This document shows, one piece after another, positions 1 to 64,000 of a stretch of 64,000 bases of DNA. The translations under genes and the position numbers were made by a program. The first letter of the stretch is position 1. Every line of letters begins with the position of its first letter. This DNA comes from Permianibacter fluminis (GTDB lineage: Bacteria; Pseudomonadota; Gammaproteobacteria; Enterobacterales; Permianibacteraceae), in contig NZ_JABMEG010000002.1 of assembly GCF_013179735.1 (NCBI RefSeq), forward strand, positions 124,001-188,000, read 5' to 3'. The notes beneath the pieces are model-generated. The model saw only the letters and a list, made by a program, of their open reading frames with translations. It ran no database searches and had not been told where the DNA came from.

Positions 1-70
1 GGGCTCAACGGACGACCCGTTTTGCGTCATAATCCTTTCTTCGCAGGCAACTCCCGTGCTTTTGAACGAC

Positions 71-781
71 ATGCCGGAAAATCCCCATCTGTTGTTGGTC
101 GATGACGACATCAAGCTGACCGAGCTGGTCGCGGCGTTTCTGCGCGACAACGGTTATCTGGTTCAGGTCGAGCATCGTGGTGACACCGCCATCGACCGCA
201 TTCTCAAGGAACAGCCCCGGCTGGTGGTGCTGGACATCATGCTGCCGGGCGCCGATGGTCTGGCGGTCTGCCGGGCCGTGCGGCCGAAATACGGCGGTCC
301 CATCATCATGCTGACCGCACTCAATGACGACATCGACGAAGTGGCCGGTTTGGAACTCGGTGCCGACGACTACCTCGGCAAGCCAATCAAGCCCCGGCTG
401 CTGCTGGCCCATATCCGGGCCCTGCTGCGCCGGTTTGATGAAGGCGAGGCCGAGGCGGGTGGCAAGCCGGTGGCCAATCGCCGGTTGACGGTCGGTGACA
501 TCGTGCTCGACCAGGGCCAGCGGCAAGCGTCGCGCCAAGGTGTCGTGCTGGATCTGACCACGGCGGAATTCGATTTGTTGTGGCTGCTCGGTCAGCATGC
601 CGGCGAAGTCCTGAGCCGGGAAGAAATTCACCAGCGCATTTTCCGGGTCGAATACGACGGTGTTGACCGGACCATCGACTTGCGCATTTCCCGCATCCGC
701 AAGAAGATAGGCGACGACCCGCGCTCGCCCCAGATCATCAAGACGGTGCGCGGTAGCGGTTATTTGTTCGCGGCACGCTGA
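71..781 (+). CDS. OmpR/PhoB-family response regulator, RstA-like
   Basis: DNA-binding response regulator of 236 residues. The receiver domain (about 1-120) has the acidic pair D11-D13, the phospho-acceptor Asp55 in 'VVLDIMLPG', the switch Thr in 'LTA' and the conserved Lys in 'GKPIKP'. The C-terminal winged-helix DNA-binding domain (about 140-235) ends with 'IKTVRGSGYLF'. The 'YDGVDRTIDLRISRIRKK' stretch is close to what I remember of RstA. An in-frame GTG lies 15 bases upstream, but I chose the ATG because the receiver fold begins right after it. The sensor kinase follows 144 bases downstream on the same strand, so the two are very likely a cognate pair. Which signal it senses cannot be read from the sequence. 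Confidence 0.92.
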   Translation: MPENPHLLLVDDDIKLTELVAAFLRDNGYLVQVEHRGDTAIDRILKEQPRLVVLDIMLPGADGLAVCRAVRPKYGGPIIMLTALNDDIDEVAGLELGADDYLGKPIKPRLLLAHIRALLRRFDEGEAEAGGKPVANRRLTVGDIVLDQGQRQASRQGVVLDLTTAEFDLLWLLGQHAGEVLSREEIHQRIFRVEYDGVDRTIDLRISRIRKKIGDDPRSPQIIKTVRGSGYLFAAR

Positions 782-795
782 GCGTGATGGTCGGC

Positions 796-816
796 CGGGC
801 CGGCAACACCGGCCCG
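796..816 (+). other. GC-rich hairpin between response regulator and kinase genes
   Basis: A perfect 8-bp stem (CGGGCCGG/CCGGCCCG) with a 5-base loop CAACA lies just after the regulator stop codon. There is no T-run, so it is not a standard intrinsic terminator; it may stabilise the upstream mRNA end and lower kinase expression relative to the regulator. Function is inference. Confidence 0.5.
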
Positions 817-925
817 CTCTCACGGTTTACAGCGAGCTCGGGGTAACGGGCGCGCGCCAGCCTGACGGCGCGCAGCCGCTTTGAAGATGCCAGCCCGCGA
901 ACGCCTTGCCTTTGGATGAGAGCAC

Positions 926-2251
926 ATGACCCGTACCTTTTTGCGCTGGATCGGCTTGCTGGCAGTGGCCAACGCGCTGGCCTACTTCGCTTTCGGCTGG
1001 ATCAATATCTACCTGATTGAAAACTACCAGCTGCGCCGGGTTCGTGAAGAGGCGCACGCCATCGTCACCTCGGAGTTGCCGCGTTTCGACATCCTGCCCG
1101 AAGCGCAATGGGAAGAAGCCGCCCGGACCCTGCATCAACGTTGGAAAGTGCCGGCCCGGCTGAGCAACGTTCAGATGCTGCCGCCCACCGCCTGGCAAAA
1201 CCTCGGCGTTTTCGATAACCGCATCGGCTACGACTACAACTTTCCCGGCGGTGCGTTCGCCTACCTCGTGCTGAAAGACAACAACACCGTGCTGGAAGTC
1301 GGCCCGCTGCCCGGGTTGATGGTGTTGACCGGCATGGACAATTTCTTTGCCATGTTCCTGTGGGCTGGTTTCAACGGTGTGGTCTTGCTGTCGCTGCTGT
1401 ATCAGCAACACCGCCGCAGCGTCGCTATCGAACGCGCCACCACGGCGTTTCTCGCTGACGGCACCGCCCGTCATATTCCCGATGATGCGTCCGACAGTTA
1501 CGGCCCGGCGGTGCGTTCGGTCAATGCCATGGCCAGCCGCGCCGAGCAATTGATCCGGCAACGCCAGCAAATGATTTCCGAGCAGCGCGAGTTGCTGCAT
1601 GCGGTGGCGCATGAATGCCGGGCGCCACTGGCGCGGGTCAGTTTTGCCCTGGAAATGCTTGAGCACTCGGAAAGTCCGGGTCAGCGCAAACAGTTGTCGC
1701 GCGACATGGAAAGCGCGATTGGTGAAATTGATGGCTTGGTCCGCGAGCTGCTGACCTATGCCCGGTTGCAGCATGGTGCCCAGCGGCTGGAGCTGGCCGA
1801 AACCGACCTGACCGGCGCCATCGAGGATGTGCTGACCAAGACCAAGACGCTGTATCCAACCATTGCTTTCCGCAGCGTGCCGGCGCCCGATGCCCCAGCC
1901 AAATCGCTGGTCGACAATCGGCTGTTCAATCGCGCGCTGACCAATCTGGTCCGCAACGCCGCCTGCTTTGCCCAGCGTAGCGTCGAGGTGTCACTGAGTC
2001 GCCGTGGTGACCAGTTCTGCCTGATTGTCGATGACGATGGCCCGGGCGTGCCGCCCGAGCAGCGCGACCGTATCTTCGAACCGTTTGCCCGGCTCGATCC
2101 CAGCCGGTCCCGGGATTCTGGTGGTGCGGGTCTGGGGCTGGCCATTGTCCGCGGTATCAGCGAGCGCCATGGCGGCGAAATCAGCGTTGACGACAGCCCT
2201 TTGGGCGGCGCCCGCTTCACCCTGAGCTGGCCGCTGCGGCAGGCGGCATAA
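926..2251 (+). CDS. Sensor histidine kinase, RstB-like
   Basis: Inner-membrane sensor kinase of 441 residues, the probable partner of the upstream RstA-like regulator. The first membrane segment is about residues 8-30, a periplasmic sensor domain of roughly 100 residues follows, and the second membrane segment is about 139-160. A short HAMP-like linker leads to the HisKA helix 'HAVAHECRAPLARVSF' with phospho-acceptor His229. The ATPase domain shows the N box ('NRALTNLVRNAA'), G1 ('DDDGPGVP'), an F box ('IFEPFARLD') and G2 ('GGAGLGLAIV'), all intact, so it should be active. The ATG is preceded by a GAGAG purine run at normal distance. The periplasmic domain resembles no sensor I can name. Confidence 0.9.
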   Translation: MTRTFLRWIGLLAVANALAYFAFGWINIYLIENYQLRRVREEAHAIVTSELPRFDILPEAQWEEAARTLHQRWKVPARLSNVQMLPPTAWQNLGVFDNRIGYDYNFPGGAFAYLVLKDNNTVLEVGPLPGLMVLTGMDNFFAMFLWAGFNGVVLLSLLYQQHRRSVAIERATTAFLADGTARHIPDDASDSYGPAVRSVNAMASRAEQLIRQRQQMISEQRELLHAVAHECRAPLARVSFALEMLEHSESPGQRKQLSRDMESAIGEIDGLVRELLTYARLQHGAQRLELAETDLTGAIEDVLTKTKTLYPTIAFRSVPAPDAPAKSLVDNRLFNRALTNLVRNAACFAQRSVEVSLSRRGDQFCLIVDDDGPGVPPEQRDRIFEPFARLDPSRSRDSGGAGLGLAIVRGISERHGGEISVDDSPLGGARFTLSWPLRQAA

Positions 2252-2348
2252 GTTTTCCTGGATAAGTCTCCGTATTTCATTAACTTGGCGAACGACGGTA
2301 CGACTCCTACACTAGCTGGGTGGACTCATTGTGGCAGGAGGGAACGGC

Positions 2349-2924
2349 TTGAAAGCCCGCTGCAAGCCGTGCCTAAAGCGTTACGCCTGGATTGCCCTGC
2401 TGTTTGGGGTCGGCGTCGGCTCGCCTGCATCGGCCGCCGACCTGACCGCCGATGCCGAAACCCTGCGCGGCGTGTTCCTGCGCCAGTTCACCCAATATGT
2501 CGAATGGCCGACCGGTCACCGGGTGCTGGCACCGGATTTTCCGTTTGAACTGTGCGTGGTCGAAAACAGCAAGTTCGCCGAGTTTCTGGGCACGCTGTAC
2601 AGCAAACAAACCATCAAGGGCAAAGCCGTACGCGTGCATGCGCTGACGGCCGACAGCGCCCTGGCCCAATGCGATCTGCTGTTCCTCGCCGACATGCCGC
2701 CGCTGACCCGGGATGCGCTGCTCAAGCGCGCCGCCAGTCAGCCTCTGCTGATCGTCAGCGCCAGTCCCGGCTATGCCGAAGCCGGCACCCACATCAATCT
2801 GTATGAAGAGCAAGAGCGGCTTCGCTTCGAGGTCAACCTCGACGCCGCGCAGCGGGCCGGTCTGACGGTGTCGTCGCGGCTGCTGCAGATTGCCCGCATT
2901 GTTCGCAGCAAAGGGGGCAACTGA
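2349..2924 (+). CDS. YfiR family (DUF4154) periplasmic regulator
   Basis: Exported protein of about 191 residues. The start is most likely the TTG given here: AGGAGGG sits 6 bases upstream, whereas the in-frame GTG 18 bases earlier would place that ribosome site inside the coding region. A signal peptide runs to 'GSPASAAD'. The motif 'LRGVFLRQFTQYVEWP' is the hallmark opening of the YfiR/DUF4154 family. In Pseudomonas, YfiR is a periplasmic inhibitor of the diguanylate cyclase YfiN, controlled by redox state and by the OmpA-like YfiB. Here the stop codon overlaps the start of a GGDEF-EAL gene (TGATG), so translational coupling and the same regulatory partnership are likely. No yfiB lies beside it. 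Confidence 0.82.
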   Translation: MKARCKPCLKRYAWIALLFGVGVGSPASAADLTADAETLRGVFLRQFTQYVEWPTGHRVLAPDFPFELCVVENSKFAEFLGTLYSKQTIKGKAVRVHALTADSALAQCDLLFLADMPPLTRDALLKRAASQPLLIVSASPGYAEAGTHINLYEEQERLRFEVNLDAAQRAGLTVSSRLLQIARIVRSKGGN

Positions 2925-5032
2925 TGCGCGCCCTGAGCTTGCGAGCCAAATTGATCAGCATCATTGTGTTGGTGTCGACCCTGGCCATCGGTCTTGGTCT
3001 GGTTGCGCTCGGGTTCTATCAGCAGCGCGCCGCCCGCAACGCGATGCTCGAGAACGTTTCCGGTCAGGCTCGCCTGATGGCCTTGTACAGTGAAGTACCG
3101 CTGAATTTTTCTGATCGTAGCGGCTTGCTGGATGTGCTGAACAAAGGCCAGCTGCCGAGTCTGTTGCAGGCCGCGGTCTACACCAGCACTGGCGAATTGT
3201 TTGCGACCATTCAGCGCGACAGTCGTGGCAGCTTGCCGGCGAGTCTGACCATGCCCGTCGATACCGGCATGAAAATGAGCGCGCAGCAATTGGAGCTGAT
3301 GCAGCCGATCGGCAGCGATCCGAAAAATCCGCTCGGCTATCTTGCCATGCAGGTCTCGCTGAGCGAACTCAATGCCGCCATTCGCGATGGCATCCTGTTG
3401 CTGCTGCTGATCGGCGCGGCGTTGATTGGCGTGTCCTTCCTGCTGGCTGTGCGGCTGCAGCGCTATGTCTCCGGCCCCATCCTCAATCTGGCCCGGCTGA
3501 CGACGCAAGTGTCGGCACGCAACGATTTCAGTTTGCGGGCGCCGGTGCAAGGTGAAGACGAAATTGGCCGCTTGGCGCGCGGCTTCAATCACATGCTGGA
3601 TGTGATCGGCGAGCGTGAGCAGGCGCGTGACCGCGCCGAGGGCGCGCTACGCGACAGCAAGGAAACGTTGGAGCAGGCGGTTCAGGAATTGCACCATCTG
3701 GCCAATTACGATGCCTTGACCGAGCTGCCGAATCGTTCGCTGTGCATGGACCGCATTGCCAATGCGCTGATGCGCGCCAGCCGTGAACATGACCGCGTCG
3801 CCATCATTTTTCTCGATTTGGATCACTTCAAGGAAGTCAATGATTCGCTCGGTCATGCCATCGGCGATGATCTGCTGAAATCGGCCGCCAGTCGCCTGCA
3901 GGATTGTTTGCGCCGCGGCGATACCCTGGCCCGGCTCGGTGGTGATGAGTTCGTGCTGGTACTGGAAGAGTTGCACGATGATCTGAATGTCATCACGGTG
4001 CTGAACAAAATCATCTCCAGTTTTTCCGAAGCGTTTCATATTGGCGGCTATGTGGTCAGCACCACGGTGTCGATGGGCGTGGCGATTTATCCCAGCGATG
4101 GACGCGACGTTCACACCCTGATGCGCAACGCCGACACCGCGATGTACAAGGCCAAGGAACTGGGCCGCAACACCTATCAATTCTATCAACCGGACATGAA
4201 CGCGCTGTCGCTGCGCCGGCTCAGTCTGGCGACCGAGTTGCGGGAAGCACTGCAATACAATCAGCTGGAGCTTTATTACCAGCCGCAGCTGGATACCCGC
4301 AGCAAACGCATTGTCGGTGTCGAAGCCTTGCTGCGCTGGAAGCATCCGGTGATGGGGTCGATCTCGCCGGCTGAATTCATTCCCATCGCCGAAAGCACCG
4401 GTTTGATTGTGCCGATCGGACAATGGGTGATCGAGCGGGCCGCCCGGCAGCTGGCGGACTGGCGCAAGCAGGGCATTGGTCCGTTGCGGGTGGCGGTCAA
4501 TATTTCGGCGGTGCAATTCCGGCAAGTGGATTTGGCCGAGCAGATTGCCCGCACCGTGTCGGCGCACAATATTCCGCCGGAATCGATTGAACTGGAGCTG
4601 ACCGAATCGCTGCTGATGCGTGATGTCGAGAGCGCCACCAATCAGTTGAAGAAACTGAAGGCGCTGGGCTTCAAGTTGGTGATCGACGACTTTGGCACCG
4701 GCTATTCATCGCTGAGCTATTTGCGCCGCTTCCCGCTTGACGGTTTGAAGATCGACCGCAGTTTCATTGATGAAGTGAACCGCAATCCGGATGACACCGC
4801 CATTACCTTGGCGATTCTGTCGATGGCGCGCAGCCTGCGCCTGATGGTCATTGCCGAAGGCGTGGAAACCCGCGAGCAATATGAGTTTCTGTTGAACCAC
4901 GATTGCGAAGAAGTGCAGGGCTATCTGTTCAGCCCGCCCGTGCCGGAGCCGGTACTGACGCCGCTGCTGAAACAGGCCACGCCCAATTTCCCGCGCTTGC
5001 AAGTGGTCAACAACAGCGGTGGTGGTCAGTAA
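2924..5032 (+). CDS. Membrane-bound GGDEF-EAL cyclic-di-GMP enzyme, YfiN-like input
   Basis: Bifunctional c-di-GMP protein of 702 residues. Membrane helices lie at about 7-29 and 156-180, enclosing a periplasmic sensor region that contains 'ALYSEVPLNFSDRSG', as in YfiN-type CHASE8 inputs. A HAMP segment and coiled coil follow. The GGDEF signature is intact at 339-343, with an inhibitory RxxD site ('RRGD') at the canonical position. The EAL signature is intact at 467-469, with 'ELTESLLM', 'DDFGTGYSSLSYL', 'LKIDRSFI' and 'AEGVET' all present, so both synthesis and hydrolysis look possible. Classical YfiN lacks the EAL half. The upstream yfiR-like gene overlaps by one base, implying one operon and periplasmic control by that partner. 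Confidence 0.92.
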   Translation: MRALSLRAKLISIIVLVSTLAIGLGLVALGFYQQRAARNAMLENVSGQARLMALYSEVPLNFSDRSGLLDVLNKGQLPSLLQAAVYTSTGELFATIQRDSRGSLPASLTMPVDTGMKMSAQQLELMQPIGSDPKNPLGYLAMQVSLSELNAAIRDGILLLLLIGAALIGVSFLLAVRLQRYVSGPILNLARLTTQVSARNDFSLRAPVQGEDEIGRLARGFNHMLDVIGEREQARDRAEGALRDSKETLEQAVQELHHLANYDALTELPNRSLCMDRIANALMRASREHDRVAIIFLDLDHFKEVNDSLGHAIGDDLLKSAASRLQDCLRRGDTLARLGGDEFVLVLEELHDDLNVITVLNKIISSFSEAFHIGGYVVSTTVSMGVAIYPSDGRDVHTLMRNADTAMYKAKELGRNTYQFYQPDMNALSLRRLSLATELREALQYNQLELYYQPQLDTRSKRIVGVEALLRWKHPVMGSISPAEFIPIAESTGLIVPIGQWVIERAARQLADWRKQGIGPLRVAVNISAVQFRQVDLAEQIARTVSAHNIPPESIELELTESLLMRDVESATNQLKKLKALGFKLVIDDFGTGYSSLSYLRRFPLDGLKIDRSFIDEVNRNPDDTAITLAILSMARSLRLMVIAEGVETREQYEFLLNHDCEEVQGYLFSPPVPEPVLTPLLKQATPNFPRLQVVNNSGGGQ

Positions 5033-5142
5033 GCGTGCGGTTGAAGAATAACGGCGGAGAAACCCGGGCCTGAAATAAAAGTGCGCTCGGATATAAAGAA
5101 TCCGCAAATATAAGAGACCGGAAATAAGATCAGACTTAAAAT

Positions 5143-5175
5143 AAAAAGGGACTGCCAGGCAGTCCCTTTTTATTT
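5143..5175. terminator. Bidirectional intrinsic terminator
   Basis: A near-perfect inverted repeat (AAAAGGGACTGCC / GGCAGTCCCTTTT) with A-run before and T-run after. It can stop the rightward c-di-GMP operon and the leftward nitroreductase gene that converge here. Confidence 0.88.
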
Positions 5176-5227
5176 GTCGTTTTATCTACTGCCTGTTGCA
5201 ACCGCCCAGAACAGGCGGCAGTGCAAC

Positions 5228-5818
5228 TCAGTCGATCCGGCAGGCTTCGGCAAAATCCAGTCGCGGATTGCGCGGGAATACCCCGCTTGGATCACCGTAA
5301 CCGATATTGCAGAGGAAGTTGGCGCGCCAGCTGCTGCCGTCAAAAAACGCTGCGTTCACTTTATCGGCATTGAAGCCACCCATCGGGCCGCAATCGAGGC
5401 CGAGCGCGCGCGCCGCCAGAATGAAATAGCCGCCTTGCATGCTGCTGCCACGGAACGCATTTTCATAAATCGATTTTTCTTTGCCGGCATACCAGTTGCG
5501 GGCATCGAGATTGTTCGGAAACAGTTTCGGCAGCTGGTCGTAAAACGCGTTGTCCCAGGCCAAGATGGCCGTAACCGGCGCCGCCATGGTCTTGTCGACG
5601 TTGCCCGGTGACAGACAAGGCCGCAGTTTTTCTTTGCCGGCGGCCGATTTGACGAACACGATGCGCAGCGGACAGCTGTTGGCGGCGGTCGGGCCCCATT
5701 TGAGCAAATCATAAAGTTGATGCAGCGTGGCGTCGGTGACCGGCTGATCGCGCCAGGCGTTGTGGGTGCGGGCTTCGGTGAACAGTTTTTGCAGGGCGGT
5801 GTCGGACAGGGCCGGCAT
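5228..5818 (-). CDS. Nitroreductase family protein, RutE/malonic semialdehyde reductase-like
   Basis: FMN-dependent NAD(P)H oxidoreductase of 196 residues. The RutE-type signature is clear: '[20 protein letters not shown]', '[15 protein letters not shown]', '[19 protein letters not shown]' and a C-terminal '[18 protein letters not shown]'. RutE reduces malonic semialdehyde to 3-hydroxypropionate in pyrimidine breakdown. No other rut gene is in view, so the natural substrate here may be another aldehyde, enone or nitro compound. I chose the ATG 6 bases inside the longest frame because GAGG sits 6 bases upstream of it. It is a monocistronic leftward gene ending at the shared terminator. Confidence 0.88.
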
Positions 5819-6004
5819 GATCAACCTCGGATGTGCGGAAAACGGGCCGCCGAAGGGTTCGACGGCAGGTGGTAGCGGCGGGCTGCAAGCGGAGTCTTGT
5901 CCTGCAGCCGGCGCAGTATACGGAAGCTGTCGGCGACTCGCTTAGTTGACCGGTGCCAGTGTTGTCGTTGGCGTCGTGTCGAACGGATATCAGCGGCCGG
6001 CCGA

Positions 6005-6256
6005 TCAATGCATGGTCGGTTGCAGCGAATCGACCAGCAGCTGGGCGTAGTTGGCGGCTTCAATGCCGCGATCGGTCAAATATCCACCATCGGCCTGACT
6101 GATCAGGCCCTTGCTGTACAGACGCTCGGCCGCCAGCCGCAGCATCGGTTCCGCATCGGTGTGCAATTTCAGGCCGGCAAGCCGGGAGTGGCGGGGGAAC
6201 TGCAGCAACAGGCGGATTTCCGCCAGCATGTCTTCTACCGAACCAGCTCCGATCAT
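6005..6256 (-). CDS. TIGR02647 family small protein
   Basis: Small conserved gammaproteobacterial protein of about 83 residues. The pattern 'LHTDAEPMLRLAAERLYSKGLISQADGGYLTDRGIEAA' (read as separate conserved blocks) matches the TIGR02647 family as I remember it, with a winged-helix-like 'LYSKGLI..DGGYLT..G' core. The biochemical role is not established to my knowledge. The start is uncertain: an in-frame TTG lies 18 bases further upstream and neither start has a strong ribosome site. The gene stands alone. Confidence 0.7.
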   Translation of the reverse strand: MIGAGSVEDMLAEIRLLLQFPRHSRLAGLKLHTDAEPMLRLAAERLYSKGLISQADGGYLTDRGIEAANYAQLLVDSLQPTMH

Positions 6257-6370
6257 GGTGAGCACTGTCCACAACGAATGGTGAGGGCCAGTCTGACACC
6301 GTTACCAGCAGGCTGGCAACGGTGCCGATTTCGGCATCGATTCGGAAAACGGACGACGCACAGGGGCAAT

Positions 6371-6439
6371 GCAAAGGCTCTAACGCAAAGACCGTCAGGC
6401 AAAGAACGTCAGGCAAAGATCGTCAAGCTAGGACGGCAG
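6371..6439. repeat. 14-bp tandem repeat, about five degenerate units
   Basis: Successive 14-base units GCAAAGACCGTCAG, GCAAAGAACGTCAG and GCAAAGATCGTCAA, preceded by GCAAAGGCTCTAAC and followed by a decayed unit. The array lies between two leftward small genes and is not obviously coding. Confidence 0.75.
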
Positions 6440-6490
6440 GTTGTGCGATGAAGCGCAGATGCGCAACGCGCATTGAAGCAACCGCCCGGC

Positions 6491-6811
6491 TCAGCGCCAG
6501 ACGGCCTTGTTGCGGGCGATGATTTCGTCTTGCTGGAATTGCTGCTGCCGGCGCTCGAATTGATCGCGCGACATCACCTCGGTGAATACATCCAGCAACA
6601 GTGGCTGGGCATCTTTTTCACCGTACTTGGCAACGATATAGGTGCGGATTTCCTGCATCCAGTCCGGCCAATGGAAGCGGATACGACCGCCGACATCGTC
6701 GAACTCGAGCGGGTTACTGAACATTTGCGCATGACCGCCGAGGCGTTCACTGGTACGCATCACCACCTGCCAGACAAAATCCTTGTCCTGTTCGGTGAGC
6801 TGGAGTGGCAT
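6491..6811 (-). CDS. Conserved hypothetical protein (106 residues)
   Basis: A soluble, acidic-to-neutral protein without signal peptide or membrane segment. It is rich in aromatic and charged residues, with 'IRFHWPDWMQEIRTYIVAKYG' in the middle and a Gln/Arg-rich tail. The ATG is preceded by a good ribosome site (AGGAG, about 7 bases away), which is the main support that it is real. I do not recognise the family. It may share a transcript with the TIGR02647 gene about 230 bases downstream, although the tandem repeat array lies between them. Confidence 0.6.
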   Translation of the reverse strand: MPLQLTEQDKDFVWQVVMRTSERLGGHAQMFSNPLEFDDVGGRIRFHWPDWMQEIRTYIVAKYGEKDAQPLLLDVFTEVMSRDQFERRQQQFQQDEIIARNKAVWR

Positions 6812-7182
6812 CCACTATCTCCTGTCCTGGTCAGGACGGTCTCCCTGGGAGGGGAATCTCCCAAATACGGGGTGCTTGACGTTGGTCACAACGGTCAGCC
6901 CCGCCAGCCGGCCAGGTTCGGGACCTGTCAGGCGCAAGCGGTTTTAACCAGACTGCAACATCTACGCCATGCTACGACGGCCATCCCGGCCGCGAGGTGA
7001 ACCTGACCACAGTTCCGCTGACTGGCGTCCCGGAAAGCCAACATGGCGCGGGTCGCACTTACCGCTGATACCCGGCCGGCCCTGTGATCCCGGCCATTTT
7101 AACGGGTCCGCCGGATCCAACTGGCCCGCCATGGCCGATTCCCGGATAATACGGCGCCGTTGTTGGTTGTGAGCCTTTCGCC
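6812..7182. other. Intergenic gap between divergent genes, no gene seen
   Basis: Non-coding stretch holding the divergent promoters for the leftward 106-residue protein and rightward trhO. A small hairpin GTCCTG-GT-CAGGAC lies at 6824-6837. A possible -10 hexamer GATAAT is at 7145-7150, 33 bases before the trhO ATG, but I see no matching -35. Nothing else stands out. Confidence 0.4.
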
Positions 7183-8124
7183 ATGGTCGTGGTCGCCGCA
7201 CTGTATAAATTTGTGACACTGTCCGAGCCGTCGGACACTGAGGGCCAGTCGCTGGTCCGCTGGCAGGACAGCCTCTATACGGTCTGCCAAAGCCACGGCA
7301 TTCGCGGCACTTTGCTGCTGGCGCGCGAGGGCATCAATGGCACGGTGTCCGGTTCCCGGGCCGGCATTGACGGTCTGCTCGGCTGGCTGCGCAGCCATAC
7401 CGAATTTGCCGGGCTGGAGCACAAGGAATCGCTGGCCGAAAAGAATCCGTTCTTCCGGCTCAAGATCAAACTCAAGCAGGAAATCGTCACGCTCGGCGTG
7501 CCGGGAGTCGATCCGAATCAGCAAGTTGGCACCTACGTTGAGCCACAGGACTGGAATGCGCTGATCGCGCAGGACGATGTGCTGGTGGTCGATACCCGCA
7601 ATGATTACGAATACGCCATCGGCACGTTCGAGCGCGCGCTCGACCCGAACACCCGCAGCTTCCGCGAGTTTCCGGAATGGGTGAAACAAAATCTGGATCC
7701 GGCCAAGCACAAACGGGTAGCGATGTTCTGCACCGGCGGCATCCGCTGCGAGAAGGCCAGCAGCTACATGCTGGCGCAGGGCTTTGAGTCAGTGTTCCAC
7801 CTGAAAGGCGGCATTCTCAATTACATTGAAAAAGTGCCGGCTGAACAGAGTCTGTGGCGCGGCGACTGCTTCGTGTTTGATAACCGCGTTGCAGTCAATC
7901 ATGCCTTGGCGCCGGGCGATTACGCATTCTGCCCGAGCTGTCGCGGGCCGGTATCGGCGGCCGATCGGCAGTCGGATAAATTCGAAGCCGATTTCTGTTG
8001 TCCGCGCTGCCACGATCGGCTGACCCCGGAGCAGAAAGTTCGCTTCAACGAACGGCGCAAGCAGCTGCAACTGGCGCGTCAGCGCGGCCAGCAACATTTG
8101 GGCGCACCGGAAGGCGAGCACTGA
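7183..8124 (+). CDS. trhO: tRNA uridine(34) hydroxylase TrhO (YceA), rhodanese-type
   Basis: Oxygen-dependent enzyme that makes 5-hydroxyuridine at tRNA position 34, on the way to cmo5U/mcmo5U wobble modification. The 313-residue protein has the family order: an N-terminal acylphosphatase-like domain ('LYKFVTL', '[16 protein letters not shown]'), a rhodanese domain with '[15 protein letters not shown]' and catalytic loop '[10 protein letters not shown]' (Cys183), and a C-terminal Cys-rich part with 'CPSCRGP' and 'CCPRCHDRL', which looks like a zinc-binding knuckle. Length and motifs match full-length TrhO. It is a single gene ending in a strong terminator. Confidence 0.93.
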
Positions 8125-8147
8125 AACGCTTGCCAACTGTACACAAT

Positions 8148-8177
8148 AAAAAACGGCGCCTGCAGGCGCCGTTTTTT
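8148..8177. terminator. Bidirectional intrinsic terminator
   Basis: A perfect 30-base palindrome, AAAAAACGGCGCCTG/CAGGCGCCGTTTTTT. It serves both trhO (rightward) and the permease gene (leftward), which converge here. Confidence 0.92.
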
Positions 8178-8200
8178 ATTCGTCGAGACAATAGATCTCG

Positions 8201-9652
8201 TCAGTTGGCCAGCGCCAATTTGCTGTGCCGAATGCCATACCAGAAGTAGCTCGCCAGCGCGATTGCCATCCAGATGAAAAACACATGGTAGGTGGCCGCT
8301 GACAAATCCTTGATGATGTAAAGGCAGGCGAGAATGCTCAGGCCGGGAACGACATAAGGGCCAAACGGAACCCGGAAACCTTCGCCTGCGGCCGAGCCTT
8401 CACGTCGACGCAGCACCGGCACGGCCGCTGACACCACCATGAACGCGACCAGCGTACCCATGCTGACCATGTCCCACAAAAATCCGGAATCAACCGTGCC
8501 GGCGACCACGCCGACGGCGGTGCAGACAATGATGGTGTTGATGTTTGGCGTCCGGGTTTTGCTGTTGACCTTTTGAAACGCCGGTGACACCAGACCGTCT
8601 TTACTGATGGCAAACAGAATCCGGGTCTGGCCGTAAATCGTGACCAACGTGACGCTGAAAACTGAGATCACGGCGCCGGCGGACAGGATAAGTGCTGGCC
8701 ATTCCTTGCCGGTGACGTTTTGCATGATGACGGCGAGCCCGGCTTCCTGACCGGCAAACATGCTGGCCGGCTGGGCGCCGACGGCTGCTACGGCAACCAT
8801 GAGATAAAACACCGTCACCACCAGCAATGCCGCCATCAAACCGAACGGGATCATCCGCTTGGGATCTTTGACTTCCGCGCCGGCCGTCGCCAGCGTATCG
8901 AGTCCGATAAATGAAAAGAACACCGTCCCAGCCGCCGCACTGACGCCCGCCATGCCGGCATAACCCAGGCTGTTGTCGGTATTGAAAAACGGCGTGAAAT
9001 GCGTGGCGTCAAAACCGCTGAAGGCGACCGCGACAAAAAGCGCCAGAATGCTCAGCTTGATGATGACCATGACCGCATTTGCGGTCGCGGATTCCTTGGC
9101 GCCGCGCACCAGCAGCAAACCGCACAAAGCCACGAGCAGCACCGGTGGCAAATTGAACTGAGTGAAATGCCATTCGGTACCGCTGGCGCCGGCGACGATG
9201 CTCGGTGTGCGCAGAAAGTCGGGAATGCTCCAGCCAAAGGCATGGGTCAGAAAGTGATTCAGATAATCAGACCAGCCGATTGCGGTTGCGCTGGCGGCGA
9301 GGCCGTATTCGAGCAACAAACAAAAGGCAACGATAAACGCCGGAAACTCGCCGACCGTCGCATAGGCGTAGGAATAGGACGAACCGGATGCCGGAATGCG
9401 CGAGGACAGTTCGGCATAGCAGAGCGCAGTCAAACCGGCCGTGATCGCGGCAATCAGAAACGACAAGATGACCGCCGGACCGGCTTTCGGCACGGCTTCG
9501 ACCATGGTGAAGAAAATGCCGGTGCCGATGGTCGAACCCACCCCGATCATGGTCAGCGCGAACAGACCAATCGATCGCTTTAATTCCGTGTCACCCGTTC
9601 CGTCTGCGGCATCAGTGCCATGAATGGCTTTGGTGCGCCAAAGTCGCATCAT
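8201..9652 (-). CDS. APC-family amino acid permease
   Basis: Inner-membrane secondary transporter of 483 residues with about 12 membrane helices, probably an amino acid importer or exchanger. Helix 1 carries the substrate-binding 'GVGSTIGTGIFF' turn and the sequence continues with 'CYAELSSRIPASGSSYSYAY', both hallmarks of the APC cationic-amino-acid-type subfamily (CAT/YfnA-like). An internal repeat position shows 'FFSFIGLDTLATAGAEVKDPKR'. A cytoplasmic N-terminus of about 30 residues precedes helix 1. The start is one of two adjacent ATGs; a longer frame extends upstream but would read through the apparent ribosome site. Substrate cannot be assigned. Confidence 0.9.
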   Translation of the reverse strand: MMRLWRTKAIHGTDAADGTGDTELKRSIGLFALTMIGVGSTIGTGIFFTMVEAVPKAGPAVILSFLIAAITAGLTALCYAELSSRIPASGSSYSYAYATVGEFPAFIVAFCLLLEYGLAASATAIGWSDYLNHFLTHAFGWSIPDFLRTPSIVAGASGTEWHFTQFNLPPVLLVALCGLLLVRGAKESATANAVMVIIKLSILALFVAVAFSGFDATHFTPFFNTDNSLGYAGMAGVSAAAGTVFFSFIGLDTLATAGAEVKDPKRMIPFGLMAALLVVTVFYLMVAVAAVGAQPASMFAGQEAGLAVIMQNVTGKEWPALILSAGAVISVFSVTLVTIYGQTRILFAISKDGLVSPAFQKVNSKTRTPNINTIIVCTAVGVVAGTVDSGFLWDMVSMGTLVAFMVVSAAVPVLRRREGSAAGEGFRVPFGPYVVPGLSILACLYIIKDLSAATYHVFFIWMAIALASYFWYGIRHSKLALAN

Positions 9653-9977
9653 TATCAATTCGTCCTGTTGCGGTGTGTCGTTATCGTTGTTCGGCGCCAG
9701 CATGCTGGCGCGGCTACCCTGATCAGCAAGTGCTGGGGGCTTCGACGCCGCGCGGCCTGGTGGCCGGCGGTGAAAGTGGGGGGGAAACTACCACAGCCTC
9801 ACCTGGGTCACAAACCGGAGCAGGGCGCTGGACCTAGACTGGCGGTCGCCGGGCCTCCTTTGTAGCCTTGTCCTGGACGAGGGCGGACATCGTTCGACTC
9901 GACAGCTCGGCGATACGGCAGTTCGACAAAACGACAAAACGGTAACTCGACAACTCGGCAAGAACAGGAGGTTGGCC
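9653..9977. other. Intergenic gap between divergent genes with a 15-bp direct repeat
   Basis: No gene seen. It contains two near-identical 15-mers, ACTCGACAGCTCGGC (9897-9911) and ACTCGACAACTCGGC (9945-9959), 48 bases apart, with further TTCGACAAAACGACAAAAC half-copies between. They lie just upstream of the lipoprotein dehydrogenase gene and could be an operator or a decayed repeat. Beyond that nothing is recognisable. Confidence 0.45.
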
Positions 9978-12137
9978 ATGCGCGGCATCTGGATGCTTGC
10001 ATTGGGCGTGAGCTTGGCGGGGTGCGGTCTGGGTTCCGGTGGCGGCGATGATGAGCCATCGACCGCGCCGCCCAGCAGCGGTCTGGCCAGTCGGCCTGCC
10101 AATCCGGGCTGCATCGCGCCCGACACCGTCGGCTCGACCGACATCCGCTGGACCGCCGCGTTTCCGCAATTGCCGTCGCTGTCCGGCCTGGTCGGGCTGC
10201 ATCAGGCGCCGGGCGATAGCAGCGTGTTTTATGCAGTACGCACATCCGGTCTGGTGCAACGCTTTGCCAATCAGGCCAATGCCAGCGCGCTGACCACGGT
10301 ACTGAATCTGTCCGCTCGCGTGCTCGACAGCGGCGAATCCGGCTTGCTCGGATTTGCTTTTCATCCGCAATACGCCAGCAACGGCCAGGTTTATGTCTAT
10401 TACACCGGGGGTTCGCCGCTGACTTCGTATCTGTCGCGGATCGTTCGGCGCGGCGATGGCAGCCTGAATGCCGCCGATGAAGAAATCCTGCTGCAATTGC
10501 GCCAACCGTATTCCAATCACAACGGTGGCCAGCTGGCGTTTGGCCCGGATGGTTTTCTGTATCTCGCGCTGGGTGATGGTGGCAGCGGCGGCGACCCGGA
10601 TGGTAACGGCCAGAACACCAATGTCCTGCTTGGCAAAATCCTGCGCATCGATATCAGCCATGCCGATGCCGATCGCGGCTTGCCGTACGCAATTCCCACC
10701 GACAATCCGTTTGCCGGCGGTGGCGGCAAGCCGGAAATTTATGCCTGGGGATTGCGCAATCCCTGGCGGTTTTCTTTTGACCGGGTCAGCGGCGACTTGT
10801 GGGCCGCTGACGTCGGGCAAAACGAATACGAAGAGATCAACAAAATCGAGCGCGGTGGCAATTACGGCTGGAACACCATGGAAGGCCTGCATTGCTATGG
10901 TGGAGGCAGTTGCAATCAAACCGGCCTGAAACTGCCGGTGTTCGAATACAACCACAGCGAGGGCTGTTCGGTTACCGGTGGCTATGTCTATCGCGGCAGT
11001 GCGCTGCCGGCCTTGCAGGGCCGCTATTTGTTTACCGACTACTGCAGCGCCAAGGTCTGGTTGCTGCAGCCCGAGCCAAACAACAGTTACACCGCCCAGA
11101 TGCTGACCGCCTTGAGTGGCAATCCGTCTTCAATTGCCGAAGACAATGCTGGCGAACTGTATGCGCTGTCGTTGTCCGGCAGTGCCGGTGAAAACATCTA
11201 CCAACTGACGCCGGGTACCAGCACGCCCGGCAGCGTCGCCGAGCACTTGTCAGCAACCGGTTGTGTCAGTGCCAGCGCGCCGGCGCAAGCGGTCGACGCG
11301 GCTGTGCCCTATGCGATCAACAGTCCGTTCTGGTCCGATGGCGCCGACAAGGAGCGTTACGCGGCGATTCCGGATGGCAGTCATATCAGCGTGCAAGCCG
11401 ACGGTGACATGGTGTTTCCGGTCGGCTCGGTGTTGATGAAACATTTTCGTTTGGCCGGACAATTGATCGAAACCCGGTTGTTCATGCGCCATGCCGATGG
11501 CTGGCGTGGCTACAGCTACGAATGGCGCGCCGATCAATCCGATGCCGATCTGCTCAGCGGCAGCAAAGACAAACTGATCGGCGGCCAGAGCTGGCATTTC
11601 CCGTCCGGTAGCGAATGCCTGCAATGCCACACCGCGGCTGCCGGTTTTGTGCTTGGGCCGGAAGCCGGGCAATTGAATCGGTCGCTGCTGTATGCCCGCA
11701 GCGGCATCACCGCCAATCAGCTCGATACCTGGCAACACATTGGCTGGTTCAGCAGCACGCTGACCAGCACGGCGCGTGCGCTGCATTACGCTGATCCGAG
11801 CGATAGCACGGCCACGCTGACGGCGCGTGCGCGCAGTTATTTGCACAGCAACTGCAGTCATTGTCACCGGCCGGCCAGTGCGCCGGTGGCGATGGATCTG
11901 CGGCATTCAACATCGTTTGCGGCAACCAGCACTTGCAATGCGCTGCCGCAGACCGGCGATCTGGGGATTGCCGACGCCCGTCTGATCGCGCCGGGGGCGG
12001 TGGCCCGTTCGCTGCTGCACAATCGCCTCAGTCGGCGCGATGCCTATGCGATGCCGCCGCTGGCCTCGGCACTGGCCGATACCGCCGGCGCCAGCCTGAT
12101 CGCCGACTGGATCAACAGCCTGACCGGCTGCAACTGA
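9978..12137 (+). CDS. Lipoprotein: PQQ-type sugar dehydrogenase propeller fused to a diheme c-type region
   Basis: A 719-residue exported lipoprotein; the lipobox is 'SLAGC' with Cys16. Residues about 45-420 form a glucose/sorbosone dehydrogenase (GSDH, Aldose sugar dehydrogenase) propeller with 'SGLLGFAFHPQYASNGQVYV', 'NHNGGQLAFGPDGFLYLALG', 'YAWGLRNPWRFSFD' and 'ADVGQNEYEEIN', the usual PQQ/Ca-binding features. The C-terminal part (about 430-719) resembles the SO2930-type diheme cytochrome domain and carries two CXXCH haem sites, CLQCH at 547-551 and CSHCH at 626-630. The fusion would let electrons pass directly from substrate to haem. The ATG has AGGAGG 6 bases upstream. It appears monocistronic. 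The sugar or polyol substrate is unknown. Confidence 0.88.
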   Translation: MRGIWMLALGVSLAGCGLGSGGGDDEPSTAPPSSGLASRPANPGCIAPDTVGSTDIRWTAAFPQLPSLSGLVGLHQAPGDSSVFYAVRTSGLVQRFANQANASALTTVLNLSARVLDSGESGLLGFAFHPQYASNGQVYVYYTGGSPLTSYLSRIVRRGDGSLNAADEEILLQLRQPYSNHNGGQLAFGPDGFLYLALGDGGSGGDPDGNGQNTNVLLGKILRIDISHADADRGLPYAIPTDNPFAGGGGKPEIYAWGLRNPWRFSFDRVSGDLWAADVGQNEYEEINKIERGGNYGWNTMEGLHCYGGGSCNQTGLKLPVFEYNHSEGCSVTGGYVYRGSALPALQGRYLFTDYCSAKVWLLQPEPNNSYTAQMLTALSGNPSSIAEDNAGELYALSLSGSAGENIYQLTPGTSTPGSVAEHLSATGCVSASAPAQAVDAAVPYAINSPFWSDGADKERYAAIPDGSHISVQADGDMVFPVGSVLMKHFRLAGQLIETRLFMRHADGWRGYSYEWRADQSDADLLSGSKDKLIGGQSWHFPSGSECLQCHTAAAGFVLGPEAGQLNRSLLYARSGITANQLDTWQHIGWFSSTLTSTARALHYADPSDSTATLTARARSYLHSNCSHCHRPASAPVAMDLRHSTSFAATSTCNALPQTGDLGIADARLIAPGAVARSLLHNRLSRRDAYAMPPLASALADTAGASLIADWINSLTGCN

Positions 12138-12335
12138 GCCCTCCCTGTTTGGCCGCGGAAATTTCGTCAACGCAATAGCCGCCTGCTTGCTGCCTCGCTA
12201 CACTGGATACAAGCTTGCTGAACCGTGCGCCGTGTAATTTTTCACAGACCGGCCTTTCGATTTTCTGAATCACTTTTTTTACCCGCTGCTTCTCAAGCAG
12301 CTGGCTTTTTCGCACAGTTTTTTTGGATGCCTGCC

Positions 12336-12929
12336 ATGTCAACGACACCACCGAGTGCTTCACCCTATCCGACCCAATCCATCGATGTGCAATACCTGCA
12401 GATGCGCAGCATTGAGGAATTGCAGGCCAAGCCCTGTCCGGATCCGGCGACGCTGCACATCATCGAAGCGCAGGAAGCCCTGCCGGAATTGAATCGTTTT
12501 CTGTACACCGCGGTCGGTGGCGACTGGTATTGGGTTGATCGGTTGCCGTGGACGTATGCGCAATGGCAACAAGCCATTGGTGGCAACAATCACCGCACGT
12601 TTGTCTGCTACAGCCGTGGCACGCCGGCCGGTTACTATGAGCTGCACAAGAACGATGACGGCAGCGTCGAGATCAGTTATTTCGGTTTGATTGGCCAGTT
12701 TCACGGCCGTGGCATCGGTGGCTGGTTGTTGTCGCAATGCCTGGCCGATGCCTGGGCCTGGGCCGCCAATCGGGTTTGGGTGCATACCTGCACGCTTGAT
12801 CACCCGGCGGCACTTAACAATTATCTGGCGCGCGGATTGAAGCCCTACGATCGCGAAGTGGAAAAGCGTAATTTGCCGCCGCAGCCGCCGGGACCATGGC
12901 CCGGTGCCGAGCGTGCGCCGAGACGGTGA
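12336..12929 (+). CDS. GNAT family N-acetyltransferase
   Basis: Acyl-CoA-dependent acetyltransferase of about 197 residues. The acetyl-CoA binding motif A is visible as 'FHGRGIGGWLLSQCL' following the strand 'VEISYFGLIG', and the C-terminal part has 'VWVHTCTLDHPAALNNYLARGLKPY', the typical motif B region of GNAT enzymes acting on small molecules or proteins. The start is uncertain: an ATG nine bases earlier is equally in frame and no good ribosome site is present. The stop codon overlaps a possible GTG of the next frame, so coupling to the downstream reductase gene is likely. Confidence 0.82.
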   Translation: MSTTPPSASPYPTQSIDVQYLQMRSIEELQAKPCPDPATLHIIEAQEALPELNRFLYTAVGGDWYWVDRLPWTYAQWQQAIGGNNHRTFVCYSRGTPAGYYELHKNDDGSVEISYFGLIGQFHGRGIGGWLLSQCLADAWAWAANRVWVHTCTLDHPAALNNYLARGLKPYDREVEKRNLPPQPPGPWPGAERAPRR

Positions 12930-12940
12930 TCGCACCATTG

Positions 12941-13978
12941 ATGCCTGATACCCGCCGCGTTTGGCGCACGCCGCGCGCCGGCAATCTTGCCGATCTGCAC
13001 TTGCAGGACGAGCCATTGCCGGAGCTGCCGCTTGGCCAGGTGCGCGTGGCCGTGCGCGCGGTCGGTCTGAATTTCGCCGACATTTTTGCCTTGACCGGTT
13101 TGTATTCCGCAACGCCGAGCGGGGCGTTCATTCCGGGTCTGGAATTTGCCGGCGTGGTTATCGCGAGCCATCTCGAACCGTCTGCCGAAGCCGCCTTCAA
13201 GCCCGGCGATCGGGTGATGGGCTGCATTCGCTTTGGCGCTTATGCCAGCGTTGTCGATGTCGCGCCAGCGCAATTGGCGCCGTTGCCGGACAATTGGGAT
13301 TTTGGCCAGGGTGCCGCGTTTCTGGTGCAGACCTTTACGGCCTGGTATGCCTTGAATGATCTCGGCGCACTGGCGCCGGGTCGGCTGACGCTGATCCATT
13401 CTGCTGCCGGTGGTGTCGGTCTGCAGGCCATGCGCATTTGTGCAGCGCGTGGTGTGCCGGTCATCGGCACGGTCAGTGACGCCAACAAGAAAAAATTTTT
13501 GCAGCAGCAGGGTTTTGCCGAGGTGTTGATCCGCGCACCGGATTTTGCCAGCCAGTTGTGCGCCGCGCTGGCGGACCGGCCGCTGTATCTGGTGCTGGAT
13601 GCCATCGGCGGTCCGGTGCAACAGGCATCGTTTGCGGCGCTGGCACCGACCGGTCGTTTGGTGGTGTTTGGTGCCGCCGACTATGCGCCCGGCAAACGCC
13701 GACCCAATTGGCTGAAAATCGCCTGGAAATACCTGACCCGGCCACGCTACGACGCACTCGCGATGATCAGCGACAACAAATCAGTGCTGGCATTCAATCT
13801 GATTTGGTTGTGGCAGCATCAGTCCTTGTTCCGGCAATTGCTGGCCGACGTGCAAGCACTGGCGCTGCCACCGCCGCATGTGGGGCATCGTTTCACTTTT
13901 GTTGACGCTGCGTCTGCGCTGGAGTGCTTGCGTTCCGGTCGTTCGGTCGGCAAGGTGGTGCTGGAATTGCCGGGTTAG
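12941..13978 (+). CDS. MDR-family NADPH:quinone reductase-like oxidoreductase (VAT-1-like)
   Basis: Zinc-free medium-chain dehydrogenase/reductase of 345 residues. It shows the GroES-like N-terminal half ('VGLNFADIFALTGLY', 'PGLEFAGVV') and the Rossmann NADPH site 'HSAAGGVGLQAMRICAARG'. The insert 'PGKRRPNWLKIAWKYLTRPRYD' and the 'MISDNKSVLAFNLIWLW' segment are features I associate with the synaptic-vesicle VAT-1-like subgroup rather than classical QOR. No catalytic zinc Cys/His set is present. It begins 12 bases after the GNAT gene; an in-frame GTG overlapping that gene's stop (12926) is an alternative start. Substrate unknown; probably a quinone or enone. Confidence 0.87.
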   Translation: MPDTRRVWRTPRAGNLADLHLQDEPLPELPLGQVRVAVRAVGLNFADIFALTGLYSATPSGAFIPGLEFAGVVIASHLEPSAEAAFKPGDRVMGCIRFGAYASVVDVAPAQLAPLPDNWDFGQGAAFLVQTFTAWYALNDLGALAPGRLTLIHSAAGGVGLQAMRICAARGVPVIGTVSDANKKKFLQQQGFAEVLIRAPDFASQLCAALADRPLYLVLDAIGGPVQQASFAALAPTGRLVVFGAADYAPGKRRPNWLKIAWKYLTRPRYDALAMISDNKSVLAFNLIWLWQHQSLFRQLLADVQALALPPPHVGHRFTFVDAASALECLRSGRSVGKVVLELPG

Positions 13979-14086
13979 TTTTTTTGAGTCAGCTTGCTGG
14001 TTTGCTGTGCCGGATGGCTGTTCCCGCGCCGATTTCTGACCCCAGCGTTTCACCATTTCTTTTACGCTCAGCCATCGGAATTTCCT

Positions 14087-14644
14087 GTGCCACAACGTCG
14101 TCCGGTCGATCTGGCCAAATGCTACAAACTGCTGACTCACGGTCCGGTCACGCTGGTGACCAGCGCCCATCAGGGCCAGCGCAATATCATGGCGGCATCG
14201 TGGGCGATGCCGCTGGATTTCGATCCGCCGAAACTGACCGTCGTCATCGACGCCAACACGCTGACCCGCAAACTGGTCGATGCCAGCGGTGAATTTGCCT
14301 TGCAGATTCCGACGCGCGCCATCGCCCGGGAAACGTTGGCCGTCGGTTCGGTCAGCGGGGTCGAGGGCGACAAATTTGCCCGGTTCGGCATCGACACGTT
14401 TGCGGCACAGCATATTGCCGCCCCGCTGGTGCATGGCTGTGTTGGCTGGCTGGAGTGCCGGGTCATTGCCGATGCCAGTCGGCGTTACGATCTGTTCATT
14501 GCCGAAGTGTTGGCCGCGTATGCTGACGACGATGTCTTCTCCGACGGCCGCTGGCATTTCCCGGCTGACCCGCTGCGCCGCACCATGCACTACATGGCCG
14601 GTGGTGAATTTTTCGCCACCGGTGAATCTTTCCGCGCCGACTGA
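14087..14644 (+). CDS. Flavin reductase family protein (FMN-binding split barrel)
   Basis: About 185 residues. The fold is recognisable from 'GPVTLVTSAHQGQRNIMAASWAMPLDFDPPKLTVVID' (conserved blocks of the flavoredoxin/DIM6-NTAB group), followed by 'SGEFALQIPTRA' and a late 'GRWHFPADPLRRTMHYMAGGEFFATGE'. Proteins of this group bind FMN and act as flavin reductases or flavoredoxins. The GTG start is placed where the conserved domain begins; the open frame extends further upstream, but that part reads as unrelated sequence without a ribosome site. It lies about 110 bases after the MDR reductase gene on the same strand and could be co-transcribed, pairing two redox enzymes. Confidence 0.82.
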   Translation: MPQRRPVDLAKCYKLLTHGPVTLVTSAHQGQRNIMAASWAMPLDFDPPKLTVVIDANTLTRKLVDASGEFALQIPTRAIARETLAVGSVSGVEGDKFARFGIDTFAAQHIAAPLVHGCVGWLECRVIADASRRYDLFIAEVLAAYADDDVFSDGRWHFPADPLRRTMHYMAGGEFFATGESFRAD

Positions 14645-14940
14645 CTCGAATCCCTCTGTTACAGAAAACCGCCGCCTCGATCAGGCCGGGCCCAACCACG
14701 CCGAGACCCGACAACGAACGGACGCCCGCGTCCATTCGCTGCCGGGTTTTATTTTGCGGCTTGACGGCGGCCGGCTTTCGCCGCTGGCACAACCCGAACA
14801 TAATCGACCCTCGCATTGTGCCCGCCGTGTTGCGGGCAACCGTCGGCAGCGTTAGCCGATGGCAGCAACGACAGCGCAAAAGCGAATGCGCTGCCGTTGC
14901 AAACACGCAGCGTACGACGGCACGCCACAAGGAGAAGGGA

Positions 14941-17900
14941 ATGAAGCGTTGGCTGGTAAGTCTGTTGGCAGGGTGCAGCTTGCTGTTCGGCAGCACGGTG
15001 GTGCTGGCCGAAGCGGTCGCGGTACCGGAAGCACTGAAGCCGTGGCGTGATTGGGCGCTGCACGGTGAGGAATTTCGCCGCTGCCCGCTCAGCCATGGTC
15101 AGGAAGGCGATGATGCCAACGACTTTGCCTGTGTCTGGTATGGCAGCCTGCGGCTGGATGCAGACAGCAACGGTGCCCGCTTCAGTTTGCCGATTGAAGT
15201 GCTCGGCGGCCGCGAAACGGCGGTGGTGTTGCCCGGTGATCGCGACCGCTGGCCGCGCAATCTGAGTGATGGTGTGCACGCACTGCCCGTTGTCGAACGC
15301 AATGGCCTGCCGGTGTTGCTGCTCGGCCCCGGCAAGCTGACCGTCAGCGGTGAATTTCGCTGGCGCGAATTGCCGGGCAATCTGGCCTTGCCGGCATCGC
15401 TGGTGTTGATCGATCTGCGACTCAATGGTCGCGCCGTGCCGCAACCGCAGCGGGAAAGCAATGCACTGGTGCTCGCGACCGGGCCGACCCAGGCGACGGT
15501 GCAAGACACGGTGCAGCTGCGCGTGTATCAACGTCTGCAGGACGGCTTGCCACTGCAGCTGGAAACGGTATTGCTGATCACCGCAACCGGCAGCGCTCGT
15601 GAAGTGGTGCTTGGCAAGCCACTGCAAGAAGGGTTTGTCCCCACCGCAATGACCAGCAAGCTGGCCGCCCGGCTCGATGAACAAGGCTTGCTGCACCTGC
15701 AGCTGCGCGCCGGTGACTGGCAACTGACCTTGCAAAGCCGCGCCGAAAAATTGCCGACCGAGCTCAGTGTGCGCGCCGAAAATGGTCTCTGGCCCAGCGA
15801 AGCGATTTGGTCCTGGCAGAGCAGCGAAACCTTGCGCGCAGCCAGTCTGGAAGGGGGGGCACCAATCGATCCGGTTCAGGCCGACGTGCCGGAAGCGTGG
15901 CAACAATTGCCGGCGTTGCGGGTACGCGCGGGTGAAACCCTGTACATCGCCGAACGCAGTCGCGGTCGTCAGGTGACCGACAATGCCCTGCAATTGAACC
16001 GCCAACTCTGGCTGCGCTTTGACGGTAGCACCTATGCGTTTCGTGATCAGATTGACGGCACGCTGCGCAGTGACTGGCGGCTCGATATGGCCGCGCCGTA
16101 TCAGCTGATGCAAGTCAGCGAGGCTGGCACCGCGCTACCGATCAGCAGCCTGACGGCCGACTCGCCAACAGCAACGACTGATCGCCGTGGCATCGAGCTG
16201 CGCACTGGCAACATCAGTTTGCAAGCCAGTGGCGAGTTGGTGCGTAACGGCGCCATGCCGGCGACCGGTTGGCAAAACCGTTTTGACAGCGCCCAACTGC
16301 AACTGCATCTGCCGCCCGGTTATCGCTTGCTGGCCGCGCAGGGCGTCGACAGCGCACCGGACAGTTTCCTTGAACGCTGGAACCTGCTCGACACCTTTGT
16401 GTTGGTACTGACCGCGGTGCTGATTTACAAACTTTACGGTGTGCTCTGGTCGTTGCTGATGCTGGTCGGTTTCGCGATTCTGTATCACGAACCAGACATG
16501 CCGATCTGGTTGCTGCCGAATGCGGCACTGGCCTTGCTGGCCTGTCGCTATGCCAGCGGCAAATTGCTGGTCTGGCTCAGCCGTTATCGTGCACTCAGTC
16601 TGGCAGCGCTGCTGCTGATTCTGGTGCCGTTCTTTGCCGGTCAGATCAGCGCGTTGCTGCATCCACAACTGGAGGCTCGTGACGGCGCTTATTACGGCGG
16701 CTATGGGCCGGTAGCCGCAGAACAGGTGCAATATGAAGCTGCTTCACCAGCACCAGCTGAACCGCGGATGAAGCGTACAGATGTCGAAAGCGAAGCGCCG
16801 ACCCTGGCCCTGCGTCGGGAAGAAGGGATATCCAGCTCACGCGGTGATGAAGCGATGGAGCAGCGTATCGAAGTGACAGGTTCTCGCATCAGAAAAAGCG
16901 ATCTCTACCAAACCTACAGCGACAACTCGATCAGTCAGGCTGGCAACGGTATTCCCGCCTGGCAATGGCGCAGCTACAGCCTGCAATGGTCCGGCCCGGT
17001 CGATGCGAATCAGGAATTGTCGCTGTGGATATTGCCGTACAGCGTTCGGGTGCTGGTGATTTTGGCCGCGATTGCGATTTTTGCCGGCTGGTTCCTGCGC
17101 ATTGCCCGTGAGTTGACTGGCGTGCAAGCGCTGCGATTTGCCCGCGAGAAACTCGGTCTGGCGGTCGTGTTATTGTTGCTGATGCCGGCGCTGGCGCCGC
17201 AGCCGGCACAGGCCGACATACCCTCACCAGAATTGCTGGAGGAATTGAAAACCCGACTGCTGACACCGCCGGTATGCGCACCGAATTGTGCCGATGTCGA
17301 AAGCGTCACTGTCCGCGCCAGTCGCGAGCAAATCGACATCAGTCTGGAGATCAATGCGCTGGTGCCGACTGCAGTACCGGTACCCGGTCGCGCCGGTGAT
17401 TGGTTGCCGGTCAGCGTCAGCCGTGACGGTGAGCGCAGTGTCGCGCGCTTGCGTGGCAGTGCGGTGCAAGTCTGGTTGCCAGCCGGCAAACATCGGCTGC
17501 AACTCAGCGGCCCAACCTCCGGCAGTGATCGAGTAACGCTGGCGTTTCCGCTGAAACCGCGCCGCATCGACGTGCAGCTGGATGGTTGGGAAGCCAGCGG
17601 TCTGCAACTGGATACCTTGCCTTCGGGTGCGCTGGCCCTGACCCGCTCGGCGCGCTTTGGTAAAGAGGCGAATGCAACCGACAAAGCGGGCACCGGGGTG
17701 ACTCAACTCAGTGTGCCGCCGTTTGTCCGGGTCGAACGCACGCTGAGTTTTGCCGATGAATGGCGCGTCGATACCCGGGTCATTCGGGTCGCGCCAGCGC
17801 ATGGCGCGTTTACTTTGCAATTGCCTTTGCTGGCCGGCGAAGCGGTGCAGGACAACACGCTGAAAGCCGAAGCCGGTCTGCTGCAACTGGATTTTGCCGG

Positions 17901-19158
17901 CAGTGAAGACAGCAAGAGTTTCAGCAGCACGTTGGCGCGGGCCGAACAATTGCAGTTGCTGGCACCGGAATCGGCGCCCTATGTCGAGATCTGGCAATTG
18001 GCGCCGGACAACCAATGGCGCGTCGCCACCGAAGGCACGCCGCAGATCGCCAATGAAGACGGCGCCGACTGGTTGCAAACCTTTGCGCCGCGACCGGGCG
18101 AAAAACTGACGGTGACCATTTCGCGGCCGACCATTCTGGCGGGTGCGACGCTCGCCATTGACAATGTCACGCTGCAGCACGAGCAGGGACTGCGTGGTGG
18201 CAACGGTTCGCTGATGCTGAAGTACCGCGCGACCCAGGGCGGTGAACAGGCGCTGCGCTTGCCGGCCGATATCGAACTGAATTCGCTGCAGCTCGATGGT
18301 CGCGAGCAAACGATGCGGCCGCGCGAGGGTGTGTTGACTGTGCCGGTGCTGCCGGGCGAGCACAGCCTGACGCTGAGTTACCGTGATCATCATGATGTCA
18401 GTTGGCAGCAGGGCGTTCCGGCCATCGCGCTCGGTTTGCCGGCCGCCAATATTCAGTATTCGCTGACCATGCCGGACAACCGCTGGATTCTGTTCACCAG
18501 CGGTCCGCGCCTTGGCCCGGCCGTGCTGTACTGGAGCGCCTTGCTGGTGTTTGTTGCGCTGGCGTTTGTGCTGGCGCGCAGCGGTTTGACTGCGTTGCCT
18601 TTCCGTGACTGGTTGTTGCTCGGTCTGGGTTTGTCGACCGTGTCGTGGTGGGTGTTGGCGTTGCTGGTGTCCTGGTTTGTCGCGTTGCGCTGGCGCGAGC
18701 GGCAGGTGAATGCGCCCACCAGCAGTTTCAATCTGAAGCAGGTTGTGCTGTTTGGGTTGAGCATTGTCGCCGTATTGGTACTCGTCGGTTCGGTGCCTGC
18801 AGCGCTGCTGTCTTCACCCGACATGATGCTGACCGGCAACGGCTCTTACGGCAATCAACTGAACTGGTTTGCCGATTACAGCAGCAATGAATTGCCGGGC
18901 GTCAGCGTGCTGTCGGCACCAATGTGGCTGTACAAGGGCGCGATGCTGCTGTGGGCGATCTGGCTCAGCTTTGCCTTGCTGCGCTGGGTCAAGCTGGCCT
19001 GGACCGCGCTGCAGGTCGGCGGACTGTGGCAGCACAAACCGATCAAGCCGGTGCGCGCCAGTGTGGGCGGCGAACCGGCCGGCACCGCGGCGGTACCCGC
19101 AACGGTGCCTGACGCCGTATCAAGCGGGGCACCTGACGAGAAGCCGCCAGCCAATTGA
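14941..19158 (+). CDS. Very large two-module membrane protein of unknown function
   Basis: A 1405-residue protein. The ATG has AAGGAGAAGGG directly upstream and a clear signal peptide to 'STVVLAEA'. Module 1 (about 25-480) is a beta-rich exported domain, followed by 4-5 membrane helices (about 482-574). A proline/alanine-rich linker (about 575-690) contains the TonB-receptor-like motif '[13 protein letters not shown]' at 642-654. Two further helices (about 702-724 and 739-759) lead into module 2, another beta-rich domain (about 760-1190) starting after an 'PQPAQA'-type cleavage-like site and '[10 protein letters not shown]'. The C-terminus has about five helices (1194-1357) and a Pro/Ala tail. 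I do not recognise the family. The layout suggests an inner-membrane scaffold with two periplasmic domains. It is monocistronic. Confidence 0.8.
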
Positions 19159-19319
19159 TCGGCGCGGCGTCCGCAGACGTAATACACAACGGGCCATTCG
19201 GCCCGTTGTTCGTTTTCGGGCGGTTGCTGTCTTGTCCAGAGTGGGGACTGGCTAGCAACGATGCGCTGAGCGAATGGCTGCCGAACGGGAATGTAAGCCA
19301 GAAATCCGGTGGAGCAGGC

Positions 19320-19613
19320 ATGCGCGGTGTCAGCAAGAGCGAGCTGCCAGAAAAAATGTGTCCGGTCTGTCAGCGGCCGTTTCGCTGGCGCAAGCGCTGG
19401 GCGCGAGTCTGGGATACGGTGCGCTATTGCTCGGATCGGTGCCGGCGTTGGCGACCGACGGATGAAGTGAAGCTTGAGCTGAAGCACGATCTGAGTTGCG
19501 ACCCGAATCGCACCCTGAATCAAACCCGGCAACACGACAGCAATCGCCGCAACCAACACGACCGCTATCGCGACGCACTGACGTCGCAGCACGAGTCTGA
19601 ACATCATGGCTGA
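19320..19613 (+). CDS. DUF2256 family zinc-ribbon protein with extended tail
   Basis: Small protein of 97 residues. Residues 9-45 are the complete DUF2256 domain: '[14 protein letters not shown]' and 'YCSDRCRRW' give a four-Cys probable zinc site. Typical family members are near 50 residues long, so the Asn/Arg/His-rich extension of about 50 residues ('[16 protein letters not shown]') is unusual. DUF2256 genes commonly neighbour genes for the cryptochrome/photolyase family seen directly downstream, and here the coding regions overlap by 8 bases. The ATG with a GGTGGAGCAGG site upstream is preferred over in-frame codons further left that read as intergenic sequence. Role: probably an accessory to the photolyase; not proven. 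Confidence 0.82.
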
Positions 19614-21147
19614 ACTGCGTTTGATTCTGGGCGACCAGCTGCATGCCGGCCATTCCTGGTATCGCGACAAGCGGCCCGATGTGATTTATCTGCTGGCCGA
19701 GTTGCGTCAGGAAAGCCAGTACGTCAAACACCATATCCAGAAGCTGCTGGCATTTTTTGCCGCCATGCGCCGATTTGCCGAGGCGCTGCGCAGCGCCGGC
19801 CATCGGGTCGAATATGTGCGCATTGGTGATGCCGACAGCGCGCTCAGCTTGCCAGCATTGATCGAGCACGCCATGACGCAATGGCAGTGCGGTGCGTTTG
19901 CCTATCAGCTGCCGGATGAGTGGCGGCTTGATCAGCAATTGCGCGAGCTGGCCGAGCGCTTGCGCGCACTGGGCAAGCAGGTCAGCTGTCACGATTCCGA
20001 GCATTTTTACGGTCAGCGCGAAGCCGTGCAGGATTTCTTCGCCGGCAAATCCTATCGGATGGAATATTTTTATCGGCACCTGCGCAAGCGCCACGCGGTA
20101 TTGCTGACGGTGTCGGGCGAACCGTTGGGCGGTCAGTGGAATTACGATGCCGACAACCGTGAGCGCTGGGACGGTGACCCGGCTGTTCCGGTCGAATCGT
20201 GGCGCCAGCAGGATCTGCGGTCGCTGCATCAGGAAATTATCGCGGCCGGTATTCCGCATTTTGGTGAATCCCTGGCGGAGGCGTTTCCGTGGCCGACCAC
20301 GCGGCGCATGGCGCAAGCAGATCTGCGCAGCTTCATCCACCACCGCTTGCCGTACTTCGGTCGGTTTCAGGACACCATGGTCGATGGTCAGCCGTGGCTG
20401 TTTCATTCCCGGTTATCGTTCGCGCTCAATGCCAAATTGCTGAGTCCGCAGGAAGTCGTCAACGCTGCCGTCGCGGCACACGCTGACGAACCGGATCGCT
20501 ATCCGCTGGCGGCGGTCGAAGGTTTTGTCCGGCAGATTCTGGGCTGGCGGGAATATGTCCGCGGTGTTTATTGGGCGCGCATGCCGGGTTATCGCCAGAG
20601 CAATGTGCTGATGCACCAGCGGCCGCTGCCGTGGTGGTTCTGGACCGGCGAAACCAAGATGCGCTGTTTGCAGCAAGCCATTACCGGTTCGCTGCAGAAT
20701 GCCTATGCCCACCATATCCAGCGGCTGATGGTCACCGGCAATTTTGCCTTGCTGGCCGGCTGCGATCCGGATGCCGTTGATGACTGGTATCTCGGCATTT
20801 ACATCGACGCCATCGAATGGGTCGAGTTGCCCAATACTCGCGGCATGAGCCAGTTTGCCGATGGCGGCCTGCTGGGTTCGAAGCCGTATGTTTCAGGCGG
20901 CGCTTATCTGCATCGGATGGGCGACCATTGCGCGCAATGTCACTACGCGGTCAACCAGAAAACCGGTGACCGATCGTGTCCATTCAATAGCCTGTATTGG
21001 CATTTTATCGACCGGCATGCCGATCGCTGGCTGGTGAATCAACGGATGCGGCCGATTGTCCGTGGCTGGCAAAAACGCAGTGACGCCGACCGCGCGGCCG
21101 TGCTGGCGCAGGCGCAGCAGCACTTGTTGGCGATTGAGACGCTGTGA
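19606..21147 (+). CDS. Fe-S bacterial cryptochrome / (6-4) photolyase (PhrB-like)
   Basis: Blue-light flavoprotein of 513 residues belonging to the FeS-BCP/CryPro class, which repairs (6-4) photoproducts using FAD and a ribolumazine antenna. It starts with '[15 protein letters not shown]' and has '[20 protein letters not shown]' and '[17 protein letters not shown]'. Four cysteines fit the [4Fe-4S] ligands: C354, C442, C445 and C458. Their spacing (88, 3, 13) is identical to that of Agrobacterium PhrB as I remember it (350, 438, 441, 454). The start overlaps the DUF2256 gene, so translation is probably coupled. No other DNA-repair gene is adjacent. Confidence 0.93.
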
Positions 21148-21298
21148 ATGGGATTTTTTTGTTTGGTGACGACAGGGCTCTGTCGTTCAGTTTTTGCGAT
21201 GCGTTTTTTTGATGGGCCTTTTTGACGGGCTGAATTTTGACGCGCTTGGCACAAGCTCACCCATACGGCGAGCGTGTGCCACAGTCCGGCGGTGATCG

Positions 21299-21853
21299 CT
21301 ATTCTTCCCGGTACAACAGATACAGCTCGGAAATGGCATCCGGGATTTGCGCCAGCACCGTGCGCAGCCGGTGCGGATCTTCATAAATCTGATCGAGGTG
21401 GTCGTCTTCAAAGACGCCGGCAGCCAGCGCGATTGGCAGTAGCAGTTCGCCGACTTCTTCTTCATCTGGTTCGAACCAGGCATCTTCACGCAGGCTGACG
21501 CCGTCCATGAAGCCGAGCGCCCAGCCGCGCAGGGGCGCCGCATCCGGATCATCGCCGAGCAGCAGTGGGCAGGGCAGGCGCAGCGGTTTACCGGAGTACA
21601 GTTCGCGGGAAATGTAATCGGCGAGGTTGCGCAGCGTGCCTTCGATTTCCTGCTGCTCGTTCTCGTCGGCGTATTCCGGCGGCTCGACAAAAATTTCAGC
21701 CAGCCATTCGGCTTCCGGCACTTCGATCGGTGAAATCGCCAGCGCGGTCAGAAAGCCATGGCTCTGCACGTAGTCATAACACTCCTCGGTGACGGCCTCC
21801 GATACCAGGAACGCCTGTAAGGTGGCCAGATCGGCCGGCGATGGAATGGTCAT
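21299..21853 (-). CDS. YecA/UPF0149 family protein
   Basis: Protein of 184 residues of the YecA/YgfB group. Conserved marks are 'SHGFLTALAISP', 'WALGFMDGVSL' and an acidic 'FEPDEEEVGELLLPI'. E. coli YecA ends with a SEC-C zinc motif; that module is missing here, so the protein consists only of the UPF0149 helical domain. YgfB-type proteins have been linked to regulation in Pseudomonas, but the molecular role in this branch is unknown. A long overlapping frame in the same direction is an out-of-frame shadow. Transcription is leftward, divergent from selO. Confidence 0.85.
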   Translation of the reverse strand: MTIPSPADLATLQAFLVSEAVTEECYDYVQSHGFLTALAISPIEVPEAEWLAEIFVEPPEYADENEQQEIEGTLRNLADYISRELYSGKPLRLPCPLLLGDDPDAAPLRGWALGFMDGVSLREDAWFEPDEEEVGELLLPIALAAGVFEDDHLDQIYEDPHRLRTVLAQIPDAISELYLLYREE

Positions 21854-22063
21854 GATTTACCTCGTGACAGTGACGGCAGGCGCAGGCGGTACCGGCCGCG
21901 CCTTGGGTTGCGCCATTCTCGCACCCGGCCTGCGCCGATGAAAGCGGCAAACCGGCTCGGCGCCGGAAAGTCTGCCGCCAGCAGGGAGGCATGAGCCGCC
22001 GTATACTGGCCACCTGTTTGTCGGATCAGTCGCTGCCATGGCGTGGCAGCCGTGGAATCGCCA

Positions 22064-23557
22064 ATGGCTCGTCTTGAAGATCTCAACTATCACGCGCATT
22101 TTGCCGCGCTGGCCGAACCGTTTTCGGTGCCGGTGACGCCAACACCGTTGGCGTCACCGCAGCTGGTGGCGTTCAGTGCCGATGCGGCGGCACTGATTGA
22201 TTTGGACCCGAGCGAAGCCGAGCGGCCGGCGTTTGCCGATCTGTTTGCCGGTGCGGCGTCGATCAGCGGCTGGGAGCCGCGGGCGATGGTGTACGCGGGC
22301 CATCAGTTTGGGGTTTATGTGCCGCGGCTCGGTGATGGCCGCGCGTTGCTGCTGGCCGAAGTGCGTGATCGCGACGGCGGCAATTGGCAACTGCATCTGA
22401 AAGGTGCCGGGGCGACGCCGTTCTCTCGCATGGGCGATGGTCGTGCGGTGCTGCGCTCATCCATCCGCGAGTTTCTCTGTTCCGAAGCCATGCATGCGCT
22501 CGGCATTCCGACCACCCGCGCGCTGTGTGTGATCGGTTCGGGTGAAACCGTGTATCGCGAAACGCCAGAAAAAGGCGCAACCGTGCTGCGGTTGGCGCCG
22601 AGCCACACCCGGTTTGGTACTTTCCAGTATTTTGCGATGACCAATCAGCATGACGCCTTGAAGCGTTTGCTGGAGTTCACCATCGCTGAGCATTTTCCTC
22701 AGCATCGGCATGAGGCCGACGCCGGTCTGCGATTTTTCCGCGACGTGGTCCGGCGCACCGCCGGACTGCTGGCGCAGTGGCAGGCGTTCGGTTTTGCCCA
22801 CGGTGTCATGAACACCGACAACATGTCGGTGCTTGGCCTGACACTGGACTACGGGCCGTTTGGTTTCATGGACCGTTACAACCCGGCTTACATTTGCAAC
22901 CACTCCGATACCAGCGGTCGTTATGCTTTTGACGAGCAACCCACAGTGGCCTTGTGGAATCTGTGCCGGTTTGCCGAAGCATTGCTGCCGCTGCTGGATC
23001 GCGAGCAGTTGGCTGAGGCGCTGGCCGAGTTCGAGCCGCAAATCATCGAACAGTATTCAACCTTGATGCGTGGCAAGCTCGGTCTGACCCATCCGGAAGA
23101 CGACGATCGCGAGCTGTCGGCCAGTTTGCTGCAGCTGATGGCCGCGCAAGGCGCCGATTATCCGCGCAGTTTCCGGGCGCTGAGTCAGCTGACCGGCGGG
23201 TCGACTGGGTCAAGTGTATTGGCAGGATCGGGCAACGATGACCGCCGGTTTCTCGATGAGTTTGCCGACCGCGAGGCGGCCGCAAACTGGCTGCAGCGCT
23301 GGCGGGCGCGGTTGGCGCGCGAAGGCAGCATCGATCTGCAGCGGCAGGCGATACAGCAACGGCACAATCCGAAATACGTGCTGCGCAATTATCTGGCCCA
23401 GCAGGCGATTGCCAAGGCCGAGGCCGGCGATTTCAGTGAAGTGCAGGCGCTGCATGCCTTGCTGCGCAAACCGTTTGATGAGCAACCGGAGCACGAGCGC
23501 TACGCGGCGCTGCCACCAGACTGGTCGCGCGAGCTGGAGATTTCCTGTTCGTCGTAA
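22064..23557 (+). CDS. selO: Protein adenylyltransferase SelO (YdiU/UPF0061)
   Basis: Pseudokinase-fold enzyme of 497 residues that transfers AMP to Ser/Thr/Tyr of target proteins in redox homeostasis. All family blocks are present: 'MVYAGHQFGVYVPRLGDGRA', 'LHLKGAGATPFSRMGDGRAV', 'SSIREFLCSEAMHALGIPTT' and the metal/active-site segment 'HGVMNTDNMSVLGLTLDYGP'. The C-terminus 'PKYVLRNYLAQQAI' is also canonical. The C-terminal 'SCSS' end has normal Cys, consistent with bacterial homologues where the eukaryotic Sec position is Cys. I preferred the ATG over an upstream in-frame GTG; neither has a strong ribosome site. The DUF456 gene follows 30 bases later, probably in the same transcript. Confidence 0.94.
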   Translation: MARLEDLNYHAHFAALAEPFSVPVTPTPLASPQLVAFSADAAALIDLDPSEAERPAFADLFAGAASISGWEPRAMVYAGHQFGVYVPRLGDGRALLLAEVRDRDGGNWQLHLKGAGATPFSRMGDGRAVLRSSIREFLCSEAMHALGIPTTRALCVIGSGETVYRETPEKGATVLRLAPSHTRFGTFQYFAMTNQHDALKRLLEFTIAEHFPQHRHEADAGLRFFRDVVRRTAGLLAQWQAFGFAHGVMNTDNMSVLGLTLDYGPFGFMDRYNPAYICNHSDTSGRYAFDEQPTVALWNLCRFAEALLPLLDREQLAEALAEFEPQIIEQYSTLMRGKLGLTHPEDDDRELSASLLQLMAAQGADYPRSFRALSQLTGGSTGSSVLAGSGNDDRRFLDEFADREAAANWLQRWRARLAREGSIDLQRQAIQQRHNPKYVLRNYLAQQAIAKAEAGDFSEVQALHALLRKPFDEQPEHERYAALPPDWSRELEISCSS

Positions 23558-23587
23558 TGGTGTTGGAAAGAAATACACGGAGCAGGC

Positions 23588-24070
23588 ATGACAACGTTTC
23601 TGTTGTGGTCGGCAGTGATGACGCTGATCGGTATTGGCATTGTCGGCATTGTCTTTCCGCTGCTGCCGGGCGCGACCTTCCTTTTTGCCGGCATGTGGCT
23701 GGCGGCGTGGATTGAAGATTATCAGTGCATCAGTACAGCCACGGTCTGGTGGTTGTTTGTGCTGATGCTGCTGTCGTTCGCGGCCGATTGGCTGGCTGGC
23801 GCGCTCGGCGCCAAAAAGGCTGGTGCGACCAAAGCTGCGATCATCGGCGCCACGCTGGGCTCGATCATGGGGGTGCTGGTCGGCTTTTGGGGACTGCTGA
23901 TCTTCCCTTTTGTCGGTGCCGTGCTGGGTGAATTACTGAGCCACGGTGATCAGCTGCGTGCATCCAAGGTGGGATTTGCCGCGTGGCTTGGCGTCATGTT
24001 CGGCCTGATTGCCAAAATCGCCATTGCCTTTGCCATGCTCGGCATTTTTGCGCTGGCCTGGTTTCTGTAG
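23588..24070 (+). CDS. DUF456 family membrane protein
   Basis: Small inner-membrane protein of 160 residues with about four or five helices. It shows the DUF456 pattern: 'GIVGIVFPLLPGATFLFAGM', the central 'DWLAGALGAKKAGATKAAI', the glycine-rich 'GATLGSIMGVLVGFWGLLIFP' and 'GELLSHGDQLRASKVGFAAWLG'. Family members are of unknown function. The ATG has GGAG at good distance. It directly follows selO, but nothing in the sequence ties its role to AMPylation. Confidence 0.85.
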   Translation: MTTFLLWSAVMTLIGIGIVGIVFPLLPGATFLFAGMWLAAWIEDYQCISTATVWWLFVLMLLSFAADWLAGALGAKKAGATKAAIIGATLGSIMGVLVGFWGLLIFPFVGAVLGELLSHGDQLRASKVGFAAWLGVMFGLIAKIAIAFAMLGIFALAWFL

Positions 24071-24090
24071 CGCGGTCCAGCGGGGTCATT

Positions 24091-24130
24091 CCGGATTTGG
24101 CCGGATTTGGCCGGGTCTGGTTGGGTCCGA
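24091..24130. repeat. 10-bp tandem repeat, four units
   Basis: Units CCGGATTTGG, CCGGATTTGG, CCGGGTCTGG and TTGGGTCCGA follow the DUF456 stop codon. The gap up to the metal-uptake operon otherwise shows no gene. Confidence 0.65.
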
Positions 24131-24311
24131 TCATGTCCAAGTGCATGCCGATGGCGTTCTGGCGCCAGCGTTCCCGGTAACTTGCGAAAGGGAAGAGCGG
24201 TCGACCCGGGGCTTTTAAGCCTGGGTTAATCGCCCGTCGCAATACTGCCCTTGCCGGACCTGACCGGGCTGGCGTAGGCTGCTCGCGCCTTTATCGGAGT
24301 CCCACCAGACC

Positions 24312-24614
24312 ATGTTCCCGTTCACCGCACATGCTTTGCTACGCCAGCGCTGGCTGGCCAGTGTGCTGGCGTTCGCGATGTTGGTGGCGCAGGCAGCCGG
24401 TGTGCTGCACAAGCTGGATTTCGAAGCCCACCCGGCTGGCGTTGTCTGTGCCACCTGTGTCGCGTTTGGTAACGCCGACACGCCGCTCCCGACCGCTGTC
24501 GCTGACGAGTTGCCGTCGGCCGTTGTCGTCGCGGACTTTCCTGTTTACGCCGATGCGCGAGTCGAGTCTGCCCGACTGATCGCGCGTGCGCGCGGCCCTC
24601 CCATCCTTGCCTGA
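24312..24614 (+). CDS. Small exported protein, DUF2946-like, first gene of a metal-uptake operon
   Basis: Protein of 100 residues with an N-terminal membrane/signal segment ('ASVLAFAMLVAQAAGVLH') followed by 'HKLDFEAHPAGVVCATCVAF'. The H...H...C-x-x-C arrangement looks metal-binding and resembles the short DUF2946-type proteins that precede metal-transport genes. The ATG has CGGAG upstream. It is followed by a porin, a zinc-type binding protein and a permease. A role as a metal-responsive or metal-sequestering exported peptide is inference; I did not find a recognisable Zur box upstream. Confidence 0.65.
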   Translation: MFPFTAHALLRQRWLASVLAFAMLVAQAAGVLHKLDFEAHPAGVVCATCVAFGNADTPLPTAVADELPSAVVVADFPVYADARVESARLIARARGPPILA

Positions 24615-24689
24615 GTAGTGGTTTTGCATTGCACCGCCGTCGCCTGACGACCGCGGTGTGCATCTCTATTCCGTACGCAAGGATTGATC

Positions 24690-25913
24690 ATGACTCTTCG
24701 CTTTATTGCCGCGGCGTCCGCCGTGGTGTTGGCCGTGCCGGTGATGGCCGCCGAACCCGATACCGATGCGCGCATCGCGGCTTTGCAGCAGCAAATTGAC
24801 GAGCTGCGCAATGCCCAGCAGGCGCCGTCTACCCCGTCTTCGGCCAACGCGTTCAACCCGGCGATTTCGCTGATTCTGATGGGCACTTACAGCGATAGCA
24901 GCATCGACCCCGATGCGTTTGCCTTGCCCGGCTTCATGGTGACCGAAGAGGGTGCACCCGCCAGTCAGGGTTTCTCGCTCGGCGAAAGCGAAATGACGCT
25001 GTCCGCCAGCGTGGATGATCAGTGGTATGCCCAGACCACGGTTGCCTTCGAAGAAGCCGATGGCAGCAGCGAGGTCAGCGTCGAGGAAGCCTACATCGAG
25101 TCGACCGCACTGCCCGATGGCTTCACTTTGAAAATGGGCCGCTTTCTCTCCGATATCGGCTATCTGAATCATCACCATTCACACACCGACAATTTCCTGG
25201 ATCGGCCCTTTGTTTATCGCAGCTTCATCGATCACGGTTACGGCGATAACGGTGTCCAGCTTCGCTATCTGTTGCCGACCGATTTTTACGTCGAGCTCGG
25301 TGGCGAATATCTGCGCGGTGATGGCTACCCGGCTCAGGGCGCCAGCCACGATGGCCGCGGCGCCTACACGCTGTTTGCTCATGTCGGTGGCGATGTCGGT
25401 GTCAGCAGCAGCTGGCTGGCGGGGCTTTCGCAACTCAATGCCAGCACCGAGGCCGGCGATGACGGCTTTACCGGCGACCTGAAACTGACCATTGCCGATC
25501 TCACCTGGAAGTGGGCGCCGAATGGCAATCGCAAACAAGGCGAGCTGGTCGCCCGCACCGAATGGTTTGCCGAAGATCGCGATGGCAGTTGGCAGGCAAT
25601 CGATGGCAATGCCAGCAGCGATTGGAACAGCCGCCGCCGCGGCGGTTATGCCGAAGCCACCTACAAATGGCCGAGCGGTTGGTTGGCTGGTTTGCGGGTG
25701 GACCGCGTTACCGGTGATGCCGGTGCCCCGGCGCCTTTTGCCAGCGGGGACAGCAGTGATGGTTACAGTCTGGTGCTGGGTTTGCAGCACACCGAATTCA
25801 GTTTGCTGCGCGGCCAGCTGTCGGTCTTTGATGGCCCGGATGGTGATCGCGAGCACAGCGTCGCGTTGCAATACGTGGTCGCCATCGGCGCCCACGGCGC
25901 CCACAAATTCTGA
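24690..25913 (+). CDS. Outer-membrane porin-like protein of the metal-uptake operon
   Basis: Exported beta-barrel protein of 407 residues. A signal peptide ends at 'AVPVMAAEP', then a short coiled-coil ('RIAALQQQIDELRNAQQA') as in many trimeric porins, then alternating aromatic/polar strands to the terminal '...HKF' (C-terminal Phe, typical for BAM substrates). The segment 'YLNHHHSHTDNFLDRPF' is His-rich and could bind zinc at the barrel mouth. The ATG has AAGGA 7 bases upstream. It sits directly before a zinc-type ABC binding protein, so passage of metal or metal chelate through the outer membrane is the likely role. It is far too short for a TonB-dependent receptor. Confidence 0.78.
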   Translation: MTLRFIAAASAVVLAVPVMAAEPDTDARIAALQQQIDELRNAQQAPSTPSSANAFNPAISLILMGTYSDSSIDPDAFALPGFMVTEEGAPASQGFSLGESEMTLSASVDDQWYAQTTVAFEEADGSSEVSVEEAYIESTALPDGFTLKMGRFLSDIGYLNHHHSHTDNFLDRPFVYRSFIDHGYGDNGVQLRYLLPTDFYVELGGEYLRGDGYPAQGASHDGRGAYTLFAHVGGDVGVSSSWLAGLSQLNASTEAGDDGFTGDLKLTIADLTWKWAPNGNRKQGELVARTEWFAEDRDGSWQAIDGNASSDWNSRRRGGYAEATYKWPSGWLAGLRVDRVTGDAGAPAPFASGDSSDGYSLVLGLQHTEFSLLRGQLSVFDGPDGDREHSVALQYVVAIGAHGAHKF

Positions 25914-25925
25914 GGACAGGCCGAC

Positions 25926-26861
25926 ATGAACGATACCGTTATGAACACCATCGCGATGAAAAAGCACGGCATGAAAAAAGCCATCATTCTGGCCGCGACG
26001 CTGCTGATCAGTCAGCGTTCGCTGGCGCTGGAAGTGTTTGCCTGCGAGCAGGAGTGGGGCGCGCTGGCGCAAACGCTTGGTGGCGACAAGGTCAGTGTCT
26101 ACGTCGCGACGACCGCGATGCAGGACATTCACACCATTGATGCCAGGCCGAGCCTGATTGCCAAATTGCGGCGTGCCGATCTGGTGGTCTGCTCCGGCGC
26201 TGATTTGGAAGTGGGCTGGTTGCCACAGCTGCAACGTCAGGCAGGCAATAGCCGGGTACAAAGCGGCAACGGGGTATTGTTCGCCGCGGATACGGTCAGC
26301 TTGCTGGAAAAACCGGGCGCGCTGGATCGCGCGCAGGGCGACGTCCATCCGCAGGGCAATCCGCATGTGCAATTTGATCCGCACCGGATGCTGACCGTGG
26401 CAACGGCGTTATCAGCGCGACTGGTAGCACTCGATGGCGCCAATGCTGATGGCTATCGAAAAAATTTCGCCAGCTTCAAAGACAGTTGGGAAAAAGCCAT
26501 CGCGCGCTGGGAGGCAGCGGCGGCGCCGTTGAAAGGTCGCAACGTCGTGGTCCAGCATTCGACGTTCACGTATTTGCTCAATTGGCTCGGCATGAATGCG
26601 GTCGCCATGATGGAACCGAAGCCCGGCCTGCCGCCGACCACGGCGCATCTGCAGGAAGTGCTGCAGATCATCAAAGCGCAGCCGGTCATGGCGGTGATGA
26701 ATGCGACCTATCAGGATGCGCGGCCATCGGAATGGTTGTCGGAACGTGCCGGCATTCCGATGGTGAGTTTGCCGCAGTCGATTGGTGGCGATGACAAATC
26801 CACCGATTTGATCGCCTGGTATGACAACGTCATTGGCTTGTTGCTGAAGGTGGCGAAATGA
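25926..26861 (+). CDS. Metal (zinc-type) ABC transporter substrate-binding protein, ZnuA-like
   Basis: Periplasmic cluster A-I metal-binding protein, 311 residues with its signal peptide. The likely metal ligands are His69 ('MQDIHTID'), His147 ('GNPHVQFDP') and His211 ('VVQHSTFTYLLNWLG'), with an Asp/Glu from the C-terminal lobe. The long His-rich loop of classical ZnuA is absent. Several Met codons are available at the start; the first has GAGGACAGG upstream and is followed by the signal core 'KKAIILAATLLISQRSLA'. It lies 12 bases after the porin gene and overlaps the permease gene by 4 bases (ATGA), so these form one operon. Zinc or manganese are both possible. Confidence 0.88.
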   Translation: MNDTVMNTIAMKKHGMKKAIILAATLLISQRSLALEVFACEQEWGALAQTLGGDKVSVYVATTAMQDIHTIDARPSLIAKLRRADLVVCSGADLEVGWLPQLQRQAGNSRVQSGNGVLFAADTVSLLEKPGALDRAQGDVHPQGNPHVQFDPHRMLTVATALSARLVALDGANADGYRKNFASFKDSWEKAIARWEAAAAPLKGRNVVVQHSTFTYLLNWLGMNAVAMMEPKPGLPPTTAHLQEVLQIIKAQPVMAVMNATYQDARPSEWLSERAGIPMVSLPQSIGGDDKSTDLIAWYDNVIGLLLKVAK

Positions 26862-27643
26862 ATTGGGATGCCTTGGATCTCAGCATACTCGGGCCGGCGT
26901 TTGTCGCCGGTCTGATTGTGCTCAGCACGCATGTGTTGCTCGGTCAGCAAGTGCTGGCGCGCGGCATCATTTTCATCGATTTGGCGATCGCCCAGATTGC
27001 CGCGTTGGGCGTCATTGCGGCCGAGTACGCCGGCATTGATGAACACAGCTATCTGGTGCAGGTCGCGGCGGCGGCGGCGGCGTTAATCGGCGGCGCCGTG
27101 CTCAATTGGTCGGACGGCAAATGGCCGGACAAACAGGAAGCGCTGATCGGCACGTCGTTTGCGTTGGCGGCGACGGCGGCGATTTTGCTGCTGGCCAACA
27201 ATCCGCATGGCGGCGAGCATTTGAAGGAATTGCTGGTCGGCCAGATTCTGTGGGTAAGCACGACCCAGATCGTAACGGCAGCGCTGGTCAGTGCCGGTTT
27301 GCTGATCGCGATGTGGCTGCGCCACGGCGCCAACAAAGGCTTTGGTTTCTACGCCATATTTGCCATTGCCATTACCCAGTCGGTGCAACTGGTCGGGGTC
27401 TATCTGGTGTTCACCAGTTTGATCGTACCGGCATTGGCCACAGATCATTTGACCGGCCGGCGGCGCCAGTTGACTGCGTTTGCGATCGGCATTGCGGGTT
27501 ATGCGCTGGGGCTGACGCTGTCGGCGCTGCTCGATTTGCCCAGTGGTGCGGTCATCGTCTGGTCGCTGGCCTGCTGCGGCGTGGCCTCGCGCTGGCTGTT
27601 GCCGGCGCCGCAAGGCAACGCGCCAGCGCCAGCGGCGCATTGA
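26858..27643 (+). CDS. Metal ABC transporter permease, ZnuB-like
   Basis: Inner-membrane permease of 261 residues, ABC-3 family, with about 7-8 helices. Family marks are 'GIIFIDLAIAQIAALGVIAA', 'GQILWVSTTQIV' and 'VGVYLVFTSLIVPALA'. The start codon overlaps the binding-protein stop (ATGA), giving translational coupling. A ZnuC-type ATPase would normally be encoded alongside, but the next gene is on the opposite strand and none is found between 24 and 28 kb, so the ATPase must be supplied from elsewhere or the system is incomplete. Confidence 0.9.
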   Translation: MNWDALDLSILGPAFVAGLIVLSTHVLLGQQVLARGIIFIDLAIAQIAALGVIAAEYAGIDEHSYLVQVAAAAAALIGGAVLNWSDGKWPDKQEALIGTSFALAATAAILLLANNPHGGEHLKELLVGQILWVSTTQIVTAALVSAGLLIAMWLRHGANKGFGFYAIFAIAITQSVQLVGVYLVFTSLIVPALATDHLTGRRRQLTAFAIGIAGYALGLTLSALLDLPSGAVIVWSLACCGVASRWLLPAPQGNAPAPAAH

Positions 27644-27656
27644 GTGAGGTCGGCGT

Positions 27657-28649
27657 TCAGCGCACGGCAGGTTCCGTACCGGTTTGATGCAGTGAGGTGC
27701 TGGACGCGGCAAAGCTGCCGATGAAACCGTCGCTGTTGTTGCGGGCAAAAAAGCGCGCAGCATCGCCGATGGTGTCGCGATAGCCGAGCGTGAACACCTG
27801 GGTGCGGCCGGCTGCGGCGGTCGCGCGCAAATCGGCTTCGATGCGCTGGGTCCACGGGTCATCGCTGGCATAGGCATTTTCGTACAGCACCGCATCCGGA
27901 TTGTCCGGATGCGGCTGCATCAGCGCGAGACCGGCGATGGTGTCGCTGCCATCGTCGTTCAACCACACGGCTTCGCCGATCAGGTTCAGGCCACGATTGA
28001 GCACAATGAAATCCTGCGGCCGTTGCTGTTTGAAAGCGCGAATCAAATCGATCATGGCCCGGGTTTTTTCGATGCGCTGTTCGCGACTCCAATTGGGGTG
28101 CGTCAGATAGCGGTCGACGGTGTCCGGCGTGTCGAGGAACAAACCGTGCAAGCCCTGTGCGGCCAGTTGCTCGGCCTGGTGCTGCAACCAGCGTTGCCAG
28201 AGCGGCGCACTGACATCGATGCGCCAGGAGGCGAATTTGTCATTCCATTCCACCACCAATTGCTCGAACGGCTGCTGCTGATCAACCGGCAGGGTCGCGA
28301 CGAAGGCGTCAAAGCGAGCCCGCTCGCGGCTGTCGAGTTCGCCGATGCTGAGATAGCCGAGCACGCGAGCTTGCTTGTCCCGGGCGCGCTGCAGCATGGC
28401 CTGCAGGCTGGCCGGGGCAATTTTCCGGCTGTCGAGGATTAGCACTTCATGGTCACCGAGCGACGCGCTCAGCCGCTGCAACTCGGCGCTGTCGTTGCCG
28501 TAATAGAGCTGATAGCTGCGGGCATCAAAATCACGGCTGTCGAGCGCGGGCAGCGCGGCGCAGCCGCCCAGCAGGGTGAGCAGAACGGCGGGCAGGGTCA
28601 TCAACCGAAGAGTACGAGAGATGACGCGGGTAGTGGTACGACGGAGCAT
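27657..28649 (-). CDS. GH114-like (endo alpha-1,4 polygalactosaminidase family) lipoprotein
   Basis: Lipoprotein of up to 330 residues; the lipobox is 'TLLGGC' followed by Ala. The rest is a TIM-barrel of the TM1410/GH114 type: 'YQLYYGNDSAELQRL', 'VLGYLSIGELDS', 'WRIDVSAPLWQRWL', 'GLHGLFLDTPDTVDRY', 'FIVLNRGLNL' and 'VLYENAYASDDPWTQ'. GH114 enzymes cleave galactosaminoglycan-type exopolysaccharide; the PelA hydrolase domain belongs nearby. The acidic pairs in 'GELDS' and 'LDTPD' are plausible catalytic residues. A second Met 16 codons in is an alternative start. It converges with the metal-uptake operon. No exopolysaccharide genes are adjacent. Confidence 0.8.
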   Translation of the reverse strand: MLRRTTTRVISRTLRLMTLPAVLLTLLGGCAALPALDSRDFDARSYQLYYGNDSAELQRLSASLGDHEVLILDSRKIAPASLQAMLQRARDKQARVLGYLSIGELDSRERARFDAFVATLPVDQQQPFEQLVVEWNDKFASWRIDVSAPLWQRWLQHQAEQLAAQGLHGLFLDTPDTVDRYLTHPNWSREQRIEKTRAMIDLIRAFKQQRPQDFIVLNRGLNLIGEAVWLNDDGSDTIAGLALMQPHPDNPDAVLYENAYASDDPWTQRIEADLRATAAAGRTQVFTLGYRDTIGDAARFFARNNSDGFIGSFAASSTSLHQTGTEPAVR

Positions 28650-28937
28650 GGTGAGTTCATCAAGACAGGCAAGGTCGCCATGCTAGCCGGCACCGGTCCG
28701 CTTGGGCAGGGGCGGATTGCTTGCATTAATTAAGACAAAAGTACCAAAATGAAACCGAATTTGGGCATACTGGTCTGAGTTGCTGGACAAACAGTTGACA
28801 GCGCGGGATGCAAGCCCGCCAGCCTTCCGTTATGCTTCACCTGACCCGAGCGGGCAGGAAACGCCCAAGAGATGACTGTTTTTCCCAACGGTCGTCGGAG
28901 AGATGCAGGAATGTTGTACCAAGGAGATGCAGCCAAG

Positions 28938-29318
28938 ATGGCGCTGGTCCTGATCGTGGATGATGATCCCACGGTGCTGCGCATGCTGACGCAAGTCATG
29001 CAGCGCGACGGTCATACCGTCATGCAGGCCGAAGACGGTGAAGTGGCGATGCGGCTGTTTCGTCGCCAGCCGGCCGATATCATCATCACGGATTTGCTGA
29101 TGCCCAACAAAGAGGGCTTGGAACTGATCGCCGAGGCGCGCGAAGTGGCGCCGGCTGTCGGCATCATTGCCTATTCTGGCGGCGGCAAAATCCAGCCGGA
29201 AAACTATCTTGAATTTGCCACCGGCATGGGCGCCGATCGGGTGTTCACCAAGCCGGTGCCGATTACCGATTTATCGGTTGCGGTGCGCGAATTGCTGGCC
29301 AGTCGGGCCGCCGTTTGA
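28938..29318 (+). CDS. Single-domain response regulator (receiver only)
   Basis: CheY-like protein of 126 residues with no output domain. Acidic residues D8-D10, phospho-acceptor Asp52 ('IIITDLLMP'), 'YSGGG' after the switch position and Lys in 'VFTKPV' are intact, so it should be phosphorylatable. The ATG chosen is where the receiver fold begins, with AAGGAG 11 bases upstream; an upstream in-frame ATG at 28911 would add nine residues. It converges tail-to-tail with a kinase gene that lacks its phospho-acceptor His, sharing one terminator. Confidence 0.88.
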   Translation: MALVLIVDDDPTVLRMLTQVMQRDGHTVMQAEDGEVAMRLFRRQPADIIITDLLMPNKEGLELIAEAREVAPAVGIIAYSGGGKIQPENYLEFATGMGADRVFTKPVPITDLSVAVRELLASRAAV

Positions 29319-29346
29319 GTTGACTCAAACGCGTGAGTAAGAACAA

Positions 29347-29375
29347 CAAAACGCCGGCATCAAGCCGGCGTTTTG
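29347..29375. terminator. Bidirectional intrinsic terminator
   Basis: Inverted repeat CAAAACGCCGGC/GCCGGCGTTTTG with A-run before and T-run after, between the convergent receiver and kinase genes. Confidence 0.88.
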
Positions 29376-31108
29376 TTTTCCTGGGAATTTTCGCGGGCAA
29401 CCGGTTCCAGCGCCATCGTGAACCAGAATCGGCTGCCTTTGCCGACTTCTGAACTGACCCCGATTTCACCGCCCATCAATTCCGACAACTGCTTGCAGAC
29501 GATCAGCCGCAGCCGACCGGCGAAGCTGGCATTGGTCAGCCGTGAGCGGCTGTCGAGCGAGTCGAACAAACCGGCCTGGGCATCTTTCGGAATGCCCTGA
29601 CCGGTATCGCTGACCGAGAAGCGCAGCCGTTTCCGGTTGTCTTTTTCCAGCACGTCGACAAACACGCCGACTTCGCCTTCCTTGGTGAACCGGACCGCAT
29701 TGCCAACCAGATTGCCGAGAATCTGTTTGACCCGCGCCTCATCGGCCAGCGTGGTTTCGGGCACATCCATGTTGATGCTGTGGCTCAGCTTGAGATTCTT
29801 GGCGGTGGCGTGATGGGCAAATTCGTTGACCACCGATTCCACCAGCGGATGCACCTGCACCGGCTGCTTGTTCAGTTTCAACAGACCGGCATCCAGTTTG
29901 GAGAATTCCAGGATGTTGTTCAGGTTATCGACCAGGGTGCGGGCGGCGCGGCTGGCAATGGTCAGCAATTCGCGCGGTTCCTGCGGCAACCGATACTGAT
30001 CGAGCAGGTGCAGCATGCTCATCATGCTGTTCATTGGCGTGGTGATTTCATCGCCCATCCGCGACAGGAATTCGCTCTTGGTGCGCGGCGCGTTGACCGC
30101 GACATCGCGTTCGCGCAGCACGTGGCGAGTCTGCTCGACCAGCTGATCGTGCTGGCTGCGCAAACGCTGCAACTGGCTTTCCAACTGCTGTTGCTGATTG
30201 CCGCTTTGCTGCTGCCATTGCAGCAATGTCTGTTGCAGGCTGGCTGTTTCCGGGCTCGGGCGCAAACCGGCCAGACTGCCGCGCTGACCTTCGGCTTCAC
30301 GCTGGACTGCGGCAAGCAAGGCGGCGCGCGCCTGTTCATCGCGAATGCCATCCTGCCAGAGCCACCACGCGCCGGCCGCGCCGAGGGCCAACACAGCCAG
30401 TGCACCGAGCCACCACAGCGACGCCGTTTCGGTCGGCAGGTTGGTGATCGGGGCCAGCGTCAGTCGGTGGCTGCTGGTAACGCCTACCGGCCACGGCACC
30501 GCTTCACCGGCGCTGTCGCCGCTGGCATCGAACTGGAATGGCAAACCGGTGCGGGTTTCCAGGGTCTTGGCCAGCGTGGCATCAAGCGGCAGACCGGCCA
30601 TCACGACGCCAAGCGCCTGCCCTTCGCTGCGCAGCGTTTCGCTCAGCAGCAGCACGGCGCGTTCGCGCAGCAGGACTTCGGTGCCTTGCTTGGTTGGCTT
30701 GTCGCTGTATTGCTGCAACAGATAATCACCGATGCCATACAGCTCGCCGGGGCGGCTCGGGGCATCGGACAGGTACAAGGTGTTGCTGGAGCGGTCATGC
30801 AGCAGCACGACATCAAAACCGAAACTGTTTTCGGCCAATGACAATTCCCGCACCACCGTTGGCTGGGCGCCGCTGCGGATCAGATCGCGGACGCGCGGAT
30901 CCTGGGCAGTGCGTTCGAGGAATTGCTGGGTTTGTTCGAACAGCAATTGCAGCGCGCGACTGGCCTGCTGATTCTGCTGTTCATGGATAGCGTCAATGGC
31001 GGCGGCTCGTACAGTCGCGGCATTCTGGCCTACAGCGATCAGCAGCAGGCTGGCCAGCAGGGCCAGCACCGCAATGACCAGAACCAGACGCACTCGCAAT
31101 GTCATCAT
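29360..31108 (-). CDS. Degenerate membrane histidine kinase (His replaced by Asp)
   Basis: Membrane protein of 582 residues: helix about 5-28, a periplasmic sensor (double-CHASE/dCache-like, about 30-225), helix about 230-252, a long Gln-rich coiled coil (about 255-340), then HisKA and HATPase_c. In HisKA the block reads 'KSEFLSRMGDEITTPMNS' where the family has 'M(S/A)HE(I/L)RTP': the phospho-acceptor His is Asp353 (codon at 30050-30052). The N box ('ILGNLVGNAVRFT') and G1 ('VSDTGQGIP') remain, but the G2 box, usually GTGLGLA, reads 'FAGRLRLIVCKQL'. Autophosphorylation is therefore unlikely; a scaffold, phosphatase or allosteric role is possible. The ATG pair at the start follows 'GAGAG'. 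Confidence 0.88.
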   Translation of the reverse strand: MMTLRVRLVLVIAVLALLASLLLIAVGQNAATVRAAAIDAIHEQQNQQASRALQLLFEQTQQFLERTAQDPRVRDLIRSGAQPTVVRELSLAENSFGFDVVLLHDRSSNTLYLSDAPSRPGELYGIGDYLLQQYSDKPTKQGTEVLLRERAVLLLSETLRSEGQALGVVMAGLPLDATLAKTLETRTGLPFQFDASGDSAGEAVPWPVGVTSSHRLTLAPITNLPTETASLWWLGALAVLALGAAGAWWLWQDGIRDEQARAALLAAVQREAEGQRGSLAGLRPSPETASLQQTLLQWQQQSGNQQQQLESQLQRLRSQHDQLVEQTRHVLRERDVAVNAPRTKSEFLSRMGDEITTPMNSMMSMLHLLDQYRLPQEPRELLTIASRAARTLVDNLNNILEFSKLDAGLLKLNKQPVQVHPLVESVVNEFAHHATAKNLKLSHSINMDVPETTLADEARVKQILGNLVGNAVRFTKEGEVGVFVDVLEKDNRKRLRFSVSDTGQGIPKDAQAGLFDSLDSRSRLTNASFAGRLRLIVCKQLSELMGGEIGVSSEVGKGSRFWFTMALEPVARENSQENKTPA

Positions 31109-31321
31109 GACGACACTCTCACTCTTGTTGTTGTCACCCCTTACTGGCAACCAAGGCTGAGGCTGCTGCAGGTGGGGCGCTATTGTGATGGTTGGACAGC
31201 CTGTCCGGGTATCGGTTGGGACTGAAAAGCCCCTGAATTTGCCAACGGCAACTTGCTGTCAGAGATTGTAGGCAGGAATTGTCAGGTTGGGGCAGCCGGC
31301 TGCTTGGCGCTGTGACAGTGA

Positions 31322-32233
31322 TCAAAGTCCGCTGCTTTGTCGTTGCTGAACGCGTGCCAGCAAGTCCCGGTGATGTGGAACGGGTACCCCGTTGCGGGCC
31401 GCGGCTTCGATCAGGCTGCCGGTGATGAAATCGATTTCGGTGCGGCGATGCTGGCTGTAGTCCTGCTGCATCGAGTTGTAATTGGCGGCGGTCGCCTCGG
31501 CAATCGCGGTGACCCGCTGCAGCAGGCCGTTGGCGTCAATGGCATGACCCGCGGCAGTGGCTGCCGCGGCGGCTTCCGCAGCCAGCGGTGGTAGCCAGCG
31601 CTGGGCAATCGGATGGCTGAGCAATTCGCCGTTGCGACAGTTCAGCAGTGCCGTCAGCGGATTGATGCAGGCATTGACCGCCAGCTTGTGCCAGAGCCGG
31701 GTCGCGATGGCATCGTCCCACTGTACCTGCAGCGCCGTGGCTTGCAGCGAGGCGAGAGCGGCTGCGTGTTCGGCCGGAGGCAGCGTGCCGCGACCGGGTC
31801 CGAGCCAGATACCGCCGGTGCCGGCCTGCACCACGTGCTGGCTGCTGCGGCGAAAGCTGCCATGGGTGCTGGTGCCGAGCCAGATCACGGTTTGTTCCGG
31901 CAGCAGCCGACGGGCAATCGCTTCGGCGCCCAAACCGTTCTGCAGCAGCACAACCAGTCGCAGTGAGGGGTAATTCGGCGTCAGCGCCAGCAGTGCCGAC
32001 TCGACATCCGGCGCTTTGACGGTCAGCAGCAGGCGCTGTACCGATTCGGCCTGACCGACGGCCGCGCAGGTAATGGCGACAGCCAGGCTGCGACCGGCGC
32101 GTTCCAGCGTCAGCAGGCGGGTGCACTCCTGACTGCCCGGTCGCAGCAACAGACTGGCCGGCTGTCCGGCTTCGGTCAGCGCCGCTGCCCACAGCAAGCC
32201 TTGAGCACCAGCGCCGAGAATGTGCCAGTTCAT
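31322..32233 (-). CDS. 2-dehydropantoate 2-reductase family (PanE/ApbA)
   Basis: NADPH-dependent reductase of 303 residues. The Rossmann site is 'WHILGAGAQGLLWAAAL', followed by 'LLTVKAPDVESALLAL' and 'VVLLQNGLGAEAIARRLLP'. The C-terminal helical domain has the catalytic/substrate segment 'LWHKLAVNACINPLTALLNC' and 'TEIDFITGSLIEAAARNGVP'. In the pantothenate pathway PanE converts ketopantoate to pantoate. No other pan gene is close. Its start region lies back-to-back with the AmpG-like gene, so the two are divergently transcribed from the gap of about 80 bases. Confidence 0.9.
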   Translation of the reverse strand: MNWHILGAGAQGLLWAAALTEAGQPASLLLRPGSQECTRLLTLERAGRSLAVAITCAAVGQAESVQRLLLTVKAPDVESALLALTPNYPSLRLVVLLQNGLGAEAIARRLLPEQTVIWLGTSTHGSFRRSSQHVVQAGTGGIWLGPGRGTLPPAEHAAALASLQATALQVQWDDAIATRLWHKLAVNACINPLTALLNCRNGELLSHPIAQRWLPPLAAEAAAAATAAGHAIDANGLLQRVTAIAEATAANYNSMQQDYSQHRRTEIDFITGSLIEAAARNGVPVPHHRDLLARVQQRQSSGL

Positions 32234-32311
32234 TGCCTTTCCTTGCTGCGCTCAGTAACGTGGCCGGCGATTACAACACAGGGCCGAACCGGCCAGAACA
32301 GGAAATTCATC

Positions 32312-33586
32312 TTGCCAGCTCCGTCGTGGTGGCGCGCCATCTGGACGCGTCAAATGCTGTACTGCGTGTTGACCGGTTTTGCTTCAGGCTTGCCGTTCTA
32401 TTTTTTGATCAATCTGATTCCGGCTTGGCAACGCGATCAAGGTGTCGACCTGAAGTCGATCGGACTGTTGGCGCTGGTGCAGTTTCCGTACACCTGGAAA
32501 TTCCTTTGGGCGCCACTGCTGGATCGTTATCACGTGCCGCTGCTGGGTCGCCGTCGCGGCTGGATGCTGCTGACCCAGATTTTGCTGTTGGCGGTGATGC
32601 TCAGCTTTTCCTGGCTGGCGCCGCAGCCGGATCTGCAAACCGTGGCGCTGCTTGCCATTGGCGTGGCATTTTTCAGCGCCAGCCAGGATATCGTGCTGGA
32701 TGCGTATCGGCGTGAGCTGTTGCAGGAGCAACAGTTTGGTCTGGGCAATGCCATACATGTCAATGGCTTTCGCATTTCAGGTTTGGTGCCCGGTGCGCTG
32801 GCACTGGTGCTGTCCGATCATATGCCGTGGTCGACCGTATTCCAGATTGTTGCGGGGTTCATGACGCTCGGGATCTTCCTGACGCTGTGGGCACCGGAGC
32901 CGAGTCATCGAGGCCAGCCGCCGATGCGGCTGGAGCAAGCCGTTGTTGAACCGTTCAAGGAGTTTTTTCAGCGGCAGGGCACGGGTTCGGCATTGCTGAT
33001 TCTGGCTTTCATGTTTTTGTACAAATTGGGTGACTCGATGGCCGTCGCGCTGGCGACGCCGTTTTATATGGACATGGGCTTCAGCAATACCGCGATTGGA
33101 CTGGTGACCAAAAATGCTACGTTGTGGCCGGCCGTCATTGGCGGCATGCTCGGTGGCATCTGGATGCTGAAGCTTGGCATCAATCGCGCGTTGTGGCTGT
33201 TTGGCCTGGCGCAGATTTCCAGCATCCTGTTGTTCGCGCTGTTTTCCGCATTGCCAGCGGAACAGCTCAATCTGTATTGGCTTGCTGGTGTCATCACTTG
33301 GGAATATCTGGCCATCGGTTGCGGCACGGCCGCGTTCACGGCGTTTATTTTCCGGCTCGCCAATCCTGCATTTGTGGCCACCCAGATCGCCTTGCTGACG
33401 GCTCTGGCGCTGATTCCGCGGGTATTTGTCAGCGCCAGCACCGGGTATCTGGTTGAGGCGATGGGTTGGACCCAATTCTATCTGCTGTGCGCGCTGGTTG
33501 CGGTTCCGGGCATGCTATTGCTGCTCAAGGTGGCACCGTGGCACGAGCCTAAAGACGCTGCTGTGGCGAATGCCGAGCCGCGCTGA
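32312..33586 (+). CDS. AmpG-like MFS permease
   Basis: Twelve-helix MFS transporter of about 424 residues resembling AmpG, the importer of anhydro-muropeptides for peptidoglycan recycling. Marks are 'VLTGFASGLPFYFLINLIPA', 'FPYTWKFLWAPLLDRY', 'LLGRRRGWMLLTQ', 'SASQDIVLDAYRRELL' and 'FRISGLVPGALALVLSD', the known AmpG-family signature set. The TTG start is chosen because AGGAAA sits about 8 bases upstream and the frame further left overlaps the divergent panE-like gene; an ATG at 32354 is another choice. A terminator follows directly. AmpG specificity versus a related MFS substrate cannot be settled by eye. Confidence 0.85.
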   Translation: MPAPSWWRAIWTRQMLYCVLTGFASGLPFYFLINLIPAWQRDQGVDLKSIGLLALVQFPYTWKFLWAPLLDRYHVPLLGRRRGWMLLTQILLLAVMLSFSWLAPQPDLQTVALLAIGVAFFSASQDIVLDAYRRELLQEQQFGLGNAIHVNGFRISGLVPGALALVLSDHMPWSTVFQIVAGFMTLGIFLTLWAPEPSHRGQPPMRLEQAVVEPFKEFFQRQGTGSALLILAFMFLYKLGDSMAVALATPFYMDMGFSNTAIGLVTKNATLWPAVIGGMLGGIWMLKLGINRALWLFGLAQISSILLFALFSALPAEQLNLYWLAGVITWEYLAIGCGTAAFTAFIFRLANPAFVATQIALLTALALIPRVFVSASTGYLVEAMGWTQFYLLCALVAVPGMLLLLKVAPWHEPKDAAVANAEPR

Positions 33587-33617
33587 TTTTTCTGACGGTT
33601 TTACGATAAGGTTAAAA

Positions 33618-33649
33618 AAAACAAAGGCGCCGGATGGCGCCTTTGTTTT
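33618..33649. terminator. Bidirectional intrinsic terminator
   Basis: Perfect 14-bp stem AAAACAAAGGCGCC/GGCGCCTTTGTTTT with a 4-base loop, between convergent genes. Confidence 0.9.
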
Positions 33650-33705
33650 GGTTCAGACAGTCTTTCTTTAGCAAGACTTACTTAAGGAAAAATGCTCAGC
33701 ATCGA

Positions 33706-34491
33706 CTAGAAATGGAAGGTCGCGGCGACATAATTGCCTTTGAATTCCAGATCGCCGGAGACATCTTCTTCATCCGGGTCGATCTCAATGGACATGTTGC
33801 GCTGGCCGGCTTCGATGCCGAGGCCAAAGGCAAACTGATAGGCGACATTGAAGCGGATGTCCTTGACTGTGACGCCAGCAGCGCTGATGCCGGAGGCTTG
33901 ACCACCAAATGACAGACCGGTCAGCGGCAGGTCAAACTTGGCGGCGACATAAAGCATAGGTACCGGGGCATCGAGCACTTCTTCTGAACTCTGGCCGCTG
34001 CCGCTCAGGCGGATCTTGCCATCGAACTGTTTGATATCCAGACCGAGGTCCAGGTTGACCCAGTTGTCGAGCACTTCGTAATACAGCACGTAATCGTTGT
34101 GGCTCAGATCAAAATCGGTGACGACCGTCGTGCTGGCATTGTAGGTATCACCGTCGTAAGTGATAGCGCGGCTCAGCACATTGCTGCCGTCGCTTTTCAG
34201 CTCGTTGCGTTCAATGCGGATATTGGGCAATACCGGAACCGGGTGCTCCAGCGCAATCCAGAGCGAGTTGCCATCCGAATCATCGATTGCCAGATCGTCT
34301 TCAACATCAATGGAGGTAGCAGTGCCGTTGGTTTCGCTGGCGAAGTTGCCGCTGTATTCCTGGCTCCAGCGCGCCGCACCGGCATAGACACCGAAAATGG
34401 TGTCAGCCTGGGCCGACAATGGCAGGGTGCCGGCGAGCAGCAGGCCGGCGAGCAGGGTCTTCTTTTTCATGCTGTTCATGTTGAGACTCAT
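33706..34491 (-). CDS. TIGR04219 family outer-membrane beta-barrel protein
   Basis: Exported protein of 261 residues. The ATG has CAGGAGAA about 7 bases upstream; further Mets follow, and the signal peptide is 'KKTLLAGLLLAGTLPLSAQA'. The mature part begins 'DTIFGVYAGAARWSQEYSG' and has 'LWIALEHPVPVLPNIRIERN', then amphipathic strands to the C-terminal 'YVAATFHF'. This pattern matches the TIGR04219 family of gammaproteobacterial outer-membrane proteins. Function unknown. The acidic stretches ('IDVEDDLAIDDSDG', 'EIDPDEEDVSGD') may bind cations. Confidence 0.8.
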   Translation of the reverse strand: MSLNMNSMKKKTLLAGLLLAGTLPLSAQADTIFGVYAGAARWSQEYSGNFASETNGTATSIDVEDDLAIDDSDGNSLWIALEHPVPVLPNIRIERNELKSDGSNVLSRAITYDGDTYNASTTVVTDFDLSHNDYVLYYEVLDNWVNLDLGLDIKQFDGKIRLSGSGQSSEEVLDAPVPMLYVAAKFDLPLTGLSFGGQASGISAAGVTVKDIRFNVAYQFAFGLGIEAGQRNMSIEIDPDEEDVSGDLEFKGNYVAATFHF

Positions 34492-34798
34492 GGTGGGTTC
34501 TCCTGATACGCAAGTGCAGCGTCGGGGCAAGCTTAACAGCGGCAACGGTCGTCGGCGAGTGCGGTGGTTGGCAATTTGCCGCCGGCCGTCGTGGCTTCGG
34601 CCGTGCTGGGCAAATTATGGGCAAAAAAAAAGGGCGTTGCCCAAGAATCTGGAACAGCGCCTTGTGGAAAGTCTGACCGACAATCAGTGCTGTCGGTGCG
34701 GTTGTCTGAAGCGTAGCCGCTTCCCGGCCGTTTGCAAGTCGGCGCCATGGCCGGGAACGGTGCCTGAACCGGCGAGTGGTGCCGCCGGTGTCTGCGAA
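34492..34798. other. Intergenic gap with a weak leftward terminator
   Basis: No gene seen. On the minus strand GGGCAACGCCC (34634-34644) is followed by a run of nine or more T residues, a short but plausible terminator for the yajG-like gene that reads toward it. The rest presumably holds the promoter of the TIGR04219 gene. Confidence 0.4.
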
Positions 34799-35347
34799 TT
34801 ACTGGCCCAGAAATGCGATCAATTCCGCATCATTTAGCGCACGTGCCAGAACGTGGCCGAGTGACTGGTTCATTTCTCCGCTGACCTCACCGAGGCTGGC
34901 GGTGCCGCCGACTTCCCGCGAGCGCTTGTCGTTGAAGGTACGGGAACGGGTGCCGGCCGGCGTGATGGCCTTGAATTCGATAACCGTTTCCACGGCAATG
35001 GTGTCGCGCAAAACCGTGTGGCTGATTTGGTGTTCGGCTTTTTGGATGGTCACGACAAACTGCCGCTCTGCGCTGGCATCGCTGACCTGAAAGTGGTGCG
35101 CGGCGAGGCCGCCGGCCAGCTTTTCCTTCACGGTAACGGTCACAGGCCGCTCCAGATCAAAATGGGGCTGACCGGTTGCCGCCGAGCTTGGCAGGCTGCT
35201 GACTTGCAATTGCACGGTCTGGCCGGAGCCCAGCGACGAGCCGGCGGCGATGACTTCAGGGTCGAGCAGGATTTTGGTCGGGCCGGTGGCGCAGGCGGAC
35301 AGCAGTGTCAACAAGGCAACAGGCAGCAGTGAGGCGAGGCGAGACAT
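34799..35347 (-). CDS. YajG family lipoprotein
   Basis: Lipoprotein of 182 residues. The ATG follows GGGAG, and the lipobox is 'LTLLSAC' (Cys19) after 'SLLPVAL'. The conserved YajG layout is visible: 'GSGQTVQLQVSSL', 'VSDASAERQFVVTIQKAEH', 'VETVIEFKAITPAG' and a C-terminal 'MNQSLGHVLARALNDAELIAFL'. In Enterobacteria yajG lies upstream of ampG; here the AmpG-like gene is also close, about 1.2 kb away, which fits. The function of YajG is unknown beyond being an envelope lipoprotein. Confidence 0.82.
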   Translation of the reverse strand: MSRLASLLPVALLTLLSACATGPTKILLDPEVIAAGSSLGSGQTVQLQVSSLPSSAATGQPHFDLERPVTVTVKEKLAGGLAAHHFQVSDASAERQFVVTIQKAEHQISHTVLRDTIAVETVIEFKAITPAGTRSRTFNDKRSREVGGTASLGEVSGEMNQSLGHVLARALNDAELIAFLGQ

Positions 35348-35609
35348 GGTGCAAAACTCCCAGAGCATTGATGGAGGACCGGATCAGTGGCCGGCGACAT
35401 GGCGCGCATGATAGCGGCCGCCTGCGCGTTTCGGCGAGTGCTGGCCAGCCACGCTGCGGATAATTTGCTGCTGCGCAGCATCGATGACAAGCATGTCAGT
35501 CGGATGAAAGCCGACGGTTCGATTTGCGCTGGCTGCCGGTATCACGGCACAATCATCGGACCAGCAGACACATGCGCGGCCGACACCGCGCCAGCCATGG
35601 AGCAAGGGA

Positions 35610-36356
35610 ATGGGCACTCGGGTAGCACTGGTCACCGGCGGAACCGGCGGTTTGGGAACAGCAATTTGCCAGCGTCTGGCAGCATCCGGCTACAAAGTGG
35701 CGGCCGGCTATAACAGCGGCGGCGACCACGACAAGGCCAAGGCCTGGCAGGCGGAGCAGAAAGCCGCCGGTTTTGATATCCAGATTGCCTTCGGCGATGT
35801 CCGTGATTTCGATTCCTGTGGTCGCTGTGTCGAAGAGGTGCAAGGTCAGCTCGGACCGATTGAGGTCTTGATCAACAACGCCGGCATCACTCGTGACAGC
35901 ACCTTGCGCAAGATGACCAAGGAGCAGTGGGACGCCGTGCTGGTGTCCAATCTGGATTCGGTTTTCAACATGACCCGCCATGTCATCAATGGCATGGTGG
36001 ATCGCGGCTTTGGTCGTATCGTCAACGTTTCTTCTGTCAACGCCCAGAAAGGCCAACTCGGCCAAACCAATTACGCGGCCGCCAAGTCCGGCATTCACGG
36101 CTTCACCAAAGCGCTGGCCCAGGAAGTGGCGCGCAAAGGCGTCACGGTCAATACCGTATCGCCGGGCTATATTGCTACCAAAATGGTGATGGCGGTGGCG
36201 CAAGAGATTCGCGACGAAATCATTCGCGGCATTCCGGTCGGTCGATTGGGGACACCAGAGGAAGTGGCTGCCGCCGTGGCCTTTCTGATTTCGGAAGAGT
36301 CAGGCTTTATCACCGGCGCCAATCTGTCGCTCAATGGTGGTCAGCACATGTTTTAA
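35610..36356 (+). CDS. phaB: Acetoacetyl-CoA reductase, PhaB-like SDR
   Basis: Short-chain dehydrogenase of 248 residues. It has the cofactor loop 'TGGTGGLG' (9-16), 'NNAGITRD' and the catalytic Ser142, Tyr155 and Lys159 ('TNYAAAKSG'). The stretch 'GRIVNVSSVNAQKGQLGQTN' and the end 'SEESGFITGANLSLNGGQHM' are characteristic of PhaB, which makes (R)-3-hydroxybutyryl-CoA for polyhydroxyalkanoate synthesis, rather than FabG. No PHA synthase or thiolase gene is in the window, so a general beta-ketoacyl reductase role remains possible. The ATG has AAGGG directly upstream. An OmpA gene follows 67 bases later with its own ribosome site. Confidence 0.88.
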   Translation: MGTRVALVTGGTGGLGTAICQRLAASGYKVAAGYNSGGDHDKAKAWQAEQKAAGFDIQIAFGDVRDFDSCGRCVEEVQGQLGPIEVLINNAGITRDSTLRKMTKEQWDAVLVSNLDSVFNMTRHVINGMVDRGFGRIVNVSSVNAQKGQLGQTNYAAAKSGIHGFTKALAQEVARKGVTVNTVSPGYIATKMVMAVAQEIRDEIIRGIPVGRLGTPEEVAAAVAFLISEESGFITGANLSLNGGQHMF

Positions 36357-36423
36357 CCGTCAGTCTGGCGCATGGCAGGCTGACATCAGCGGCAAGAAGA
36401 ACGAAGCAAAAAGGAGAAGGGAA

Positions 36424-37500
36424 ATGCGCTTCAAACTTGGACTGTTGGCAGGGGCAATGTTGACATTGGCGGGTGCGGCATCCGCCAATGATGGGAGCTG
36501 GGAGCCGACTATCGGTTTTGGTTGGCAGTTGCCAGATGAAGATCGTGGCCTGGAAAATGACTCTGAGATGAAATATCTCGGAGTTGGTTACTATGTTACC
36601 GACGAAGTGATGCTTGAACTGTACGCTGCTGATCACGATGCAAAGTCGGACCCCGCAGGGATCAATGTTGATAGTTCTCAGCAGGGCTTCAAGGCGCTGT
36701 ATCACTTTGAAACGAACCGCCCCGGCATCATTCCGTATATTGCGCTTGGCTTGAATGAAATCAGCTTCAAACCTGATGGTGGTGACAAGGAAAGTGAAAC
36801 CGGTGTCATGGTTGGCCTTGGCTTGAAGACCTATTTCACTGAGCGTTTGAGCCTGCGCTTTGAACTCAACAATACCCGTTACGAAGATAGCAAAGACCAC
36901 GACAGCCAGATGTGGCTAGGTCTGAGCTATATGTTTGGCGGCAACGATCACTCAGCTGCAGTGGAAGAGGAGCCGGCAATGGAAGCCGCACCGGCTCCAG
37001 CTCCTGCGCCCGCACCGGTCGTTCCGGCAGCGCCGAAAGACAGCGATGGCGACGGCGTTTATGACAATGCGGATCAGTGTCCGAACACCGCGGCCGGTCG
37101 CAAGGTTGACGAGAAAGGCTGCGAGAAGGTGCTGCGCGAGAAAGTCAGCATCAAGATGAACGTGCTGTTTGACGTCAACAAGGCGGATATCAAGGCGGTG
37201 TCAGCTGCAGAAATCAAACGGGTTGCGGATTTCATGGCCGAGTATCCGACCACCAAGGTCGTGATCGAAGGTCACACCGATTCGGTAGGTAGCAATGAGA
37301 TCAACAAATCGTTGTCCGAGCGTCGCGCCAAAGCGGTAGCTGACTCACTGGTTCGTGATTACGGCATTGATGCCAGCCGGGTCAGTTCGGTCGGTTACGG
37401 TGAAGAGCGTCCGCTTGGCGACAACGCGACTGCTGAAGGCCGTAGCCAGAATCGCCGCGTGACTGCGGAAATTGAAGAAACGGTGGTTGTTAAGCAGTAA
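36424..37500 (+). CDS. OmpA family outer-membrane protein
   Basis: A 358-residue OmpA/OprF-like protein. AAGGAGAAGGG precedes the ATG and a signal peptide ends 'AGAASAN'. An eight-strand barrel spans about 22-175, then a Pro/Ala hinge ('EAAPAPAPAPAPVVPAAP') and a thrombospondin type 3-like calcium repeat 'DSDGDGVYDNADQCPNT'. The C-terminal peptidoglycan-binding domain has 'MNVLFDVNKADIK', 'VVIEGHTDSVGSNEINKSLS' and 'RSQNRRVTAEI', including the Asp and Arg that hold diaminopimelate. Codon use is less GC-rich and more regular than in its neighbours, which suggests high expression. A strong terminator follows. Confidence 0.93.
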   Translation: MRFKLGLLAGAMLTLAGAASANDGSWEPTIGFGWQLPDEDRGLENDSEMKYLGVGYYVTDEVMLELYAADHDAKSDPAGINVDSSQQGFKALYHFETNRPGIIPYIALGLNEISFKPDGGDKESETGVMVGLGLKTYFTERLSLRFELNNTRYEDSKDHDSQMWLGLSYMFGGNDHSAAVEEEPAMEAAPAPAPAPAPVVPAAPKDSDGDGVYDNADQCPNTAAGRKVDEKGCEKVLREKVSIKMNVLFDVNKADIKAVSAAEIKRVADFMAEYPTTKVVIEGHTDSVGSNEINKSLSERRAKAVADSLVRDYGIDASRVSSVGYGEERPLGDNATAEGRSQNRRVTAEIEETVVVKQ

Positions 37501-37508
37501 TCAAGACA

Positions 37509-37530
37509 ATGGCAGCGCTTGCGCTGCCAT
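37509..37530 (+). other. Perfect hairpin after ompA-like gene
   Basis: ATGGCAGCGC-TT-GCGCTGCCAT immediately follows the stop codon. There is no T-run, so it more likely protects the 3' end of the abundant mRNA than terminates it. Confidence 0.5.
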
Positions 37531-37540
37531 CCGTTGACAA

Positions 37541-37577
37541 CAAAACGCCGAAGTGGAAGCCCTTCGGCGTTTTGTTT
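37541..37577. terminator. Bidirectional intrinsic terminator
   Basis: Stem CAAAACGCCGAAG/CTTCGGCGTTTTG with a loop of about 8 bases and flanking A and T runs. A further hairpin TACGGCTCC-TAA-GGAGCCGTA follows at 37578-37598. They separate the OmpA gene from the convergent acyltransferase gene. Confidence 0.88.
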
Positions 37578-37632
37578 TACGGCTCCTAAGGAGCCGTAAG
37601 GCGGGCACTATTTTCGGCTTTGCCGGCGCTGC

Positions 37633-38418
37633 TCAGGCAGCGCGGCGAAAAGAGTAGGCCTTGTCGTAATCGCTGCGGATTTTTGCCGCCAGCCCGTGAT
37701 ACAGCGGCCGCACCAGCAGGTGCAATGAACGTATGGTCACTGACACGCTCATCATCGACGGTACCCGTTGGCCACGGTGCTCAATCGGCGCGCCGATCGG
37801 TTCCAGCCGGACACCGAGTCGACGGAAGTGCTGGGCCAGCCACGGCTCGGTCAGCATGAACAGGGTATCAATGCCGTGGATTTGTGCGGCCTCCAGCATG
37901 CCGAGATAGAGCCCGACCGGAATGTACGGGAAGCGGGGACGGCGCAGATTGCCGTAATCTTCATCGCTGATCGCCACCGGTTTGCGCTGCTCACCGGTGC
38001 GGCGGCGGAAACGACCATCGACGGCCAGACGAGAAACTTCGGCAATGCTGTCGCGCGCCAAGCCCAGATTTTCCATCAGCCGTTCATCCAGCGTGTGGGC
38101 GCACGCTTCCTCAAACGGTAGCGGATTGCTGGGGAAGTTTTCGTGGCAGCGGATTAATCGGACACAGCCGACGTATTCATTGAGATTGCGGCTGCGCAGC
38201 AGGATGTGCAGGGACTGCGGGTCGTAGCTGTCGGCCTCCATGCCGTCATCGCGGACCGGCTCCCAACCCAGTTCTTCGCAGTAAACACGATGGCGTACGC
38301 GATAGACTTCCTGGCGTAACTCATCAGTGGTGGCGGGCAGGATTTCAAAAAACTGATCGAAGTTTTGTTTCAGCTGCAAGAACTCGCGCGCGAGTATCAA
38401 CGACTGCATCAACGACAT
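37633..38418 (-). CDS. PEP-CTERM/exosortase system-associated acyltransferase
   Basis: GNAT-fold protein of 261 residues of the FeeM/N-acyl amino acid synthase type (TIGR03694-like). Marks are 'VYRVRHRVYCEELGWEP', 'EADSYDPQSLHILLRS', 'EVSRLAVDGRFRRR' and 'GLYLGMLEAAQIHGIDTLFMLTEPWLAQHF'. Such proteins link acyl-ACP to a small acceptor and usually lie in exosortase clusters. No exosortase or PEP-CTERM gene is seen in this window, so it is an orphan copy here. The start ATG has GGAGAGG upstream; a longer frame to the left lacks support. It transcribes leftward, facing the OmpA gene. Confidence 0.85.
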   Translation of the reverse strand: MSLMQSLILAREFLQLKQNFDQFFEILPATTDELRQEVYRVRHRVYCEELGWEPVRDDGMEADSYDPQSLHILLRSRNLNEYVGCVRLIRCHENFPSNPLPFEEACAHTLDERLMENLGLARDSIAEVSRLAVDGRFRRRTGEQRKPVAISDEDYGNLRRPRFPYIPVGLYLGMLEAAQIHGIDTLFMLTEPWLAQHFRRLGVRLEPIGAPIEHRGQRVPSMMSVSVTIRSLHLLVRPLYHGLAAKIRSDYDKAYSFRRAA

Positions 38419-38595
38419 GGTGCCTCTCCGTGGTACCAGAACCGATAACCCACTTGGCAAATCGCGCCGCAAGGGCCGTTTGCCTCTATCCAGTTTGGTC
38501 GGTCGTTGCGGTCCCCGCAAGCAGGCAAGACTCAGCGTTTTAAGCCGGCAGTTCTTTGCAACGGCAATGTATAAGCAGCCATCCGTTGGCAGCGG

Positions 38596-38877
38596 TCAAT
38601 CGCCGCTACCGCCATCACTGCTACCGTCACAGCCACCATCGCTACTGCTGTCACTGCAGAGGTGATTGCTGTTTTGACTGCAGGATGAATTCGTACTGCC
38701 GTCGTAGCTGCTGGCAAAGCCAGTGCCAGCGGCCGTCCCCACTCCGTCCGCGCCGTCGGCGCGGGGACGTCTGCCTTGGCCAGGCTTTTGCCCGGGCGTG
38801 CTGCCAGCATTACGAAAAAACAATAACGTGCCGACGATGAACAGCAGGATGAGCACAAACACCAGCACCACGGACAT
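38596..38877 (-). CDS. Small membrane protein with Ser/Gly/Cys-rich tail
   Basis: Protein of 93 residues: one N-terminal membrane helix ('VLVFVLILLFIVGTLLFF'), a basic Gly/Pro stretch, then a low-complexity tail rich in Ser, Asp, Gly and Cys ('CSDSSSDGGCDGSSDGGSGD'). Such tails occur in small bacterial membrane proteins of unknown function. GAGGAAGG precedes the ATG at 8 bases. It starts 17 bases after the M14 peptidase stop codon, so it is almost surely in the same transcript. No function can be assigned. Confidence 0.68.
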   Translation of the reverse strand: MSVVLVFVLILLFIVGTLLFFRNAGSTPGQKPGQGRRPRADGADGVGTAAGTGFASSYDGSTNSSCSQNSNHLCSDSSSDGGCDGSSDGGSGD

Positions 38878-38894
38878 AAGCCTTCCTCGCGGCG

Positions 38895-40796
38895 TCAGCG
38901 TTCGACTGCCACCGGATACAGCAGATACTCCGGATCGGCATAGCCGGAGCGTTGATAAAACCAGCGCAGCCTGGCTTCCGGATCCTTGGCGAAATTTTCG
39001 TCCTGCAGCGCCTTGTTGAAGGCTTCCTGCAAGGCCGGATTTTGCTGCAACATTTGCTGTGCCAGCGGTTCCACCACATAGCCCTCGATGTATTCGGTGG
39101 CGCTCAGAATTTCCAGGAAATAGCCCCAGCTGAACAGCGAATCTTCCGACTGCGGCTCCAGCAAGGCGACCACCAGCTCACCGAGTGGCTGATCGGTACT
39201 GACCCGTACCGAGCCGGCCGGAAACGTCCGTTCATGCGTCTCGATAACCGGCTGGCCGGAACTCACCAGTGCGCGCCCTTCGAAAGCTTTCGGCTGTTGC
39301 TTGGCATCCGGCAAGCGGTACCACTCCAGTTGCCGGGTTGTCGGCTGTTTGATTTCTTCCAGCTGAATGCCATGGCGACGCAGCACGGCAATGGCGTTGC
39401 TCGCGGTGGCCGGAAGCCAATAGGCTTTGGGTCGGGTCACCAGCACGGATGGCTGTGACGGGATCACGTCCACGTCGAACTCTTGTGGCTGACCCAACCA
39501 ACGCACTTCCGTGTCACCGGAAATCGGCGATTGATAATTTTCGTGGGCGACGCCAGCAAATTTCATTTTGTAGCTGTTGGCGGTATCGGCGGTCGGCACA
39601 AACCCCAAGGTTTCCGCGCGCTGCTGACGATCGGCGGCAATCGCGGTACGCAGACTGGCGACATTCTTGCCGGCGAGCTCGAGCGTTGCAGCCATCAACA
39701 CATAGGTGCCAAGCACGCGCTGCTTGTACGGTTTCAGCGAGTGGTTCTCCACCAGCATCGCCGGCAGGTGGCGCAGATCACCGTAGCCTTGCGAAAAACG
39801 CGGCGATGCCTGCCAATCGCTGATGCCCTGACTCAGATCCTTGTTGGCATTGGCGAAAATCAATGGCCCCGGAATATGGCCCTGCTTTTTCAGCGCCTTG
39901 TCCAATCCGGGCCGGTATTGCTCGCGCAGCCAGCGAGCAATGCGCGGGCTGTAGGCGTTGCGATCATTGGAACCAAACGTGATGTCGTATTGGTAATCGA
40001 TGCCGTCAGTGACATGCAGGTCCAGATACAGCTCGGGATCAAGCCGCTGCAGCAGCCGCAGCATCGCCTGCATTTCCGGCGACTCGGCCTTCATGTAATC
40101 GCGATTCAGATTCAGATTCTGCGCGGTGGTGCGCCAGCCCATCTGCTCGGGGCCGCGCTGGTTGACACGCTGATTGCTCGGTCGGCCGTCGCTGCTGCCG
40201 CCGCGGCGTTCGTGACCATCAACGTTGAACACCGGGACGAAATACAGATCGGCGTTATCGATCAGTTGCAGTTGCTTGCCGAGTGCGAAATCGCGCAGCA
40301 GCATCAAGCCGGCATCTTTGCCATCAATCTCACCGGCGTGAATGCCGGCCTGCATCAAGACCCGCGCCGCCGGGGATTTGAGCCGGCGATTCAGCAGTGG
40401 CTCCGGATTCTTGCTGGCAATCACCAGCACCAGCGGTCTGCCTTCGGCGCTGCGGCCGAATTCCTGCAGCTGAATTAGCTCGCTCTGCAGATCGAGTCGG
40501 CGCAAAAACGTCAGCGTGTCGTCGTAATTTGGTGTGCCGACAAACTGGCTCTGTTCGATCGGCGTCAGCCACTCCGCCGGAATGTTTTTCAGCAGCTCTT
40601 CGCTGGCGCCTGACCACGGCAGTGCGGGCGGCAATGGTGCTTGCAGAGTCGGAGCAGCTGACGCGCTGGCGCGGCCAGTTTCGGTGACGCCGTCAACCAT
40701 CGCTTCATCGGCTTGTGCCAGTTGGCCGCCAATCGTGCCGGCGAGCAGGGCGGTCGACAGCGTAGTCGACAAAAAAAACAGCGGTGTGCGTTTCAT
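38895..40796 (-). CDS. M14 family zinc metallocarboxypeptidase (exported)
   Basis: Secreted or periplasmic peptidase of 633 residues. The signal peptide is 'LFFLSTTLSTALLAGTIGG' to about residue 29. The M14 zinc site is 'GIHAGEIDGKD' (His153, Glu156) with the third ligand in 'LYLDLHVTDGIDYQ'; the catalytic Glu is in 'MLVENHSLKPYKQR'. The C-terminal half (about 400-633) is a beta-rich extension of the type seen in bacterial M14 proteins annotated as peptidases of unknown specificity. It is followed closely by a small membrane protein gene. The region upstream holds two palindrome pairs rather than another gene. Confidence 0.88.
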   Translation of the reverse strand: MKRTPLFFLSTTLSTALLAGTIGGQLAQADEAMVDGVTETGRASASAAPTLQAPLPPALPWSGASEELLKNIPAEWLTPIEQSQFVGTPNYDDTLTFLRRLDLQSELIQLQEFGRSAEGRPLVLVIASKNPEPLLNRRLKSPAARVLMQAGIHAGEIDGKDAGLMLLRDFALGKQLQLIDNADLYFVPVFNVDGHERRGGSSDGRPSNQRVNQRGPEQMGWRTTAQNLNLNRDYMKAESPEMQAMLRLLQRLDPELYLDLHVTDGIDYQYDITFGSNDRNAYSPRIARWLREQYRPGLDKALKKQGHIPGPLIFANANKDLSQGISDWQASPRFSQGYGDLRHLPAMLVENHSLKPYKQRVLGTYVLMAATLELAGKNVASLRTAIAADRQQRAETLGFVPTADTANSYKMKFAGVAHENYQSPISGDTEVRWLGQPQEFDVDVIPSQPSVLVTRPKAYWLPATASNAIAVLRRHGIQLEEIKQPTTRQLEWYRLPDAKQQPKAFEGRALVSSGQPVIETHERTFPAGSVRVSTDQPLGELVVALLEPQSEDSLFSWGYFLEILSATEYIEGYVVEPLAQQMLQQNPALQEAFNKALQDENFAKDPEARLRWFYQRSGYADPEYLLYPVAVER

Positions 40797-40833
40797 TGTT
40801 CTATCGGTCCTGACAGGTCCACTGGTTGCCCGA

Positions 40834-40896
40834 GTGGGAGCGGCTTCAGCCGCGATGTTTTTGACAGTTTAAAAAATCACGGCTGAAGCCGCTCAC
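40834..40896. repeat. REPIN-like inverted pair 1 (GAGCGGCTTCAGCCGCGA type)
   Basis: GGAGCGGCTTCAGCCGCGAT and ATCACGGCTGAAGCCGCTCAC form an imperfect inverted pair; each arm is itself palindromic (GCGGCTTCAGCCGC). The layout is that of a REP doublet/REPIN. Confidence 0.8.
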
Positions 40897-40916
40897 ACTG
40901 AGTGCATTTCTTGTTG

Positions 40917-40975
40917 TAGGAGCGACCTTGGTCGCGAAGATTCTTTACAAACAATCGCGACCAAGGTCGCTCCTA
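40917..40975. repeat. REPIN-like inverted pair 2 (TAGGAGCGACCTTGGTCGCGA type)
   Basis: The left arm (40917-40937) and right arm (40955-40975) are perfect 21-base reverse complements around an AT-rich spacer. Each arm contains the inner palindrome GCGACCTTGGTCGC. The sequence resembles the GGAGCGA..TCGCGA REP class known from pseudomonads. Confidence 0.85.
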
Positions 40976-40996
40976 TAAAATTCGGTTGGGCGATGG

Positions 40997-41701
40997 TCAG
41001 CCCGGTTCAAACTCCGGACACAGGGTATTGGCGTAACGCTCGAAAATCGCATCGAACTGTGCCAGCACCAGGTCCAGCCCGGCAATGTCATTTTGCCGCA
41101 GTAATTGCTGCAGCGCGCGGCGGGGAAACTCTGCCGGCAGGTGCCGGCTGACCGGGGCATAGCTCAGGTGCCAGGGCTCCGGGGCAATGCCGCCATTATC
41201 GTGCCGGTAAGGCCGGAAGAAGCCGTATCGGCTGGCATGCTGGCCGAGCCAATCATTCAGATCGCCGCAAGGCCCACCGGCGCAGAACTCGCTCGGCAGC
41301 AATTGCGGCCGGATGCCGCGCTGGATGGCGTCGCCATCGAACACGTCAATTTCGCTGCCCCAATGATGGCGGGAGAGACCCGGCAGCGCCGAATAGCGCA
41401 GCACCTTGTGCAGCCAATCGGCATCGCTGAAATCGGCGCGTTTGAGCGAGCGGCCTTCGTCATCGTGCACTGGCCGCAGGCCGTTGAATTTCTCGTTCCA
41501 GATCAATTGCTGGCGGGCGAAGTCGCGGAAGGTGCTGACCGGCAGCAAACAGACGCCGTCACGCTGCGCAGCTTCGACCATCGCCTGCCAGCTGCTGATC
41601 GCATCGCGGTGCAGCCGCCATGACTTGCCGGTGCCGATACGGGTATCGGTCCAGTTGTCGAGATGGGTGTCGGTCAGGCCAAACAGTTGATCGGGGGTCA
41701 T
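40997..41701 (-). CDS. M15 family peptidase (VanY-type D-alanyl-D-alanine carboxypeptidase-like)
   Basis: Zinc peptidase of 234 residues. The M15B pattern is complete: 'PVSTFRDFARQQLIWNEKFNG', the zinc site 'GLSRHHWGSEIDVFD' and the third ligand in 'EPWHLSYAP'. These enzymes trim D-Ala from peptidoglycan stem peptides or from D-Ala-D-Ala dipeptides. I see no signal peptide, so it may act on cytoplasmic muropeptides, consistent with an AmpG-like importer elsewhere in the window. Transcription is leftward and the gene stands between two repeat-rich gaps. Confidence 0.88.
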   Translation of the reverse strand: MTPDQLFGLTDTHLDNWTDTRIGTGKSWRLHRDAISSWQAMVEAAQRDGVCLLPVSTFRDFARQQLIWNEKFNGLRPVHDDEGRSLKRADFSDADWLHKVLRYSALPGLSRHHWGSEIDVFDGDAIQRGIRPQLLPSEFCAGGPCGDLNDWLGQHASRYGFFRPYRHDNGGIAPEPWHLSYAPVSRHLPAEFPRRALQQLLRQNDIAGLDLVLAQFDAIFERYANTLCPEFEPG

Positions 41702-41763
41702 GGTGACTCGGGTGCGTGTTTCGATAGCGTATGGCGTAATTCGCGCGAGCTTAGCGCTCTCGC

Positions 41764-41878
41764 AACCACCCCCAGCCCCTCCTTGAAAAGGAGGGGGATC
41801 AAAAACGGCCTTCAGCGCGTTCCGGGAAAGGCTTCGAATCCATTCCCCTCCTTATCAAGGAGGGGCTAGGGGTGGTTA
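41764..41878. repeat. MITE-like element with 23-bp terminal inverted repeats
   Basis: About 115 bp bounded by AACCACCCCCAGCCCCTCCTTGA and its reverse complement (22 of 23 match). Each end also forms its own stem (CCCCTCCTT..AAGGAGGGG). No coding capacity and no clear target-site duplication. It fills the gap between the M15 peptidase and dapE. Confidence 0.8.
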
Positions 41879-41930
41879 ATGCGACGAAGCTCGATAATCA
41901 AATTACGCAGCGAACAACGCCTTGCGTGGT

Positions 41931-43064
41931 TCACAGCAGCATCTTTTCAAGAATACGCTCATACAACGCCACCAACTTTACCAACTCATCGGTGCTGACG
42001 CACTCGTTGACCTGGTGAATGGTGCGGTTGCAAGGGCCGAGTTCCAGTACCTGGGCGCCGGTCTTGGCGATGAAGCGGCCATCGGAGGTGCCGCCGGTGG
42101 TCGAGGCATCGGTTTCGATGCCGCAGAGTTCGCGTATCGCCTCGCGGGTGGCGTCGAGCAGCGGTCCGGCTTCTGTCAGGAACGGTTCGCCGGACAGCAT
42201 CCAGTCCACCTCATCGACCAGCCGGTGCCGGTGGCAAAGATGCTGCACTTTTTCCTTGATGCCGGCCGCGGTCTGTTCGGTGCTGTAGCGCAGATTGAAT
42301 TCAACAAACAATTCGCCGGGCACGACGTTGTTGGCGTGACCGGCCTGCACCCGGGTGATCTGCAGCGAAGTTGGCGGGAAATGGGCATTGCCCTGATCCC
42401 ATTTGACCTGCGCCAGCTCATTCAGCGCCGGCAGCGCCTTGTGAATGGCGTTGTCAGCACGCTGCGGGTAGGCGACATGGCCTTGCTTGCCGTGGATATT
42501 GATGCGGCCGGTAATCGAACCGCGCCGGCCAATCTTGATCACATCGCCGAGGGTTTCACTGCTCGACGGCTCGCCGACAATGCACCAATCCAGCTTTTCG
42601 CCGCGTTGCATCAGCGCCTCGACCACCTTGATGGTGCCGTTGACGAATTTGTCTTCTTCATCGCTGGTGATGAGAAACGCTATGCGGCCTTTCGGGTTCG
42701 GGTGCTTGGCCAGAAATTGTTCGGTCGCAATCACCATCGCCGCCAGCGAGCCTTTCATGTCTGCAGCGCCGCGACCATACAGATAACCGTCGCGATAGCT
42801 TGGCTCGAACGGTGGCGTCGTCCACTTCTCGGCCGGGCCCGGCGGCACCACATCGGTATGACCGGCAAAGACAAACAGCGGGCCTTCACTGCCACGCACC
42901 GACCAGAGATTGTGGGTGTCGATAAAAAACATCGACTCGTTGACAAAGCCGAGTTGGGCGAGCCGCTCATCGAGCAATTGCTGGCAGCCGGCGTCTTCGG
43001 GGGAAACCGAAGGCCGGGCGATCAGTTGTTCGGTCAGCGTGAGAACTGATGGTTTGTCATGCAT
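41931..43064 (-). CDS. dapE: Succinyl-diaminopimelate desuccinylase
   Basis: M20 family di-zinc hydrolase of 377 residues that releases LL-diaminopimelate and succinate, in lysine and peptidoglycan-precursor synthesis. Visible marks are '[18 protein letters not shown]', the zinc site '[14 protein letters not shown]', '[18 protein letters not shown]', '[13 protein letters not shown]', '[21 protein letters not shown]' and '[20 protein letters not shown]'. Length matches the family. The start codon abuts the stop of the upstream 110-residue protein (TAAATG), indicating one operon with the ArsC-like gene. Confidence 0.96.
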
Positions 43065-43397
43065 TTAACTTGCGAACCCTTTATCAAGCAAACGCACTTC
43101 GTGCGCCAGACAAATGCCATTACCGCCTTCGATCGGGCGGACACCGTACAGCGTACCGGAATCGGTGTGTTCGGCCTGAATCACCACCACCAATTGCTCA
43201 ATGCCATCGACCACCCGCTGAACGCCACGACAGGGCAGCTCCATGTCGACCGGCGTGGCATTGCCTTCGACATAAAACACGGCGCGCCCTTCCGCGACAT
43301 CCTGCTCGGTGGCGACGCGGCCACTGATGTACGGCACCTTCGCCCAGTCCGCCAGCGGAATGGCAGCCCACAGCGTGGTCATGCTCAGCGAAGTCAT
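43065..43397 (-). CDS. Conserved hypothetical protein between arsC-like gene and dapE
   Basis: Soluble protein of 110 residues with no signal or helix of membrane type. It has 'WAKVPYISGRVATEQDVAEGRAVFYVEG' and a later 'LYGVRPIEGGNGICLAHEVRLLDKG'; I do not recognise the family. It lies 2 bases after the ArsC-like gene and its stop abuts the dapE start, so translation of the three is probably coupled. A second in-frame Met five residues in is an alternative start. Confidence 0.7.
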   Translation of the reverse strand: MTSLSMTTLWAAIPLADWAKVPYISGRVATEQDVAEGRAVFYVEGNATPVDMELPCRGVQRVVDGIEQLVVVIQAEHTDSGTLYGVRPIEGGNGICLAHEVRLLDKGFAS

Positions 43398-43399
43398 GT

Positions 43400-43744
43400 T
43401 CAGCTCAGTTCCGCTTTGTATTTGGCTTCATCAAAGCCGACCAGCAAAACGCCATCGCCTTCGATAACCGGACGCTTGATCAGGCTCAGATTGGCCAGCA
43501 TCAGCTTGATGGCCTTGGCCTCGGTGACATTTTCTCGATCGGCATCAGACAGCTTGCGCCAGGTCGTGCCTTTGGTATTCAGCAGCACTTCGTAACCGAC
43601 CTGCTTGACCCAGCGCTTCAGTGTCGCCGGTTCAAGTTCGGCTTTCTTGTAATCGTGAAATTCGTAGGCGACGCCGTGCTTGTCCAGCCAAGTAAAGGCC
43701 TTCTTCATCGTGTCGCAGGCTTTGATGCCGTAAATCGTGAGCAT
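43400..43744 (-). CDS. ArsC family reductase (YffB/Spx-like)
   Basis: Thioredoxin-fold protein of 114 residues. It has the single-Cys site 'GIKACDTMKKAFTWL' and 'KGTTWRKLSDADREN', then 'LIKRPVIEGDGVLLVGFDE', as in YffB. YffB sits directly upstream of dapE in E. coli, as here with one extra gene between. Members bind glutathione and may be thiol reductases; arsenate reduction is not demonstrated for this subgroup. Confidence 0.9.
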   Translation of the reverse strand: MLTIYGIKACDTMKKAFTWLDKHGVAYEFHDYKKAELEPATLKRWVKQVGYEVLLNTKGTTWRKLSDADRENVTEAKAIKLMLANLSLIKRPVIEGDGVLLVGFDEAKYKAELS

Positions 43745-43756
43745 GTTGCATCCATC

Positions 43757-43831
43757 GTAGGGCGGATCAAGCGAAGCGGATCCGCCGCTGTCTCGAAGAT
43801 GGTGGCTCCGCTTGCGCTTGAGCCACCCTAC
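43757..43831. repeat. REP-like inverted pair (GTAGGGYGGNTCAAGCG type)
   Basis: Arms GTAGGGCGGATCAAGCGAAG... (43757-43786) and its near reverse complement (43801-43831) flank a 14-base spacer. The GTAGGGTGG-(C/A)TCAAGCG sequence is a widespread extragenic palindrome type in proteobacteria. It lies between the arsC-like gene and dapD. Confidence 0.78.
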
Positions 43832-44030
43832 AAGTTTGAATAACTCTTATCATACCGGCGCAGGTCGGTATCCATTTTCTGGTTCTAGTCGTACTGGCTA
43901 GCCCCCTTTCCCCAACCCCCGCTCCGCGCCCCAGCCATTCTCCGGCTCGTGGCGCTGAGGCGGAACGAAGCGTTGCTTCGTTAATTCCCGCCTCGCCCCG
44001 CGAGTGGCGAGGGGCTTAATGAAGAGTGCT

Positions 44031-44852
44031 TTACTCGGCGCGTAGCAACTCATTAATACCGACCTTCGCTCGAGTCTTGGCATCAACCTTCTTGACGATC
44101 ACGGCGGCGTACAGCGAGTACTTGCCGTCTTTGCTCGGCAGGTTGCCGGAGACGACCACAGAGCCAGCTGGGACACGGCCGTAGTGAATCTCGCCGGTTT
44201 CGCGATCGTAAATGCGGGTGCTTTGGCCGATGTAAACACCCATCGAGATCACGCTGCCTTCTTCGACGATAACGCCCTCGACCACTTCCGAGCGGGCGCC
44301 GATAAAGCAGCCGTCTTCGATAATGGTTGGTGCGGCTTGCAGCGGTTCGAGCACGCCGCCGATGCCGACGCCGCCGGACAGGTGCACGTTCTTGCCGATC
44401 TGGGCGCAGGAGCCAACGGTGGCCCAAGTGTCGACCATGGTGCCTTCATCGACATAAGCACCGATGTTCACATAGGACGGCATCAATACGACATTCTTGG
44501 CGATATAGCTGCCATAGCGAGCCACAGCCGGTGGCACCACGCGCACGCCGGTGGCGCGCAGTTCGGCATCGGACAGGCCGGCGAATTTTGACGGCACTTT
44601 GTCGAAAAATTGCAGATCGCCGCCGCCCATCGGGCGGTTGTCGTTGAGCCGGAAGCTTAGCAGCACGGCTTTCTTGACCCATTCATTGACCCGCCACTGG
44701 CCGTCGATTTTCTCGGCGACCCGGACTTTGCCGGCATTCAAATCATTGATGATGGATTGCACTGCCATGCGCAGTTCGGCTGGCGATTTTTGCGGAGAGA
44801 ATTCGCTGCGCTGTTCCCAGGCGGCGTCAATCATTGCGGAGAGTGAGCTCAT
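44031..44852 (-). CDS. dapD: 2,3,4,5-tetrahydropyridine-2,6-dicarboxylate N-succinyltransferase
   Basis: Left-handed beta-helix acyltransferase of 273 residues, the succinylase step before DapE in lysine/diaminopimelate synthesis. Hallmarks are '[20 protein letters not shown]', '[11 protein letters not shown]', '[30 protein letters not shown]' and the hexapeptide-repeat coil '[20 protein letters not shown]' through '[19 protein letters not shown]'. Length matches the family exactly. The start overlaps the glnD stop (ATGA), so the two genes are coupled. Confidence 0.96.
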
Positions 44853-47623
44853 GTTGCGGTCATTTTCTTAGTGGGTTGAGAATCGGTAGATTGAGAAAGT
44901 GGTGATGAAGAATGAGATGCCTGCGAAAGCGGCGACTGTGCCACCAGTGCGGCTCCCGGTGTTGCTGCCGTTGTCGCTGTCGTAGCCGCATCCAGCAGCA
45001 AGCGCAGCATGTGCTCAAGCTGTTGCTGCTTTTCCTGCGACAGCGGCCGGGCTTCGCGGTCGGTAATAAAAAACACGTCTTCGGCCCGTTCGCCGAGCGT
45101 GATGATCTTGGCGTTGTGCAGCAACAGATCACAGTATTTGAACGCGGCGCCAACTCTGGCCAACAGGCCGGGCCGGTCCAGCGTGATCAGTTCCAGTGCG
45201 GTCCGTTGCCGGCGCGCATCATTGCTGAAACCGATGCGGGTTTCCAGTACAAACGGCTGCCTTTTTGTACTGCTTTGTTGCAGGTTCAGCGGCACCTTGC
45301 TGACATCGCGCAGGTGCTGTTGCAAATGGCGCTGGATGCTTTGCAGTCGTTTGAGGTCGAGCACCGGCTGGCCGTCTTCTTCGAGCACAACAAAGGCATC
45401 GAGGCCCATGCCATACGGCGTGGTGTGAATGGTCGCGGCCTGAATGCTGACCCGTTTTTGGGCGAGCAGCGCGGTGATGGCGGCAAACAAAAACTCCTGA
45501 TCGTGAACATAGATCAGGAATTCGGTGCCGCCAGCGGAGGGCAGTTGCCGGGCAATGACCAAGGGTTCATCGCTGTCTTCCGGTTGCGCCAGCAGTTGCG
45601 TGGTGACCCATGCAAGCGTTTCGCCGTTGACCTTGCTGAAATAATCGCCGCCGAGCAGGCGCCACAGATCATGCACCGGTTCGCTGGCAATGCCGTCGGC
45701 GGCCAGCCGTTGCAGCGCTTCGTCGCGGATCAGCGCAGCACTGTCAGCCGGCAGCAGCGCGCTGCCACGGCGCAGGTATTCTCGGGTGGCCAGATACAGA
45801 TCGCGCAGCAGGGCATCCTTCCAACCGTTCCAAAGACTCGCGTTGGTGGCGCGGATATCGCACATGGTCAGCACGTACAGCAATTCCAGTCGCTGGGTGG
45901 TGCCAACTTTGGCAGCGAATTCGGCAATGACCTCCGGATCGGTAATGTCTTTGCGCTGGGCAACCAGCGACATCGCCAGATGGCTCTGCACCAGCCAGCT
46001 GACCAGCTCAACGTCGCCATCACTGAGGCCAATCTGCTTGCAGAACTGCAGCGCATCGACCGCACCCAGTTCCGAGTGATCGCCGCCGCGGCCTTTGCCG
46101 ATGTCGTGAAACAGGCCGGCCAGATAAATCAATTCCGGCTGCACCAAGCGCTGCATGATGCGCTCGGCATGCGGGAACAGGCCGGCGGTGTTCGGATCGG
46201 ACAGGCGCACGAGATTGCGCAGCAAAAACAGCGTGTGTTCGTCGACCGTGTAGTGATGGAAGCGGTCGAACTGCATCTGGCCGGTGATCTGGGCAAAGGC
46301 CGGGACAAAGGCGCCGAGAATGCCGGTGTTCTTCATCGCAAACAGTGCGGTGGCCAGATTCGCCCGCGCCCGCAGAATGCGGATGAACAGTTGCTGGTAA
46401 CGCGGATTGGCGCGATACGCGGCATCGACCCGTTGCCGCGAGTGCCGCAACAGCCGCAACGTGGTGGCCGACAGGCCGGTAAGGCCTTCGGTTTCGGCCA
46501 GCACGACAAAAACTGACAGCAGCGATTCCGGATGTTTGGCAAAGGTATTGAATTCGCGCAGTTCGAGCAGGCCGTCGCGTTGCTGGAAATGTGCGTCGAT
46601 GACAACCGGTTCGCTTTTCTGATGGGTGCCGAGCATCACTTCACTGAACAGCTCGACCAGCACGTCGTTCAGGTTGCGCACGGTCAGCACCGCACGAAAA
46701 TACTGCTTCATGAACTGCTCGACCGCGAGTCGCCCCGGTTGGTCGACAAAGCCGAGCCGTTCGGCGACGGCTTTCTGCAAATCAAACAGCAAGCGGTCTT
46801 CGGCGCGGCCGGCGACCAGATGCAGCGCGTAACGGACCCGCCACAGGAACAATTGGCAGCGGGTCAGCGCCCGGTATTCCTGCGGCAGGAACACGCCGCG
46901 CCGGGTCATCGCCAGCAGCGATTGATCACCAAAGCGGCGCTTGGCGATCCATTGAATGTTCTGGATATCGCGCAGGCCGCCGGGGCTGGATTTCAGATTC
47001 GGCTCCAGTTTGTAGGCGGTGCCTTCGAATTTGCGGTGACGGGCTTTTTGCTCGTCGACCTTGCCGCGAAAGAACGCATCCGGCGGCCACATCTGCACCG
47101 GCGACAGGTGGTCGCGCAGGCGCGCGCTCAGGCCCGGATCGCCGCACAGCAACCGCGCTTCCATAAGGTTGGTCATGACGGTGAGATCGTCGCGCGCTGC
47201 GGTTTCGCATTCATCAATGGTGCGGACGGCGTGGCCGACGGTTAGTTTCAGGTCCCAGAGCAGGGTGATCAGTTGTTCGAGCTGTTTGCCGAGGGTCGCG
47301 TCCGGTGCTTTTTTGAGCAACAGCAGAATGTCGATGTCCGATTGCGGGTGCAACTCGCCACGGCCGTAGCCGCCCACCGCCAGCAACGCGATGTCGGCTT
47401 GCGCCTGCAAACCGAGCTGTTGCCAGAGGTGCTGCAGCAACCAATCCATCCGCTGGGCGCGGCGCCGGACCAGGGTTTCAACCGGGGCGCCAGCATCAAA
47501 GGCCAGCGCATCACGGTCAATCTGGCTTTGCAGCCAGTCGCGCAGGGCGTCGCGGTCGGCGCCACAGGCGAGCAGGGCGGACAGCTCTTTTTCGGCTTCG
47601 GCAGCGGACACCTGATGGTTCAT
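44849..47623 (-). CDS. glnD: Bifunctional uridylyltransferase/uridylyl-removing enzyme GlnD
   Basis: Nitrogen-status sensor of 924 residues that uridylylates and de-uridylylates PII proteins. Domains in order: nucleotidyltransferase with '[20 protein letters not shown]' (about 83-102), the GlnD helical domain, an HD phosphohydrolase with '[20 protein letters not shown]', and two ACT domains ('[23 protein letters not shown]' and '[19 protein letters not shown]'). After the second ACT domain the protein carries an odd low-complexity Ser/Thr/Ala tail of about 50 residues ('[11 protein letters not shown]', '[17 protein letters not shown]'). The start at 'MNHQVSAAE' is preferred; in-frame codons further upstream encode an Arg-rich stretch not expected in the family. 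Confidence 0.95.
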
Positions 47624-47901
47624 TCGACGGCGGACTTCGCGAGGGACGAGCCCGAAGTTTACCCGCTTGGCGGCAAGCGGTCGCCGGATTGCGCGGATCG
47701 TCATATCTGCCGGCCGGTTTTTGTCGGGCAACCCCTCCGACCTCCCCGGATTGGCGGCTTATTACCGCGAATTGGCGCGGTGCCAACTCGCCGCCACGTC
47801 GGCAGACGTCTACAATACCGGCCTTCATGCCCGGAGCCGGTAAACCAACCCGGACCGGGCAATGGCCGGGCGCAAAGGCGCTCAACAATCAGGAGCAAGT
47901 C
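47624..47901. other. Divergent promoter region glnD / lpdA
   Basis: About 280 bases with no convincing gene; long open frames cross it in several directions but none has a ribosome site or family match. It must hold the leftward glnD and rightward lpdA promoters. I could not identify a confident -35/-10 pair. Confidence 0.45.
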
Positions 47902-49323
47902 ATGAGTAAGGGTGATGTTCACGGTCAGGTAGTCGTGTTGGGCTCTGGCCCCGGCGGCTATAACGCGGCCTTTCGTGCGGCCGACCTCGGTCTGAACGTA
48001 GTGCTGGTGGAAGCCGAAGCCACGCTCGGCGGCGTCTGCCTCAACGTCGGTTGCATTCCCTCCAAGGCGCTCCTGCATTGCGCCAAAGTCATTGATGAAG
48101 CGGCGGTTGCCAGCCATCACGGCATCGCTTTCGGTGCGCCGAAAATCGATCTCGACAAAGTCCGTGGTTACAAAGACGGCGTGGTCGGTTCGCTGACCAA
48201 GGGCCTGGCCGGCATGGCGAAAATGCGCAAAGTGCAAGTCGTCACCGGCTACGGCAAATTCACCGGCCCGAACATGCTGGCGGTTACCGACAAGGCCGGC
48301 AAAGTCACTACCGTGTCGTTCGACAACTGCATCATCGCCGCCGGCTCGCGTCCGGTTGCGCTGCCGTTCCTGCCGCAGGATGAGCGCATTGTCGACTCGA
48401 CCGGCGCGCTCGAACTGAAAAAGATTCCGGAGCACATGCTGGTGCTCGGCGGCGGCATCATCGGTCTGGAAATGGCCACCGTCTACCGCGCACTCGGCGC
48501 CAAGATCTCGGTCGTTGAAATGGCCGACCAGCTGATCCCGGCCGCTGACGCCGATGTGGTCAAGGTGTTGCACAAATACGTCGAGAAGAAATACGAAGCG
48601 ATTCTGCTCGAAACCAAAGTCACCAAAGTCGAAGCCAAGAAAGACGGCCTCTATGTGACCTTCGAAGGCAAGAACGCCCCGAAAGATCCGGTCAAGTACG
48701 ACATGATCCTGTCGGCGGTTGGCCGCGCCCCGAACGGCAAGCTGCTCGATGCCGAGAAAGCTGGCGTCAAGGTCGATGACCGCGGCTTCATTCCGGTTGA
48801 CAAGCAAATGCGCACCAACGTGCCGCACATCCTCGCGATTGGCGACATCGTCGGCCAGCCGATGCTGGCGCACAAAGCTTCGAAAGAATCGCACGTTGCT
48901 GCCGAAGTTATCGCCGGCAAGAAACACTACTTCGATCCGATGTGCATTCCGTCGGTCGCCTACACCGATCCGGAAATTGGCTGGGTCGGCCTGACCGAGA
49001 AAGAAGCGAAAGCCAAAGGCATCGACTACGGCGTCGGTTCGTTCCCGTGGGCCGCCTCGGGTCGCGCCATTGGCGTCGCCCGCAGCGAAGGTTTCACCAA
49101 GCTGTTGTTCGATAAGGCCACGCACCGTGTCATCGGCGGCGCCATTGTCGGCGTCAACGCCGGTGAACTGATCGCTGAAATCGGTCTGGCCATTGAAATG
49201 GGCGCCGATGCCGAAGACATCGCGCTGACCATTCACGCCCACCCGACGCTGTCGGAGTCGGTCGCGTTTGCTGCCGAAGTCTACGAAGGCACCTGCACCG
49301 ATCTGCCGCCGAAGCGCAAATAA
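47902..49323 (+). CDS. lpdA: Dihydrolipoyl dehydrogenase
   Basis: FAD-dependent E3 subunit, 473 residues, that reoxidises dihydrolipoamide in pyruvate/2-oxoglutarate dehydrogenase and glycine cleavage. It shows 'VVVLGSGPGGYNAAFRAADLG', the redox disulfide Cys46-Cys51 ('GGVCLNVGCIPSKALLH'), the NAD site 'LVLGGGIIGLEMATVYRALG', 'AIGDIVGQPMLAHKASKE' and the C-terminal catalytic 'IHAHPTLSE'. AGGAG is 6 bases before the ATG. It is unaccompanied by aceE/aceF or sucAB, and a strong terminator follows, so it is an independent transcription unit. A long antisense frame across it is a composition artefact. Confidence 0.96.
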   Translation: MSKGDVHGQVVVLGSGPGGYNAAFRAADLGLNVVLVEAEATLGGVCLNVGCIPSKALLHCAKVIDEAAVASHHGIAFGAPKIDLDKVRGYKDGVVGSLTKGLAGMAKMRKVQVVTGYGKFTGPNMLAVTDKAGKVTTVSFDNCIIAAGSRPVALPFLPQDERIVDSTGALELKKIPEHMLVLGGGIIGLEMATVYRALGAKISVVEMADQLIPAADADVVKVLHKYVEKKYEAILLETKVTKVEAKKDGLYVTFEGKNAPKDPVKYDMILSAVGRAPNGKLLDAEKAGVKVDDRGFIPVDKQMRTNVPHILAIGDIVGQPMLAHKASKESHVAAEVIAGKKHYFDPMCIPSVAYTDPEIGWVGLTEKEAKAKGIDYGVGSFPWAASGRAIGVARSEGFTKLLFDKATHRVIGGAIVGVNAGELIAEIGLAIEMGADAEDIALTIHAHPTLSESVAFAAEVYEGTCTDLPPKRK

Positions 49324-49348
49324 GTATTGGCGGTACGGTGTTAGTGAG

Positions 49349-49377
49349 AAAATCCCGGCGAATGCCGGGATTTTCTT
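49349..49377 (+). terminator. Intrinsic terminator after lpdA
   Basis: AAAATCCCGGC-GAAT-GCCGGGATTTT followed by CTTTT, 25 bases after the stop codon. Confidence 0.9.
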
Positions 49378-49450
49378 TTCGGGTGGCCGGTAAAGACTTG
49401 CCCGAATGGCGAGAAAACTGGATGCTGCCGGCAATTGCTCGGACGGCAGG

Positions 49451-49725
49451 TTCACCCTCTCCCCAACCCCTCTCCCGTCAAGGGAGAGGGGAAACAGGGC
49501 GGTAGTCGGCAATTGGTAAGGCTGCGGGTTCATCTTCTTGCCAGGCCTTCTTCTATTAAGAGAGAGGGAGAAAGCAGAACGGCTGCCGGCGTCGGCTTTG
49601 CTTGCTGTGTCAGTTTTTCTCGGCACTGTCTGGTCGAGAGTGAATACAACATTGCCGGCAGATCTGAAGTCGAAAACGTTGTTCCCCCTCCCCCTCGACG
49701 GGGGAGGGCTGGGGAGAGGGTGATT
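49451..49725. repeat. Composite CCCTCTCC/GGAGAGGG repeat element
   Basis: Outer arms TCACCCTCTCCCCAACCCCT and AGGGCTGGGGAGAGGGTGA are inverted; each end also carries its own stem around a TCA/CGA loop (for example CCCTCTCCC-GTCA-AGGGAGAGGG at 49468-49490). A third GAGAGGGAGAAAG copy lies near the middle. The gap from lpdA to the next gene contains nothing else recognisable. Same general architecture as the element at 41764-41878. Confidence 0.72.
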
Positions 49726-49772
49726 CCTCCGGTCAAAACACTGCCCAATCACGCCACGGAGCTTTCCATCTC

Positions 49773-50504
49773 GTGTCATTGTTGAAAACGGCTCAGCCAC
49801 TATTCGCCGAAGAAGTTCTCGTTGAGCTTGAGGTCGGTGAACTACGCATTCCGGTGCAGCGCCAATCGCGCAAGACCGTCGCCCTGCATGTGCTGCGCGA
49901 TGGCAGCTTCGAAGTCCGCGCGCCGAACCGGCTGCCAATCGGTGTCATCCGTTCCTTCGTGCATTCCCGCCGCGACTGGCTGCAAGAACGGCTCGACAGC
50001 CTCGAAGCCGGTGAAGGCGCGTTGGCGCTGCAATACCACGACGGCGCCGTTCATCACTTTCTCGGCGAACCATACAAACTCAAATTGATGGCCGCTACGC
50101 GCTGGTTTGCCAGTGTCGGCGACGGTGAAATCCGGCTCGCCACCAACAAGCTTGATGAACTGTCGGTGTGCAAGGCGCTGCAGAAATTCTATCTGCGCGA
50201 AGCCGAGGTCCGACTGCCGGAACGGGTCGTGTTCTGGCATCGCCGCCTGTTCAATCGAGATCTGCCCGAACTCAAGTTCCGCGCCATGCGTTCGCGTTGG
50301 GGCAGCTGTGCTTCCCATGGTGGCATCATGCTGAATATCAGCTTGCTGCGGGCACCGTTACCGGCGATCGATTATGTGGTCGTACATGAGCTTTGCCATT
50401 TGCAGCATTTTGATCACAGTCCGGCGTTTCATGCGCTGGTGGGGTCGGTGTTGCCGGACTGGAAGGCGAGGGCGGAGTTGTTGACGGTGCCGTGTGGGTT
50501 TTGA
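49773..50504 (+). CDS. YgjP-like (DUF45, M48/SprT-like) metallopeptidase
   Basis: Predicted zinc protease of 243 residues. The HExxH site is His205-Glu206-His209 ('YVVVHELCHLQHFDHSPAFH'), preceded by the family block 'FRAMRSRWGSCASHGGIMLN' and the N-terminal 'RKTVALHVLRDGSFEVRAP'. The third ligand is probably the His in 'HSPAFH'. Proteins of this family (YgjP, WLM-related) have no firmly established substrate. The start is a GTG with CGGAG about 12 bases upstream; it lies directly after a repeat element, so the promoter must be within or near that element. Confidence 0.88.
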   Translation: MSLLKTAQPLFAEEVLVELEVGELRIPVQRQSRKTVALHVLRDGSFEVRAPNRLPIGVIRSFVHSRRDWLQERLDSLEAGEGALALQYHDGAVHHFLGEPYKLKLMAATRWFASVGDGEIRLATNKLDELSVCKALQKFYLREAEVRLPERVVFWHRRLFNRDLPELKFRAMRSRWGSCASHGGIMLNISLLRAPLPAIDYVVVHELCHLQHFDHSPAFHALVGSVLPDWKARAELLTVPCGF

Positions 50505-50558
50505 ACGGTTGTTTTCGAGCGACCGAGATCGTTTGTAATTTTATTTGGCGAGGAATAC

Positions 50559-50954
50559 ATGCTGTCCGAGCAAAGTAGTGAGAAAGTCGAAAAAGGGGGG
50601 GCACCAAAGCGCATAAGTAAAAATAACGTGCTCCTGTCTTTGTTGGCTGGATATGGATTGGCAATGTTCATTCCGGCAATCCACACTCAAAGAAAGGATA
50701 TTTTCATTGTTGCCGCGTTGGAAGTAATACCTTGGGTTCTGTTAGCTCTAAGAGAGGTTGGGAGTCGCTCAGGCCGCAATAATGCATTTAATATTTTTTT
50801 TGGACTTCTTTCACTGGTTGTCTGCGCTTTGCTGAATTCTACTGCAGATGCGTCAACTAGGGCCTTTGTGTTTCCAATCATTCTTGCTGGTCAAATTTCT
50901 CTGGTTTTTGTAGTCCTTGGTTTCGATGGGGTCGGCCGATTGTTGCGAAAGTAA
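50559..50954 (+). CDS. AT-richer hypothetical membrane protein
   Basis: Protein of 131 residues with three or four predicted helices ('NVLLSLLAGYGLAMFIPA', 'IFIVAALEVIPWVLLAL', 'FNIFFGLLSLVVCALL', 'FVFPIILAGQISLVFVVLG'). GAGGA precedes the ATG. I do not recognise the family. Its base composition is visibly lower in GC than all neighbours, with codons such as ATA, TTA and AGA, and the non-coding region after it shares this in part. That suggests recent acquisition. It could be a small holin- or DUF-type membrane protein; no functional claim is made. Confidence 0.68.
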   Translation: MLSEQSSEKVEKGGAPKRISKNNVLLSLLAGYGLAMFIPAIHTQRKDIFIVAALEVIPWVLLALREVGSRSGRNNAFNIFFGLLSLVVCALLNSTADASTRAFVFPIILAGQISLVFVVLGFDGVGRLLRK

Positions 50955-51660
50955 TAATGGTGCATTCGCGGCGAATTAACACACTCTATTAGTAAAAGTG
51001 TTCGACTTGGTTGCTTTACCCAGACTGGGTAATTGTCTTTGCATCGTTCTACCTCAGGCTATCACTGCCAGCGCACATGGTAGCTAACGCCGAAATTTTG
51101 CCTTGATCTTGCGCGCAGCGTGCCTTTGCCGTCCCCGCCGTCTGACGAGCCGAGCAACGGAGTGGAAGCTGGGTTAATAGTCCGTAGCGCAGCGAAGGGG
51201 CGAGGCACGATGCCGAAGCCTTTTGTGACTGTGCAGGGATGCACTGTCACAAAAGCCCCAGCTGGAATGGAGTAGCGCAGGGAACCGCGCGTTGTTCGCG
51301 CGGCGAGGAATACAGGCAATGTTCTTTGGTAACTTTCTTGCGCCAAGAAAGTTACCCGCCCGCCGGGGCGGGACCCGGCAAACCTTCCGGCTTCGACGGT
51401 GCTGAATGAATGGAACCTGCGGAGCGGGAACTACCCCCTCCCGGCCGTCCAGCCGCCAACAGAGTTGGCGTCGTTCAGTCGGCATGTTCGTCAACTATGA
51501 CGAACTTGAATTTCTGACTTCACCCTCTGGCATAGGAGGGAACAAAAGATCGAGGCAAGTACGGCAATTCATTCGCTCAAACCGCAGCTTAAATAACCAG
51601 AAATCACTGCGACTTGTCCAAACTGAACCAGCCAAACGCAACCATCAAGGAAACCAAACA
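50955..51660. other. 706-base gap without a gene; multi-hairpin element inside
   Basis: No credible coding region. Apart from AT-rich sequence at the left, it contains the multi-hairpin repeat described separately (51221-51371). The right part up to the EamA gene stop shows nothing recognisable. Confidence 0.55.
51221..51371. repeat. Multi-hairpin extragenic element (copy A)
   Basis: Four hairpins in a row: TTTTGTGACTGTGC/GCACTGTCACAAAA (51221-51254, 13 of 14), CCGCGCG/CGCGCGG near 51283, a perfect 13-bp repeat GGTAACTTTCTTG-CGC-CAAGAAAGTTACC (51328-51356), and CCCGCC/GGCGGG at about 51357-51371. The ACTTTCTT..AAGAAAGT plus CCGCCGGGCG core recurs at 62970-63013 in the other orientation. Confidence 0.78.
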
Positions 51661-52575
51661 CTACTTCCGCAACAACGCCGCCGCCATCGACCCCGCCACC
51701 ACCATTAACGCGCCGAGATAACTCCAGATATTGAGTGGCTCCAGCACTACGCTGCCCGGAACGATATGATTGAGCACGGCGCCGGCGGCGATCGTAATCA
51801 GCGGTGTTAGCGCCAACGTGGCGCTGACGCGCGAGGCTTCCCAGTGCGCCAGGGCTTCAGCGAAAGCGCCATACGCCAACAGCGTGTTGGCGCAGGCGAA
51901 CAGCAGCAAGGCCCAGCCGAGGACATTGAGCTGTGGCAGTGCGCTGACCTGACTGAATGGCAGCAAGAGGACGCTGGCAACAACGTAAATCAGAAACATG
52001 ATGACCGGTGATGGCCAGGTTTTCAGCAGGGCTTTTTGCGCCAGTGCATAACCGGCCCAGGTTATTGACGCGACGATCATCCACAGCAGGCCGATGACAA
52101 AACCGGGATTGTCGGCGAGCGCGGCAATGCGTTGGTTGAAAAACAGCACCAAGCCGGCAACGAATACAGCAAAGCCCAGCCACTGGCCTTTGCCGAACGG
52201 TTCATGGAACAGCAGCACGCTGCCGAGCAGCAGCAGCAGTGGCGCCATCTGGATCAGGGTCTGGGCGCCAGCCGGGCTGATGTGATCGACGGAAATCAGA
52301 TAGCAGACGTAGTTGCCGACGATGCCGAGCACGGCAATGCCGAATAGCCATTGAACTTTGCGATCACGCAGCGCGGCCAGCCTGGTGCCCTGACCGCGCC
52401 AGCGCAGCCACAATGCCATGATCACGGCGGCGGTCAGAAACCGGAAGGCGGTGATGCTGACCGCATCGAGCTGGCCGAGCAGGTTCTTCAGCGCCAGGGG
52501 CAGCACGCCCCAGAGCAGGGCAGTACAAAAAGACAGCAGCAGACCAAGCTGCCAGCGGCCGGACGTCGTATGCAT
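51661..52575 (-). CDS. EamA family (DMT) transporter
   Basis: Ten-helix drug/metabolite transporter of about 304 residues, with two EamA repeats: the first from 'LLLSFCTALLWGVLPLALKN' to 'LIQMAPLLLLLGSVLLFHEP', the second from 'GLLWMIVASITWAGYALAQK' to 'LALTPLITIAAGAVLNH'. The layout 'DHISPAGAQTLIQMAPLLL' is typical of the RhaT/EamA exporters. The start is uncertain: the open frame continues left to 52740 and other Met codons at 52668 are possible; no clear ribosome site supports any. Substrate unknown. Confidence 0.88.
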   Translation of the reverse strand: MHTTSGRWQLGLLLSFCTALLWGVLPLALKNLLGQLDAVSITAFRFLTAAVIMALWLRWRGQGTRLAALRDRKVQWLFGIAVLGIVGNYVCYLISVDHISPAGAQTLIQMAPLLLLLGSVLLFHEPFGKGQWLGFAVFVAGLVLFFNQRIAALADNPGFVIGLLWMIVASITWAGYALAQKALLKTWPSPVIMFLIYVVASVLLLPFSQVSALPQLNVLGWALLLFACANTLLAYGAFAEALAHWEASRVSATLALTPLITIAAGAVLNHIVPGSVVLEPLNIWSYLGALMVVAGSMAAALLRK

Positions 52576-52815
52576 GCGGGGACTCGACTGAGCGGTGGCG
52601 TCGGTGATCGGGTATCGCCGAGGAGCGGACCGGTCGCCATTATCCGGCAATGCCGGCGGCGCGGCCATGGTCGGGTCCGGCGATTGTCGAAACAGACTGT
52701 CAACCGGCACCAACAGTGTACAAATGACCGGAACGCACAAAAGCCGTTGTATCGGCCGGTGCTGCTGGCCAGAATATGGCCCTTGAATCCGCGTCCCCGA
52801 TAAGAAGGAAGACCG

Positions 52816-55113
52816 ATGTTGCGTTGGGCTGCAGGTCTCTCGTTAGTAAAACGTTCACTATTCAGCACAGGCGTGATGGCAATGGCAGGCATGTACGGAA
52901 CCACGGTAACGGCCGAGCAGCTGACGCTGGAGCGGCTGTATCAAGATCCGTCGTTGTCCGGGCCGGTGCTGCAAGGCGCGCAGTTTTCGCCGGATGGCGA
53001 GCGCATCACGTTTTTGCGCGCGACCGAAGGCGACCGTCAGGATCTCTGGCAGTACCAGACCGGTAGCGGCGAAATCAGCCAGCTGGTTGATGCCAGCGCC
53101 CTGACCGGCGGCGAAGAAAACCTGTCGGCGGAAGAACAGGCACGGCGCGAGCGGCAACGGGTCAGTGGTTCGGGCATTGTCAGTTATCAATGGTCGCCGG
53201 ATGGCCAGTCGCTGTTGTTCCCGCTTGCGGGTCAACTTTATCTGTACAACGTTGGGCAGGGCTCGACGACCGCAACCGGCAACGGCACCCGCGTGCTCGG
53301 CAATGGTGGCGATATCACCGATGTCCGGTTTTCCTCGCTCGGTCGTTATGTCTCGCTGGTGCGCGAGCAGAATTTGTTCGTCATCGATGTGCAAAGCGGA
53401 CGCGAACGGCAATTGACCGTTGAAGGCGGCGGTCCGGTCAAATTCGGCATGGCCGAATTTGTTGCCCAGGAAGAGATGGATCGCGACACCGGTTACTGGT
53501 GGTCGCCCAATGATCAATACCTGGCGTTCACTCGCGTTGACGAGTCGGCGATTGGCGTCGAGCAGCGCTATGAACAAGGCAAGGACGGTTTGACCATCGT
53601 CAGCCAGCGCTATCCGCGTGCCGGCAAAGCCAATGCCAAGGTCCAGCTCGGAGTCATGGATTTGCTCGATGGCCATATCAACTGGATTGATCTGGGCAAA
53701 GATGACGACATCTATCTGGCGCGGGTGGATTGGTTGCCGGATTCGCGGCAGCTGGCCATTCAGCGGCAAAGCCGCGATCAGAAAAAACTGGATCTGATCG
53801 TGCACGACACCCTGACCGGTCGCAGCCAGATTTTGATCAGCGAGACCAGCCCGACCTGGGTCAATCTGCACAGTGATTTGCGTTTCCTGAAAACCCGGTC
53901 GCAGTTTGTCTGGGCCTCGGAGCGCAGCGGTTTCAAGCACCTGTATCTGTATGATCGCACCGGTAAACTGGTCAAGCCGTTGACCGAAGGGCCGTGGCAA
54001 ATCGAAGAGCTGAAAGCCATCGATGAAGCCAATAACCGGGTCTGGTTCACCGGCTATGCCGACTCCGCGATGGAACTGCATCTGTACAGCGTATCGCTCG
54101 ACGGCGGCCCGATTCAGAAAATGACCCAGGGTGAGGGCTGGCACAACACCACGGTGTCGGATGACGGCGAATTCTTTCTCGACAATTTCTCGTCACCGAG
54201 CCAGCCGCCGCTGGTGCGCGTGCATCGCCGCGATGGCTCGCTTGCCACCGTTCTGCTCGACAATACCTTGAATGGCAGCCATCCGTATGCGCCGTACCTG
54301 AGCGATGATGTCCAGCCAACGTTTGGCAGCATCAAGTCGGCCGATGGTCAGGATTTGTATTACCGGCTGTATCAGCCAGCCAAGCTGGAGCCGGGCAAAA
54401 AATATCCGGTGATTGTCGATGTCTATGGCGGTCCGCATGGTGCCCGGGTGCAGAAGAGCTGGGACAGTCGCAATGCCTTCTGGCACAAGCTGATGGCGCA
54501 GAAAGGCTTCTTTGTGTTCTCGCTGGACAATCGCGGCACCAATCGCCGCGGCGTCCGTTTCGAGGCGCCGATTCATCGTCAGTTGGGCGCCATTGAAGTG
54601 GCCGATCAGCAAGCCGGTGTGGCATTTTTGCGCAGCTTGCCGCAGGTTGATGGCAAGCGCATTGGTGTGTTCGGCTGGAGCTATGGTGGCTACATGACGC
54701 TGATGATGCTGATGCAGGCACCGCAGGATTTTGTCGCTGGCGTTTCGGTGGCACCGGTAACCGACTGGACCCTGTATGACACGCACTACACCGAGCGTTA
54801 CCTCGGCAATCCGGCCGAGAACAAAGACGGCTACGCCAAGAGTGCGGTCATGCCTTATGTCGACAAATTGCAAGGCAAGCTGCTGCTGGTCCATGGCATG
54901 GCCGATGACAATGTGCTGTTCCTGAACTCGGCCGAGCTCATCAATACCTTGCAGCGCAAAAACAAACCGTTTGAATTGATGCTGTATCCGGGCAGCAAGC
55001 ACGGCATCACCGGCCGCGATTTGCGCTTGCATCTGTTCAGCCAAATCACCGACTTCTTCCAGCGCCAGCTGGGCGGGCCCGAGCCGGCGGCTGTGACTGC
55101 CGGCGCAAATTGA
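52816..55113 (+). CDS. S9 family peptidase, dipeptidyl peptidase IV-like (exported)
   Basis: Serine peptidase of 765 residues: an N-terminal signal or anchor segment, a DPPIV_N beta-propeller (about 60-480) with 'GMAEFVAQEEMDRDTGYWWSP' (the double-Glu motif that binds the substrate amino terminus), and an alpha/beta hydrolase domain. The triad is Ser622 ('GWSYGGYM'), Asp697/698 ('HGMADDNVLF') and His729 ('GSKHGITG'). The Glu-Glu pair argues for exo-dipeptidyl activity, as in bacterial DPP4. AAGGAAGA precedes the ATG. It is monocistronic and probably periplasmic, providing dipeptides from proteins. Confidence 0.93.
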   Translation: MLRWAAGLSLVKRSLFSTGVMAMAGMYGTTVTAEQLTLERLYQDPSLSGPVLQGAQFSPDGERITFLRATEGDRQDLWQYQTGSGEISQLVDASALTGGEENLSAEEQARRERQRVSGSGIVSYQWSPDGQSLLFPLAGQLYLYNVGQGSTTATGNGTRVLGNGGDITDVRFSSLGRYVSLVREQNLFVIDVQSGRERQLTVEGGGPVKFGMAEFVAQEEMDRDTGYWWSPNDQYLAFTRVDESAIGVEQRYEQGKDGLTIVSQRYPRAGKANAKVQLGVMDLLDGHINWIDLGKDDDIYLARVDWLPDSRQLAIQRQSRDQKKLDLIVHDTLTGRSQILISETSPTWVNLHSDLRFLKTRSQFVWASERSGFKHLYLYDRTGKLVKPLTEGPWQIEELKAIDEANNRVWFTGYADSAMELHLYSVSLDGGPIQKMTQGEGWHNTTVSDDGEFFLDNFSSPSQPPLVRVHRRDGSLATVLLDNTLNGSHPYAPYLSDDVQPTFGSIKSADGQDLYYRLYQPAKLEPGKKYPVIVDVYGGPHGARVQKSWDSRNAFWHKLMAQKGFFVFSLDNRGTNRRGVRFEAPIHRQLGAIEVADQQAGVAFLRSLPQVDGKRIGVFGWSYGGYMTLMMLMQAPQDFVAGVSVAPVTDWTLYDTHYTERYLGNPAENKDGYAKSAVMPYVDKLQGKLLLVHGMADDNVLFLNSAELINTLQRKNKPFELMLYPGSKHGITGRDLRLHLFSQITDFFQRQLGGPEPAAVTAGAN

Positions 55114-55231
55114 ACGGGCGGCCGGGCCGGCTGAGCGCGCGGTGAATGGATTCAGCTACAATTCACTCCGCTTCGCCGACACTGCCGGCTGCGAATGGGC
55201 CAGCCCCGTAGTTTATCTGGCCGGAAGCCAT

Positions 55232-55267
55232 CTCAACCCTGCCGCTGCCGAGTGCAGTGCGGGTTGA
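55232..55267 (+). other. Hairpin upstream of ompA-type lipoprotein gene
   Basis: CTCAACCCTGC and GCGGGTTGAG pair over an inner GC-rich part. There is no T-run; it could be a weak terminator for the peptidase gene or a 5'-leader structure. Confidence 0.4.
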
Positions 55268-55320
55268 GCACGCTTCCGGTACTGATGTAATGAGCCACAT
55301 GACCAATGAGGAATGCTCCG

Positions 55321-55971
55321 ATGAAACTGAAGCTGACACTACTGACAGCAGCCGCTTGCGGCACTCTGCTGTTGAACGGTTGCACCGTCAACCCGTATAC
55401 CGGTGAGCAGCAGGCCAGCAAAGCGGTGAAATATGGCGGTATTGCCGCTGCCGTTTGCGGCGCACTCGGCAGCCGTAAAGATCGCGAGCATGCGCTGAAA
55501 TACGCCGCCATTTGCGGTGTCGCCGGTGCCGGCGTCGGCGTTTACATGGATACCCAGGAAGCCAAGCTGCGTCAGGAACTGGAAGGCACTGGCGTGCGCG
55601 TCCAGCGCATTGGCGATGAAATCAAGTTGGTGATGCCGGGCAATATCACCTTCCCGACCAATGAGTCGTCGATTCGTGACGATTTTTATCCGGTGCTCGG
55701 TTCGGTGGCGAAAGTGCTGGCCGAATACAAGGACACCACGCTGGCGGTGTCGGGTCACACCGACAGCACCGGCAAAGCCGATTACAACCAGAACCTGTCG
55801 CAGCAGCGCGCACAAAGCGTCGCCAATTACCTGCGCGGTCAGGGCGTTGCCGGCGAGCGTCTGTCGGCGCGCGGTTATGGCAGCAGCATGCCGATTGCCG
55901 ACAACAAGACCGAAGCCGGTCGCACCGCGAACCGCCGGGTCGAACTGGATCTGGTGCCGATCAGCAAGTGA
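55321..55971 (+). CDS. OmpA family lipoprotein (YiaD/YfiB-like)
   Basis: Lipoprotein of 216 residues. The ATG chosen has GAGGA about 9 bases upstream. The signal peptide ends with the lipobox 'TLLLNGC' (Cys21). A glycine-rich YMGG-like segment follows ('AAVCGALGSRKDREHALKYA', 'CGVAGAGVGVYMDTQEAKLR'), then a complete OmpA C-terminal domain with 'GNITFPTNESSI', 'LAVSGHTDSTGKADYN' and 'TEAGRTANRRVELDL'. It anchors the outer membrane to peptidoglycan. YfiB, the partner of YfiR in Pseudomonas, is of this general type but smaller; whether this one serves the YfiR-like protein of the window is speculative. Confidence 0.9.
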   Translation: MKLKLTLLTAAACGTLLLNGCTVNPYTGEQQASKAVKYGGIAAAVCGALGSRKDREHALKYAAICGVAGAGVGVYMDTQEAKLRQELEGTGVRVQRIGDEIKLVMPGNITFPTNESSIRDDFYPVLGSVAKVLAEYKDTTLAVSGHTDSTGKADYNQNLSQQRAQSVANYLRGQGVAGERLSARGYGSSMPIADNKTEAGRTANRRVELDLVPISK

Positions 55972-55997
55972 TGGCATTGCGGTGAGATAGGGCGGTG

Positions 55998-56030
55998 AGA
56001 AAAGGCGGCGTTGAGCCGCCTTTTTCTTTG
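55998..56030 (+). terminator. Intrinsic terminator
   Basis: AAAAGGCGGC-GTTGA-GCCGCCTTTTT followed by CTTT, 27 bases after the lipoprotein stop codon. Confidence 0.88.
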
Positions 56031-56126
56031 CCGGAAAATTTGCAGCGGTCGAAACGTAATGTTGGTACCACTTGAGATCACGGCGTTGGCGCGACAAGAT
56101 AGCGGCCATCTTGATGGGAGACAGCC

Positions 56127-57050
56127 ATGAGTGAGTCAAAACCGCCGGTGACGACGGTGGTTCCCAGTGTCAGTCGTTCGGATCTGGCGCCAGTTACCGC
56201 GCCACCACCGTCACCGCCGCCACCTGATGCCAGCTTTCCTGAAGATCCGCGCCAGCGCGTGACACCGCATGCCTTTCTGATTGCGCCGCATCTGCTCGGC
56301 AAACCGCTGGCAACACCGAAAGCGCGCGCCTGGGCTATTGCCATCGATTTTGTTCTGGTCGCGTTGCTGAGTCAGGTCGGCAGTTTCCTGTTGGCGGTGG
56401 CGCTGGCGGTGCTGAGCTATCAGTTGATCAGCAAGCGCAGTCAGCTGACACCGCTGGCGCAAACCCGGGCCGGCAAGCTGCCGATTGTGTTGGTGGCGCT
56501 GTTCGTGGGCTGGGCGTTCTTTTCCGGGCTGCATCTCTTCAATGATGACGATGAACCGGATCGCAGCGCCGAAGTAGCCAGCGCAGCCGAAGAGCTGGTG
56601 GCGGCCAATGTCGATGCCGATGTGGCTGCCAATACCGGAGCTGATGCCAACGTCGCGCCATCGCAGCTGGCTGCCGAGCGTGAGCTGAGCAAATTACGGG
56701 CGGAGAACAAGCGCTTGAAGGCGGAAGCAACCGGCTTCAGCGTGATCGAAACGGGCAAAAAAATGCTCGACGATATCGGCTTCGGTTTTGGCTGGGCGGC
56801 CGTGTATTTTTCGCTGCTGACGGCGTGGTGGAAAGGCCAGACCATCGGCAAGCGCATGCTGGGCATCCGGGTGGTGCAGCTCAATGGCCGTGCACTGTCG
56901 GTGTGGGATTGCTTCAATCGCTATGGCGGCTATGCGGCCGGTTTTGCCACGGGTTTGCTTGGCTTCGCGCAAGTCATCTGGGATGACAACCGGCAAGCCA
57001 TTCACGACAAAATCAGCTTTACGGTGGTCGTTGACGAAAACCGTAGTTGA
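56127..57050 (+). CDS. RDD family membrane protein with a large coiled insert
   Basis: Protein of 307 residues. A Pro-rich cytoplasmic N-terminus (about 1-50) leads to the RDD opening 'ARAWAIAIDFVLVALLSQ' and a first helix pair. Next comes an unusual insert of about 100 residues: acidic 'FNDDDEPDRSAEVASAAEEL', Ala-rich, then a coiled coil ('AERELSKLRAENKRLKAEA'). The RDD domain then resumes with 'KGQTIGKRMLGIRVVQLNGR', 'DCFNRYGGYAAG' and the terminal 'DNRQAIHDKISFTVVV'. RDD proteins are poorly characterised inner-membrane proteins. The interrupted domain with a coiled coil is not typical. Confidence 0.83.
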   Translation: MSESKPPVTTVVPSVSRSDLAPVTAPPPSPPPPDASFPEDPRQRVTPHAFLIAPHLLGKPLATPKARAWAIAIDFVLVALLSQVGSFLLAVALAVLSYQLISKRSQLTPLAQTRAGKLPIVLVALFVGWAFFSGLHLFNDDDEPDRSAEVASAAEELVAANVDADVAANTGADANVAPSQLAAERELSKLRAENKRLKAEATGFSVIETGKKMLDDIGFGFGWAAVYFSLLTAWWKGQTIGKRMLGIRVVQLNGRALSVWDCFNRYGGYAAGFATGLLGFAQVIWDDNRQAIHDKISFTVVVDENRS

Positions 57051-57129
57051 ATTGCGTACTGTCATCGGCGCGCGTCAACAGCTCGTCGAAGACTGATCGA
57101 AGACGACCGAATGACGGATCAAAGACTCG

Positions 57130-57513
57130 TCACTGATGCTGGGCCGTCAGCACGAACAGCGCGATCACGCTCAGCAGCGCCAGCGACCACAACAGTGAGC
57201 GCAGGGTCGGCCGGTTGCCGATGTAGCTGATGCCATACGCCAGTCGCAGCAGCACAAACGCAATGGCCAGCGCATCGACACGGCTGGGTTCGACGCCGCT
57301 GATCTGGGCGATGATCACGGCGGCGGCAAACAAGGGGAAGGCCTCAAACGCGTTCAGCTGCGCCCAGTGGGCGCGTTGGCGGGCACCAGAGAGCGCTGCC
57401 AAAAACTCACGCGGCGCCTGGTTGTCGTAACCGCGGCCGGCAAATTTGGCGTAACCCACCCAGAGACAGGGCATCAGTCCGGCAATGGCGACGCAGACAT
57501 AGGCAATGCTCAT
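57130..57513 (-). CDS. MAPEG family membrane protein
   Basis: Four-helix membrane protein of 127 residues of the MAPEG superfamily (microsomal glutathione S-transferase related). Marks are 'CLWVGYAKFAGRGYDNQAPREFLAALSG', 'RAHWAQLNAFEAFPLFAAAVI' and 'RLAYGISYIGNRPTLRSLLW', the usual bacterial MAPEG pattern with Asn-Glu in the second block. AGGAGC precedes the ATG. Glutathione-dependent activity is likely for the family but not shown for this subgroup. Confidence 0.88.
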   Translation of the reverse strand: MSIAYVCVAIAGLMPCLWVGYAKFAGRGYDNQAPREFLAALSGARQRAHWAQLNAFEAFPLFAAAVIIAQISGVEPSRVDALAIAFVLLRLAYGISYIGNRPTLRSLLWSLALLSVIALFVLTAQHQ

Positions 57514-57880
57514 ATTGTTGCTCCTGTAGGCGATGTGCCGGTTGACCCTGCGTTTAAAGGTCCTGCGTTAATACATTCTGCGTCAATCGGTCCTGCGGCA
57601 GAAACGCCTGCCCCGACCGATCCTGACTTGCCGTAGCTTGTTTAGCTCATGTAGATCACATAGTTCGCGTCATCCATGCCGCCCACGCAGTCCCAATCGG
57701 CCTTACGGACTGGCGCCGGATTTCGATCACCCTTCGCGTTTGATCACACGGTAACGCGGTAACAAGTCGGCCCAGACAAAACTGGTAACAAGTCCGCGCT
57801 GTGGGCGTGGGCCAGTTCCGCTTGCCGGCAGTGGTAGCATCCAGCGACCCATTTTCGTCCTTTCTGGCCAGGAGCCGGCA
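57514..57880. other. Gap between divergent genes with degenerate GGTCCTGCG repeats
   Basis: No gene seen. At 57540-57615 a CCTGCGTT / TTCTGCGTC / CCTGCGGC motif recurs every 15-20 bases. Closer to the tldD-like gene are GGTAACAAGTC at 57758-57768 and 57784-57794; the second lies in GACAAAACTGGTAACAAG, which is echoed before the next tldD-like gene. Confidence 0.45.
57775..57794 (+). promoter_or_regulatory. Candidate shared cis element, copy 1
   Basis: GACAAAACTGGTAACAAG lies about 90 bases before the first tldD-like ATG and matches GACAAACTTGGTAACAAA before the second at 15 of 18 positions. It may be a promoter (TTGACA-like plus TGGTAACAA) or operator, or simply a remnant of the gene duplication. 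Confidence 0.3.
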
Positions 57881-59530
57881 ATGCAACGACGCGATTTTCT
57901 GAAGGTGTCCGGTCTTGGTGCGGGCGTGGGGCTCGGCGCGAGCTTGTTGCCGGCAATGAGCCGTGCCATTGCCGCGGAAGAGTTGCTGGCTCCGATGGCC
58001 ACGGCGTTCAAGAAGGCGCTGGCCGATGTTGCCCTCAATGCTGCGACCAAGGCCGGCGCCAGCTACTGTGATGTCCGCATCGGCCGTTATCTGCAGCAGT
58101 TCATCACGACCCGTGACCGCAGCGTTGAAGAAGTGGTCAACGCCGAATCGGTTGGTGCCGGCGTGCGCGTGGTCGCCAATGGCTGCTACGGTTTTGCCGC
58201 GACCAATGTCCTGAGCAAGGAGGCGATTGCGGCGGCGGCGCTGCAGGCGGTGGCGATTGCCAAAGCCAACAGCCGCTTGCAGACCGAGCCGGTTCGCTTG
58301 GCAGCGGTCAAAGGCGTCGGCGACGTGTTCTGGCAGACACCGATCAAGAAAGACTGGCGCGCGGTACCCATCAAGGAAAAGGCCGAGTTGCTGATCGCGG
58401 CCAACAACGCCGGCATCGAGGCCGGTGCCAGCTTCATGCGCTCACAGATGTTCCAGATCAATCAGCAGAAATATTTTGCCTCGACTGACGGCTCTTACAT
58501 CGATCAAGACGTGCACCGGATCTGGACGCCGTTCACCGCCACCGCCGTCGACAAAGCCACCGGCAAGTTTCGCAGCCGGCAAGCGCTGGGCTCACCGGTT
58601 GGCCGTGGTTACGAATGGCTCGATGCTCGTGCCGAGGACAAGCTGCAAGCGCCCGGTGGCGTCACCACGCTGTACAAGCACTCCTACGATCTCATTGAAG
58701 ACGCGCGCGCAGCCGGCCGTCAGGCCAAGGAAAAACTGACCGCCAAATCGGTTGAGCCCGGCAAATACGATCTGGTGCTGGCGCCGGAGCATTTGTTCCT
58801 GACCACGCACGAATCGGTCGGTCACCCGCTCGAACTCGATCGTGTGCTCGGGTACGAAGCCAATTACGCCGGCACCAGTTTTGCCACGCTCGACAAATGG
58901 CAGAGCAAGAAATTTCAGTACGGTTCGAAAATCGTCAATTTCTACGGCGACAAGACCGAGCCGGGCTCGCTCGGTGCGGTGGCGTATGACGACGAAGGCG
59001 TGGCCTGCAAGCGCTGGGATTTGATCAAGGATGGCATTTTGGTGAATTACCAGGCCACGCGCGATCAAGTGCACATGCTGGGCGAAAAGGAATCGCATGG
59101 CTGCAGTTATGCCGACTCCTGGAGCAGCATCCAGTTTCAGCGCATGCCGAATGTGTCATTGGCGCCGGGCAAGGCCAAACTGACGCCGGACGAAATGGTC
59201 AAGGACGTCAAGAAAGGCATTTACATTCTCGGCCGCGGTTCCTATTCCATTGATCAGCAGCGTTACAACTTTCAGTTTGGTGGTCAGCTGTTCTACGAAA
59301 TCAAGGACGGCAAAATCGGCGCCATGCTGGAAGACGTTGCCTATCAGGCCAATACCCAGGATTTCTGGAATGCCTGCAGCGCCATCTGTGATGAGCGCGA
59401 TTGGCGCATGGGCGGTTCGTTCTTTGATGGCAAAGGCCAGCCGGGCCAGGTCAGTGCGGTTTCACATGGTTCAGCAACCGCGCGCTTCGATGGCATTAAT
59501 GTGATTAATACCGCGCGCAAGATCGATTGA
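57881..59530 (+). CDS. TldD family metalloprotease homologue with Tat signal (paralogue 1)
   Basis: Protein of 549 residues. It opens with a twin-arginine signal, 'MQRRDFLKVSGLGAG', and an Ala-type cleavage region ending near 'SRAIAA'. The mature part is TldD-like: 'GASYCDVRIGRYLQQFITTRD', 'GVRVVANGCYGFAATNVLS', the zinc site HExxxH at 310-315 ('TTHESVGHPLELDRVLGYE') and 'GMPN'-like block 'FQRMPNVSLAPGK'. E. coli TldD is cytosolic and about 480 residues; the extra length and export signal are unusual. The C-terminus reads 'FFDGKGQPGQVSAVSHG' where I expect 'CGK-GQ' with a zinc-binding Cys. It begins a cluster with a near-duplicate and a PmbA homologue. Confidence 0.9.
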   Translation: MQRRDFLKVSGLGAGVGLGASLLPAMSRAIAAEELLAPMATAFKKALADVALNAATKAGASYCDVRIGRYLQQFITTRDRSVEEVVNAESVGAGVRVVANGCYGFAATNVLSKEAIAAAALQAVAIAKANSRLQTEPVRLAAVKGVGDVFWQTPIKKDWRAVPIKEKAELLIAANNAGIEAGASFMRSQMFQINQQKYFASTDGSYIDQDVHRIWTPFTATAVDKATGKFRSRQALGSPVGRGYEWLDARAEDKLQAPGGVTTLYKHSYDLIEDARAAGRQAKEKLTAKSVEPGKYDLVLAPEHLFLTTHESVGHPLELDRVLGYEANYAGTSFATLDKWQSKKFQYGSKIVNFYGDKTEPGSLGAVAYDDEGVACKRWDLIKDGILVNYQATRDQVHMLGEKESHGCSYADSWSSIQFQRMPNVSLAPGKAKLTPDEMVKDVKKGIYILGRGSYSIDQQRYNFQFGGQLFYEIKDGKIGAMLEDVAYQANTQDFWNACSAICDERDWRMGGSFFDGKGQPGQVSAVSHGSATARFDGINVINTARKID

Positions 59531-59642
59531 CGGCGCGTGTTCGCCCGGCAGTGATGCACGGCAATACCGCCAGCGCTGGTGTTGGCTGGCTATTGCCGTT
59601 GTCACCGCGGTTGGCAGCAGCGGCGCAGCGGATTACCGATTT

Positions 59643-59662
59643 GACAAACTTGGTAACAAATC
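59643..59662 (+). promoter_or_regulatory. Candidate shared cis element, copy 2
   Basis: GACAAACTTGGTAACAAATC lies about 105 bases before the second tldD-like ATG, directly preceded by TT so that TTGACA is formed. See the first copy for the comparison. No good -10 box is found at 17 bases. Confidence 0.3.
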
Positions 59663-59764
59663 CAAACGCCTCGCCGCAAGGCAGCGCCGAAGGACGGTGC
59701 TAGCTTACCGGGCACCCCCGATGGTGCCGGCAGACCGGTTCCCCATGGGCGCAAGGAGACAAGA

Positions 59765-61402
59765 ATGGAACGACGCGATTTTCTGAAAATCACCGGTATC
59801 GGTGTCGGCACGATGATGGTGCCGGTGATGGGCCGCGCCATTGCGGCGGAAGAATTGCAGGCGCCAATGGCGGTTGCGTTCAAGAAAGAACTGGCCGATG
59901 CCGCGCTCAATGCCGCGACCAAGGCCGGTGCGAGCTACTGCGATGTCCGCATCGGCCGCTACCTGCAGCAATTCATCACCACGCGCGATTTGAACGTTGA
60001 AAACGTCGTCAATACCGAATCGCTCGGTGCAGGTGTTCGTGTTATCGCCAATGGTTGCTACGGCTTTGCCGCGACCAATCTGCTGACCAAAGATGCAGTC
60101 GCTGCTGCAGCGCAGCAAGCCGTTGCCATCGCCAAAGCCAACGCCAGATTGCTGTCTGAGCCGGTTCGTCTTGCCGCCGTCAAAGGCGTCGGCGAAGTCA
60201 GCTGGAAAACGCCCATCAAGAAAGACTGGCGCAATGTGCCAATCAAGGAAAAAGCCGATCTGCTGATCGCGGCCAACAAAGCCGGTCTCGATGCCGGTGC
60301 CAGCTTCATGCAGTCGGTGATGTTCCAGGTCAACCAGCAAAAATATTTTGCCTCGACCGACGGCTCGTATATCGATCAAGACGTGCATCGGTTGTGGGTA
60401 CCGTTCTTTGCTACCGCCGTTGATCAGGCGTCAGGCAAGTTCCGCACCCGGCAGTCGCTTGGCGCGCCAGTCGGCCGTGGTTACGAGTGGCTCGATGCCC
60501 GTCCGGAAGACAAGATTCAAGCGGCTGGCGGTGTCACCACGCTGTACAAGAATTCCTACGACATCATTGAAGATGCTCGTGCCGCCGGTAAACAGGCGAA
60601 AGCAAAAATCAATGCCAAATCGGTGGAAGCCGGCAAGTACGATCTGGTGCTGTCACCCGAGCACATGTACCTGACCACACATGAATCGGTCGGTCACCCG
60701 CTGGAGCTGGATCGCGTGCTCGGCTACGAAGCCAACTACGCCGGCACCAGTTTCGCGACCATGGACAAATGGCAAAGCAAGAAATTCCAGTACGGTTCCA
60801 AGATCGTCAATCTCTATGCCGACAAAATCGAACCGGGTTCGCTCGGCGCGGTGGGCTATGACGACGAAGGTGTGACCTGCAAGCGCTGGGATTTGGTCAA
60901 GGACGGCATTCTGGTCAACTACGAAGCCATTCGCGATCAGGTGCACATGCTAGGCGAAAAAGAATCACATGGCTGCTGCTACGCCGACTCGTGGTCGAGT
61001 GTGCAGTTCCAGCGCATGCCGAACGTGTCGCTGGCGGCCGGCAAAGCCAAGCTGACCCCGGATGAGATGGTTGCCGATGTCAAGAAAGGCATTTACATCG
61101 TCGGTGCCGGCTCGTTCTCGATCGATCAGCAGCGTTACAACTTCCAGTTTGGCGGTCAGCTGTTCTACGAAATCAAGGACGGCAAAATCGCTGGTGAGCT
61201 GGAAGATGTGGCTTACCAAGCCAACACTCAGGACTTTTGGAATGCCTGCACGGCAATCTGTGATGACCGTGACTGGCGCATGGGCGGTTCCTTCTTTGAT
61301 GGCAAAGGCCAACCGGGTCAAATCAGTGCCGTTTCGCACGGCGCTGCCACCGCTCGTTTCAATGGCATCAATGTCATCAACACCGCGCGCAAAATTGGCT
61401 AA
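59765..61402 (+). CDS. TldD family metalloprotease homologue with Tat signal (paralogue 2)
   Basis: Protein of 545 residues, closely similar to the preceding gene over its whole length, so a tandem duplication. It also has a twin-arginine signal ('MERRDFLKITGIGVG', ending near 'GRAIAAEE') and the HExxxH zinc site at 306-311 ('TTHESVGHPLEL'). The same C-terminal change is present ('FFDGKGQPGQISAVSHG'). GCAAGGAGACAAG precedes the ATG. The two copies differ mainly at surface-type positions, suggesting that both are kept under selection. A PmbA homologue follows 15 bases later, in the same transcript. Confidence 0.9.
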   Translation: MERRDFLKITGIGVGTMMVPVMGRAIAAEELQAPMAVAFKKELADAALNAATKAGASYCDVRIGRYLQQFITTRDLNVENVVNTESLGAGVRVIANGCYGFAATNLLTKDAVAAAAQQAVAIAKANARLLSEPVRLAAVKGVGEVSWKTPIKKDWRNVPIKEKADLLIAANKAGLDAGASFMQSVMFQVNQQKYFASTDGSYIDQDVHRLWVPFFATAVDQASGKFRTRQSLGAPVGRGYEWLDARPEDKIQAAGGVTTLYKNSYDIIEDARAAGKQAKAKINAKSVEAGKYDLVLSPEHMYLTTHESVGHPLELDRVLGYEANYAGTSFATMDKWQSKKFQYGSKIVNLYADKIEPGSLGAVGYDDEGVTCKRWDLVKDGILVNYEAIRDQVHMLGEKESHGCCYADSWSSVQFQRMPNVSLAAGKAKLTPDEMVADVKKGIYIVGAGSFSIDQQRYNFQFGGQLFYEIKDGKIAGELEDVAYQANTQDFWNACTAICDDRDWRMGGSFFDGKGQPGQISAVSHGAATARFNGINVINTARKIG

Positions 61403-61417
61403 GGCAGGAGAGAGAAT

Positions 61418-62752
61418 ATGAGCATGATGACCGAAGCAGAAGCCAAGCGCATTTGCGACAAGGTGCTGAGCCTGGCCAAAGCCGATCAATGCGAAGTGCA
61501 ATTGACCGGTGGTCGCACCGGCAATATCCGGTTTGCCCGGAATACCGTCTCGACCAGCGGCATCGTCGATGATATTCAGTTGGTCGTCGCGGTTGCCTAT
61601 GGCAAACGTCAGGGCACGGTGACCACCAACGAACTGGATGACGCGGGTCTGGAGCGCGCGGTTCGTCGCGCCGAAGAGCTGGCCAAACTGGCGCCGGAAA
61701 ATCCGGAGTTCATGCCGGCGGTGGCCAAGCAGACCTACAAGCCGAGCAATACCTTTTACGAAAGCACTGCCAACATCACGGCGGAGCAGCGTGCACAAGC
61801 CGCTGCCGACAGTCTGGATCCGTCGCGCAAAAACGGTTTGGTTGCTGCGGGCTTCCTGCAGGACAACGCCGGCTTCATCGCTCAGGCCAACTCCAACGGG
61901 GTCTACGGTTTTCAACGGCAATCGGGCGTTGATTTCACCTGCACGGTGCGCACCGAAGACGGTCGCGGCTCGGGCTGGGTATCGAAGAACGTCGATGACT
62001 TCAGCAAGATGAGCACCAGTCTGGCCAGCGAGATTGCCATCGCCAAAGCCAAGCAATCGGTGGATGCCAAGGCACTGGAACCGGGTCGTTACACCGTGAT
62101 TCTGGAGCCGGCCGCTGCCGCTGGCATCATCAACTTCCTGGTGTTCGGTCTCGACGCCCGGCAAGCCGATGAAGGCCGCTCGTTCATGAGCAAAAAAGGT
62201 GGCGGCAATCGCATTGGCGAGAAGTTCTTTGACGAACGCGTCAATCTGTACAGCGACCCGTGGCATCCGGATGTCCCGGTGTTGCCGTGGGACGGCGAAG
62301 GTACTGCCCGTGGCCGCGTTGATGTGGTCAAGAATGGCGTAGTCAATTACCTGCAGTATTCGCGCTACTGGGCGAAAGAGAAGGGCGTTGAAGCCAAAGC
62401 CCAACCGGGCAACCTGATCATGGAAGGCGGCAAAGCCAGCCTCGAAGACATGATCAAGTCGACCAAGAAAGGCATTCTGGTGACCCGCACCTGGTATCTG
62501 CGCATGGTCGATCCGCAGTCGGTGCTGATTACCGGTCTGACCCGCGACGGCACGTTCTATGTCGAGAACGGCAGGATCATGTACCCGGTGAAAAACTTCC
62601 GCTTCAACGAAAGCCCGGTCACGATGCTGAACAATCTGGAAGAACTCGGCAAAACCGAGCGCATCGCCGGTGACGAAGCCGCTGTCATCATGATGATTCC
62701 GCCGATGAAGATTCGCGACTTCAATTTCACGTCGCTGTCGGATGCGGTGTAA
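61418..62752 (+). CDS. PmbA/TldE family protein (no export signal)
   Basis: Protein of 444 residues, the TldE/PmbA-type partner. It starts 'MSMMTEAEAKRICDKVLSLA' after AGGAGAGAG, with no Tat or Sec signal. Family marks are 'CEVQLTGGRTGNIRFARNTV', 'DGRGSGWVSKNVDDFS', 'YTVILEPAAAAGIINFLVFG' and 'GILVTRTWYLRMVDPQSVLITG'. It lacks HExxxH, as TldE does. In E. coli TldD and TldE form a heterodimeric protease that processes microcin B17 and degrades CcdA. Here the likely partners carry Tat signals, so either the complex is exported together, with this subunit piggy-backing, or the proteins act in different compartments. Confidence 0.9.
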   Translation: MSMMTEAEAKRICDKVLSLAKADQCEVQLTGGRTGNIRFARNTVSTSGIVDDIQLVVAVAYGKRQGTVTTNELDDAGLERAVRRAEELAKLAPENPEFMPAVAKQTYKPSNTFYESTANITAEQRAQAAADSLDPSRKNGLVAAGFLQDNAGFIAQANSNGVYGFQRQSGVDFTCTVRTEDGRGSGWVSKNVDDFSKMSTSLASEIAIAKAKQSVDAKALEPGRYTVILEPAAAAGIINFLVFGLDARQADEGRSFMSKKGGGNRIGEKFFDERVNLYSDPWHPDVPVLPWDGEGTARGRVDVVKNGVVNYLQYSRYWAKEKGVEAKAQPGNLIMEGGKASLEDMIKSTKKGILVTRTWYLRMVDPQSVLITGLTRDGTFYVENGRIMYPVKNFRFNESPVTMLNNLEELGKTERIAGDEAAVIMMIPPMKIRDFNFTSLSDAV

Positions 62753-62810
62753 CGCGGTTGTTGTCAGTAGTTATGCGTTCGGGAAGGGGCGCATAGTGGC
62801 AGGGTAGGGG

Positions 62811-62840
62811 AAACGCCCGCTTCGGCGGGCGTTTCTTTTT
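62811..62840 (+). terminator. Intrinsic terminator after pmbA-like gene
   Basis: AAACGCCCGC-TTCG-GCGGGCGTTT followed by CTTTTTG; a stable tetraloop hairpin. It ends the tldD/tldD/pmbA transcript. Confidence 0.9.
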
Positions 62841-62843
62841 GTT

Positions 62844-62878
62844 CCCTCCCCTGTCAGGGGGAGGGGTAGGGTGGGGGC
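62844..62878. repeat. Half copy of the CCCTCC/GGGAGG element
   Basis: CCCTCCCCTGTCAGGGGGAG followed by GGGTAGGGTGGGGG matches one end of the MITE-like element at 41764-41878. Confidence 0.65.
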
Positions 62879-62969
62879 TGAATTCCGAGACATTGCGAGT
62901 TAATCGCATTCAGTCTCGTAGTAAAGCTTTGCCGGTTCGCGTGACCGAATAGGAAATCCCCTTGCGGGA

Positions 62970-63090
62970 CACCGGCGGGCGCCTCACTTTCTTTGCTCGT
63001 GCAAAGAAAGTAAGCAAAGACAAATTTGTCGGGAACAAATTTGGACGCCGAAGGCGCCCAAAGGGTGAGAGCCAGGATGGCTCGAATCTA
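62970..63090. repeat. Multi-hairpin extragenic element (copy B)
   Basis: CACCGGCGGGCGCC, then TCACTTTCTTTGC-TCGT-GCAAAGAAAGTAA (62984-63013, 12 of 13), CAAATTTGT/ACAAATTTG (63021-63043), a GGACGCC/GGCGCCC stem and GAGCCAGGATGGCTC near 63069-63083. Shares the CGGCGGGCG..ACTTTCTT..AAGAAAGT order with copy A when A is read on the minus strand. Confidence 0.75.
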
Positions 63091-63311
63091 ACACGCCCCA
63101 GGCGCGCCAGTAATGGTTGGGTTGCTTCGGCAAGTCCGCCCGCTGTTCACGTGCCATTGGCTACGGGCTCGCACTGATGCGGCATCCTGCCTTATCAGTG
63201 CTGCGCCGGCTATCCCTGCCGGCGCACCCGGCCACTGTCACGTGTCCAGCGGCTGGCGCGGTGGGGCCCCGTTTGATAGCGAGAGTGTTTGCTTCGGTGT
63301 TGAGACAAGGT

Positions 63312-63392
63312 CTGTCATTCCGGCGAAAGTCGGAATCCATTGGGCTTTTAATAAAAATTCAAATTGGATTCCGGCTTTCGCCGGAATGACAG
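63312..63392. repeat. Inverted pair of GTCATTCCGGCGAAAGCCGGAATCCA repeats
   Basis: Left arm (63312-63340) and right arm (63364-63392) are near-perfect reverse complements around an AT-rich spacer. Each arm contains the inner palindrome ATTCCGGC..GCCGGAAT. This is the widespread 'GTCATTCC..GGAATCC' extragenic repeat class. Confidence 0.85.
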
Positions 63393-63535
63393 GATCGAAT
63401 TGATGCGTTGACATTCTGGCTCGGGCGACGAGTCGAGCCGCATACGGCGGTAGAGCAATGCAGGAGCAATTGCCGAGACCCGGCACTCTCTCCGGGCAAG
63501 CCCATGTCCGGGGAAACGAGTAAATAACGGATCAC

Positions 63536-64000
63536 ATGAGCGCCTACGACTTCTACTTCACAAGACTCACCTATGAATCCGGCGACTGGGATGTCGATCA
63601 GCGGATGCCGTCGAACATTCTGCATTCGCTGGTGCAGTACACGACTTTGCGGGTGGACCCGGTTGAGCGCATCGTGGCCTTGGCTGATCCGAAAATGCTG
63701 GAGGCGCCGTTCTGTTATCTCGCCGGCCACAAGCTGGTCCAGTTCACCAAGGAAGAGCGCAGTAATTTCGCCCAGTATGTCCGCAACGGCGGCTTTGTTC
63801 TGGTCGACGATTGCAATCACGACATCGATGGTCTGTTCGCCCGTTCATTTGAAGCACAGATGCAGGCGATATTTGGCGCGGGTGCGCTGAAGAAGCTGCC
63901 GAATTCACATCCGCTGTATCACAGTTTTTTCCAGTTTGATGGCCCGCCAGCAACCAGCGTCGAGCTCAATGGCTGGGGCGATGATCTGGTGCACGACTAC
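63536..64000 (+). CDS. DUF4159 family protein, partial (runs off the window)
   Basis: An open frame starting with ATG and continuing without a stop to the last base (155 codons). It reads 'MSAYDFYFTRLTYESGDWDV', 'PFCYLAGHKLVQFTKEER', 'NGGFVLVDDCNHDIDGLF' and 'LPNSHPLYHSFFQFDG', which is the DUF4159 pattern ('GG.L..DD' plus 'HP.Y..F'). DUF4159 genes are often found with MoxR ATPase and DUF58 genes; in this case they may continue beyond the window. It follows the tldD/pmbA group after a 783-base gap with a terminator, so it is a separate transcription unit. Confidence 0.85.
   Translation, partial: MSAYDFYFTRLTYESGDWDVDQRMPSNILHSLVQYTTLRVDPVERIVALADPKMLEAPFCYLAGHKLVQFTKEERSNFAQYVRNGGFVLVDDCNHDIDGLFARSFEAQMQAIFGAGALKKLPNSHPLYHSFFQFDGPPATSVELNGWGDDLVHDY

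What the first reader, a model, noticed from the sequence alone, without database searches (positions are those of the whole stretch)
29360..31108. Pseudo-histidine kinase: phospho-acceptor His is Asp and G2 box is eroded
The HisKA block reads 'KSEFLSRMGDEITTPMNS' instead of '..MSHEIRTP..'. The G2 box reads 'AGRLRL' rather than 'GTGLGL', while the N and G1 boxes and the periplasmic sensor are kept. The gene is intact, long and well translated, so loss of function through decay is unlikely. It faces a single-domain receiver gene, suggesting a non-classical signalling pair such as a sensor that modulates another kinase or dephosphorylates the receiver.
Basis: seen in the sequence. Interest (0 to 1): 0.6.

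Follow-up and report, generated by a model that had tools for sequence, protein, structure and literature searches.

The report
Conserved dead histidine kinase with receiver
This gene encodes a bacterial membrane sensor that looks like a histidine kinase but has lost the parts needed to phosphorylate itself, and because the same losses are preserved in a family of related bacteria, often beside one small receiver protein, it is probably a working non-kinase regulator rather than a decayed gene.

Summary
Window 29360-31108 (-) encodes a 582-aa protein whose HisKA phospho-acceptor is Asp353 and whose G2 box is destroyed; N and G1 boxes are intact. It is not a private mutation: in the 27 genomes found with an orthologue (E<=1e-55; 27 distinct cores) the site is Asp in 26 and Glu in 1, against His in 44 of 44 comparison kinases. 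G2 is a one-residue deletion plus two basic residues (GTGLGL to GR-LRL; Arg532 27/27, Arg/Lys534 27/27); the +3 Arg is Thr in 27/27. The sensor varies, the dead core is conserved. The convergent single-domain receiver keeps its phosphorylation residues (18/18) and was found only in genomes that hold the pseudokinase, but 9 of 27 pseudokinase genomes lack it: the pair is real but not obligatory. Most likely this is a non-phosphorylating sensor that works by docking, in the manner of RetS or DivL, on a receiver and/or another kinase; a dedicated receiver phosphatase is the main rival. Pseudo-histidine kinases are known; this is a lineage with its own Asp/Arg signature for which my paper searches showed no description. 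No biochemistry was done.

The parts
29360..31108 (-). Pseudo-histidine kinase gene, 582 aa (start ATG 31108 or, by alignment with relatives, ATG 31105)
30425..31027 (-). Residues 28-228 as modelled: periplasmic sensor, CHASE4/Cache-like
   Evidence: Pfam CHASE4 18.8 bits, below its cut-off of 26.2; model pLDDT 83.7, pTM 0.77; best structural match CHASE4 of IsmP, Z 12.9, 4.4 A over 188 residues, other sensor folds tied
29885..30079 (-). HisKA domain, residues 344-408
   Evidence: Pfam 41.9 bits
30050..30052 (-). Codon 353: Asp in place of the phospho-acceptor His
   Evidence: 26 Asp + 1 Glu of 27 family members; His in 44 of 44 comparison kinases
30038..30040 (-). Codon 357: Thr at +4, the position of HK853 T264 in the HisKA phosphatase reaction
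   Evidence: T 23, S 1, V 1, L 1, M 1 of 27; role from PMC5727384 passages
29405..29743 (-). HATPase_c domain, residues 456-568; N and G1 boxes intact
   Evidence: Pfam 80.8 bits; N466, N470, D501, G503, G505 27/27
29504..29518 (-). Residues 531-535, remnant of the G2 box: G-R-(deleted residue)-L-R-L
   Evidence: R532 27/27; R534 25 + K 2; length count
28938..29318 (+). Convergent single-domain response regulator, 126 aa
   Evidence: Pfam Response_reg 77.2 bits; D8-D10, D52, S/T80 and K105 kept in 18 of 18
29345..29377 (.). Terminator-like hairpin between the convergent genes; it overlaps the last codons of the pseudokinase
   Evidence: 14 pairs, 8 G-C; 5 such sites found in the region against 3.2 expected in shuffles
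31322..32233 (-). Ketopantoate-reductase-family gene (PanE/ApbA) directly upstream of the pseudokinase, same strand
   Evidence: Pfam ApbA_C 118.7 bits; same place in 22 of 24 loci, the pseudokinase lying at the contig start in the other two

Best explanation
It is a conserved pseudo-histidine kinase of the GacS/BarA type. It cannot autophosphorylate, because the acceptor His is Asp and the nucleotide-phosphate loop (G2) is broken. A CHASE4-like periplasmic domain reads a signal, and the HisKA/ATPase module passes it on by protein contact: it docks a receiver (the convergent single-domain regulator where there is one) and/or another HisKA kinase and changes that partner's phosphorylation, as RetS does to GacS or DivL to CckA. 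Shown here: the substitutions, their conservation, the loss of catalytic motifs, the genomic link to the receiver. Inferred: lack of autokinase, sensing, docking. The identity of any partner kinase is unknown.
For: 27 of 27 distinct cores lack His (26 Asp, 1 Glu) and have Thr at +3, Arg532 and Arg/Lys534; 44 of 44 comparison kinases have His and Gly at the last G2 position. The 27 family rows put in the tree (26 distinct; L012 not included) are one clade, 100/100, on a stem of 1.9 changes per column. In the 13 pairs with at least 62% overall identity, the core is 77-85% identical and the sensor 46-61%, apart from one near-identical pair at 99% and 98%: the opposite of decay. Asp353 and the basic G2 persist in 9 members without the receiver, two of which (L020, L021) also lack the large periplasmic domain (as L055, L056). 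The receiver keeps its phosphorylation residues (18/18) and was found only with the pseudokinase. The model of the core matches RetS (Z 23.9, 2.7 A over 218 residues), tied with the ETR1 catalytic domain (23.3, 149 residues); DivL 22.1. The family profile scores GacS highest among solved chains (219.6 bits). Precedents: RetS, with a degenerate ATPase domain, attenuates GacS in three ways (PMC5992135, passages); DivL lacks kinase and phosphatase activity and binds the response regulator DivK~P (PMC4211667, passages).
Against: No partner kinase was identified. The nearest kinase of the own genome, BarA-like, occurs in 18 of 19 pseudokinase-bearing and 20 of 21 pseudokinase-lacking genomes of one family, so co-occurrence does not point to it. 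The +4 Thr kept in most members leaves a phosphatase open. Structural similarity to RetS is shared with many kinases (ShkA 22.3, HK853 21.8) and shows no function. All 27 members descend from one event, so invariance is shared descent plus selection, not 27 independent cases. 9 of 27 lack the receiver.
Confidence: 0.5

Rival explanations
1. Dedicated phosphatase: Asp353 replaces His as the residue that, with Thr357, orients the water attacking the phospho-aspartate of the receiver; loss of G2 removes the kinase activity. The periplasmic signal sets the rate at which the receiver is dephosphorylated.
For: HK853 is proposed to use its His and the +4 Thr together on the catalytic water (PMC5727384, passages); His is not essential for HisKA phosphatase activity (PMC12632262 section 6); RetS, with a degenerate ATPase domain, has transmitter phosphatase activity, and retS(T428A) is the mutant lacking it (PMC5992135, passages). 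In this family +4 is Thr or Ser in 18 of 18 members whose genome has the receiver, and Val, Leu or Met in 3 of the 9 without it.
Against: Asp353 and G2 stay conserved in members without the receiver, 3 of them without a Thr/Ser at +4; the other six (Pleionea-type) keep Thr357 without the receiver; the +3 Arg is lost; the pseudokinase DivL has no phosphatase activity; H260A in HK853 diminishes phosphatase activity, and PMC12632262 argues against phosphatase as a general role of pseudo-histidine kinases. The +4 pattern rests on about three loss events, one of them in an 85% complete genome (G015).
Confidence: 0.27
2. It still carries phosphoryl groups, on Asp353 or another residue, and acts as an unusual kinase or relay.
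For: The N and G1 boxes, Asp501 included, are invariant, so nucleotide binding may survive.
Against: The GXGXG motif is gone in 27 of 27; [quoted passage not shown] one member has Glu at the site.
Confidence: 0.05
3. Decaying or mis-sequenced kinase gene.
For: Loss of catalytic motifs is what decay could begin with.
Against: Unbroken frame in 27 of 27 genomes (two cut by contig ends), same changes in all, core better conserved than the sensor; the one unsaturated pair (L049/L051) gives dN/dS about 0.009 in the core (synonymous sites are saturated in the other 12 pairs).
Confidence: 0.02
4. Neighbourhood link only: the receiver and pseudokinase are adjacent by inherited gene order and work in separate pathways.
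For: Other neighbours are also conserved (PanE-like in 22 of 24 loci, AmpG-like transporter in 19 of 24); in G296 the receiver stays with genes that flank it in relatives after the pair was parted (by eye).
Against: In the samples searched the receiver was found only in genomes with the pseudokinase (7 of 295 order, 1 of 369 class genomes), also in the one case where they are apart.
Confidence: 0.15

Closest known systems
RetS (Pseudomonas aeruginosa)
   Same: GacS-type HisKA plus a degenerate ATPase domain, unable to autophosphorylate; periplasmic sensor; top structural match of the core (Z 23.9, tied with ETR1)
   Different: RetS keeps the HisKA His (alignment) and carries receiver domains; here His is Asp, there is no fused receiver, and a separate single-domain receiver lies next door
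DivL with DivK (Caulobacter)
   Same: Pseudo-histidine kinase linked to a response regulator (DivK; single-domain from recall); core fold alike (Z 22.1)
   Different: DivL has Tyr at the site, keeps N, G1, F and G2 boxes and has PAS domains; here Asp, broken G2, CHASE4-like sensor, another class of bacteria
RocA (group A Streptococcus)
   Same: Membrane pseudokinase that acts through another sensor kinase, CovS (PMC7028121, passages)
   Different: RocA still has a DHp His (H246, dispensable); sequence relation not tested here
BarA/GacS hybrid kinases
   Same: Among the nearest active relatives: family models TorS 206 and BarA 182.6 bits, both far below their cut-offs; GacS 219.6 bits with the family profile
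   Different: The BarA-like kinase of the own genome has His, GTGLGL and C-terminal receiver (by eye) and Hpt regions; the pseudokinase ends after the ATPase domain

Membership tests
HisKA/HATPase_c histidine kinases | HisKA and HATPase_c domains over the curated cut-offs | tested here: met
   41.9 and 80.8 bits against 26.9 and 26.4
HisKA/HATPase_c histidine kinases | Phospho-acceptor His | tested here: not met
   Asp 26, Glu 1 of 27; His 44 of 44 in the comparison kinases
HisKA/HATPase_c histidine kinases | G2 box GXGXG | tested here: not met
   GR-LRL in the window; no member has GXGXG
HisKA/HATPase_c histidine kinases | N and G1 boxes | tested here: met
   N466, N470, D501, G503, G505 in 27 of 27
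HisKA/HATPase_c histidine kinases | Autokinase activity | not testable with these tools
   needs protein chemistry
Pseudo-histidine kinases (as a kind) | Lacks one or more catalytic functions but is a conserved part of signalling | tested here: inconclusive
   Loss of motifs and conservation shown; a place in signalling is inferred from the receiver link
DivL | Tyr (or Ala) at the site with G2 retained; PAS domains | tested here: not met
   Asp, G2 broken; no PAS among the 8 Pfam rows listed
RetS | Degenerate ATPase domain | tested here: met
   G2 lost; N and G1, however, are intact
RetS | HisKA His and receiver domains | tested here: not met
   Asp353; protein ends after HATPase_c, no receiver among the Pfam rows
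CHASE4 sensor domain | Pfam CHASE4 over its cut-off, or the fold | tested here: inconclusive
   18.8 bits against 26.2; fold match Z 12.9, but other sensor folds score within 1
Single-domain response regulator (28938-29318) | Receiver only, with acidic pocket, phospho-Asp, Ser/Thr and Lys | tested here: met
   18 of 18

The most novel reading that the evidence does not exclude
A built-in electrostatic clamp: the acid at the former His site (Asp/Glu353) pairs with the basic residues that replaced the G2 residues near the ATP phosphates (Arg532, Arg/Lys534), so that the ATPase domain is held on the helix bundle as if a His-ATP reaction complex had been frozen, and the periplasmic signal opens or closes it to expose the docking face. 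Charge is kept through every substitution seen at these sites (Asp to Glu in L009; Arg to Lys at 534 in L011 and L019), including in members that have lost the receiver, and in two that also lack the large sensor.
Probability: 0.18. Interest if true: 0.75.

Novelty: new variant of a known kind. Interest (0 to 1): 0.5.

Why it matters
Few pseudo-histidine kinases are understood, and about 0.9% of HisKA domains in one survey lack His (722 of 76,471; PMC12632262 section 6). One family with fixed, charge-complementary replacements, with and without a linked receiver and with and without a large sensor domain, is a natural series of variants in which the old question, what a kinase module does once it can no longer phosphorylate, could be tested directly, for instance in named strains of Aliikangiella and Pleionea.

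Tried and rejected
Private mutation or sequencing error: rejected, 27 of 27. The first named-genome scan, with the single protein, found nothing; a scan with an alignment worked, but one of its two patterns contains the Asp (FLSRMGDE), so that list alone is biased. The whole-protein searches, which do not select for Asp, gave the same family: each of the 23 named members has the same core as one of the 27 found without names. Those searches used E<=1e-55, sampled the order (295 of a larger group) and scored only up to 4 candidates per genome, so the 27 are a lower bound.

Controls and rows left out. The 44 comparison kinases are a chosen set: 7 of the 29 other matches of the own genome, 29 loci of the class search and 8 of the 57 non-family loci, picked after one search had shown their His blocks. 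Over all 57 the site is His in 45, Asn in 2 (L078, L079), Tyr in 2 (L090, L095), Asp in 1 badly aligned archaeal locus (L097, no HisKA-like block), and not aligned in 7. The tree has 27 family rows with one identical pair and without L012. dN/dS used 23 sequences and only the 13 pairs at 62% identity or more.

BarA as obligate partner: no support. The clamp could not be checked on the model because its coordinates are not exported; pTM of the full model is 0.42, so the domain arrangement is uncertain. Plasmids: no match at 1e-50. Ethylene receptors as a parallel (acid at the His site): recalled, the passages read did not confirm it, not used. Literature: ten searches listed no paper that by title or abstract is about this family; several of the lists were partial. 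The review of Collins and Childers (2021) is cited from PMC12632262 and was not read.

Full report
What is there. The gene at 29360-31108 (-) encodes 582 aa: a membrane-anchored domain that is periplasmic by its two hydrophobic helices (by eye and model), a coiled coil, HisKA (344-408) and HATPase_c (456-568). The acceptor His is Asp353, the +3 Arg is Thr356, and the G2 box has lost one residue and gained two arginines (Arg532, Arg534). The N and G1 boxes are complete.

Is it real? Whole-protein searches at E<=1e-55 found the gene in 14 of 295 genomes sampled from the order and 19 of 40 of one family; six genomes are in both, so 27 in all, the window's included. All 27 have an unbroken frame to the stop (two begin beyond a contig end), Asp (26) or Glu (1) at the site, and the same G2 pattern. 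The 23 named members (Aliikangiella, Pleionea, Kangiellaceae and other gammaproteobacterial MAGs) repeat 23 of these; 27 cores are distinct. The other 57 loci of the named scan are not of this family: His in 45, Asn 2, Tyr 2, a badly aligned Asp 1, unread 7. Against a chosen set of 44 comparison kinases the contrast is total at 353 (His 44/44), 356 (Arg 43, Lys 1) and 534 (Gly 44/44), and nil at N466, N470, D501, G503, G505. The tree puts the 27 family rows given to it (26 distinct) in one clade (100/100) after a long stem. In a class-wide search of 369 genomes with the family profile the window's own gene scores 650.6 bits and the next best 257.5, in a 985-aa frame that has His and an ordinary G2 (L123): the family is well separated.

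The receiver. The convergent gene 28938-29318 is a lone receiver domain. A relative lies next to the pseudokinase, in opposite orientation, in 17 of 27 genomes. In G296 it lies elsewhere, 85% identical to another member's receiver, beside genes that flank it in relatives (by eye), so a rearrangement parted the pair without loss. At E<=1e-18, with all candidates scored, the other nine genomes have no counterpart apart from one 40% identical hit in G030 (1.7e-21), which I do not count. In the other direction, the receiver (E<=1e-35) was found in 7 of 295 order genomes, all with the pseudokinase, and (E<=1e-30) in 1 of 369 class genomes, the window's own; these two searches scored only the best candidates of each genome. 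All 18 receivers keep the phosphorylation residues. So the receiver seems to need the pseudokinase, but not the reverse.

What the nine receiver-less members say. All nine keep Asp353, Thr356, Arg532 and a basic 534. L020 and L021 (named copies L055, L056) also lack the large periplasmic domain. The special residues are therefore kept for something other than this receiver, which favours a docking or allosteric role with other partners over a pure receiver phosphatase, though the +4 pattern is what a phosphatase role in receiver-bearing lineages would predict. The number of independent losses is small (about three on the tree), and one genome is only 85% complete.

Structure. The model of the whole protein (pLDDT 80.3, pTM 0.42) matches in its core RetS (Z 23.9) and the ETR1 catalytic domain (23.3), then ShkA, DivL and HK853. 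The sensor alone (pLDDT 83.7, pTM 0.77) matches CHASE4 of IsmP (Z 12.9, 17% identity) with other sensor folds tied. Fold similarity shows no function.

Mechanism. Shown: loss of the catalytic set with conservation of the rest; genomic link to the receiver. From passages read: RetS, DivL, ChrS and RocA are precedents for kinase-dead transmitters that act on other kinases or regulators; HK853 shows how His and the +4 Thr may share a water in the phosphatase reaction. Inferred: this protein reads a periplasmic signal and acts by docking. The bold addition, an acid-base clamp between 353 and 532/534, fits the charge-preserving substitutions but is untested; that G2 lies close to the ATP phosphates and to His in the reacting state is established knowledge, recalled.

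Neighbourhood. A PanE-family gene lies directly upstream on the same strand in 22 of 24 loci (window and 23 named), the pseudokinase being at the contig start in the other two; an AmpG-like (recalled name; Pfam MFS_1) transporter in 19 of 24; the receiver in 15 of 24. Thus the pseudokinase is more tightly tied to PanE than to the receiver; whether they are co-transcribed is unknown.

Verdict. A conserved, probably functional pseudokinase lineage: a new variant of a known kind.

Noticed in passing
31322-32233 (-) and upstream of the pseudokinase in L035-L057: A PanE/ApbA-family reductase gene directly precedes the pseudokinase in every locus long enough to show it (22 of 24), also where the receiver is missing.
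   Followed up: partly
L036 7442-7828, L039 7339-7740, L045 7774-8190: In three of the five receiver-less Pleionea-type named loci a SelR/MsrB-like gene follows the pseudokinase on the same strand, within a few bases in two of them (Pfam SelR on the L037 homologue); this may hint at an oxidative signal.
   Followed up: no
L157 4130-5536 (G296): Where the receiver is parted from the pseudokinase it lies tail to tail with a gene whose product looks like a GGDEF diguanylate cyclase (by eye, no family search).
   Followed up: no
L055 5638-6810, L056 5572-6774: Family members of 390 and 400 aa that lack the large periplasmic domain but keep Asp353 and the basic G2.
   Followed up: partly
25926-27643 (+) and 27657-28649 (-): ZnuA-like and ABC-3 metal transport genes and a GH114-family gene beside the receiver; no counterpart near the gene in the named relatives.
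   Followed up: no
L078, L079, L090, L095: Other HisKA modules without His picked up by the scan: Asn (SNEIKIP) in two Lachnospiraceae loci, and Tyr (VSYQLRTP) in Robiginitomaculum and Caulobacterales MAGs, which are probably DivL (recalled motif).
   Followed up: no
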